A DNA stretch of 32,965 nt from a virus: positions 1 through 32,965 of the IMG/VR virus record IMGVR_UViG_3300047352_000282; one strand, given 5' to 3'. The translations under genes were made by a program, and so were the position numbers. Below the pieces are notes generated by a model. The model was not told the DNA's origin. It did not search any database and was given only the letters and a program-made list of their open reading frames with translations. Below are positions 1-32,965 of this stretch, piece after piece; position 1 is the first letter of the stretch, and each line of letters starts with the position of its first letter.

Positions 1-152
1 TTCCATCGCTATAATCCAAGCGAGGAACATCGTTTTCGATTACTTCTTTGACTGATACGTTGTCGATTGAGCCTATAAAATTACTATAATTCCTAAAAGT
101 TAGGTTTGAAGAAGTTGCAGTTTTTATAAATGTTTTTGTGCCAGATGATGTA
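1..152. repeat. Terminal direct repeat, left copy
   Basis: These 152 bases recur at 32814-32965 in the same orientation with one difference (A at 26, T at 32839). The difference is synonymous in the fibre gene that runs through both copies (GTT versus GTA, valine). The simplest reading is the overlap of a circular or circularly permuted genome in which the two copies came from slightly different population members. A real terminal repeat or a repeat between two fibre genes is less likely, because joining the ends restores one fibre gene of normal length. Confidence 0.85.
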
Positions 153-544
153 AATAAATTATGCCCACCAACAAGAGCAGAAATTGTGCCAGATGTGACA
201 ACTAAATCAAATGTCACTTTATATATTTTGCCAGATGTAGTAACATTAGATTGCGTTAAGTCTCCGCTATTTGGTGTTGAATTATCTTGGCTTGCAGTTC
301 CACCACTAATTGTCCAACCACTTCCTTTTGTCCAATCACTATCCGTTGCAAAATCTCCATTCGTTACTAATTCCGTTGTGCTAACTATTTGAGCAGTCTC
401 TATCAACCCCTCACTATTTACCCTCGTTCCGCTTGATGAACGTGAGAAATCAAAGTCGCCATCGCCATTGCTTGGTTTTAACGAGTATAGCTTTCCGTTT
501 TTATATCCGCTTGGTATCTGTATTAAACTTGCCTTATCTATCAT
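1..544 (-). CDS. Tail fibre / head-spike-type fibre protein, N-terminal part (cut by window edge)
   Basis: The gene starts with ATG at 544, overlaps the stop of the upstream 50-aa gene (ATGA), and runs off the left edge still open. The 181 residues begin MIDKASLIQIPSGY and contain a GDFDFSRSSSGTRVN motif near residue 30, which matches the start of the second fibre gene at 29714-31366. The reading frame at base 1 equals that of base 32814, so it continues into the partial gene at 31762-32965. The joined product would be about 531 residues, close to the 550 of its paralogue. The role is presumably host recognition by the tail. The motifs are those of fibres that carry lectin-like C-terminal domains. 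Confidence 0.85.
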   Translation of the reverse strand, partial: MIDKASLIQIPSGYKNGKLYSLKPSNGDGDFDFSRSSSGTRVNSEGLIETAQIVSTTELVTNGDFATDSDWTKGSGWTISGGTASQDNSTPNSGDLTQSNVTTSGKIYKVTFDLVVTSGTISALVGGHNLFTSSGTKTFIKTATSSNLTFRNYSNFIGSIDNVSVKEVIENDVPRLDYSDG

Positions 545-693
545 ACTAAATCATTTAAATCGTTAATAGCACATTCTCTGTTTTCTGTTTCTCCGCCATC
601 GGCTTCTACGCGTACCACAAAGCCGTCAAATATCAGTTGTCCTTCTGATATCCGTTTAGTTTTTTTTCCGTATTGGTATCCGTAGCTATACAT
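541..693 (-). CDS. Small conserved-looking protein upstream of the fibre (50 aa)
   Basis: An ATG at 693 overlaps the stop of the preceding 90-aa gene by one base (TAATG), and its TGA overlaps the fibre start (ATGA). The gene is therefore locked into the late operon by coupling on both sides. The product starts MYSYGYQYGKKTKR, has a hydrophobic centre (LIFDGFVVRVEA) and an acidic end. No family is recognised. Its position between a short tail-region protein and the fibre suggests a fibre-associated or assembly role, but that is inference only. Too short to be found by a 60-residue cut-off. Confidence 0.6.
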   Translation of the reverse strand: MYSYGYQYGKKTKRISEGQLIFDGFVVRVEADGGETENRECAINDLNDLV

Positions 694-965
694 TATCCAA
701 ATATAGCTAAAACACTTCCAGACGATACGTTAACCCTTTTCATAAGTCCGCCATTTTTAGCAGATATAATCATACCAGCAGAAAGCGTTACCCCACTTAA
801 GGCACTTTCGGTTAATACGTTGTTATCGCTTTGGTCGGTTAGGTTAGCGAATGTAGCATCTTCGTTAACTACGAGATAAGCCACTTTGTCGGAAGCAGTA
901 AATGTAACATCTCCAGATACATATTTCTGTCCGTTTCTTGATAGTTGTAGTTCAGTTATTGTCAT
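693..965 (-). CDS. Hypothetical tail-region protein (90 aa)
   Basis: This is a small beta-rich protein (MTITELQLSRNGQKYVSGDV...) made of short alternating hydrophobic and polar strands with many Thr, Ser and Asn, as in phage structural or decoration proteins. It lies six bases downstream of the 156-aa gene and overlaps the next ORF by one base, so it is part of the connector-to-fibre stretch of the late operon. No signal peptide or membrane segment is present. The composition, with motifs such as SGVTLSAGMIISAKNGG, suggests a virion component near the fibres. The family is not recognised. Confidence 0.65.
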   Translation of the reverse strand: MTITELQLSRNGQKYVSGDVTFTASDKVAYLVVNEDATFANLTDQSDNNVLTESALSGVTLSAGMIISAKNGGLMKRVNVSSGSVLAIFG

Positions 966-971
966 TTTTTT

Positions 972-1442
972 TTATATTGGTATTTTACATCTTGCGTAGC
1001 CATATGCTGAACTTAACGACATACTAATCGCAGCTCCAGAATATAGACTATCAAATCTTTCGGTGAATGGTTGTATGCTCCAGTTCTTATTCAGTACCAA
1101 AGCTAAATCTTTGTCGGCATAAGTTGCCTTATTATAGTTCTCAAATATGCTCATTATATCTAAAGCGATTAAGCAGCACTCATTTTGCACACTAACCTCG
1201 TTAGATTCTGTGTTTATCTCAGTAACGTTGTCGCATAAGAAAATATCAAGCGAATAGTCTATTCCGTTAAACCCATTAGGAGTAATATTGACAACATCGT
1301 ATATAAGGTAGCTTCCAGTAACATCTTTTGTTAAATCTACATCCCAAATATTACCCTTTAGGATTGTGTTTATCTGAGGATGTTCTGACTTTATGCCCTC
1401 CATTATTGTCCTTATGTTCTTTATGGTTAAACTTTTCGACAT
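972..1442 (-). CDS. Probable tail-completion / neck protein (156 aa)
   Basis: A 156-residue alpha/beta protein in the position where siphovirus genomes place neck or tail-terminator proteins: portal, connector, then this gene. Features include a short N-terminal helix (IKNIRTIMEGIKSEHP), a central strand region with IFLCDNV followed by a helix carrying NECCLIALDIMSIFENY, and a strand-rich end with PFTERFDSLYSGAA. I recall similar arrangements in Bacteroidota phages, but cannot assign a named family from the sequence. The head-tail joining role is inferred from context and size. Confidence 0.6.
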   Translation of the reverse strand: MSKSLTIKNIRTIMEGIKSEHPQINTILKGNIWDVDLTKDVTGSYLIYDVVNITPNGFNGIDYSLDIFLCDNVTEINTESNEVSVQNECCLIALDIMSIFENYNKATYADKDLALVLNKNWSIQPFTERFDSLYSGAAISMSLSSAYGYARCKIPI

Positions 1443-1466
1443 ATTTCTCTAACTTCTTTTCCTTGT

Positions 1467-1970
1467 TTATAGTATAAATTGGCTTCTCCATTTAGTATCG
1501 TGTTCTGGGTGTACTACATCTAATCCACTTGGAGGAGTTTTATATAATGGGTAGCTATCCTCATTCTCCTTCAAATATAACTGCAATTTTCGTCTATAAA
1601 AATCTGCATTATCTTTGTATATACTTTTAGCTACTACTAATTCTCCTTCGCTTAGAGGAGTAAAGTTATCTCCAGACTTAGTTCCAGCTCCTTTATTTCT
1701 TAATTTATATGTTCCTATCCTTGTATACTTGTGGCATACCTCCCATTTCAAAGCATCTCTCATATATTCCTTAATAAGAGTTTCATTTAATGTAGATACA
1801 TTACCATTTTTTATTTGTGTTTGTATCTCGTCAAATAAAGCACTACCGACAATAGGTCGAATAAAAGTATTCTGGATACTATCAATTAAAGGCTTCAAAT
1901 ATCCGTCGTCTACATTATAATGCAGTACGCTATTTTCTTTAACAAAAGCTGGGCTAACTATTAAAATCAT
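1467..1970 (-). CDS. Probable head-tail connector protein (DUF6712-like, 167 aa)
   Basis: The start overlaps the end of the portal gene by four bases. The protein is mainly helical: an N-terminal segment (MILIVSPAFVKENSVLHYNVDDGYLKPLI), then LFDEIQTQIKNG, then a helix with YMRDALKWEVCHKY. This layout resembles gp6-type adaptor proteins that dock below the portal, and Bacteroidota phage proteins grouped as DUF6712. The tail end is tyrosine-rich (YRRKLQLYLKENEDSYPLY). Evidence is position, size and secondary-structure pattern, not a diagnostic motif. Confidence 0.6.
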   Translation of the reverse strand: MILIVSPAFVKENSVLHYNVDDGYLKPLIDSIQNTFIRPIVGSALFDEIQTQIKNGNVSTLNETLIKEYMRDALKWEVCHKYTRIGTYKLRNKGAGTKSGDNFTPLSEGELVVAKSIYKDNADFYRRKLQLYLKENEDSYPLYKTPPSGLDVVHPEHDTKWRSQFIL

Positions 1971-4414
1971 CTTTTTCTAACTATTACTTGTTTCCATATA
2001 TGTCGGCAATAAGGTACAGAGGTAGTTGTATCTGGTCGTCTATACCAACCACCACGAGCCAACCAAACATTAGTAACATCTGCTATGCCACTTGACTTCA
2101 TACCATTATCTAACACAGTCTGTATTTCTTGCTTTGACCATAATCTACCCATCCCCATCATATCTTGACAAAAATCTCTCGACCTTCCTCCCTCTGATAA
2201 AGCTGGTGCATCTGGTCTAAGCTCATATCTATACTTTACTTCTCTCTCTGGCAATACTATTGCATCTGCTATTCTTGCTCCTACGTCTGTTAATCCTAAA
2301 GCACTACCTTCTATAGTAATTAATTCAGCAGTTTTAAGCACATTTATAGCCCCTATAAGCTCCTCAAATTCTAATCCTAACAAAGTAGCTAACTCAACCG
2401 ACGTCATTAAAGGATTGTTCTTTAAAGCGTTTAATACTTCTTGCGTTGTTTCTTGTTCGTCAGTAGCGAATTCAATAGGGCTACCATCTGTATCAAAATT
2501 AATATTGAAACTATCTATTACCTCGTAATCTTTCTGCAATACTCCTATATTTTTGAATAAGTGGCTTATGTTTTCGTCTTTAGAAAAGCTACTGCAAGAA
2601 CACATCTTACCAGCATCTATCTGCTTTAGCTTTCTCTGAGCCCAAGCAATCCCCTCATCGCCTCCCCAAGCTAACCAAGCTAAACGACCACATCCGTCTC
2701 CTAACTTTTTCTTTGAGTTCTTTCTATGTCTCTCAAAAGCTGCCATACGAGCTATCGTATCTCGGCTTATTTTATCTCTTTTAGCTAATTGGTTGGCTCT
2801 TTTTTTCCCAGTTGCCTCTAAGCAAGAACCCCAACCATTTTTCTCAGCCCAATTTAAAGCAGTTTGTGCGTTTCTACTTGCTGCCTTTGGATAATCGTTA
2901 TAGGTATCAAATTTTGTTATATGGTTAAACCCCTCTAAATTCTTGTCATTAATCTCTGAATGAGATGAGCAAGGCATATACCAAGTCTTTCCGTCTATAT
3001 CGTGTTCGTGATACCCTTCGCAACCTATTTGCTGAGCTACACTCTCTGCCTCTTCTATTGTATCAAATAAAGGCTTTCCGTCCTTTACAATTTTAGCAAG
3101 TTCTTTAGACATTTTTTCTGGTACGCAATTAGGTACTAAAACTCCATTTAATACTTTCATACCTATCATTTCGTATCCATCCCAACAAGGGTTGTCATCA
3201 AACTTATTACACCCACAATCCTCAGACATACCTACTGGCTCTTCAATAGCTTCCTTTAGTTCTAACCCAGTTTGGTCAGTAATAAGCTCTCTAATTTCCT
3301 CTTTGTCAAGGTTAGCTAAGATAATATCAGAAGTTAAATCAATAGCGTCTATCGGTTTAAGTGGTATAATCTCAATATCTGTTCTTTGTATCTCGTAAAA
3401 AGCTAATTTCTTTATAGTTCTAAGCAGCGTATTTTGTCTTTCTGCTATATAAGTATTTGTAAATATCTCATACGCTAAGTCAAGCTCGTTTCTTGCTCCT
3501 AATTGTCCCTCCTCTTTTACTCCAAACAAGATAGGGTTAGTAACTCTATGACCAATAAAGATAGATTCTTTAACCCTTTTGGACATTTCTACATATCTTT
3601 CGTGTAGGTCATTACCATTAAGACTTGTTATTTCACTTGAATTGTCTTTAGCTGGGCTAAATAAGTGTACTATTTTAGTGCCAGTAGCCTTACCAAATTT
3701 CTCTTGAAATGCTTTCTCAAATTTCTCTGCTTCCTCTTTGGTTTCTGGTACTCCGTTATTATGTTGTATTAACGTACCACCTACAAAGCCATTCTCTACC
3801 TCATTAAGCCAGTAATCGCCAATTTGTACATCTGTTTTAATCTCAGCAAGTGACCCTACATAAACTGGCAAAGGATAATATTTAAGGTTTGGTCTATAAT
3901 CAACGTGATAAATAACACCCCTTTTCTGTTCTGCATCTCTTGGATTATATCTCTCTAAATACTGAATACTTGGCTTAGAGTTTTTTGTGCCTTTGTCAGT
4001 AATCCAATCATCTGCGTATTGTATACTTCCGTCTAATCCTACTCTAATATTAGCAAAGTCAATATGGTGGTATTGGTTTCCTACCTTAGTTCTAATAACC
4101 TCAATAGCATAGCCGTTAAATATCTCATAATCAAGCGACAAACTCTTCATCAAAGAAGTCCAGTCTTGGTCTATATTAGCTTGGCTTAGCCATTTTTTAG
4201 TTTCTAAATCCTCTCCCTCTAATCCATTGCCTACAGTATAGCCTACCTTACCATTAATGATAGCGTTGTGTGTGCTACTATCGTTGTATAGGTCTATTAG
4301 CTCGTAAGGGTACATATTATCTGCACCAAACCAAACTATATTCTTATTCTTTTTCTCTAAAAACTTAGGTACTTCTTGTGAAGCAAACTCCGTTACTATT
4401 GGAAACTTATTCAT
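1967..4414 (-). CDS. Portal protein with large C-terminal multi-domain extension (815 aa)
   Basis: Residues 1 to about 390 look like a portal: YPYELIDLYNDSSTHNAII near residue 36, then ADDWITDKGTK and a helical stem with QLGARNELDLAYEIF. The rest is unusual for a portal. There is a Cys-rich linker (DCGCN, about 395), a small module with AESVAQQIGCEGYHEHD (434-485), and a module with YPKAASRNAQTALNWAEK and LAWLAWGGDEGIAWAQRKL (495-600), seen in other Bacteroidota phage structural proteins. A winged-helix-like stretch (650-718) and a C-terminal domain with SRDFCQDM and PYCRHIW follow; the Cys and His residues could bind metal. It overlaps its neighbours on both sides, and transcription reaches it after the capsid gene. 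The portal call is firm; the roles of the extension are unknown. Confidence 0.85.
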   Translation of the reverse strand: MNKFPIVTEFASQEVPKFLEKKNKNIVWFGADNMYPYELIDLYNDSSTHNAIINGKVGYTVGNGLEGEDLETKKWLSQANIDQDWTSLMKSLSLDYEIFNGYAIEVIRTKVGNQYHHIDFANIRVGLDGSIQYADDWITDKGTKNSKPSIQYLERYNPRDAEQKRGVIYHVDYRPNLKYYPLPVYVGSLAEIKTDVQIGDYWLNEVENGFVGGTLIQHNNGVPETKEEAEKFEKAFQEKFGKATGTKIVHLFSPAKDNSSEITSLNGNDLHERYVEMSKRVKESIFIGHRVTNPILFGVKEEGQLGARNELDLAYEIFTNTYIAERQNTLLRTIKKLAFYEIQRTDIEIIPLKPIDAIDLTSDIILANLDKEEIRELITDQTGLELKEAIEEPVGMSEDCGCNKFDDNPCWDGYEMIGMKVLNGVLVPNCVPEKMSKELAKIVKDGKPLFDTIEEAESVAQQIGCEGYHEHDIDGKTWYMPCSSHSEINDKNLEGFNHITKFDTYNDYPKAASRNAQTALNWAEKNGWGSCLEATGKKRANQLAKRDKISRDTIARMAAFERHRKNSKKKLGDGCGRLAWLAWGGDEGIAWAQRKLKQIDAGKMCSCSSFSKDENISHLFKNIGVLQKDYEVIDSFNINFDTDGSPIEFATDEQETTQEVLNALKNNPLMTSVELATLLGLEFEELIGAINVLKTAELITIEGSALGLTDVGARIADAIVLPEREVKYRYELRPDAPALSEGGRSRDFCQDMMGMGRLWSKQEIQTVLDNGMKSSGIADVTNVWLARGGWYRRPDTTTSVPYCRHIWKQVIVRKR

Positions 4415-4769
4415 ATATGTAAGTATTTTGTTCGTCTGTGTACGAATATACGACTTCTTGTGGTTGTTTCAATCTTAATATGCCTCTGTGTATCTCAATT
4501 CCCTCTGTTCCTCCTATTGTAGTGGCATTTATTATCTTATACGGATAATCTCCGTTATTAGGTAGCTCTATTGTGGCGTTAGGTAAATCTTGAGTTCCCT
4601 CAACTAACGTAAATTTAACATACCTATTATTCACTTCTGCTGGAGCTGCTAAAGTAGCGTTTACTTCATACTCAGCACTTTGAATAGACATAGTGTAGTA
4701 AGTGTTCTCAACCTCGTTAGAAATGTTGCAATAAACGTAATTTGTTGTTTCTTTTTCTATTATGTCCAT
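4407..4769 (-). CDS. Hypothetical structural protein (120 aa)
   Basis: A beta-rich, acidic 120-residue protein with a segment NRYVKFTLVEGTQDLPNATI and another NNGDYPYKIINATTIGG, the kind of repeated strand pattern common in virion proteins. It lies just after a strong terminator that follows the tail-tube-like gene and overlaps the portal start by eight bases (TATGAATAA). It is therefore expressed with the portal, possibly from a promoter or read-through in the 4770-4841 gap. No family is recognised. A virion or connector-assembly role is inferred from context. Confidence 0.6.
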   Translation of the reverse strand: MDIIEKETTNYVYCNISNEVENTYYTMSIQSAEYEVNATLAAPAEVNNRYVKFTLVEGTQDLPNATIELPNNGDYPYKIINATTIGGTEGIEIHRGILRLKQPQEVVYSYTDEQNTYIYE

Positions 4770-4780
4770 TTTTGGTATTT

Positions 4781-4812
4781 AAAAAAAGCCCACCCCTATT
4801 ACGAAGTGGGCT
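4781..4812 (-). terminator. Rho-independent terminator after the tail-tube-like gene
   Basis: Read on the minus strand, a perfect 7-bp stem AGCCCAC/GTGGGCT (4812-4806 with 4793-4787) and a 12-base loop are followed by a run of seven U. It lies 30 bases after the stop of the 169-aa gene and about 12 bases before the start of the 120-aa gene. It would lower expression of portal and fibres relative to capsid and tail tube, which matches the high copy number needed for the latter. Confidence 0.85.
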
Positions 4813-4841
4813 ATGATGTTTCTATTTAGAGTTAGATTCTC

Positions 4842-5351
4842 TTATAAAGGTAACGTTACAGTTACTATTGGCATAGGCTCTGGCTCTTGTGCTTGGAAAG
4901 AAAGGCTATAACCATTTCTATCTCCTAAAGCAGTTCCAGTTCCGTTGTCGCCAGAAACTAATCTCACTCCGTTAGTTTCTCCCATTAGCCAGTAAGTACC
5001 ATTATTATCTTTAATAATTATACTCATCTTAGCTCGTGCTATCATTTTAACCTCATTACGCTTAGCTTTCTCCATTTTATTGAGAACATAAGTCGCAGTC
5101 TGGTCAAAGAAGCTACTTCCATTTGCATCATTTACAGTTGGGTTATCATTCATTACAGACGCAGCTCCTTGAGCATTAGTACATTCAAACTTATGATAAG
5201 TCAGTCCAGTACCACTCAAAGCAGTTACTTCTCCACTTCCATCGTTAGTAGCAGCAAAGTCTGTCGGCATATTTGCTATCCAGAACTCAGCTACTCCACC
5301 GATTGAATCATTACACCCTACCTCAAAGCCATTTAAAATATTACAAGACAT
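4842..5351 (-). CDS. Probable major tail tube protein (169 aa)
   Basis: A 169-residue, strand-rich protein directly downstream of the major capsid gene (23 bases) and directly upstream of a terminator, the pattern of an abundantly made virion protein. Visible segments are NGFEVGCNDSIGGVAEFWIA at the start, a middle helix-like LNKMEKAKRNEVKMIARAK, and IIIKDNNGTYWLMGETNGV, which resembles the strand-loop part of tail-tube proteins in Bacteroidota siphoviruses. The size suits a tube monomer. A capsid decoration protein is the main alternative. Confidence 0.65.
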   Translation of the reverse strand: MSCNILNGFEVGCNDSIGGVAEFWIANMPTDFAATNDGSGEVTALSGTGLTYHKFECTNAQGAASVMNDNPTVNDANGSSFFDQTATYVLNKMEKAKRNEVKMIARAKMSIIIKDNNGTYWLMGETNGVRLVSGDNGTGTALGDRNGYSLSFQAQEPEPMPIVTVTLPL

Positions 5352-5373
5352 ATCTTTTTTCTATTTTAAAGGG

Positions 5374-6309
5374 TTAGGCTAATGTAAATTCAACTATCTC
5401 GTCTGGGTATGCTACTTGTAAACCTCTCTTAAATTTAACTCGGTAGTAAACCTTGTCATCTTTCTTGTCGTACCACATATCAAACTCTTCGTCATCTCCT
5501 TGTAAGTCGAATCCTAAGAAGAAGTTTTCTTTAGTACCTAAGAACATTCTGTTAGTTCCGTCAAGACCAGCAACACCTACCAACTGAACGTTTTTACCAG
5601 CGATTGAAGTCTCGTAGTTAGCCCAATCAGTAGCGTTTACGTGGTATAGGTTTTTAGCATTCAAAGTATCTACATACTTATCGAAAGTATCTTGTCCTAC
5701 GAATAATACTTGGTTAGCAGCAGACTTAACTTTAGCTGGTCGTGCATTACAGATATCAGTAATCAATCCGTCAATGTTACCAGAAGCACCAGCAGTAATT
5801 GCAGTAGCAGAAGAAGTATTACCATCTACGGCAGTACCAGCAGCGTCAATAATCTTATTAAGACCATCGTATCTGTTAATATAAACGTTAGCAGAAGTAG
5901 TATCTCCTTGCCAGTCAGCAACCTCGTTATGCTCCATAATTGTTTTAATTACAGACTCAGCAACCTCAGCTTCAAAAGCCATATCCTCAGTTTCACCATT
6001 TCCAGCTCTAAGCAAGATTTGAGTGTACTTAGGGATAAGGTCTTTCATACAAAAACCAGAGAAGTAAGTAATTTGACCTACTGTTAGGTTTCTGTCAGAG
6101 AAAGTAACATCACCAGAAGCACTTACTGCACAACCAGAACCATCTTGTGGGAATGCACTAACTGCTAATAGATGCAAAGCATCAGTTTTCTTTACTCCAG
6201 ATTGAAGTGTGAAGTAGTCACTTGACGTTTTCTCAAAATATAATCTTGAGATTAAGTCTGTCGATTGTTCGTTAACGTAATTCGTTAAACTTGATACATC
6301 AAAACTCAT
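5374..6309 (-). CDS. Major capsid protein (HK97-fold type, 311 aa)
   Basis: A 311-residue protein immediately after the protease/scaffold gene (13 bases), the standard position for the shell protein. It has an N-terminal arm (SLTNYVNEQSTDLISRLYFE), a long spine-helix-like stretch (EDMAFEAEVAESVIKTIMEH, residues about 108-127), a glycine- and alanine-rich loop (TAITAGASGNIDGLI), a P-domain-like NQVLFVGQDTFDKYVDTL and a strand-rich end (YYRVKFKRGLQVAYPDEIVE). These match the order of elements in HK97-fold capsids of Bacteroidota phages. The codon third positions look conservative, consistent with high expression. Confidence 0.85.
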   Translation of the reverse strand: MSFDVSSLTNYVNEQSTDLISRLYFEKTSSDYFTLQSGVKKTDALHLLAVSAFPQDGSGCAVSASGDVTFSDRNLTVGQITYFSGFCMKDLIPKYTQILLRAGNGETEDMAFEAEVAESVIKTIMEHNEVADWQGDTTSANVYINRYDGLNKIIDAAGTAVDGNTSSATAITAGASGNIDGLITDICNARPAKVKSAANQVLFVGQDTFDKYVDTLNAKNLYHVNATDWANYETSIAGKNVQLVGVAGLDGTNRMFLGTKENFFLGFDLQGDDEEFDMWYDKKDDKVYYRVKFKRGLQVAYPDEIVEFTLA

Positions 6310-6322
6310 TTTTCTATTTTAT

Positions 6323-7471
6323 TTATTTATTTGCTCTTATAATAGCACCCATTTGAGCAGCTCTTTCAGCTCTTGTTAGTGCTTTAAATTCTTGTGGCTT
6401 AGAAGATGTTGACGGCTCAGCCTTAACAATCTCTTCTAAATCCTCTCCTACTTTGTTGAGTGTAGCAGAAAACTCATTTTTTAACTCGTCTTTAGCATTC
6501 TTAACCTCAGCTAATTCAGCTTTAAGGCTTTCGTTCTCAGACTTAACAAGGTCTAAAGAAGCAGTAAAAGCCTCAGCATATTTTGCCATTGCTTTCTCAA
6601 TAAGGTCGTTAAGCATTTCTGAGTTAAACTCATTGTCATACATTTCCTCTTCCTCTTCTTTTTTCTCTTGGTCAGCAGCAGCTTCAATATTAACTACTAA
6701 TCCTCCAGCAGTTTCAATTAAAGTACCATCTGATAACTCGTGAATACCATCTGGAGCAGCAACCTCACCTTCTGGCATAACCACTACTAAAGCAGTTCCA
6801 TCAGCTAATTCGCCTTCCCATTTAACAATAGTTCCATCAACTAAAGTAGCTTCTGCGAAGTTATCCTCCGTAGTCTCTTCTACCTCAGCATCTGCGAACA
6901 CAGATTTTAAAGTGCTTATAACACTTTCTAAGTTTAATTTATTCATCTTTTTAAATTTATACGGCTCTAAGTCAAATACACCCTCAACGCTAAACCCTTT
7001 TAAAATACCTTCCTCTTTAACCTTTGCCCAAGCGTCGTCATTCTCTACTTTAGCAGCGATAAACCAAGTTCCGTCTGCTACATTCTCAAAACCAGAGGGA
7101 GCTGAAATGCCTAACTCTGCATCAGTTATAAAGGATTGATAAATATATACTCCATCAAGTATCTTAAAAGCGTTATGCTCTTCGTTAAATACGTTATGCT
7201 TATTCTCTTTGAATAGCTTTTGTACAAGTGCTTTGATTGTTTCTTTTTTGAAGATAGCGTAATATTCGCCTCTCTCATCTCTACGATAAATAGGTAAGTC
7301 TGGAATCATAGCTGCTCCCATTACAATACGCTTATCCTCGTTAATTACCTCAAATTTATGTGGAGCAAATGCTTGGTAGTTTAGTCCTATTGCTGGTCTG
7401 TCTACTAAAGCTATCGCTTGAAGTCCTTCGACCTCGTCAGTAAGTTTAAATTCGATAAAAGGTAAGTCCAT
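6323..7471 (-). CDS. Capsid maturation protease fused to scaffold (XkdF-like, 382 aa)
   Basis: Residues 1 to about 170 resemble XkdF/S78-like prohead proteases: ALVDRPAIGLNYQAF at the start, a candidate catalytic His in NVFNEEHN (about residue 98) and a candidate Ser in GFSVEGVFDLEP. A central strand module has repeated DGT turns (LVDGTIVKWEGELADGTALV, then LSDGTLIETAGG). The C-terminal third is a Glu/Lys-rich coiled coil (EEEEEMYDNEF, LVKSENESLKAELAEVKN), as expected for a scaffold delta-domain. An in-frame ATG at 6946 could start a separate scaffold product, as in phages with nested protease/scaffold genes. It precedes the capsid gene by 13 bases. Confidence 0.8.
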   Translation of the reverse strand: MDLPFIEFKLTDEVEGLQAIALVDRPAIGLNYQAFAPHKFEVINEDKRIVMGAAMIPDLPIYRRDERGEYYAIFKKETIKALVQKLFKENKHNVFNEEHNAFKILDGVYIYQSFITDAELGISAPSGFENVADGTWFIAAKVENDDAWAKVKEEGILKGFSVEGVFDLEPYKFKKMNKLNLESVISTLKSVFADAEVEETTEDNFAEATLVDGTIVKWEGELADGTALVVVMPEGEVAAPDGIHELSDGTLIETAGGLVVNIEAAADQEKKEEEEEMYDNEFNSEMLNDLIEKAMAKYAEAFTASLDLVKSENESLKAELAEVKNAKDELKNEFSATLNKVGEDLEEIVKAEPSTSSKPQEFKALTRAERAAQMGAIIRANK

Positions 7472-7485
7472 CTACTTATATATAC
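7468..7485 (-). promoter_or_regulatory. Conserved leader adjoining the protease start codon
   Basis: On the minus strand the bases GTATATATAAGTAG lead straight into ATGG of the protease gene. The same 18-base block with one change lies at 14480-14497 in front of the 419-aa tail gene. No Shine-Dalgarno sequence is present at either site, so this AT-rich block may be the ribosome-binding or translation-enhancing element. Both copies sit just downstream of a small-gene cassette. Confidence 0.5.
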
Positions 7486-7513
7486 CCTACGAGCTAAAAA
7501 TAGGAAATTGCAG

Positions 7514-7550
7514 TATATAGTCCTTTTTATATATAGTCCACTATTTGTCC
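7514..7550 (-). repeat. Short direct repeats upstream of the capsid operon
   Basis: The minus strand has GGACTATATA twice, 16 bases apart (7539-7530 and 7523-7514), and a third weaker copy GGACAAATAG (7550-7541). They lie between a terminator and the protease gene, where a late promoter or activator site for the capsid operon would be expected. No clear TAnnTTTG box is present, so a phage-encoded or modified factor could be used. Function is inferred. Confidence 0.4.
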
Positions 7551-7581
7551 AAAAAAAAACCCTCACATTTCTGCAAGGGCT
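7551..7581 (-). terminator. Rho-independent terminator after the 88-aa cassette gene
   Basis: On the minus strand the RNA stem CCCUUGCA/UGUGAGGG (with two G-U pairs) closes a GAAA tetraloop and is followed by nine U. It ends the single-gene unit that begins at the promoter near 7898-7928. Confidence 0.85.
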
Positions 7582-7602
7582 ATGATTGTTTTAGGTTTAT
7601 AG

Positions 7603-7869
7603 TTATGTGTAGCTTATATACCCATCACAAGTACCTACTAAGTCAATACCCTTGAGAGATAAGCACCACATTTTAAAGTTATACTCTTCGCAATCTTCAT
7701 AGCAATCGTAAATTAATCCTTTTTGGTATAATGAAGATACTACTCCAGCTATTGACTTTGTCTTAACGTAATCACTCGTAAACTCAGAGTATCCATCTTC
7801 TGAATTGAATTCTTTTACTTCGTTTAAAACTAAAAGCTCTTTTTCGGTTAAATTAATTGTGTTGTTCAT
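7603..7869 (-). CDS. Small winged-helix-like protein, moron-type cassette (88 aa)
   Basis: The product begins MNNTINLTEKELLVLNEVKEF and has a helix-turn-helix-like stretch (SDYVKTKSIAGVVSSLYQKG) followed by a short hairpin and LSLKGIDLVG, the pattern of MarR-like winged-helix proteins. It has its own promoter (7898-7928), a leader ending CACAATAACAAAAATG and its own terminator. It is thus a separate transcription unit set between tape measure and protease genes. A DNA-binding regulator or host-takeover factor is plausible. Four cysteines (CYEDCE, WCL, TCD) are notable but form no standard zinc motif. Confidence 0.75.
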   Translation of the reverse strand: MNNTINLTEKELLVLNEVKEFNSEDGYSEFTSDYVKTKSIAGVVSSLYQKGLIYDCYEDCEEYNFKMWCLSLKGIDLVGTCDGYISYT

Positions 7870-7897
7870 TTTTGTTATTGTGTTTGTTATTGTACTA

Positions 7898-7928
7898 CAA
7901 ATATATACACAATTATTTAATTACAAAA
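7898..7928 (-). promoter_or_regulatory. Bacteroidota-type promoter of the 88-aa cassette gene
   Basis: On the minus strand: -33 TTTTG (7928-7924), 18-base spacer, -7 TATATTTG (7905-7898), then a 28-base leader to the ATG at 7869. The -7 box and spacer length equal those at 23942-23972, and the leader CAACAAACACAATAACAAA pattern is shared with 14750-14780. Confidence 0.8.
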
Positions 7929-7936
7929 TATTTTTT

Positions 7937-10231
7937 TTATTGCACTACTGTCGCCCTACTATAAACCCCATCTACGTTTCTTGATACGTTGCGTATATCT
8001 GTCTCAGTAACTATAACTTTTGTAGTCGGTATATCAGTTTCAATTACTGGGCTTGTAAACCCTCTGGGCTGCGTTCCTACATTTCCATTCCCTCCTAAAG
8101 CTGGTGGAGATGGAGTAGTTGGCTTAGTGGCTGACGGACTTTTAAACTGAGTTTTAGATATTGTAGCTATCTGAGCAGCACCAGTAGCAGCAACTATCCC
8201 AGCCTTAACAAAGTTAGCACCAGTCAAAGCGTCTTGAGGTACTGCTAATTGAGCTATAATACCTTGTGCAGTAGATATAACTGCTTGTCCTATACTGATA
8301 GCCTTGTTAATTTTAAATGCTCTCTTTTGGCTTTCCTCATCATCTTTAGCAAATGCAGTAGTAAGAGCAGATAATGACCCTAAAACCTCTCCAGCTAATT
8401 GTAAACGAGCTTGTAAGTTTTGAGCTTTACTTGCTGCCTCTTCATTATCAATCTTTATAGACTCAGCTTTAAATTGGTTTTCTAATTCTATACGTTGCTC
8501 TTCTGTTAAGGTTTTATCTTCTAATAATAGAGCTTCCCTTCTTTTAAGCTCCTCTCTTCTTAGCTCAAATTGTTCCTCGTCTTTCTCTTGCTCGTATTGT
8601 AATTCAGCTATTTTTTTCTCTTGCTTCTCAAGTGCTGCATCTGCATCCTCTTTATCAAATTTATCTTGTATCTCTTTTAGTCTGGTTTCTTGAGCAACCT
8701 TTAAATCAGCAGTATCTTTGCCATACTTATTAGCTTGTTCTATTAGCTCTTTATATTTCTCTTTCTCAGCCCTTAGCTCCTCTTTCCTCTTATCCTCTAT
8801 GCTAACTATTTCAGCTTGTCTAATCGCTTCTAAAGCATCTGCTTTTTCTTTAGCTGCTGCCTTAGCCTCGTTATCAGCTTTTGTCTGTTCAGCTCTTTGT
8901 TGGGCAGATATAGTATTTAACTCCCTTTGTAGTTGTCTTGCTACGTTTGCTCGTCTTGCTATTTGGTTATTAACTGCTGCTATTGCTGCTGCCTCTTTGT
9001 CCTTGTTAGCTTTATCTGTTCTACTAAAAGTATTCTCTAATATTTGTGCGTTTTTACGAAGTTCTAAAGCCTCAGTTTCTTTATCTAATAAAGTATCTTC
9101 TAATTCTTGAGCTTCAAGCAAAGCCTCTCGTCTTTCTGCTGCTGAAAATTCATCCTCTTTTCTTGCTTTTAATCTGAGTTGTGCTATCTTACTTTGTAGC
9201 TTACTTCTTTCAACGACTAAATTTCTGTCTATTATATCAGCCTTTGCCCTCATATCAGCAACCTTAGCAGCTTGATTACCCTCTTTTACTTGCTCTTTGA
9301 TAAAATCTTTAGTAGCTTCTGTGGCTTCTTTGACTTTATCTGTTACATTTTCTACACCAAGCGTCACCTTACCAGCAGCATCAATCGCAACTTTACCAGC
9401 CTCAGAAAATTTGCCCTTAAATACTAATGTTATTGCCTCTCCTAATTTTGGTATTAACTCTACTAAGCCCTCAAATCTGTTAGTAATGTTCTCTTTAATT
9501 AAATTAGCAAAATCGCTTATCGCTTGTTTTGGGTTTTCAAATACTGATATAACCTTTTCTCCAAAGTCTGCTAATAGGTCTATAAGGTTGCCAGTTACTG
9601 CACCTATAACACCCATTAATTTGGCAAATTTGTTTTGACCCTCCTCGCTTGTTGTAAAGGCTTTCTGTAACGATACGAGTAAAAGCACTAAAGCACCTAT
9701 CCCAGTTGCTATAATAGCACCTCTAAGCGTTTTAAAGGATTTAACAACCCCACCAATAACCCCACGCAAAGAGCTGAATCTACTGCCAAGCCCACCAGTA
9801 ACCCCAGACATATCATTTAATGTACCTCCTAAAGTTCCAGCAGCATCTTTTGTGCCTTTTAGATTTTTTTCTAATTTCTTAGTAGTTCCACCTAATGTCT
9901 TAGTAGCATCGCTATATTTTTTTACTACTTGCGTTGCCTTTGTTTCGGTATTTTTTAATTCTTTTATTGATAATCTCTGGTCTTTTATAGCAGATGTTAG
10001 CCTACCTCTTTGCTCTTTTAGTCGCTTTTGTCTTGTAAGGTCTGTTTTAGAGGTTTTAGATTGTATTGATTCTAATTTTAAAAGCTCTCTTTCAAATTCT
10101 ATTAATATATCTTTTTGCTCTTGTATTGTACCCCCTAAAAGCTCTAACTGCTTATTGAGTTCTCCCAGAGTTATCTCACCACTTTTGAGTTTAATTTCTA
10201 AGTCTAAAGCTATTTTCTTATCTGCTGGCAT
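7937..10231 (-). CDS. Tail tape measure protein (764 aa)
   Basis: The longest coiled-coil protein in the tail block. It has an N-terminal heptad region (LNKQLELLGGTIQEQKDILIEF, 23-60), then a hydrophobic segment about residues 165-195 with GAIIATGIGALVLLLVSL, typical of tape measures, and a long Glu/Lys/Ala coiled coil (about 330-600). The C-terminal part is alanine-rich (ISIGQAVISTAQGIIAQL, about 635), as usual in this class. At 764 residues it predicts a moderately short siphovirus tail. It overlaps the 999-aa tail gene by one base and ends 67 bases before the cassette gene. It sets tail length and may help DNA entry through the membrane. Confidence 0.9.
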   Translation of the reverse strand: MPADKKIALDLEIKLKSGEITLGELNKQLELLGGTIQEQKDILIEFERELLKLESIQSKTSKTDLTRQKRLKEQRGRLTSAIKDQRLSIKELKNTETKATQVVKKYSDATKTLGGTTKKLEKNLKGTKDAAGTLGGTLNDMSGVTGGLGSRFSSLRGVIGGVVKSFKTLRGAIIATGIGALVLLLVSLQKAFTTSEEGQNKFAKLMGVIGAVTGNLIDLLADFGEKVISVFENPKQAISDFANLIKENITNRFEGLVELIPKLGEAITLVFKGKFSEAGKVAIDAAGKVTLGVENVTDKVKEATEATKDFIKEQVKEGNQAAKVADMRAKADIIDRNLVVERSKLQSKIAQLRLKARKEDEFSAAERREALLEAQELEDTLLDKETEALELRKNAQILENTFSRTDKANKDKEAAAIAAVNNQIARRANVARQLQRELNTISAQQRAEQTKADNEAKAAAKEKADALEAIRQAEIVSIEDKRKEELRAEKEKYKELIEQANKYGKDTADLKVAQETRLKEIQDKFDKEDADAALEKQEKKIAELQYEQEKDEEQFELRREELKRREALLLEDKTLTEEQRIELENQFKAESIKIDNEEAASKAQNLQARLQLAGEVLGSLSALTTAFAKDDEESQKRAFKINKAISIGQAVISTAQGIIAQLAVPQDALTGANFVKAGIVAATGAAQIATISKTQFKSPSATKPTTPSPPALGGNGNVGTQPRGFTSPVIETDIPTTKVIVTETDIRNVSRNVDGVYSRATVVQ

Positions 10232-13230
10232 TATAATTTTATTATTCTATATACTAAATTAATTATTAAAGACGTATCTGCATCAAACGTCATATTATTA
10301 TTGGTTGTTATCTTAAGCCCACTACCAAAGTGTATAGGGGTTGTATTATGGGCTGCTATTTCTAATAGGTCTGTGTTGTTGTCCGTATTAAAAAATGCAC
10401 TTGGTACTTTAGCTATTAAATGCTCTGTTGCATCGTCCTCAACTATATCTACTTGATGCGTTCCACCAGTTGCAGCATTACCAACTAATCTCACATATCC
10501 TCTCGTAATCTCATAAAATTCATCGTCAGCTACCGGAGGTAATATTTGCATTTCTGTTTCCAGATTTATTAGCACATCATAGGGTAGATTAATGATTTTT
10601 AATTTTTCTACAAATAACTCGTTTACGTAAGATTCGTTATCTCTTATTGTTTCTGTTAATGGGCTATTAAGCATTGTTGTGCTTTTACCAAATGCTTTAC
10701 TATTATAGCTACCTACTAATAAGCTATTTTCAGCAGATAAACTCATCTCAACATCATTAGAAGCAATAATGCTACGAGTACCACCTCTTACATTATCTCC
10801 GAATTGTAAACTATCTTGAGCCTTACCACTATTGCCATTTGGTTTTCTAAATAAATCGCCGGTAGGTAACTTGCTACCATCCTCGTATTCTCCCTCTCCA
10901 CCATTTACATCTTTAACTTCAGCAACAAAAGCATCTTTTGGCTCTACTCTTAAAAACATACACTTAGTAGTATCTTCAGACATTGCGTCAAAATCCTCTA
11001 CCTTTAACAATCTCCAATAGCTCCCATCAATATAGTAATTTTTTCTAAAAGTTAATTCTTGATAATCATATGGTCTTAACGCCAAATTGCATTGTAATAT
11101 CTTGCTATTTTTGTCTGTAATCTCTTCTATATATTGTTTCCAATATAGATTGTAACAATTATTGTTACTATAAGACAAAGTAAATTTATTTCCATAACTG
11201 AAGTCATAATATAGTTGTTTAGGTACAAACCAGTTTAAATCAAATGTTGGGTTATAGGGATTATCTAAGTGACCGGCATAAGGGTATTGTGTTTGCGGTG
11301 TACCACCAAAGAAAGGCACTCCATAATACCAAGTCTTTTGGTTGTCTAATAAACCACCCCAATATAATAGACGTATTTTAGCAGTAGCTTCTACTCTTTC
11401 ATTATTTTCATTAATAAACATCATAGCAGAAATGACTCTACCATTATCGCCCTCTATTGTCTGTAATGGTGTTGGAGCAAATATTGTGCTTATAGTTTTA
11501 TCTGCATTTAGAAAATCATTTTGTATATCTACTGTTAATTGTCCATATACCTCATCATTTACTTTGTTGTAAGCGTCATTGTAATAATCTTTATCTAATT
11601 TATCTTTAAATATAAACCTACCAGAATCTAAAGCACCTAAAGGCATTATCTTATAGTCCTTAGACCTATCTACTAAATTTTCTAAATTAACTCTTTCATC
11701 TGTTAAAAAACCATCTCTTGTCTCTATTATAAGTTTATTTTTATCTATTGGGTCGTAATCAATATATAAATTAAAACGCTTAATAACACTACTTAGCAAA
11801 TCGCTTTGTTTTATTTCTTTTGGCACTACTAAACGAGTATCTATTGTATCTCCTACCAAAATCTCCTTTTCTAATAAATTAGAGCCGAATGTACTATCAG
11901 CACTTAACGTAAAATCAAAGTCAGCAAAATTTACCTCCTCTATATATCTCGACCTATTTACTACTGTTATTCTGGAGGAGTAAACAACTTTACCTACACA
12001 TAAAAAATACTCAGCTCCACTTACTACGTCAATCTGCCCGGTAACAAACGTACCAATATTACCATCAATATTTGTACTTGTATCTAAAACACTACTTATA
12101 GCATTATCCGTAAAGTTAAATATAAACATATCCTTTACTGAATATGTAGTGCCATTTTTCTCTACCAAATAGCAGTATAATTCTGCTTGAAAATTATTGT
12201 TTGTTCTATGTGCGTTTAGTATAGAGGTTGTATTAGTATTACTCTCGGTATACGTCATATTAAAATTTATGACACCTTGAAACGACATTTTATTGCTATC
12301 TGTTGCAGTATAAATGCCATTTGCCGAGTTGTATTCGTTTGTACAAGTATTGTAAAAGTCATCTGAAAAACCAAACTCAGCTTCAGCACAACTTAAAGCC
12401 TCTACTATATTGCCATCTGCAATAACTCTGCTTTCATAAAGAGCAAGGCTACTATCCTCATTAAATATAAGCCTACTATTATCGCTATTTGTTAAGTCGT
12501 TAAGGTCTTGACAACTTACTGTTTGTTCGCTTGTTCTTTTTACATTAAATTCTTTGCACAATATAGCTGCATTATCCAAAAGTATTTTACCACTTCCAAA
12601 AGGTATAATAAGTCGCTTGAATAAATCGCTATTAAAAAAGGTACTATCATAGGTATAACCGGCTTCATACAAAATACTATCTATATACTGCTTTAAATAT
12701 ATTGATGGTTTAAAATCAATTGTATTCCAAATAGTATAATTGCTTCTGCCACCTATATTAATCATAGGGTATACATAACCCTCTCCTATTGAAGCAGTCC
12801 AACTATCTTGTATATTAGTTCTGTTCCAAGTATGGTCTAAGCTACTGAGGTCTAAATCTGTTAAGTATTTATCTCGTATCTTCTCAAATAAATCTCCTAT
12901 CTTTCCAGTAGCTTGTATCTCGTAATTGATTAATCCATCTACATTACTAATCGCTTTTAGTTGGCAATAACCATCTATTGCAGTTATTCCGTCTTGTATT
13001 ATCTGGTAGCTTGTTTTTAGATTAGGGTTAAATGTCTGAAGGTCTATATTAACGTCAAAAGCGTGTTCAAAGATTTGGTTAACGATTCTGTTCTCTGGTA
13101 TTGTAATAGTCTTAGAAAAGTCCGTTAAACGCTTCTGAGGGTTATTTACGTCATACGCCTCTTTAGTCAAAGGTATTGCACCCTCGTTATGTGGTATTGA
13201 ATACCCAGCTATTATATGCTCTATTACCAT
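10231..13230 (-). CDS. Large tail tip / baseplate-type protein (999 aa)
   Basis: A 999-residue protein just upstream of the tape measure in transcription order, overlapping both neighbours. The N-terminus (MVIEHIIAGYSIPHNEGAIPL, with DFSKTITIPENRIVNQIFEH about residue 37) looks like proteins that dock on the tail tube end. The middle is rich in Tyr, Asn and Asp with strand patterns (FTLSYSNNNCYNLYWKQYIE). The C-terminal 180 residues include a glycine-rich linker (GGEGEYEDGSKLPTGDLF) and an end with MTFDADTSLIINLVYRIIKL. It probably serves as distal tail or host-contact protein; no enzymatic motif is seen. Confidence 0.75.
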   Translation of the reverse strand: MVIEHIIAGYSIPHNEGAIPLTKEAYDVNNPQKRLTDFSKTITIPENRIVNQIFEHAFDVNIDLQTFNPNLKTSYQIIQDGITAIDGYCQLKAISNVDGLINYEIQATGKIGDLFEKIRDKYLTDLDLSSLDHTWNRTNIQDSWTASIGEGYVYPMINIGGRSNYTIWNTIDFKPSIYLKQYIDSILYEAGYTYDSTFFNSDLFKRLIIPFGSGKILLDNAAILCKEFNVKRTSEQTVSCQDLNDLTNSDNSRLIFNEDSSLALYESRVIADGNIVEALSCAEAEFGFSDDFYNTCTNEYNSANGIYTATDSNKMSFQGVINFNMTYTESNTNTTSILNAHRTNNNFQAELYCYLVEKNGTTYSVKDMFIFNFTDNAISSVLDTSTNIDGNIGTFVTGQIDVVSGAEYFLCVGKVVYSSRITVVNRSRYIEEVNFADFDFTLSADSTFGSNLLEKEILVGDTIDTRLVVPKEIKQSDLLSSVIKRFNLYIDYDPIDKNKLIIETRDGFLTDERVNLENLVDRSKDYKIMPLGALDSGRFIFKDKLDKDYYNDAYNKVNDEVYGQLTVDIQNDFLNADKTISTIFAPTPLQTIEGDNGRVISAMMFINENNERVEATAKIRLLYWGGLLDNQKTWYYGVPFFGGTPQTQYPYAGHLDNPYNPTFDLNWFVPKQLYYDFSYGNKFTLSYSNNNCYNLYWKQYIEEITDKNSKILQCNLALRPYDYQELTFRKNYYIDGSYWRLLKVEDFDAMSEDTTKCMFLRVEPKDAFVAEVKDVNGGEGEYEDGSKLPTGDLFRKPNGNSGKAQDSLQFGDNVRGGTRSIIASNDVEMSLSAENSLLVGSYNSKAFGKSTTMLNSPLTETIRDNESYVNELFVEKLKIINLPYDVLINLETEMQILPPVADDEFYEITRGYVRLVGNAATGGTHQVDIVEDDATEHLIAKVPSAFFNTDNNTDLLEIAAHNTTPIHFGSGLKITTNNNMTFDADTSLIINLVYRIIKL

Positions 13231-14483
13231 TGTCGCTTATCGCTATTATCAACCTCCATTTGTAGCTCCATACTATACACTTGACCATTCTCACTCTTAG
13301 CGTGTTCAAAAGTATTACCAGTTACATTTACCGATACAAAATTAGCATCGTTTTTCCAGTAAACCTCTGGAGATGAAAACAAGTCCTCTAAGCCCTCAAC
13401 TTCAAAGTCCTTTAGTAATCTACTATTTAAAGTATAATTATCGCTTAGAGAGGTATGAAATGCCCTCTTACGTTGTGCGTAGGTATTATGAGTGATGCTA
13501 CTTGCTCCAATAGTACGAGTATTGTACTTTGCAAAGTTCTTATTTATGCTTGTAGTCTGATTAGACTTACCACTAAACGTAAAGCTATCGTATCCACCCT
13601 TTCTATTTAACCAATGTAGCTCGTAATCTGTATAGGTATTTTCGCAGTCATCTATTTCAAACATTATGGTTTTTGTAGCCCATACATCCTCAGTAAAGTT
13701 TAATATCCTTAAAGCATAGTATTTTACGTTTGTCATTACTGGTGTAGTACCCCAACTATGTGAAGCAATCTCAGAAGCACCCACATCAAGCGTATATAAC
13801 CCAGCAGTATTTGCAGCAGTCATTGTAGTTGACAATATATTTGTAAACGTACTATCTAATGTCTTTAAATATATCTTGTAAGTATCGCTTAGATTCTGTC
13901 GCATAATCCAAGACGCTTGATATTTCTGTGTTGACCTTACCTTTAAAAAGTTGTTAGACTTACCTAAATTAAACCATTCAGCATCTTGCTCAAATCCATT
14001 AAGAAACTCTTTGTCTGTTTCAGCAGAAGCATCTTCAATACTCCAGTTATAATAGTCTTTTGTACTACCAGATAAATCTGCCCACTCGATATACTTAGGT
14101 GACGAGTTCCAACTATCAAAAGTATTGCCACTTACTGCACTTCCTTGTAATGCTCCAGAGTAATACTCTTGAAAAGCTATTTTAAAGTCTTTTAAGGCAC
14201 TTTGAGATATGTCTGTAGTATCTCCAGTTAGAATAGAATAATCGCTGCTTACAAACGATTGTATGATATTTTGAATATCTGTCACAACTTGAGTAGCTGA
14301 GGGGATAGTATTTAACTGCAAGGTAGCAATCTTTGTATTATCTCCAGTTGGGTCTGTGAATAGACTTGCTATTACTTTAAATCCACTCTGAGCAGTACTT
14401 GTACTACTGACTAAATATTCGATAGGAGCAAAACTCGGCTCTGGTATATTGGTTGTCGGTTGGTCTTGAATTGTAAGTGCCAT
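13224..14483 (-). CDS. Tail structural protein (419 aa)
   Basis: A 419-residue, strand-rich protein with many Ser, Thr, Tyr and Asn, first gene of the main tail block after a cassette terminator. Recognisable segments are SFAPIEYLVSSTSTAQSGFK near the start, a cysteine-containing IMFEIDDCENTYTDYELHWL (about 270-290), and LNSRLLKDFEVEGLEDLF near the end. The LHWLNRKGGYDSFTF stretch is shared, from memory, with other Bacteroidota phage tail proteins. It overlaps the 999-aa gene by seven bases and is probably part of the tail tip. Its leader matches that of the protease gene. Confidence 0.7.
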   Translation of the reverse strand: MALTIQDQPTTNIPEPSFAPIEYLVSSTSTAQSGFKVIASLFTDPTGDNTKIATLQLNTIPSATQVVTDIQNIIQSFVSSDYSILTGDTTDISQSALKDFKIAFQEYYSGALQGSAVSGNTFDSWNSSPKYIEWADLSGSTKDYYNWSIEDASAETDKEFLNGFEQDAEWFNLGKSNNFLKVRSTQKYQASWIMRQNLSDTYKIYLKTLDSTFTNILSTTMTAANTAGLYTLDVGASEIASHSWGTTPVMTNVKYYALRILNFTEDVWATKTIMFEIDDCENTYTDYELHWLNRKGGYDSFTFSGKSNQTTSINKNFAKYNTRTIGASSITHNTYAQRKRAFHTSLSDNYTLNSRLLKDFEVEGLEDLFSSPEVYWKNDANFVSVNVTGNTFEHAKSENGQVYSMELQMEVDNSDKRQW

Positions 14484-14497
14484 CTATTTATATATAC
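14480..14497 (-). promoter_or_regulatory. Conserved leader adjoining the 419-aa tail gene start
   Basis: On the minus strand GTATATATAAATAG runs straight into ATGG, the same block as at 7468-7485 with one base changed. The likely role is translation initiation in the absence of a Shine-Dalgarno motif, or a boundary element shared by the two cassettes. Confidence 0.5.
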
Positions 14498-14525
14498 TAA
14501 AATAGACGCATAAATTTAGGGTAAT

Positions 14526-14551
14526 AAAAAAACCCCCATTGCTGGAGGTTT
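14526..14551 (-). terminator. Rho-independent terminator after the 48-aa cassette gene
   Basis: Minus-strand RNA stem AACCUCC/GGGGGUU with one U-G pair and a six-base loop (AGCAAU), followed by UUUUU. An ACCTAAAACAAT motif lies just before it, as before the terminator at 7551-7581. Confidence 0.75.
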
Positions 14552-14576
14552 AATTGTTTTAGGTTTTGGGTGTTAA

Positions 14577-14723
14577 TTAATGTTTCGAAATTGATATAGC
14601 TCTTATTCCTAAAGTATCTTCAAACCAATTAGATACGGCTTGTACTCCTCTAAAGTCTAAATTAAATTCCTCTGTCTTAATGTCGCCTAATGCGTTTTTA
14701 AATGTAATTGTGAATGTGTTCAT
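14577..14723 (-). CDS. Small protein of unknown function, moron-type cassette (48 aa)
   Basis: The start is taken as ATG at 14723, because the longer open frame to 14765 begins with TTG inside the promoter. The product MNTFTITFKNALGDIKTEEF... has a strand pair, then SNWFEDTLGIRAISISKH. No family is recognised. It has its own promoter (14750-14780), the leader AACAAACACAATAACAAAATG shared with the 88-aa gene, and its own terminator, so it forms a single-gene unit between the gp10-like gene and the tail block. Confidence 0.65.
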   Translation of the reverse strand: MNTFTITFKNALGDIKTEEFNLDFRGVQAVSNWFEDTLGIRAISISKH

Positions 14724-14749
14724 TTTGTTATTGTGTTTGTTTGTTGGTA

Positions 14750-14780
14750 CAAATATATAGTACAAATCTATAATACCAAA
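14750..14780 (-). promoter_or_regulatory. Bacteroidota-type promoter of the 48-aa cassette gene
   Basis: Minus strand: -33 TTTGG (14780-14776), 19-base spacer from the G, -7 TATATTTG (14757-14750), then about 26 bases to ATG at 14723. It is the third copy of the promoter type also seen at 7898-7928 and 23942-23972. Confidence 0.8.
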
Positions 14781-14797
14781 CTTTTTTTTATTTTTTT

Positions 14798-15376
14798 TTA
14801 TTCTACCCTAATTATATCTATAATATACTTACGATACTGGTCTAATAACTTTCTCTCAAAGTCTAATAATTCTTTGTCGTTAATGACATTAGAATAGAAG
14901 TTTGTTTTATCTAATCCATATTTCCAAATATTGTAAGATACTGCAAAAGCAATAGAATTTCTAATAGCCTCTGCATCTCTACGTTTACCAGACTTTGTAT
15001 TTTTTCGAGTGTAACTTCTTTTGGCTTTTATATCTGAAAATTTACTAATACCTCTATTTAACATAAACTTTCTAACGGCTGATATAGGAGGAGCATTTTT
15101 CCAAGAGAATGGACTTTTGTAGCTAAAACGGCTTATACCTTTATTTTTTTCAGCTCCGCTTACACCCTCATCAATAAACTGATAATAAGTTGGCATTGCT
15201 ATTTGAATTCTAAATCCGTTAGATGTTATTGTTATTGGGTTTGTATTCCCATCAGCTATACTTTGAGCAGTAGCTCCACTTGCTACCCTACCAACATCAT
15301 ATAAGGACTTTACTAAATCATCAACTATTTTCTGCCAATATTGGTTTAGCATTCCTATTAATCTCTTATCTTGCAT
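14798..15376 (-). CDS. HK97 gp10-like head-tail / tail component (192 aa)
   Basis: The pattern GRVASGATAQSIADGN (about residues 29-44) followed by strands and YYQFIDEGVSGAEKN (about 67-81) is that of HK97-gp10-like proteins, which join head and tail or complete the tail. A basic stretch (KAKRSYTRKNTKSGKRRDAEA) follows, which could contact DNA or the portal ring. The start overlaps the frameshifted chaperone stop by 11 bases. Its place right after the chaperones differs from typical siphoviruses, where it precedes the tail tube. Confidence 0.7.
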   Translation of the reverse strand: MQDKRLIGMLNQYWQKIVDDLVKSLYDVGRVASGATAQSIADGNTNPITITSNGFRIQIAMPTYYQFIDEGVSGAEKNKGISRFSYKSPFSWKNAPPISAVRKFMLNRGISKFSDIKAKRSYTRKNTKSGKRRDAEAIRNSIAFAVSYNIWKYGLDKTNFYSNVINDKELLDFERKLLDQYRKYIIDIIRVE

Positions 15377-15608
15377 TTTTCTCGTAATCTTGTTTCTCTA
15401 CCATATAAGCCCACCAGTTCAGAAACTCAATAGCTCCTAATTTAGTTGCCTCGTTAATACTTATGTTGTGTAAATCTGCCATAGCTTTTATCACGCTGAA
15501 GAGTCCCCATCGTTGTCCAAAATCTCCCTCGCCATCTTGACTGAGTTCTCCGTCCACTTTTGTAAATAATCCTCTGAATTTTTTAAGTAGCCGTTCCAAA
15601 GATTCCAA
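15366..15608 (-). CDS. Tail assembly chaperone, -1 frame extension (GT-like C-terminal part)
   Basis: This segment is read only after a predicted -1 slip at 15608-15614. The 80 residues begin LESLERLLKKFRG and include FGQRWGLFSVIKAMADLHNI and LGAIEFLNWWAYMVEKQ, the compact helical pattern of chaperone extensions such as lambda gpT. The open frame could be read from a TTG at 15656, but it has no leader there, and the upstream residues (PRCKSNRCLECLC) look like shadow sequence. The full fusion would be about 240 residues (160 + 80). Confidence 0.7.
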   Translation of the reverse strand: MESLERLLKKFRGLFTKVDGELSQDGEGDFGQRWGLFSVIKAMADLHNISINEATKLGAIEFLNWWAYMVEKQDYEKNAR

Positions 15609-16087
15609 AAAAAAACAAAGACATTCCAAACATCTGTTACTTTTACATCTCGGCAATATTTAGCCCTCTCTGTAAGCGTTAAATTATCCTCGCTATACTT
15701 CTTACCTTTTTGCCTACTTAATGCAGCTATAAGCAAGTCCATTACTTGTATGCTCTCGCCTTGATGATTTGCCCTTATATTAAGTATATCTAATAGCTGA
15801 CCACTTGTTAGCCTATCTGGTCTATGCTCAACGTGGTATTCCTCGCCATTTAAAAAGATTTTATTATTAACCTTTTTTTGCTCCAGCTTATTTAGGTTGA
15901 TTTTACCTATATCTTTAACCATATCATTAAACTCAGATAGCTTAATCTTACTGGCTTCGTCATAGGTTATATTCTTAATTGCTGCTACTGCGTAAATATT
16001 CTGTTCAATTTCCGTTAGGTCTTTGTCTATATTGTTAAGTAGCTGATATTGCCCTACTGTAATATCATAAAACTGTATACTGTCCAT
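15491..16087 (-). CDS. Tail assembly chaperone, zero-frame product (gpG-like, 198 aa)
   Basis: A 198-residue helical protein (MDSIQFYDITVGQYQLLNNI) overlapping the TerL end by 23 bases. It has YHVEHRPDRLTSGQLLDIL about residue 82 and ends after KVTDVWNVFVFFWNLWNGYL. The phenylalanine-rich spot is coded by a T9 run in which the ribosome can slip into the -1 frame. The pair corresponds to the G and G-T products that escort the tape measure in siphoviruses. It lies upstream of the tape measure, though separated from it by four genes. The zero-frame tail (SEDYLQKWTENSVKMAREIL) looks like genuine protein, so both products are probably used. Confidence 0.75.
   Translation of the reverse strand: MDSIQFYDITVGQYQLLNNIDKDLTEIEQNIYAVAAIKNITYDEASKIKLSEFNDMVKDIGKINLNKLEQKKVNNKIFLNGEEYHVEHRPDRLTSGQLLDILNIRANHQGESIQVMDLLIAALSRQKGKKYSEDNLTLTERAKYCRDVKVTDVWNVFVFFWNLWNGYLKNSEDYLQKWTENSVKMAREILDNDGDSSA
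15608..15614 (-). promoter_or_regulatory. Predicted -1 ribosomal frameshift site (T TTT TTT)
   Basis: The minus strand has G, nine T, GG (15616-15605). In the zero frame it is GTT TTT TTT TGG; slipping back one base on T TTT TTT gives TTG GAA and enters the downstream frame. It obeys the X XXY YYZ rule and lies inside the chaperone gene, where such shifts are widespread in tailed phages. A sequencing error in the homopolymer is the alternative. Confidence 0.65.
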
Positions 16088-17222
16088 ATCCTTTCTTACT
16101 AAATTTGTGCATTATTAAATACCTCAAAGCATCTATTGCGTGATTATAATCGTCAATAGGTACGTTAAGGCTATCTCCGTTTTTATTTACTTTCCATTTA
16201 TATTGTTCAAGCTCTTTTATTAGGTTCTTACTTGACGAATGTACGTTAATTGCATAACCTTTTAAAAGATTAATACCAAACATAACGCTATCCTTACCTT
16301 TTTTTACTCCATCTATTGTCCATCTTAACCTTCTTAGCTCCTCTATACTCTTAGGCTCAGCAGAATCAGCTACTATTAAAGCTCCTCTACTTACGTTTAA
16401 AGCATCCATTCTACTGCTTATATCTTGATTAGTTAAGCCAGTTTCATATATTAACTCCTTAACGTATAGCTCTCCGTCTTGCATACGCACCTCAATCAGC
16501 GTTGTAGGGTCATTACTAAAACCAAAATCTATTCCGTACCCTATTATCTTTTTATCCTCAAAGCTATCATTCAATACATACCACTTCTTAAATATAAGCC
16601 CCTCTATTCGCCCAGTAATACCTCTGGCATATACTTTCCATAGGTCTAAATCTTTATGCTTTAGAGCTTCTATCTTCTCTCTTATCTTCTCGCTTAAGAA
16701 AGGGTTATGCCTATGGTCTGATATTATTAATTCTGTGCTGGGTATTGGTATTACTTTATCGTGTACCCAAAAGCTCGTATCTGGGTTATAATCTATGTAA
16801 ACTTGCTTACGAGTTCTAAGGCTTAATTGCTCATAAATGTTATAAGGTATTCCGTTTGCCTCATTAACAAATAAATAATCTCTCTTACCAGACTTTGCAT
16901 CTTGGTCATTATCGTAGGAATTAAACTCCATTATAGAGCCGTTAAGGAAACTAAACACCCTATCTGACCTATTGTAGAATGTTACTTGCTGCTTTATAGC
17001 CTCATCTCCATTATGTATGTCTATCGCATCCCTCAAAGCTCCTACCTTTAAATTAGGTATATCTTGCCCTACTATCGTTATAGTGCAAACCTCGTTTATA
17101 GCCTTACTAAATAATACTTGTAAAATAGCATAGGTCTTACCAGAGGATGTTCCACCTTGATTAACTACCACATCAGCAGCAGAGGTATAATTTTGGCGAT
17201 ATAGAGCAGAGGTACTAATCAA
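16065..17222 (-). CDS. terL: Terminase large subunit (385 aa)
   Basis: The ATP-driven packaging motor and nuclease. The Walker A region is NQGGTSSGKTY (about residues 21-31) and Walker B is DYLFVNEANG (about 114-123), in the PBSX/Terminase_3-6-like style. The nuclease half has IDFGFSNDPTT (first Asp), ALIVADSAEPKSI (second Asp) and DDYNHAIDALRYLI (third acidic pair), the RNase H-fold triad. The start is TTG at 17222, within GTTGATTAG, overlapping the small-subunit stop by eight bases; no ATG lies before Walker A. It overlaps the next gene by 23 bases. At 385 residues it is at the short end of the family. Confidence 0.93.
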   Translation of the reverse strand: MISTSALYRQNYTSAADVVVNQGGTSSGKTYAILQVLFSKAINEVCTITIVGQDIPNLKVGALRDAIDIHNGDEAIKQQVTFYNRSDRVFSFLNGSIMEFNSYDNDQDAKSGKRDYLFVNEANGIPYNIYEQLSLRTRKQVYIDYNPDTSFWVHDKVIPIPSTELIISDHRHNPFLSEKIREKIEALKHKDLDLWKVYARGITGRIEGLIFKKWYVLNDSFEDKKIIGYGIDFGFSNDPTTLIEVRMQDGELYVKELIYETGLTNQDISSRMDALNVSRGALIVADSAEPKSIEELRRLRWTIDGVKKGKDSVMFGINLLKGYAINVHSSSKNLIKELEQYKWKVNKNGDSLNVPIDDYNHAIDALRYLIMHKFSKKGYGQYTVL

Positions 17223-17595
17223 CTATGTCTTTCTCATTTGACGCTAATGGCACTCCAGTATCTATAATGTTTATGTCTAAGCTCTTATAGGTTGTTTCTT
17301 GTTGTATCTCAGTACGTTCTATATACCCTCGTTTCTTGCCTTTGGTCTTTAGGTAAAATATAGTTCCAGTAGTATTACCATCCTTAATCTGCTTATGCAG
17401 TTGGCTCTCGGCAAAGTCTAAGGCTATATTCTCTATATCCTCTACTGCCTCTTTATATATATCGTCTTGCTTTAGCCAAGTGTAATGCGTATTCCTACTT
17501 ATTCCTACCGACTTACAAGCAGAGGTAACTATGCCTAAAGACTTTTCTAAAGCCTCAAGCATTGCAGCCTTTTGTATGTCATTTTTTGTACTCAT
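17215..17595 (-). CDS. terS: Terminase small subunit (126 aa)
   Basis: The N-terminal helix-turn-helix (ITSACKSVGISRNTHYTWLK style, about residues 21-42) is the DNA-recognition part of small terminases. Then comes a helical oligomerisation segment (EDIENIALDFAESQLHKQI) and a strand turn GTIFYLKTKGKKRGYIER, a signature of this family. The start overlaps the SpeD stop (ATGA), so the two are translationally coupled. It overlaps TerL by eight bases. It selects the packaging site; that site is not identifiable here. Confidence 0.88.
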   Translation of the reverse strand: MSTKNDIQKAAMLEALEKSLGIVTSACKSVGISRNTHYTWLKQDDIYKEAVEDIENIALDFAESQLHKQIKDGNTTGTIFYLKTKGKKRGYIERTEIQQETTYKSLDINIIDTGVPLASNEKDIVD

Positions 17596-17873
17596 ATATC
17601 TCTATTTAATAAATTTTTAAATTTATAAAAAGGCTTATCTATACAACTGCTTAACTCTATATATGACTTATTCTCTTCTGGAAATGTATGTATAGCTAAA
17701 TGACTTTCAGATAATAAATACAAAGCAGTAAACCCAAAAGGAGTAAAATGATGGTCTATATATTTTAAGACATTAAACCCAGACTCATTTAGTAACTTGT
17801 CATAAACCTCTTTTAGTTTATTAGGGTCTGTTTCTTTTACCCAGTAACTATAATTATACATCTTCGCTTTCAT
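17592..17873 (-). CDS. speD: S-adenosylmethionine decarboxylase proenzyme (SpeD family, 93 aa)
   Basis: A pyruvoyl-dependent decarboxylase of the prokaryotic SpeD family, which makes decarboxylated AdoMet for polyamine synthesis. The key block is LLSESHLAIHTFPEENKSY. The self-cleavage pair Glu56-Ser57 is followed by His62 and Cys77, with the same 5- and 15-residue spacing as Ser63/His68/Cys83 of the Thermotoga maritima enzyme. HFTPFGFTALYL before it also fits. At 93 residues it is shorter than the usual 110-130 at both ends. It overlaps the methyltransferase by 20 bases and couples to TerS by ATGA; an inner ATG at 17861 is possible. Some SpeD relatives now decarboxylate ornithine or arginine, so the substrate is open. 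No spermidine synthase is present. Confidence 0.85.
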   Translation of the reverse strand: MKAKMYNYSYWVKETDPNKLKEVYDKLLNESGFNVLKYIDHHFTPFGFTALYLLSESHLAIHTFPEENKSYIELSSCIDKPFYKFKNLLNRDI

Positions 17874-19119
17874 ACTCTATGCTGCTAAAGTCTAATTCTT
17901 TGTAGTTGTCTTTTATTTTTTTAGTATCGCCTTTATAAAATACTAATATATTTTGATGCACTTTTACTACTTTTCTACTTTTCATATATTTATTTGCTCT
18001 TGCTGGAGCAGTACCTAATGAGTCTAATAAAATCATTTCATTATATAAAGACATTCCATTTTCTGTAAATATCTTTTTAATATGGTCTGGGAACTTATAA
18101 TATGTGCCATCTTTTGCCCTTATGTCACCAACTACTATAAAAGCAAATCTATTATCTTTTAAACACTTGATTGAGTCTGAAAACGCATTGTCTAATATTT
18201 GTAAAAAGTCATTATATTCTTTTTGGTTACTTGCATCTGTTGGCAAATCTGAATATACCTCAAGGTCAAAGTAAGGAGGACAACTAAATAATAAATCTTG
18301 GCTTTTTTCTTTTATGTGCTTTAAAACATTTTGCCCATCATCGCAAATATATTTACTTTTACTGCCTTTAAGTCTATTGTTGTTTAAGTCTGCTTGTTCT
18401 TTTCTAAGTTCTATACCAGTAAAAGTATTCCCTAAAGCATCACTAACATACCCAAAAACAGTATCTCCAGCAAAGCAATCAAAAGTATTACAATTATCTA
18501 AACCAAACCACTTATTAGATATTTCTGCTAATACTGGGTCTAATATGCTGACTGTTGCCATTTCTGGTCTATACATAGCAGACATATTATTCAAGTTACT
18601 TAACTTATCTTCTCGACTTTCGCCATTATCTCCTATTAAACCTTTCCAGTATTTTTTTCTTTTTTGCCAATAACCTTGTTTGGTATCTAATACGCTAAAG
18701 GGTGGTACTACAAATTTATCTTCAAGTTTATTATATTCCTCTTTTTCGCCATCATCATCAAAAGGGAATCCCTCTAAACCCCAATCCTCCAGCTCTTGAG
18801 TATCCCATTCGTTAGCTAAAATCTCCCAGTCGTGTTCTCCAAAGCCTACGTTATCTGCTATAATAAATCTTCTTGCCTCTTCGTCTGTTAAATCCTCAGC
18901 CCTTTTAACCCATTCATCTGGCACATCTGTATATCCTAATTCTTTTAATGCCTTTAGTCGCATATTACCTCCTAATACTATATTGTCTTGGTTTATAACC
19001 ATAGGACGCAAAGCCATCATTTTAGGAAACTCCTTAATAGACTTTTTTAACTTCTCAAATTTCTCGTCTTTTATGATACGAGGGTTATTAGGATTGCTTT
19101 TAATATCTTTTATATTCAT
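17854..19119 (-). CDS. ParB-like domain fused to SAM-dependent DNA methyltransferase (421 aa)
   Basis: Residues 1-90 form a ParB/Srx-like domain: LKKSIKEFP, then VINQDNIVLGGNMRLKALKE with the GGNMR motif at 50-54. After a linker, the methyltransferase has motif I at about 213-223 (FDCFAGDTVFG), an acidic GIEL strand end (235-238) and motif IV SCPPYFDLEVYS (279-290). Motif I precedes motif IV. The residue before PPY is Cys rather than Asp/Asn/Ser, as I recall for this phage family. Such ParB-methyltransferase fusions are frequent in phages and protect DNA from host restriction or mark it; target base unknown. Coupled by ATGA to the 61-aa gene. Confidence 0.85.
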   Translation of the reverse strand: MNIKDIKSNPNNPRIIKDEKFEKLKKSIKEFPKMMALRPMVINQDNIVLGGNMRLKALKELGYTDVPDEWVKRAEDLTDEEARRFIIADNVGFGEHDWEILANEWDTQELEDWGLEGFPFDDDGEKEEYNKLEDKFVVPPFSVLDTKQGYWQKRKKYWKGLIGDNGESREDKLSNLNNMSAMYRPEMATVSILDPVLAEISNKWFGLDNCNTFDCFAGDTVFGYVSDALGNTFTGIELRKEQADLNNNRLKGSKSKYICDDGQNVLKHIKEKSQDLLFSCPPYFDLEVYSDLPTDASNQKEYNDFLQILDNAFSDSIKCLKDNRFAFIVVGDIRAKDGTYYKFPDHIKKIFTENGMSLYNEMILLDSLGTAPARANKYMKSRKVVKVHQNILVFYKGDTKKIKDNYKELDFSSIEYESEDV

Positions 19120-19301
19120 TTTAAAAATTTATCATATAATTTAACAACGTGTTTGTATATGCACTTACCACAGCTTACATCTGGTCTATATCTAAAGTTC
19201 TCTTGACATAGCTCTATAAACTCAGCATAGAATTTAGGGTCAAGTCTGCCACCTTTCATATTGTATATAGCTCGTATTCTTGTTTCTAATTCCTCACTCA
19301 T
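19116..19301 (-). CDS. Small Cys-containing protein (61 aa)
   Basis: A 61-residue protein with a helical start (EELETRIRAIYNMKGGRLD), a segment FIELCQENFRY and a CGKCIYKHVVKLYDKF end in which CxxC could bind a metal together with other Cys/His. It couples by ATGA to both the sigma/glycosyltransferase gene and the methyltransferase gene. The combination of a CGKC motif and short helices recalls small phage zinc-binding proteins encoded near terminases. No function can be assigned. Confidence 0.65.
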   Translation of the reverse strand: MSEELETRIRAIYNMKGGRLDPKFYAEFIELCQENFRYRPDVSCGKCIYKHVVKLYDKFLK

Positions 19302-20650
19302 AATGATTGTAAGCGTTTTTCGTTCTCTTTTGTTATATCGTGTTTAATTGTTATGTCCTCTTTTAGCTTTAAGCCTAAATCTACTTGCATTGTGTGGTTG
19401 CCTTTAATCTTCTTAATTGCAGAAGCCCACTCATTATTATATACCTTTAGGCTATTTTTATTTGTCGATAGCAAAGTATAAGGCTCTACTGCCGATACCA
19501 TTACTGGCTTTGCAAAGTGTCCAGCTTCAATCATTTTTAGTTCAGATTTGCAGCTATTAAATACATTATCTTGCAGAGGTATTACACATATACCACAATG
19601 TTTGTAATCATCAGCATAGCTCTGTATATCGCTAATCTGTTTTTTTATAGCTTTCATTCGCTTAGGTAATCTTGGAGCTTTAATTAATAGCTTACTATCG
19701 TCAAAAGCGTTCCCTAATAGCTTTAAATCTTTTAAGTGAGTAGTACCACCAGAATAAAAGAAAGTATCAAAATTAAGGCTTAAATCATCGTAAGCATATT
19801 GTTTTTCTGTTGGGTCTAAAGCGTTCTTAATTACTACTATATTTTTATTGTATGGTCTTACCTTATCAGCCAGTATAGAAGTTGTAGTCCATATCTGGTC
19901 AGCTAACTTTAGATTCTTAACAATACATTTATCGAGGTTGCTTTTTTGGTAATAGTATCGCATTGGATGCCCTTTAGGTAATACCCAGTAATCATCTATA
20001 TCGCAAATAACCTTTATACCTTTTGCTCTTAGTTTTAGGAATGTTTCCTCTGGCTGAAGTAATCCAGATATATTTCTATTATATACAACGTGAGTAACTC
20101 CTTCTAAGTTATTAAAAAACTCATCATCCTTATTTAGCAATACAACCACCTCAATACCATAATCTCTCTGCATCTTAGCAAATGGCATAAGCAACCTATG
20201 ATAGCTTACTCCGTTAATACCTCTTATAATAACTGCTATCTTAATCTTATTCTCGTACATTATCTTAAATTGTTTTTTAGCTTTCGTATAGTCATCTCTA
20301 AGAGTTCTATAACCAATAGACGCACCCTTGTGTATTTGAGTTAAGGTTTCTCCATTACTAATGGCTCTTAGAATATTTGCGTAATAGTGATTCATCCTAT
20401 CAAGCACTTCCTCGACATCTGGATGCTCTGAGTTTTCGTTATCAAAGTAAGGGTCTTGCTTCTTGCATTTCTTTAGATATTGGTTACGCATAACCATTGC
20501 AAAATAGCCTTTAAGGTTTTCAATAGGAGGCTTAGACAAACATATTTCAAACGCAGTAGAGATTAGCTCCTCTGCTTCCAGCTTATTGCCAGTAAGTTTA
20601 AGAGCATAATCTCGTATGCTATCATCAAAATATATCTGTTCTAATTTCAA
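19298..20650 (-). CDS. Sigma-factor-like domain fused to GT4-type glycosyltransferase (450 aa)
   Basis: Residues 11-64 (IRDYALKLTGNKLEAEELI, then LKGYFAMVMRNQYLKKCKK) match region 2 of ECF-type sigma factors. Residues 93-129 (ISNGETLTQIHKGASIGYRT) form a helix-turn-helix-like stretch in the region 4 position. From about 135 a GT-B glycosyltransferase follows: IKIAVIIRGINGVSYHRLLM, ICDIDDYWVLPKGHPMRYY and, near the end, KSELKMIEAGHFAKPVMV, which resembles the GT4 acceptor/donor EX7E area. I chose TTG at 20650 because it overlaps the upstream stop (TTGA); a TTG at 20704 would add 18 residues of shadow sequence. An ATG at residue 131 could start the enzyme alone. The function of the fusion is unknown. 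Confidence 0.75.
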   Translation of the reverse strand: MKLEQIYFDDSIRDYALKLTGNKLEAEELISTAFEICLSKPPIENLKGYFAMVMRNQYLKKCKKQDPYFDNENSEHPDVEEVLDRMNHYYANILRAISNGETLTQIHKGASIGYRTLRDDYTKAKKQFKIMYENKIKIAVIIRGINGVSYHRLLMPFAKMQRDYGIEVVVLLNKDDEFFNNLEGVTHVVYNRNISGLLQPEETFLKLRAKGIKVICDIDDYWVLPKGHPMRYYYQKSNLDKCIVKNLKLADQIWTTTSILADKVRPYNKNIVVIKNALDPTEKQYAYDDLSLNFDTFFYSGGTTHLKDLKLLGNAFDDSKLLIKAPRLPKRMKAIKKQISDIQSYADDYKHCGICVIPLQDNVFNSCKSELKMIEAGHFAKPVMVSAVEPYTLLSTNKNSLKVYNNEWASAIKKIKGNHTMQVDLGLKLKEDITIKHDITKENEKRLQSL

Positions 20651-20901
20651 AAGGGTAGGCTGTCCTCTGAGGTAGCCATTTCCTTCTTTGGTTCTGGCTT
20701 CCAAGTATCAAGCTCAACGTATGGCTTTCCACTCTTTCCAATATTAATTTTAAGATTGACCCATCCTTTGTCTTGGTATTTCTGAATAAAGGCAATAGCG
20801 TCATCAGCTTTTAAGCTAAGACCACCTATTACCCACTCTGGTGAATTAGGATTCATTTTAAACATAAATCCGTCTGCGAAAGTTTTTTCTTGTTTGTTCA
20901 T
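20647..20901 (-). CDS. Small ssDNA-binding-like protein with SSB-type C-terminal tail (84 aa)
   Basis: An 84-residue protein (MNKQEKTFADGFMFKMNPNS) with a strand-rich core (WVIGGLSLKADDAIAFIQKY, WVNLKINIGKSGKPYVELD) and a charged linker ending in DSLPF. That ending resembles the acidic DDIPF tip with which bacterial SSB recruits partner proteins. Similar short proteins occur in Bacteroidota phage replication regions. It is the only SSB-like candidate in the genome, so it may coat ssDNA during replication. The ssDNA-binding call is inference from the tail and the context. Confidence 0.55.
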   Translation of the reverse strand: MNKQEKTFADGFMFKMNPNSPEWVIGGLSLKADDAIAFIQKYQDKGWVNLKINIGKSGKPYVELDTWKPEPKKEMATSEDSLPF

Positions 20902-20902
20902 A

Positions 20903-21205
20903 TTATTTATTTTCGTTTATTATCATTGACAAAAGTACAGCATAATTTGCTAAATCCAAAACGCTATCTTCTATACTCTCGTTATTAGGCTCTTGTTCCG
21001 AGTTAATCAATACTCCCAATCTTGCAACTTTAGTAGATATTAGGTTTAAGCAGTTAGTTCTTGCGTCTCCTCCAGCAATAGCACCAGCTAATTTGAAGTT
21101 AGATAACCTATCCTCATTAGCGTAGTCATCTCCCTTGCTAAATAATGTCTTTCTCATCTCTCCAGTCATATAACCGAAGTGAGCCATTTGTTCTTTTTTA
21201 GTCAT
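20903..21205 (-). CDS. DUF1599 / MazG-like nucleotide-modification-associated protein (100 aa)
   Basis: The segments TLFSKGDDYANEDRLSNFKL (about residues 20-40) and EDSVLDLANYAVLLSM near the end are the two conserved helices of the DUF1599 (Nmad1) group, related to MazG-type all-helical pyrophosphohydrolases. The acidic residues in KGDDYA and EDSVLDLANY would hold a metal. It may hydrolyse a nucleotide or take part in base modification. It lies one base before the SSB-like gene. No further base-modification gene was recognised, apart from the methyltransferase. Confidence 0.7.
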   Translation of the reverse strand: MTKKEQMAHFGYMTGEMRKTLFSKGDDYANEDRLSNFKLAGAIAGGDARTNCLNLISTKVARLGVLINSEQEPNNESIEDSVLDLANYAVLLSMIINENK

Positions 21206-21383
21206 TTATTTCTTTATTTAATTTTACTTCTTGTAGTTTCCATTCGTGCCTTCTGCTATGTGGTATTTTATGCCTTGTCATTAAGCGATTAAATAGCGTA
21301 TTTTTTTCAGCTATATTACCATAGACCTCTTCGCTTATCACTTTCTTAGCTCTCATTGCAGTAACTTGATATAATCCTTTCAT
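21198..21383 (-). CDS. Hypothetical basic protein (61 aa)
   Basis: Sixty-one residues, basic, starting MKGLYQVTAMRAKKVISEEV and continuing with FNRLMTRHKIPHSRRHEWK. It couples by ATGA to the HNH-like gene and overlaps the DUF1599-like gene by eight bases. It could bind nucleic acid, given the density of Arg, Lys and His, but no motif proves this. Family not recognised. Confidence 0.6.
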   Translation of the reverse strand: MKGLYQVTAMRAKKVISEEVYGNIAEKNTLFNRLMTRHKIPHSRRHEWKLQEVKLNKEIND

Positions 21384-21679
21384 AAATTATCGTGTTTTTG
21401 GTGGCATTCTCTGCACCTTACTTTAATATTATTTACATCCCAAGCCAGTTCCGTTCGCCTTGTTTTCTGAGCTTCATCTACTGATATGTTATGGGAGCAG
21501 TCAAGCCTAACTCCGTTTGATTTTAGGCAGTCGGTACAAAAATTATATCCGTACTCCCAGAATTGTTCGCTTAAAGCATTTGCCTTCGCTTCGTGTATCC
21601 TTCTATCTATGACGCTTTTAGCTACTCGTTCATCGTCTGATGTATAGTAGTGGTTCATATTGTATGCAAGTCTATACAA
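21380..21679 (-). CDS. HNH-like zinc-binding protein, probable nuclease (99 aa)
   Basis: The C-terminal half holds FCTDCLKSNGVRLDCSHNIS, where CxxC is followed by a DCSH core, and then WDVNNIKVRCRECHQKHD, with a second CxxC and a final His. This order (CxxC, His, Asn, CxxCH) is that of HNH endonuclease folds, with His in CSH as the likely catalytic residue. It lies in the replication block, so a role in recombination or in processing branched DNA is plausible. Its place is far from the terminase, so an HNH packaging role is less likely. Confidence 0.65.
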   Translation of the reverse strand: MYRLAYNMNHYYTSDDERVAKSVIDRRIHEAKANALSEQFWEYGYNFCTDCLKSNGVRLDCSHNISVDEAQKTRRTELAWDVNNIKVRCRECHQKHDNL

Positions 21680-21684
21680 AATGT

Positions 21685-21960
21685 TTATAATTCCCTAATA
21701 TTTTTATCAACATTAATTTTGTTTTGCAGATTATCTATATGGTTTTCAAGCATTTTAATCCTCTGTAATTGATTTGTAAACTTATCATAAAATTCGTGAT
21801 TCTGCTTCTCTAAATAACAAGTATAGTGCATTAAACTATTGAGTTTATCTACGCTATTTTGTTTATTTTGATTAACTGGTTGCTTCATTAACTTAAGTTC
21901 TATGCTTGATATTACTTGTCTTGCTTCTTGTATTATTTTGCTATCGTTAAAAGGGGTCAT
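21685..21960 (-). CDS. Coiled-coil hypothetical protein (91 aa)
   Basis: A helical protein with heptad-like patterns (ISSIELKLMKQPVNQNKQN, and FTNQLQRIKMLENHIDNLQN). It overlaps the helicase gene by 14 bases, suggesting coupled translation. Charged coiled coils at this place may be helicase partners, but there is nothing specific to support this. Family not recognised. Confidence 0.6.
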   Translation of the reverse strand: MTPFNDSKIIQEARQVISSIELKLMKQPVNQNKQNSVDKLNSLMHYTCYLEKQNHEFYDKFTNQLQRIKMLENHIDNLQNKINVDKNIREL

Positions 21961-22861
21961 TTGTGTTGTGTGTTATTGGTTTTATTGGGTCTGTTATCTT
22001 TTCTTCATTGCCATAAGCATAAGTCTTTTTATTATATACTGGGTCAAACTCATAAAAGCGTTGTTTAGCCCAATCCATACTTAATAATACCTCTCCAAGT
22101 TGTCCGTAGTGTTTAGGCTTTACTTTATCTATGGTAATTTTATAAGGCTCAAAATTATCCTTTGAGTTTTTATGTACTACGATTATATTTCTGCCATTAT
22201 TATTCCATTCAGAGCCACCCATTAAATCGTAGACGCTTGGCTTTTTTACACTTCCGTCTTTTACTTGTTTAGGGTCTGGATTTTTAGGGTGTATAATTAT
22301 AAAAGAGTGCATCTTATTTACTTCCATAAACCTATTACGAATAGATAATATCTTGCGTAAATACTCTGGCTTAGTTGGCTCTCCCTTGTGGGCTAAATAG
22401 TTCCAGCTATCTATTACTGCCGAATTGCATTCGTTCTCCTTAGCGTAATTCCAAAACGCTTCTGGCTCAATGCTATGCTCTGCTGATATAAACTTAAATT
22501 TATCAAGTAATTGGCTTGAATATTTGCTTATTTCTTTTTCTGTAATAGTGTTTGGATATCCTTTTTCAAATGTCTTACCAGTCATTTTATGTAGTAGGTT
22601 TGATATTACTTCCGTGTCGCTTCCATCGTCTGGCATATAAACGCAATGTCTCCAATTTTGGTTAAGCGTTAAGCCCATTATTATCTCCTTTAAAAATAAA
22701 GACTTACCGAAAAAAGGGTATCCAGTAATATCAGTACAACCCCCCTTAACAAATGTTAATAGCTCGTCAAAAGCGTTTAAACCTACTTTACTTCCCTCTG
22801 GTATTCCATTTTTATGCAAGTGATATAATTGCTCTAATATTTCTCCGTTAGATTTTATCAT
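21947..22861 (-). CDS. DnaB/RecA-like replicative helicase or ATPase (304 aa)
   Basis: The RecA-type core has Walker A GYPFFGKS (about residues 46-53) and Walker B SAVIDSWNYL (about 146-155). Between them is CVYMPDDGSDTEVI, and later IIIHPKNPDP, in the position of the DnaB H3 and following motifs. It lacks the N-terminal primase-binding domain, so it is a minimal helicase, like others in phages that carry a DUF4373 protein beside it. Its tail NTNDPF recalls the SSB tip, as in the SSB-like protein downstream. It overlaps both neighbours. Confidence 0.8.
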   Translation of the reverse strand: MIKSNGEILEQLYHLHKNGIPEGSKVGLNAFDELLTFVKGGCTDITGYPFFGKSLFLKEIIMGLTLNQNWRHCVYMPDDGSDTEVISNLLHKMTGKTFEKGYPNTITEKEISKYSSQLLDKFKFISAEHSIEPEAFWNYAKENECNSAVIDSWNYLAHKGEPTKPEYLRKILSIRNRFMEVNKMHSFIIIHPKNPDPKQVKDGSVKKPSVYDLMGGSEWNNNGRNIIVVHKNSKDNFEPYKITIDKVKPKHYGQLGEVLLSMDWAKQRFYEFDPVYNKKTYAYGNEEKITDPIKPITHNTNDPF

Positions 22862-23541
22862 AATATTTGAGTCTTAACTTTATAATCTCCCATATTAACA
22901 AATCTCTCTAACTTATCTGGTCGAGTAATAAATTCTAATGTCAGATATTTATAATTGGTATCTAAGTGGTGTTGGTCTTTAGATGCGTTGCGTAAAGCGT
23001 TTACTATATCCTCTTTAGTATAACCCTCTTTTAATCTTGCTTTTAATTGCTTCTTAGCTTTTTCTGGTATAACTCTGGCTTTCTTTCCTAAAATAGAATT
23101 AAACACACTTAGCAATTTATTGCTATCTATATTTAATTTAATTTCCTTTCCTTTACTTTCCTTTATAGCATTGCGACTGTTATGCGACTTAGATGCGTTC
23201 GCATTGCTACCCCATCTTTTTTCTGCTGATTGCTTGGCTTTCAATGACTTAGATTCCCTAAGTTCTAATCTTTTTTGTATAGAAATGCTGCTAAAAGTAT
23301 CATTTTTTATCTTAAATAAATTAAAACTTTCTACAACTTTTTCTACTAAATCACTTGAGCAATGATAGTCGTAACTTATACGAGCATAATCGCACTTTAA
23401 TACATTGTCGTTTTGATACAAGTCCTCAATAATTGCCCAGTAGATTCCATAGCCTTCCATACCAGTCTGATAAATCAGCTCTTTAATTTTCTCATCAGCC
23501 CTTGAGGTATAATCGTGGCTGAAATAAAATGTTTCTTTCAT
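22858..23541 (-). CDS. DUF4373 (Lin1244/Lin1753-like) replication protein (227 aa)
   Basis: The start (YFSHDYTSRADEKIKELIYQ, then EGYGIYWAIIEDLYQND) is the N-terminal winged-helix domain of the DUF4373 family, found in phage and plasmid replication initiators and helicase loaders. A basic linker (KSLKAKQSAEKRWGSNA) and a C-terminal helical domain (FNSILGKKARVIPEKAKK) follow. It couples to the helicase by ATGA, consistent with loading that helicase on the origin. It is the first gene of the long minus-strand operon. Confidence 0.8.
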   Translation of the reverse strand: MKETFYFSHDYTSRADEKIKELIYQTGMEGYGIYWAIIEDLYQNDNVLKCDYARISYDYHCSSDLVEKVVESFNLFKIKNDTFSSISIQKRLELRESKSLKAKQSAEKRWGSNANASKSHNSRNAIKESKGKEIKLNIDSNKLLSVFNSILGKKARVIPEKAKKQLKARLKEGYTKEDIVNALRNASKDQHHLDTNYKYLTLEFITRPDKLERFVNMGDYKVKTQIL

Positions 23542-23561
23542 ATAAATTTGTTTTGTGGCTA

Positions 23562-23569
23562 CAAATATT
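23562..23569 (-). promoter_or_regulatory. Weak candidate promoter of the minus-strand operon
   Basis: The minus strand shows AATATTTG (23569-23562), seven of eight matches to TAnnTTTG, 20 bases before the ATG at 23541. No -33 TTG lies at the right distance. The divergent 67-base region holds no other candidate for this operon. Confidence 0.4.
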
Positions 23570-23596
23570 AAAAATTAATACATATAAAAAAAAATA

Positions 23597-23604
23597 TATT
23601 TTTG
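23597..23604 (+). promoter_or_regulatory. -7 promoter box TATTTTTG directly before a start codon (predicted leaderless transcript)
   Basis: The box ends four bases (TGAT) before the ATG at 23609. As transcription in Bacteroidota begins a few bases after this box, the mRNA should begin at or beside the start codon. No -33 element is clear. The same layout, with TAAT as spacer, occurs at 25059-25070. Confidence 0.6.
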
Positions 23605-23608
23605 TGAT

Positions 23609-23935
23609 ATGGAAATAATATTAAAAGACCTACCTAAAATTTCGTTAAATAAGTGGTATGCTGGTATGCATTGGACTAAGCGTAAGGAGATAAAAGATAA
23701 TTATACGCTAATCGTAAAAAGCCAGTTTAATAAAACGCTGCCAAAGACAAATACTTATAACACAGAATACCATTTTACATTTAAATCAAGAGCATTGGAT
23801 GCTTCTAATTGTGTTGCAATGGTTAAAATGATTGAAGATATAATCTTTGAGAATGATAGCTATAAAATAGTAAAGAGCATTCTAATTACAAGCAATAAAG
23901 GTTTAGAGGATTCAGTTAAAATAAAAATTTTTTAA
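23609..23935 (+). CDS. RusA-like Holliday junction resolvase (108 aa)
   Basis: The sequence starts MEIILKDLPKISLNKWYAGM, as RusA-type proteins begin (short strand, then SxNxxY and a basic region with HWTKRKEIKD). Further on SRALDASNCVAMVKMIEDII carries the acidic residues (Asp74, Asn77, Asp87 area) and FENDSYKIVKSILI the last Asp of the catalytic set. The family cleaves four-way junctions in recombination. The gene opens the plus arm with a probable leaderless mRNA and is followed by a promoter for the next gene, so it may be its own unit. Confidence 0.75.
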   Translation: MEIILKDLPKISLNKWYAGMHWTKRKEIKDNYTLIVKSQFNKTLPKTNTYNTEYHFTFKSRALDASNCVAMVKMIEDIIFENDSYKIVKSILITSNKGLEDSVKIKIF

Positions 23936-23941
23936 AAAAAG

Positions 23942-23972
23942 TTTTGTATTATAAATATTGTGTATATATTTG
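23942..23972 (+). promoter_or_regulatory. Bacteroidota-type promoter of the 107-aa gene
   Basis: -33 TTTTG (23942-23946), 18-base spacer, -7 TATATTTG (23965-23972), then 30 bases to the ATG. GTGTATATATTTGTAGTACAA is shared almost base for base with the promoter at 7898-7928 on the other strand. Confidence 0.85.
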
Positions 23973-24002
23973 TAGTACAATAAACAATTAGACAAAACAA
24001 AA

Positions 24003-24326
24003 ATGACAAATTTAAAAAACAACAAAACTTATAACTCTTTACTCATTAAGTCAGATTATAGCAATGGTGGAAGGATGCCATCTTTGAAGTCAATTTCTAA
24101 ACTTTTGACTGACCTTAATATTGAGCATAAATTACAAGAATGGAGTGAGACCAAGTGGAGACCAAATGGCTTAACCTACCATACTTCTGGAGGTAGTAAA
24201 ATGTATACTGGCTACGAGCTACGTATTCCAGAGATTAACTTACGAGCTAACTCTTGTGATACTTATTACTCTTATAATACTTGTGGGTATGCGAGAGATA
24301 TTATTAGACTAATTAAAAGTAAATAA
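24003..24326 (+). CDS. Hypothetical protein (107 aa)
   Basis: A basic alpha/beta protein (MTNLKNNKTYNSLLIKSDYS). It has a helix SLKSISKLLTDLNIEHKLQEW and strand segments (YELRIPEINLRANSCDTYYS). Tyr, Asn and Ser are common. It starts the third of the similar promoter units and may be the best-expressed early gene of the plus arm. No family is recognised; early host-takeover function is possible. Confidence 0.65.
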   Translation: MTNLKNNKTYNSLLIKSDYSNGGRMPSLKSISKLLTDLNIEHKLQEWSETKWRPNGLTYHTSGGSKMYTGYELRIPEINLRANSCDTYYSYNTCGYARDIIRLIKSK

Positions 24327-24353
24327 TAAAATTAAACAATAACACAAAACAAT

Positions 24354-24503
24354 ATGAAAGAACCAATTTTAAAAGTATTATCTGCCTTTATGCCATTATC
24401 GTTATGGTGTTGTGCAGTAGAAGAACCAAGAGCAGCATCTATATTATTCCTTATTGGATTATTTGCAGCCTTAGAATTAACCTATATAAAAACAAGAAAA
24501 TGA
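24354..24503 (+). CDS. Small membrane protein (49 aa)
   Basis: MKEPILKVLSAFMPLSLWCC opens a first hydrophobic segment; SILFLIGLFAALELTYI (about residues 29-45) is a second. The end is KTRK. This gives a short protein with two hydrophobic stretches, likely in the inner membrane. The stop overlaps the next start (ATGA). It is too short for a 60-residue cut-off. Function unknown; superinfection-exclusion proteins may have such a form, but this is only a possibility. Confidence 0.55.
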   Translation: MKEPILKVLSAFMPLSLWCCAVEEPRAASILFLIGLFAALELTYIKTRK

Positions 24504-24712
24504 AGTTAGATAAATACGATATATGGGAGATAACCTATATACTAAAAAAAGAAAAAGAATTAATGGAGCAAAAAGCTAAAGAGTGGATGAATGATGATGA
24601 GGATGATAAATCAATTAGCTTGATGTGCCTAAATAAAGCAAAAAAATTAAACGAAATTATTTTTAAATTAAAACAATATGAAATATACAAAAACAATATC
24701 GACAGAGCTTAA
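24500..24712 (+). CDS. Hypothetical charged helical protein (70 aa)
   Basis: I start it at the ATG at 24500, which overlaps the previous stop (ATGA); the open frame to 24404 has no leader and reads through the membrane-protein gene. The product MKLDKYDIWEITYILKKEKE is helical and highly charged, with an acidic patch NDDEDDKS and a basic end. It overlaps the next gene by 35 bases. No function recognised. Confidence 0.6.
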   Translation: MKLDKYDIWEITYILKKEKELMEQKAKEWMNDDEDDKSISLMCLNKAKKLNEIIFKLKQYEIYKNNIDRA

Positions 24713-24932
24713 AGACATTTTAAAGTCTTGCACAAGCGTAGAGCAGCGTAAATTAGTAGCCAGTAAACACCAAATATCTATACACACTTTAAATAGCGTT
24801 ATAGAGGGAAAAAGAAAGGTTAATCTGAATAATCAAAACTGCGTTACCGACTTGATGCGAGTAGCAGTAAATAACGCTAAACAAATGCACTACTCATTAT
24901 TAGATTATTATCAAGACCTAAGACAATTATAA
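24678..24932 (+). CDS. Small HTH-like protein (84 aa)
   Basis: The stretch VEQRKLVASKHQISIHTLNS, followed by VIEGKRKVN, resembles a helix-turn-helix with a basic wing, so DNA binding is plausible. The C-terminal helix (CVTDLMRVAVNNAKQMHYSL) may mediate dimer formation. It is the last gene before a hairpin at 24938-24963. A small regulator of the early arm is one reading; no cognate operator was found. Confidence 0.6.
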   Translation: MKYTKTISTELKDILKSCTSVEQRKLVASKHQISIHTLNSVIEGKRKVNLNNQNCVTDLMRVAVNNAKQMHYSLLDYYQDLRQL

Positions 24933-24937
24933 AAGAA

Positions 24938-24963
24938 AAACCCCTCTTGGTCTGGAGGGGTTT
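24938..24963. terminator. Strong symmetric hairpin, probable terminator
   Basis: A 9-bp perfect stem AAACCCCTC/GAGGGGTTT with an 8-base loop lies just after the stop at 24932. On the plus strand it is followed by TTTATAATAAAA, a poor U-tract; on the minus strand by TTTTTCTTTT, a good one. It probably ends the early unit before the ERF operon and may act in both directions. Confidence 0.65.
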
Positions 24964-25058
24964 ATAATAAAAACAATAAAACTATTGTTCACACAAAACA
25001 AAGGACAACATTAACAAGAAAAAATTTAACTAAATAAACATTATAAGAACATTTTAAT

Positions 25059-25066
25059 TATATTTG
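25059..25066 (+). promoter_or_regulatory. -7 box TATATTTG directly before the ERF start (predicted leaderless transcript)
   Basis: The box is a perfect TAnnTTTG, four bases (TAAT) before ATG 25071; no TTG is seen at -33. The 138-base gap upstream contains otherwise only the 24938-24963 hairpin. Confidence 0.6.
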
Positions 25067-25070
25067 TAAT

Positions 25071-25565
25071 ATGAATTTATACACAAAACTAAACGAAGTC
25101 AAAAAGGAGATAGGAGCTATCTCTAAAGACTCAACAAACCCCTTCTTTAAATCAAAGTATTTCGACATTAACTCGCTACTAAAGCACGTTGAACCATTAC
25201 TACAAAAAAATGGTTTACTATTACTCCAGCCAATTGTCAAAGGAGAGGTATTTTCTGAGATAGTAGATATTGAATCTGGAGAAAGCGTTACCAGTTCGAT
25301 AGTATTACCTCAAATGGATGACCCACAGAAGCTCGGAAGTGCCATAACCTACTACCGAAGATATACCCTACAATCGCTTTTAGGATTACAAGCTGAGGAT
25401 GACGATGCTAACTCAGCCAGTCAAGCCACAAAAAACCATAAACCTTTGATTTATAAAGATGATAAAATATGGAATGCAGCAATTAATAAAGGTATTACAC
25501 TTTCGGAGTTGAAAGAGCATTATAGTATAAGTAGAACTAACGAAAAACTTTATCCAATCAAATGA
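25071..25565 (+). CDS. erf: ERF-family single-strand annealing protein (164 aa)
   Basis: Typical ERF features: NLYTKLNEVKKEIGAISKDS at the start, NPFFKSKYFDINSLLKHVEP (about residues 23-42), then SIVLPQMDDPQKLGSAITYY and RRYTLQSLLGL (about 97-120). These bind ssDNA and pair homologous strands. It couples by ATGA with an exonuclease-type gene, the standard two-part recombination system (annealase plus exonuclease). A non-consensus DnaA-box-like TTATACACA lies at its start (25077-25085). Confidence 0.88.
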   Translation: MNLYTKLNEVKKEIGAISKDSTNPFFKSKYFDINSLLKHVEPLLQKNGLLLLQPIVKGEVFSEIVDIESGESVTSSIVLPQMDDPQKLGSAITYYRRYTLQSLLGLQAEDDDANSASQATKNHKPLIYKDDKIWNAAINKGITLSELKEHYSISRTNEKLYPIK

Positions 25566-26173
25566 AATTATTTAAAGCAAGAGCTTCCAGTAGTGGTAAG
25601 CTGATGACAAAGCCTCGTTCAAAAAGCGAGGTATTGTCTAAAACTACTAAATCATATTTAGAGGAGTGGACAAAGGAGCAGATATACGGAGTGCGTAAAA
25701 ACATCCAATCTAAATACCTAACCAAAGGTAATGAAGTTGAGGATGATGCGATTAATTATGCCTCTGCTGAGAAGGGTTGGTTATTCGCTGAGAAAAACGA
25801 GGAATATTTTGAGGATGAATATTTTTGTGGTACTCCAGACGTTATACTTGAGGATAAGATTATAGATATAAAATCAAGCTGGGACTGCTTTAGCTTTCCT
25901 CTATTCTATAATGGCATACCAAATAAGGACTATTATTATCAGCTCCAGACGTATATGCACTTAACTGGTAAGCATAAAGCTCAATTAGTGTATGTTTTAA
26001 TGAACACACCAGAGGAATTAACCTTTGAGGAGAACCACGACTATACAGAAATAAATAGCAAGTATCGCATAAAGACCTTTGATATAGAATATGATGAGGA
26101 GGTTATGCAAGAGATGAAATTAAAAGTAGAACAATCAAGAGAATATATCAATGAAATTAGTAAAGCACTATAA
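25562..26173 (+). CDS. PD-(D/E)XK exonuclease, YqaJ/RecB-like (203 aa)
   Basis: The catalytic block is CGTPDVILEDKIIDIKSSWD (Asp at about 81 and then Asp...IKS, giving the D-(D)xK pair), followed by YYYQLQTYMHLTGKHKAQLV, the typical QxxxY helix. An upstream acidic residue and a basic N-terminal patch (KARASSSGKLMTKPRSKSE) fit. It degrades one strand of dsDNA so that the ERF protein can anneal it, inferred from the coupling by ATGA. It overlaps the next gene by 23 bases. Confidence 0.83.
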   Translation: MKLFKARASSSGKLMTKPRSKSEVLSKTTKSYLEEWTKEQIYGVRKNIQSKYLTKGNEVEDDAINYASAEKGWLFAEKNEEYFEDEYFCGTPDVILEDKIIDIKSSWDCFSFPLFYNGIPNKDYYYQLQTYMHLTGKHKAQLVYVLMNTPEELTFEENHDYTEINSKYRIKTFDIEYDEEVMQEMKLKVEQSREYINEISKAL

Positions 26174-26750
26174 AACAGAAAACCAAGACTACCTATTTAT
26201 TCGCAATACGCTTAAAAAAGGGTACACCCACCTTAATACTATCTTAGGCTTATGCAGAAAGGTAGGTATCGTAGAAGCAAATAGAAAAATAACTGACCTT
26301 GTTAAAATGGGTCAGATAGAACAAGTAGCTATAAAAGACGAATATGGAGATATTAAATATAAATATTACCCTAAACAAGATAAGCCCTCTTATTATTCTG
26401 CTGCTGGTATTGAAAAGCTGGGAGGATGGCAAAGCGATAGTTTCCTAAAAGGTAGATTAACCTTTGATAAGCTACTAAACTGCATATCTAAATACTACAA
26501 TATACCCCAAAGAGATATACAAGGAGTTAAAAGACATAGAGAGAAAGTAATATGTAGGCAAATGTTTTGCTATATCGCAAGAGATAATATGCCTAATTGC
26601 TCACTTAAAACTATTGGAGCTGCTTTAGGAGGTCGTGACCACTCAACAGTCATACACTCAATACAACAAGCTGCCGACTTAATGCAGTACGACAAACAAT
26701 TTAAGAAAGATTACACCAGATTAAACGAATTTATAAAAACAAACTTATGA
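26151..26750 (+). CDS. Protein with winged-helix-like N-terminus and DnaA domain IV (199 aa)
   Basis: Residues about 105-195 form a DnaA domain IV-like region: LLNCISKYYNIPQRDIQGVKR, later IGAALGGRDHSTVIHSIQQA, containing the GGRDHSTVxHx signature with which DnaA reads its box. There is no AAA+ domain, so it cannot act as a full initiator. The N-terminal 60 residues (KKGYTHLNTILGLCRKVGIV) look winged-helix-like. It could place host or phage DnaA functions on the phage origin, or block host initiation. It overlaps the exonuclease gene by 23 bases. Confidence 0.8.
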   Translation: MKLVKHYKTENQDYLFIRNTLKKGYTHLNTILGLCRKVGIVEANRKITDLVKMGQIEQVAIKDEYGDIKYKYYPKQDKPSYYSAAGIEKLGGWQSDSFLKGRLTFDKLLNCISKYYNIPQRDIQGVKRHREKVICRQMFCYIARDNMPNCSLKTIGAALGGRDHSTVIHSIQQAADLMQYDKQFKKDYTRLNEFIKTNL

Positions 26751-27019
26751 ACATTAAAAAACAAATCACAAAGCTATTGACAGAAAACCCAGAAATGCGA
26801 GACAATCCTAAGAAATTAGTAAGGAGAGCCTTACAGAATCTTTATGGTACTAATGTATTATCGGCAATGATAGTATCAGAACATTACAGAGAAGTAGAAT
26901 CTATTATGAGATATAGCAGAAAGCTGCAATCAGATAACGAAGAGCTAAGAGGCAAAGAGTGGAAGCGTAGAAAAAAGGTACTTGAGCCTAAAGTTAGACA
27001 AGAATTAGGATACAAATGA
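26747..27019 (+). CDS. Hypothetical basic helical protein (90 aa)
   Basis: Overlaps both neighbours by four bases. It is basic and helical: ITKLLTENPEMRDNPKKLVR, then VESIMRYSRKLQSDNEELRG and KEWKRRKKVLEPKVR. A nucleic-acid-binding role is possible. It links the replication genes to the lysis genes in the same operon. Family not recognised. Confidence 0.6.
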   Translation: MNIKKQITKLLTENPEMRDNPKKLVRRALQNLYGTNVLSAMIVSEHYREVESIMRYSRKLQSDNEELRGKEWKRRKKVLEPKVRQELGYK

Positions 27020-27414
27020 AGCTAATTTTTATAGTGTTAAATGTTGGTTTATTTCTGACTACTTCCTCAATGGGAGTAGTTAGGAGTATTCCTAAAAACA
27101 ATTTAATAGACGCTATAATTTACGTTGAAAGCAGAGGAGATATAAACGCATATAATGCAAAAGAAAACGCAGTAGGATGCTTACAAATACGCCCTATAAT
27201 GCTCCGAGAGGTTAATAGGTTATTAGGATATAACAAATACAAGTTAGCAGATAGATGGAATAAAGTAAAGTCCATAGAAATGTTTAACGTAATTAAAGAA
27301 CATACAACTAATCCTACCAATGAAAAGTTAGCAAGAAACTGGAACGGAGGTTGGAATGGATACAAGAAACAATCAACATTAAAATACTGGCATAAAGTCA
27401 AAGAACAATTATGA
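27016..27414 (+). CDS. Lytic transglycosylase-like protein with signal peptide (132 aa)
   Basis: An N-terminal hydrophobic signal (KLIFIVLNVGLFLTTSSMG) is followed by LIDAIIYVESRGDINAYNAK, the SLT-type catalytic motif in which the Glu of VESRGD is the acid. Then come AVGCLQIRPIMLREVNRLLG and, at the end, LARNWNGGWNGYKKQSTLKY, the other hallmarks of the family. It cuts the glycan chains of the cell wall. It is part of the plus arm, separate from the holin and M15 endolysin. It overlaps the next gene by four bases. Confidence 0.8.
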   Translation: MKLIFIVLNVGLFLTTSSMGVVRSIPKNNLIDAIIYVESRGDINAYNAKENAVGCLQIRPIMLREVNRLLGYNKYKLADRWNKVKSIEMFNVIKEHTTNPTNEKLARNWNGGWNGYKKQSTLKYWHKVKEQL

Positions 27415-27686
27415 ATAAACACATTTTAATCTACGCAATTATTACTATTATAGTTCAAATCGTTATAATATCAGACTTATTATCCAAACGAAATAAACTG
27501 GAAACAATAGAAGCGATTATAGAACAACCAGAGTTAAGCGATATTGACGGACTGCTTAACGAGATAGATACACTACAAATTAAATCAGATACCATTAAAT
27601 TATATTATGAACGCAAGACAAGTAATTATCATATTCTTCCTCGTAGCGAACGTATACGCTTATTCGCAGATAGAATTAACAGATAA
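27411..27686 (+). CDS. Inner-membrane spanin-like protein (91 aa)
   Basis: The hydrophobic N-terminus LIYAIITIIVQIVIISDLL (residues 5-23) anchors it in the inner membrane. The rest is charged and helical (NKLETIEAIIEQPELSDIDG, LLNEIDTLQIKSDTIKLYYE), as in Rz-type i-spanins, which span the periplasm. The last 80 bases overlap out of frame with the next gene. This nested form is a classical sign of spanin pairs. Sequence similarity to known spanins cannot be judged by eye. Confidence 0.6.
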   Translation: MNKHILIYAIITIIVQIVIISDLLSKRNKLETIEAIIEQPELSDIDGLLNEIDTLQIKSDTIKLYYERKTSNYHILPRSERIRLFADRINR

Positions 27687-27987
27687 TAAAGGAGATACCC
27701 TTATTTGCATAACCTATCCCCAAATGGATAGAATATATCTGGAGCTAATACAAAAAGATAGTTTATTGGCTCAATCTCAAATAAGCCATTTTAAAGAGCT
27801 TAAATATATCGAGCTAATAGATAACACTAAAAAAGATATAAACTCGCTTAAAACGTATATAAATAGCATTGAGGAGGATAATGATGACCTATTGACTATA
27901 TCAAAAATACAAGAGCATAAAATTAAACGTAACAGAAAGATAGGTTTAGTTATGGTCGGAATAATAGTTTTACAAGCCTTATTATGA
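27607..27987 (+). CDS. Spanin-like partner with signal peptide, coiled coil and C-terminal membrane anchor (126 aa)
   Basis: MNARQVIIIFFLVANVYAYS is a signal-peptide-like start with no lipobox Cys. A coiled coil covers about residues 45-100 (LIQKDSLLAQSQISHFKELK, KKDINSLKTYINSIEEDNDD), and IGLVMVGIIVLQALL is a C-terminal anchor. This is the form of many Bacteroidota phage lysis genes: a signal plus coiled coil plus terminal anchor. The start lies inside the upstream gene, 80 bases before its stop. A spanin or unimolecular spanin is likely; a holin accessory is the alternative. Confidence 0.6.
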   Translation: MNARQVIIIFFLVANVYAYSQIELTDNKGDTLICITYPQMDRIYLELIQKDSLLAQSQISHFKELKYIELIDNTKKDINSLKTYINSIEEDNDDLLTISKIQEHKIKRNRKIGLVMVGIIVLQALL

Positions 27988-28373
27988 GCTTAATTAGAAA
28001 TAGTAAACAAGTAAAACAATCGATAGATTTTAGTGGTATTGAGAATGGCAAAATACACCCATCTGATATAGATGCAGTTTTAGAGTTTGATAATGAAGTA
28101 TTAATACTAATAGAGGTAAAAAGACAAGGTAATATAATACCAACTGGACAAAGATTATTGTTAGAACGTATATGTGATTCTTGGCATACTAAAAAGAGTA
28201 TAGTTTTAAAGGTAACGCATAATTTTAATAATGACGATTTAGATATACCATTAAGATTATGTACTTTAGAAAAGTATTATTATAATAAAAAATGGGACTA
28301 CAAAAACAAGCCTCTAAAAGAGGTATTAATTGACATAGGTAAAAATTGGAATATCAAAAAAATGATACTATAA
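27984..28373 (+). CDS. PD-(D/E)XK nuclease-like protein (129 aa)
   Basis: The block HPSDIDAVLEFDNEVLILIE followed by VKRQGN gives Asp (28 or 30), then Glu-Val-Lys (EVK) on the next strand, the DxnExK arrangement of PD-(D/E)XK nucleases such as Holliday junction resolvases and VRR-NUC proteins. QRLLLERICDSWHTK is the usual following helix. It couples by ATGA to the upstream gene and meets the minus-strand gene 28368-28757 tail to tail with six shared bases. No hairpin lies between them. Confidence 0.6.
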   Translation: MSLIRNSKQVKQSIDFSGIENGKIHPSDIDAVLEFDNEVLILIEVKRQGNIIPTGQRLLLERICDSWHTKKSIVLKVTHNFNNDDLDIPLRLCTLEKYYYNKKWDYKNKPLKEVLIDIGKNWNIKKMIL

Positions 28374-28757
28374 CTCTAATTTTATAGCATTATCAATATC
28401 TAAAAAAGCTATTTTCTTTAATACGTTTTTATTATTGGCAAATTGAGTAGTAGCTCTTAGGCTTTTAAATATCCATTCTGGTTTTATTTCTAATAAGTCA
28501 AATGAATAAATACCCTCTGGGGTAGAGTTAATGTACATAGGTATATCTAAATGCTTACCAGCTTCAAATATCATCGCATCATATTTACTCTTTTCAATTA
28601 GTAAGCTATCATAATGCTTCCTTCTGCATTTAAGCTCAATACGATGTCTAAATTTTGGTGAGTAGCAATCCCATCGGCTCATTTGATTTTTTGCCTTAAC
28701 TAAGTCAAAGTAAACAAACTCCTTTAACCAGTCAAATAATTGCTCTTCATTCCACAT
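28368..28757 (-). CDS. Possible PD-(D/E)XK nuclease-like protein (129 aa)
   Basis: WDCYSPKFRHRIELKCRRKHYDSLLI has an Asp (WDCY), a later Glu-Leu-Lys (ELK) and a basic following segment, which fits a D...ExK nuclease core. Tyr and Asp residues in LLIEKSKYDAMIFEAGKHL continue the fold. The gene is the last one of the minus-strand late operon, starting inside the endolysin stop (TAATG). Its size equals that of the converging nuclease-like gene, 129 residues. Similarity of the two could not be shown by eye. Role unknown. Confidence 0.5.
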   Translation of the reverse strand: MWNEEQLFDWLKEFVYFDLVKAKNQMSRWDCYSPKFRHRIELKCRRKHYDSLLIEKSKYDAMIFEAGKHLDIPMYINSTPEGIYSFDLLEIKPEWIFKSLRATTQFANNKNVLKKIAFLDIDNAIKLEL

Positions 28758-29158
28758 TACCAGCTTCTGTATTCGCCTATATCGTAATGAGTGAAGGTTG
28801 GGTATCTGCCTAAACCACCCTCTTTAATCTTTCCGTCTTTTTGTAGTTGTTCTACTGCATCTTGAACAATTCTTGGAGTTATATTCATTCTAAAGTCAGC
28901 AGCACTTGCAGTTAAATGTTGGCTCTTTTTAGCTCCACCTACTGATTTATTATACGCTGGTGTTCTATAACCGCTATTTATCTTAATAGCAAAGTTTCCG
29001 AAATGTTCTCTAATTACCTCTAAGTTATTCATCAACTCTTGTACATTGCTATAAAATTCCTCTGGTACTGGTGTTCCATCATTACAAGCAAACTCTTCTA
29101 ACTTAAAATGTTTAGAGCTTGGAATCTTTACGCTTTTTTGTTTACTATTTTTTTTCAT
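28757..29158 (-). CDS. Endolysin, peptidase M15 family (133 aa)
   Basis: Peptidase_M15_3-type zinc peptidase that cuts peptide cross-links in peptidoglycan. KINSGYRTPAYNKSVGGAKK, then SQHLTASAADF (zinc His at SQH and Asp at AADF, about residues 81-90) and the C-terminal THYDIGEYRSW (His-x-Asp) give the metal and catalytic set. There is no signal peptide (start MKKNSKQKSVKIPSSKHF), so release through the holin is expected. The start overlaps the 50-aa gene by 14 bases. Confidence 0.88.
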   Translation of the reverse strand: MKKNSKQKSVKIPSSKHFKLEEFACNDGTPVPEEFYSNVQELMNNLEVIREHFGNFAIKINSGYRTPAYNKSVGGAKKSQHLTASAADFRMNITPRIVQDAVEQLQKDGKIKEGGLGRYPTFTHYDIGEYRSW

Positions 29159-29297
29159 AATTGATTGTTATTGTGAATATGAACATATACAAAGTTATGG
29201 TATTATAGCTAAATTCCTCATCAGCACCCACATACTCCCATCCTAAAGCGAATCTGTCGTGTGGATAATGCCCAGTTATGTATATCTCGTAATTCAA
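29145..29297 (-). CDS. Small membrane-associated protein between holin and endolysin (50 aa)
   Basis: An open frame starting with TTG right after the holin stop (29298-29300) runs to TAG at 29145-29147, inside the endolysin start region. The product begins (M)NYEIYITGHYPHDRFALGWE, has acidic VGADEEFSYNT, and ends with a hydrophobic ITLYMFIFTITINYEKK. It fills an otherwise empty 139-base gap. Small proteins with FxLGWE...ITLYxxxFTI patterns occur beside phage lysis genes in Bacteroidota, as I recall. Start codon and expression are uncertain. Confidence 0.5.
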   Translation of the reverse strand: MNYEIYITGHYPHDRFALGWEYVGADEEFSYNTITLYMFIFTITINYEKK

Positions 29298-29717
29298 TTA
29301 TAGTTGTTTTTTAACTTTTTTCAGATTGTTGATAATTTCTAACATCTTAGCTATCATAGAATAGCCCTTAACTGCTTCAAAACTTTCATCTATTGATTTT
29401 GCTTCATTAATTATTAGCGTTAATGCAATAACCTTAGTAGCCATAAACTCCACGTCAACTAAATTAGATATAAGCGAGTTAATAATAAAGACATCTGAGC
29501 CATAAATCATCATTACTGCACCGACATAAGATATTAACTTTGGCACTAATCCAGTTCTGAATGCTTTGCTTGATAATTTCTCTCCTAAGTTTTTAGCTTT
29601 CCATATGCCAAATCCAGTATCTAAAATGGTAGATAATGCAACGAGTAATATAATCCCCTTTATAGGAGCAAAAAATAAAAGTATAGAATATAATATGCTG
29701 CTCAAATATATTTTCAT
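29298..29717 (-). CDS. Holin, phage_holin_4 type (139 aa)
   Basis: Three hydrophobic segments are visible: SILYSILLFFAPIKGIILLV (near the start), the KLISYVGAVMMIYGSDVFII stretch and FMATKVIALTLIINEAKS. The motif LSTILDTGFGIWKAKNLGEK between them, and EAKSIDESFEAVKGYSMIAK at the end, match phage_holin_4 (toxin secretion/phage lysis) proteins. It opens the membrane for the M15 endolysin encoded next. The start overlaps the fibre stop (ATGA). Confidence 0.83.
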   Translation of the reverse strand: MKIYLSSILYSILLFFAPIKGIILLVALSTILDTGFGIWKAKNLGEKLSSKAFRTGLVPKLISYVGAVMMIYGSDVFIINSLISNLVDVEFMATKVIALTLIINEAKSIDESFEAVKGYSMIAKMLEIINNLKKVKKQL

Positions 29718-31366
29718 ATCGTTGTTAATTCTTGAAGTTCATCATCGGTTAATTGTTCAGCAAATAATATGATTGCGTTCATATTGCAAATGTCCGCAGT
29801 ATCATTGAACGATATTTTTTCAGTATTGTTTGTACTTGCAACTGCTCCGCTTTTTGTTCTATCGTTTCCATTTATATAAACCTTTACATTTGTTCCATTC
29901 CAAGAAACGGCAACTTTTGAATTGTTTGGTTCAAGTGTTGCCCTATTTACTATGAAAGCTGAACCATTGTAAACGTCAATACCATCGCTATAAAAATAAA
30001 ATGCGTATGAAGTTGTTCCGCTTGTATTTGTAAACTTATAATCTTGACCGCTTTGTATTATTTTTTCAAAATCAATATATATTGTTCCTTCCGTTGTCAA
30101 GGCAGTATCAAGCGTTTGTGAAGGGATTTGGTCAGTCACCCTTGTAACACTCGTTCCGCTTGTTGGGATGTAGGATGTTGGGTATGTTGCGTTGTTTTCG
30201 TGATTAATACCCCATATATGATAATTAGCTGCTTGACCACTACCACTCGCCCAAGTGGCACTTGATGAATTTATGGTATAAAATCTTGGAGCACCATTGA
30301 ACAAAGTATCAAATGTACAGATACACCTATACCACCCATTTCCGTAGTCCTCAATACTTGCTTCTGTATATATTCCAACATCTCCCAAAATGCCATTTTG
30401 TAAATCAAAATTAGCATAATGTTTTGATGAAGCCGAAGTAACTATTTGAATCCATTGCGTGTCTACGTATTTTATAAATGCAGAATATGTTGTTGGATTT
30501 GATGTGTCTATATTAACATTAGAGAGTAAATATATGCTACTTCCAGCAGAGCCACTTGAATAAATTACTTTGTCAGCAGTTTGATTTTCATCTGGGCTTA
30601 TAGTATCGTTTGCCGATATAGTTACACCATATTTAATCCAATAAGTTGAGTTGTCGAGCTGCTCTGAATATCTTTGTACATTTGTCCTCTGCCCTTCAAG
30701 CAATAAAGTAGGGCAACTTGAGTCAGTATAATCTAATCGAGGAATGTCAAGTCTATCCGTTGTTTTTATGTAAGGCTTTACTGATGTGCCTTTGTTTAAT
30801 TGGTATCCACTAACCTCAAATGTTTTTGCGGAATTGTAAGTTTGTTTTTCAATGGCTACGTTTGTGGTTGTTGAAGTTGCAGCCCTTACAACCGAACATC
30901 TAAAAATACCATTGCCCAAGTCAGTTATAGTTAACGAATTAGTTGTCGCTGCACCATTCAACATTCTAAAATCATCCGTTGCACTATTACCAACGCTTGG
31001 TGTGCTTCCATCTGTTAATTTAACAAAAACAGAAAAAGTATATGTTTGACCAACTATTGTTGTGTTTGGAAAAAATGCTACTCGCCGAATAGTATTGTCA
31101 CCATAATAAACGCCATTCCAATCGTAAACATCAGTTTGTTGAAATACTACACCAGTTTGAAAACCAACGCCACTTGTCGGTTGACTATTTGAGCTTAAAT
31201 TCCAAGGTACTTCCTCAATATATCCGTCAGCGTTTACCCTTGTCCCACTCGAAGCCCTTGTAAACGTAAAATCTCCAGCAGTAGTATTTGGCACTTCTGA
31301 ATAGAGTACATCTTCTCCGTAGCCACTCGGTATTAATACTAAACTTGCTTTTGATATTACACTCAT
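29714..31366 (-). CDS. Second tail fibre / spike protein, lectin-like C-terminus (550 aa)
   Basis: Paralogue of the fibre split across the window ends. The start SVISKASLVLIPSGYGED and FTFTRASSGTRVNADGYIE (about 33-51) is shared. A middle segment has LDYTDSSCPTLLLEGQRTNV (about 213-232), then a carbohydrate-binding-like domain ending in NATYPTSYIPTSGTSVTRV. The C-terminal 130 residues form a LamG/concanavalin-like domain (GTIYIDFEKIIQSGQDYKF, NVKVYINGNDRTKSG, ILFAEQLTDDELQELTTI). The role is host-surface binding. It couples by ATGA to the holin. Confidence 0.82.
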   Translation of the reverse strand: MSVISKASLVLIPSGYGEDVLYSEVPNTTAGDFTFTRASSGTRVNADGYIEEVPWNLSSNSQPTSGVGFQTGVVFQQTDVYDWNGVYYGDNTIRRVAFFPNTTIVGQTYTFSVFVKLTDGSTPSVGNSATDDFRMLNGAATTNSLTITDLGNGIFRCSVVRAATSTTTNVAIEKQTYNSAKTFEVSGYQLNKGTSVKPYIKTTDRLDIPRLDYTDSSCPTLLLEGQRTNVQRYSEQLDNSTYWIKYGVTISANDTISPDENQTADKVIYSSGSAGSSIYLLSNVNIDTSNPTTYSAFIKYVDTQWIQIVTSASSKHYANFDLQNGILGDVGIYTEASIEDYGNGWYRCICTFDTLFNGAPRFYTINSSSATWASGSGQAANYHIWGINHENNATYPTSYIPTSGTSVTRVTDQIPSQTLDTALTTEGTIYIDFEKIIQSGQDYKFTNTSGTTSYAFYFYSDGIDVYNGSAFIVNRATLEPNNSKVAVSWNGTNVKVYINGNDRTKSGAVASTNNTEKISFNDTADICNMNAIILFAEQLTDDELQELTTI

Positions 31367-31722
31367 TATTCCTCTTCAGTTTCTGGCACTACACAAAATT
31401 CACTCTCTGGGTATTTAATGCAGTAAGCCTTTAAATATAAGCCACTATCTCCAGCGAATGTGTGAACGCCTACGGGGTCGGGATAAACCTCGTAATCCTC
31501 TAAACTTTCAACCTCTTCATTTAATAACATATCAACGCTATATTTAGTCGATAGGTCTGTGCAAGAACCTTCCTCGTCAAATGCTTTGCAAATGAAGCCA
31601 ATCTCAACGATGGAATTCAGTTCTGGTATTAATGTTTCGTTCCCCTCCTCATCTTTACTGTAAAGGGTTGGTCTAATTTCTGCCCATTGGCTATCTGTAA
31701 ATTCGTATTTCTTAAATATCAT
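31366..31722 (-). CDS. Fibre-associated hypothetical protein (118 aa)
   Basis: An acidic 118-residue protein (MIFKKYEFTDSQWAEIRPTL) with a strand core ELNSIVEIGFICKAFDEEG, then VGVHTFAGDSGLYLKAYCIK and a very acidic tail PETEEE. It lies between the two fibre genes, one base from the downstream start. In Bacteroidota phages similar small acidic proteins accompany fibre genes and may act as assembly or attachment factors. Function here is inference from place. Confidence 0.65.
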   Translation of the reverse strand: MIFKKYEFTDSQWAEIRPTLYSKDEEGNETLIPELNSIVEIGFICKAFDEEGSCTDLSTKYSVDMLLNEEVESLEDYEVYPDPVGVHTFAGDSGLYLKAYCIKYPESEFCVVPETEEE

Positions 31723-31761
31723 TTTTTACTCTTGTTGTTATTATATGCGTAATTGTTACCC

Positions 31762-32965
31762 TTATAATGTTGTTAATGTTTGTAATTCGCTATCACTCAA
31801 CGCTTCATTAAAGACTATTAGTTGTTTGCATTTTCCGTAGAAATCAGCACCACCACCACCATCATCAAAAGATAATTCAGATAAGGTAGATGTCGTAAAC
31901 GTAGTTCCGCTTGAATCGGTTAATCTTTCTTGTCCATCAACCCATAAAGCAAAATCATTTTCTTTGTATTTTAACGCAATTTTGTGATTAATTGTTGAGT
32001 CTATAGAAAGATTAGCATTAAATTGATTTCCACTTGGATTTCTAACATTTACACTTATAAATGTTGGCGAATTGCTATATAATGAAACTCTATTTGCACT
32101 GCTTCCGCTATTTAATGATATAAATTTATATTGATTGTCATCTGAAAAAACCATCTCCGCAAACAACACACCCTCTGTACTATTAAAGGTCGCTGAAGTA
32201 CCCGCATTGTTGCAGACATCGGCGGTTCGAGTGGTTGATGAGCCACTATTTGAAGGGATGTAGGATGTTGGGTATGAGCCTTGTTCAACTTGGGCTCCGT
32301 AAGCATATATACCGCTTGTTCCGTCTCCTAAGTACGCTGCCGCCCTACTTGAAGTTGCTGTTAACTTAGGGCAGTATGTGCTATTGAAATTGCCCGTAGT
32401 GGTTTTAGTGGCAGTAAGTGAACATCTATACCACCCATTCGATATTAAAGTAATAGAAGCATCTAAATATGTTCCCGAACCTAAAACTCCATTCTCTAAA
32501 TCAAAATTGCAATATACAGACCCTTCATCAAATGATGCACCCCCGAAAAGAAGCTGCACTATATCTCTTTCTCCTTTTTTAAAGAAACCCGAAAGAGTGT
32601 ATGTATTCCCCGCAGTCCCTGCGATTGCCCTATATATTTGATGATTAATATTAGTACTACCTTCTGTAAATTTAGATGCAGTCAAATCTCCACTTGGGCT
32701 TGTAAATCCATCTGTAACAGTTATACTGCTCTTACTCCAATAGCTTTGACTAAAATCCTCGCTATATGTAATTAAATTGGTTGATTGTCCTTCAAGTAAT
32801 AAACTCGCACAACTTCCATCGCTATAATCCAAGCGAGGTACATCGTTTTCGATTACTTCTTTGACTGATACGTTGTCGATTGAGCCTATAAAATTACTAT
32901 AATTCCTAAAAGTTAGGTTTGAAGAAGTTGCAGTTTTTATAAATGTTTTTGTGCCAGATGATGTA
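31762..32965 (-). CDS. Tail fibre / spike protein, C-terminal part (5' end at the other window edge)
   Basis: Open to the right edge; an inner ATG at 32832 is not the real start, because the frame continues upstream through the terminal repeat and, by circular joining, to ATG 544. Residues near the edge read VPRLDYSDGSCASLLLEGQ, then YSEDFSQSYWSKSSITVTDG, an AYGAQVEQGSYPTSYIPSNS end of a carbohydrate-binding-like domain and a LamG-like domain ending FNEALSDSELQTLTTL. The 22-base stretch coding for the YPTSYIP region is identical at 30165-30186 in the other fibre. Confidence 0.85.
   Translation of the reverse strand, partial: TSSGTKTFIKTATSSNLTFRNYSNFIGSIDNVSVKEVIENDVPRLDYSDGSCASLLLEGQSTNLITYSEDFSQSYWSKSSITVTDGFTSPSGDLTASKFTEGSTNINHQIYRAIAGTAGNTYTLSGFFKKGERDIVQLLFGGASFDEGSVYCNFDLENGVLGSGTYLDASITLISNGWYRCSLTATKTTTGNFNSTYCPKLTATSSRAAAYLGDGTSGIYAYGAQVEQGSYPTSYIPSNSGSSTTRTADVCNNAGTSATFNSTEGVLFAEMVFSDDNQYKFISLNSGSSANRVSLYSNSPTFISVNVRNPSGNQFNANLSIDSTINHKIALKYKENDFALWVDGQERLTDSSGTTFTTSTLSELSFDDGGGGADFYGKCKQLIVFNEALSDSELQTLTTL
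32814..32965. repeat. Terminal direct repeat, right copy
   Basis: Second copy of bases 1-152, differing only at 32839. It lies inside the fibre gene in the same reading frame as the left copy. Confidence 0.85.

Follow-up and report, generated by a model that had tools for sequence, protein, structure and literature searches.

In ECF sigma factors, a DxxQE-type motif in region 2.2 is needed for core binding. PhyR is composed of a sigma-like domain and a receiver domain, the sigma-like domain being used in partner switching. ECF sigma factors with C-terminal extensions have been described, such as ECF41 (SnoaL-like), ECF42 (TPR) and CorE, and neighbouring glycosyltransferases (GTs) are found in the ECF248 group (PMC8999054). 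In GmaR of Listeria monocytogenes, a GT and an antirepressor are combined in one protein (PMC9638930).

The gene considered here is located in IMG/VR virus record IMGVR_UViG_3300047352_000282, which was analysed over its whole length of 32,965 nucleotides (hereafter the window), and it almost certainly joins a sigma-like domain and a GT in one protein. The sigma2 + sigma4 layout is shared with ECF sigma factors of the Bacteroidetes type (TIGR02985/TIGR02937) and with phage sigma factors (phrog_1740), to which fused relatives give near full-length profile matches; the fusion differs from them by the attachment of a 314-residue GT, by Ser in place of Gln in region 2.2 and by sub-cut-off scores. 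As in extended ECF factors, a minimal sigma domain is followed by a further domain in the same chain, but the extension is here a whole GT-B enzyme, and no such extension is named in PMC8999054. The GT half is by sequence a member of the phrog_7162 GTs, which include phi92 gp164 and its Justusliebigvirus relatives; the matches to these proteins span the GT half only and leave the sigma domain unmatched. GmaR likewise joins a GT to a transcription regulator, but this regulator is an antirepressor with TPR, whereas the other half is sigma-like in the present protein; the folds differ and the domain order is reversed. PhyR resembles the fusion in having a sigma-like domain placed before a Rossmann-like domain, the second domain being a receiver in PhyR and a GT-B domain here. 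In literature text searches, which largely covered papers available without subscription, no described sigma-GT fusion protein was found, in agreement with the initial annotation, which knew of no protein joining these two domains.

The two ends of the window carry a 152-nt direct repeat (1-152 and 32814-32965, 99%), which makes it probable that the window holds an entire genome of about 32.8 kb that was assembled as a circle or is terminally redundant. Relatives of its terminase include Bacteroides and Flavobacterium phages (38-39% identity), and three TATATTTG boxes found upstream of genes fit Bacteroidota promoters; judged from its sequence, the source is an uncultured phage of Bacteroidota-type bacteria. 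The fusion gene sits between replication genes (initiator-like and helicase-like) and a block of ParB-methylase, AdoMet-decarboxylase-like and terminase genes. Within this block, a 421-aa protein joins a ParB-like nuclease domain to a DNA methyltransferase (17854-19119, minus strand), and a 93-aa S-adenosylmethionine-decarboxylase-like gene lies beside the terminase genes (17592-17873, minus strand; Pfam AdoMet_dc, 8e-15). Two genes upstream of the fusion, a 100-aa protein (20903-21205, minus strand) weakly matches DUF1599, "nucleotide modification associated domain 1", with a score under the cut-off (E 6e-4). DNA hypermodification was considered as the task of the GT and was set aside, since just this weak upstream match pointed to it; no hydroxymethylase or thymidylate-synthase-like gene was present among the window proteins scanned. 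The 84-aa protein encoded immediately upstream of the fusion and a 93-aa protein from the early region of a phage with split genes (L105:809-1090, minus strand) end in acidic ...LPF tails, as in single-stranded-DNA-binding protein tips, and these small proteins are possibly unannotated phage SSB.

Table 1. Features of the sigma-GT fusion locus and candidate late elements of the window
Feature	Position	Strand	Description
Whole sigma-GT fusion gene	19298..20650	-	Open frame, 450 aa + stop, TTG start; in-frame in about 60 distinct sequences
Sigma2-like domain, residues 10-66	20453..20623	-	Sigma70_r2 match 12-66; predicted helices 10-20, 23-38, 46-61
Sigma4-like HTH domain, residues 79-133	20252..20416	-	Four predicted helices 79-85, 88-98, 103-110, 114-133; dN/dS 0.030
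GT-B, GT4-like glycosyltransferase domain, residues 137-450	19301..20242	-	phrog_7162 match, GT4-type PDB matches and motifs (see text)
TTG start codon	20648..20650	-	Overlaps the stop of the upstream gene as TTGA; position kept in relatives; low synonymous variation in codons 1-5
ATG at residue 131, proposed internal start	20258..20260	-	Not supported (see text)
Upstream 84-aa gene	20647..20901	-	C-terminus ...SEDSLPF; coupled to the fusion gene; overlap retained in most relatives
Candidate late element GTATATATAAATAGATG	14481..14497	-	Start of the 13224-14483 gene, after a terminator; putative target
Candidate late element GTATATATAAGTAGATG	7469..7485	-	Start of the 6323-7471 gene; putative target

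The initial annotation had placed the sigma-like and GT-like sequences in one reading frame, naming no strand; this was confirmed, the frame being on the minus strand, and the plus strand has many stops across the same interval. The position of the TTG start is retained in nearly all relatives, including one at 38% identity, and in L138 the codon is ATG. Synonymous variation was profiled along 38 fused coding sequences: at the TTG start it is among the lowest values in the gene, whereas around M131 it amounts to 1.08, for a mean of 0.73. It had been suggested that two products could be made from the single frame through the ATG at residue 131. This ATG is indeed retained in the near clade, and a different Met is found close to the GT start in L116, L092 and L157, but M131 itself is missing in the deep fused relatives (L092, L116, L156 and L157), which together with the constraint profile makes an internal start at this position unlikely. 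Two products are accordingly regarded as very improbable, and the gene most likely has, as far as can be judged from coding sequences, a single translation start and one product.

The N- and C-terminal halves were used in separate scans, which retrieved the same contigs, with contiguous matches in one frame wherever the junction was covered. Homologues with the same fusion, whose search had been proposed as a check, are numerous: the in-frame join is identical in every junction-covering relative of at least 58% identity, and wider searches with a GT alignment led to about 60 distinct fused sequences (fragments included). The identity of these relatives ranges from 97-99% down to 37-38%, and the fused proteins fall into four subgroups (the window clade, L156, L157/L158 and L092/L116). 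Both halves are under strong purifying selection, the median dN/dS over 38 fused coding sequences being 0.074 in the N half and 0.040 in the GT half; within the N half, region 2 (0.106) is less constrained than region 4 (Table 1). An assembly error or frameshift was rejected because the TAATG overlap seen at the window junction is not retained in all relatives, whereas the fusion is. That the similarity arose by chance, or the join by faulty assembly, could be argued from the window copy, which by itself is below the Pfam cut-off; given the identical join in many separate contigs, the end-to-end fit of deep relatives to ECF profiles and the hhalign results, which exceed those of shuffled controls, the probability of such an artefact is negligible.

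Residues 3-133 are predicted, from sequence and structural models, to form a minimal ECF-type sigma domain composed of sigma2 and sigma4, with putative sigma activity. The sigma4 HTH directly follows sigma2, without sigma3, and ECF profiles are covered through region 4 in L092, L116 and L157. In the window copy, the match to Pfam Sigma70_r2 is weak (E 0.021, or 0.0023 with the isolated domain) and below the curated cut-off (score of 18.1 vs 24); the same model matches 15 of 18 members, the best at 0.00065 and also below cut-off. The N parts of the deep fused relatives match TIGR02985 in L092 (E 1e-7, positions 13-160 of 162) and L116 (E 4.8e-7), and TIGR02937 in L092 (E 1.7e-6) and L157 (E 8e-6, positions 14-161 of 165). 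All sigma-family scores are below curated cut-offs, including those of these deep relatives (in L092, 32.3 bits vs 126.4 for TIGR02985 and 27.8 vs 42.9 for TIGR02937). When the fused N domain was compared with the separate sigma-like proteins using hhalign, a match over the whole length was obtained (97%, E 7e-11), and the five column-shuffled profiles used as controls all remained below 1%. Region 2.2 reads A(E/D)(E/D)L(I/V)S in 16/16 aligned fused members; the DxxQE-type motif is absent, and Ser31 stands in place of the ECF region 2.2 Gln in all aligned fused phage members, whereas most separate sigma-like proteins have kept this Gln, as has L272, a Bacteroidetes MAG sequence considered below.

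The ECF region 2-like and HTH-like stretches that had been recognised in the N half are thus supported by profiles, by the predicted structure and by homologues with the same fusion: profile searches did return sigma similarity, and the N half did not prove to be a known GT accessory domain. A terminase small-subunit origin of this half was discarded, as the phrog_1482 matches are weak (best 0.014), TerS is encoded by a separate gene (17215-17595) and hhalign comparison to TerS gave less than 1%. No match was obtained when the N domain was searched for in bacterial genomes and in named phages.

The GT4-like assignment of the C half was borne out by a match to the phrog_7162 glycosyltransferases (E 1e-44, 8-303 of 309), by the GT-B fold of the predicted structure, for which PDB matches are GlgM, MshA, PglA and Gtf3 (E down to 9e-11), and by retained motifs; this half also resembles phage "glycosyl transferases group 1". 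The structure was predicted with AlphaFold for the whole protein from a deeper alignment (pLDDT 88.7), an earlier model having been poor in the GT half, and shows a linker of about 3 residues between sigma4 and the first GT strand. The VxYHR, DxDDxW and NxxKSxLKxxEA motifs are common to fused and stand-alone enzymes, with few exceptions, and in the C-terminal acidic motif Glu375 is present in 29/29 fused and stand-alone sequences, the exact EX7E form being absent. Since these motifs are retained across fused and stand-alone enzymes, the GT half is likely to be an active enzyme.

GT proteins that are more distantly related (about 30% identity) occur as stand-alone enzymes. In 45 of 57 distinct informative loci, a sigma-like gene lies at most 4 kb upstream of the stand-alone GT on the same strand; these loci are mutually related, and the figure is a measure of consistency, not a count of 45 independent events. 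Both genes are near the terminase, and genome layout may be part of the cause of their proximity. The sigma-like and GT genes overlap by ATGA in L163, which groups beside the fused clade in the GT tree (support 80/88, long branch), and those of L160 also overlap. The fused phage proteins form one clade in GT trees (support 86/90 and 93/93), and comparison shows that their fusion arose from neighbouring genes. A second sigma-GT fusion is found in L272, whose N part matches TIGR02985 (E 1.5e-8) and, by hhalign, resembles the separate sigma-like proteins (99.7%) more than it does the fused proteins (64.9%). A tree placing all fused proteins in a single clade was rejected (AU p 0.0003). From these two results, it follows that sigma-like and GT sequences were joined at least twice. 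In phages with split genes, an LpxA/NeuD-like acyltransferase and a possible GT-A-type gene come after the GT (L105:6159-7266), which suggests a small glycan-modification cassette.

Late-region repeats without a normal -7 box had also been mentioned in the initial annotation as sites for which a phage sigma would be useful. This holds for one fitting repeat, GTATATATAARTAG, and for just two late-gene starts: the repeat is located directly before the ATG of two late genes, downstream of terminator-like hairpins and without a TAnnTTTG box, and it is kept in relatives. It could be a leaderless-type late promoter and is a possible target of the sigma half, the two sites being a lead. These two copies of the candidate element were all that a search for sigma-GT-specific promoters yielded; when seven genome sequences were scanned for shared 11-mers, no decisive result was obtained. 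In L128, which is part of the L092 phage record, TTGGTACATTCTT is repeated directly upstream of two ORFs and differs from the element of the window clade.

The age of the join, its retention in many related phages and its formation on at least two occasions make it probable that the two functions act together. Our main reading, to which we assign a probability of about 0.4, is that the phage makes one protein with two functions, in which a late regulator of the sigma type carries an active GT. The sigma half would engage the host RNA polymerase and help to start late transcription, a role suggested by the position of the gene where replication genes give way to packaging genes, and the GT half would transfer a sugar, most likely to an acceptor of the phage or of the host envelope. 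Their joining would tie the amount, the timing and perhaps the place of the GT to the late transcription complex. The sub-cut-off sigma scores, Ser31 in place of Gln and the finding of just two candidate promoter elements were counted against the sigma-regulator role. A further proposal, that the sigma half docks the GT on the host transcription machinery, which the GT would glycosylate during infection, is a long shot. Phage T4 ADP-ribosylates RNA polymerase, and glycosylation of the polymerase would be a sugar-based analogue; to our knowledge, glycosylation of a transcription complex is not known from any phage.

A serious rival to the bifunctional regulator, although on the whole a rather unlikely one, is that the sigma-like half is a PhyR-like mimic or tether, which would position or regulate the GT by binding to DNA, to RNA polymerase or to an anti-sigma factor. 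It is taken seriously since the core-binding motif no longer contains its Gln in the fused clade, where all phage members have Ser at this place in region 2.2, in contrast to the separate proteins and L272 with their DxxQE-type motif, and since constraint is weaker on region 2 than on region 4; PhyR also gave the best Foldseek PDB matches of the first model, which was poor in the GT half. On the other hand, purifying selection on region 2 persists, the deep fused relatives show an end-to-end fit to ECF profiles, and no anti-sigma partner gene was identified. Another arrangement, in which the GT half is a sensor and the sigma half is turned on or off when a nucleotide sugar or a glycan acceptor is bound, would be comparable to the C-terminal extensions of some ECF sigma factors and is consistent with a junction located immediately after the region 4 recognition helix. 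It is nevertheless improbable, the GT motifs being those of stand-alone enzymes and the low dN/dS of this half fitting catalysis better than sensing alone. The fusion could also be a bystander event, in which neighbouring genes lost a stop and the two halves work alone without mutual benefit, as the two genes lie side by side in numerous phages, with an ATGA overlap in L163; this is just as improbable, because no re-split was seen across a fused clade whose identities go down to 37-38%, and a second fusion occurred independently.

The interest of this protein rests on its conserved and repeated fusion. The age, conservation and recurrence of a fusion between two gene families that elsewhere lie side by side provide good evidence of a link between transcription control and sugar transfer in Bacteroidota phages. 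The fusion raises a testable question, namely how a phage benefits when a sugar transferase is attached to a sigma factor, and it gives a clue to the function of the many sigma-like genes that lie, unannotated, upstream of this GT.
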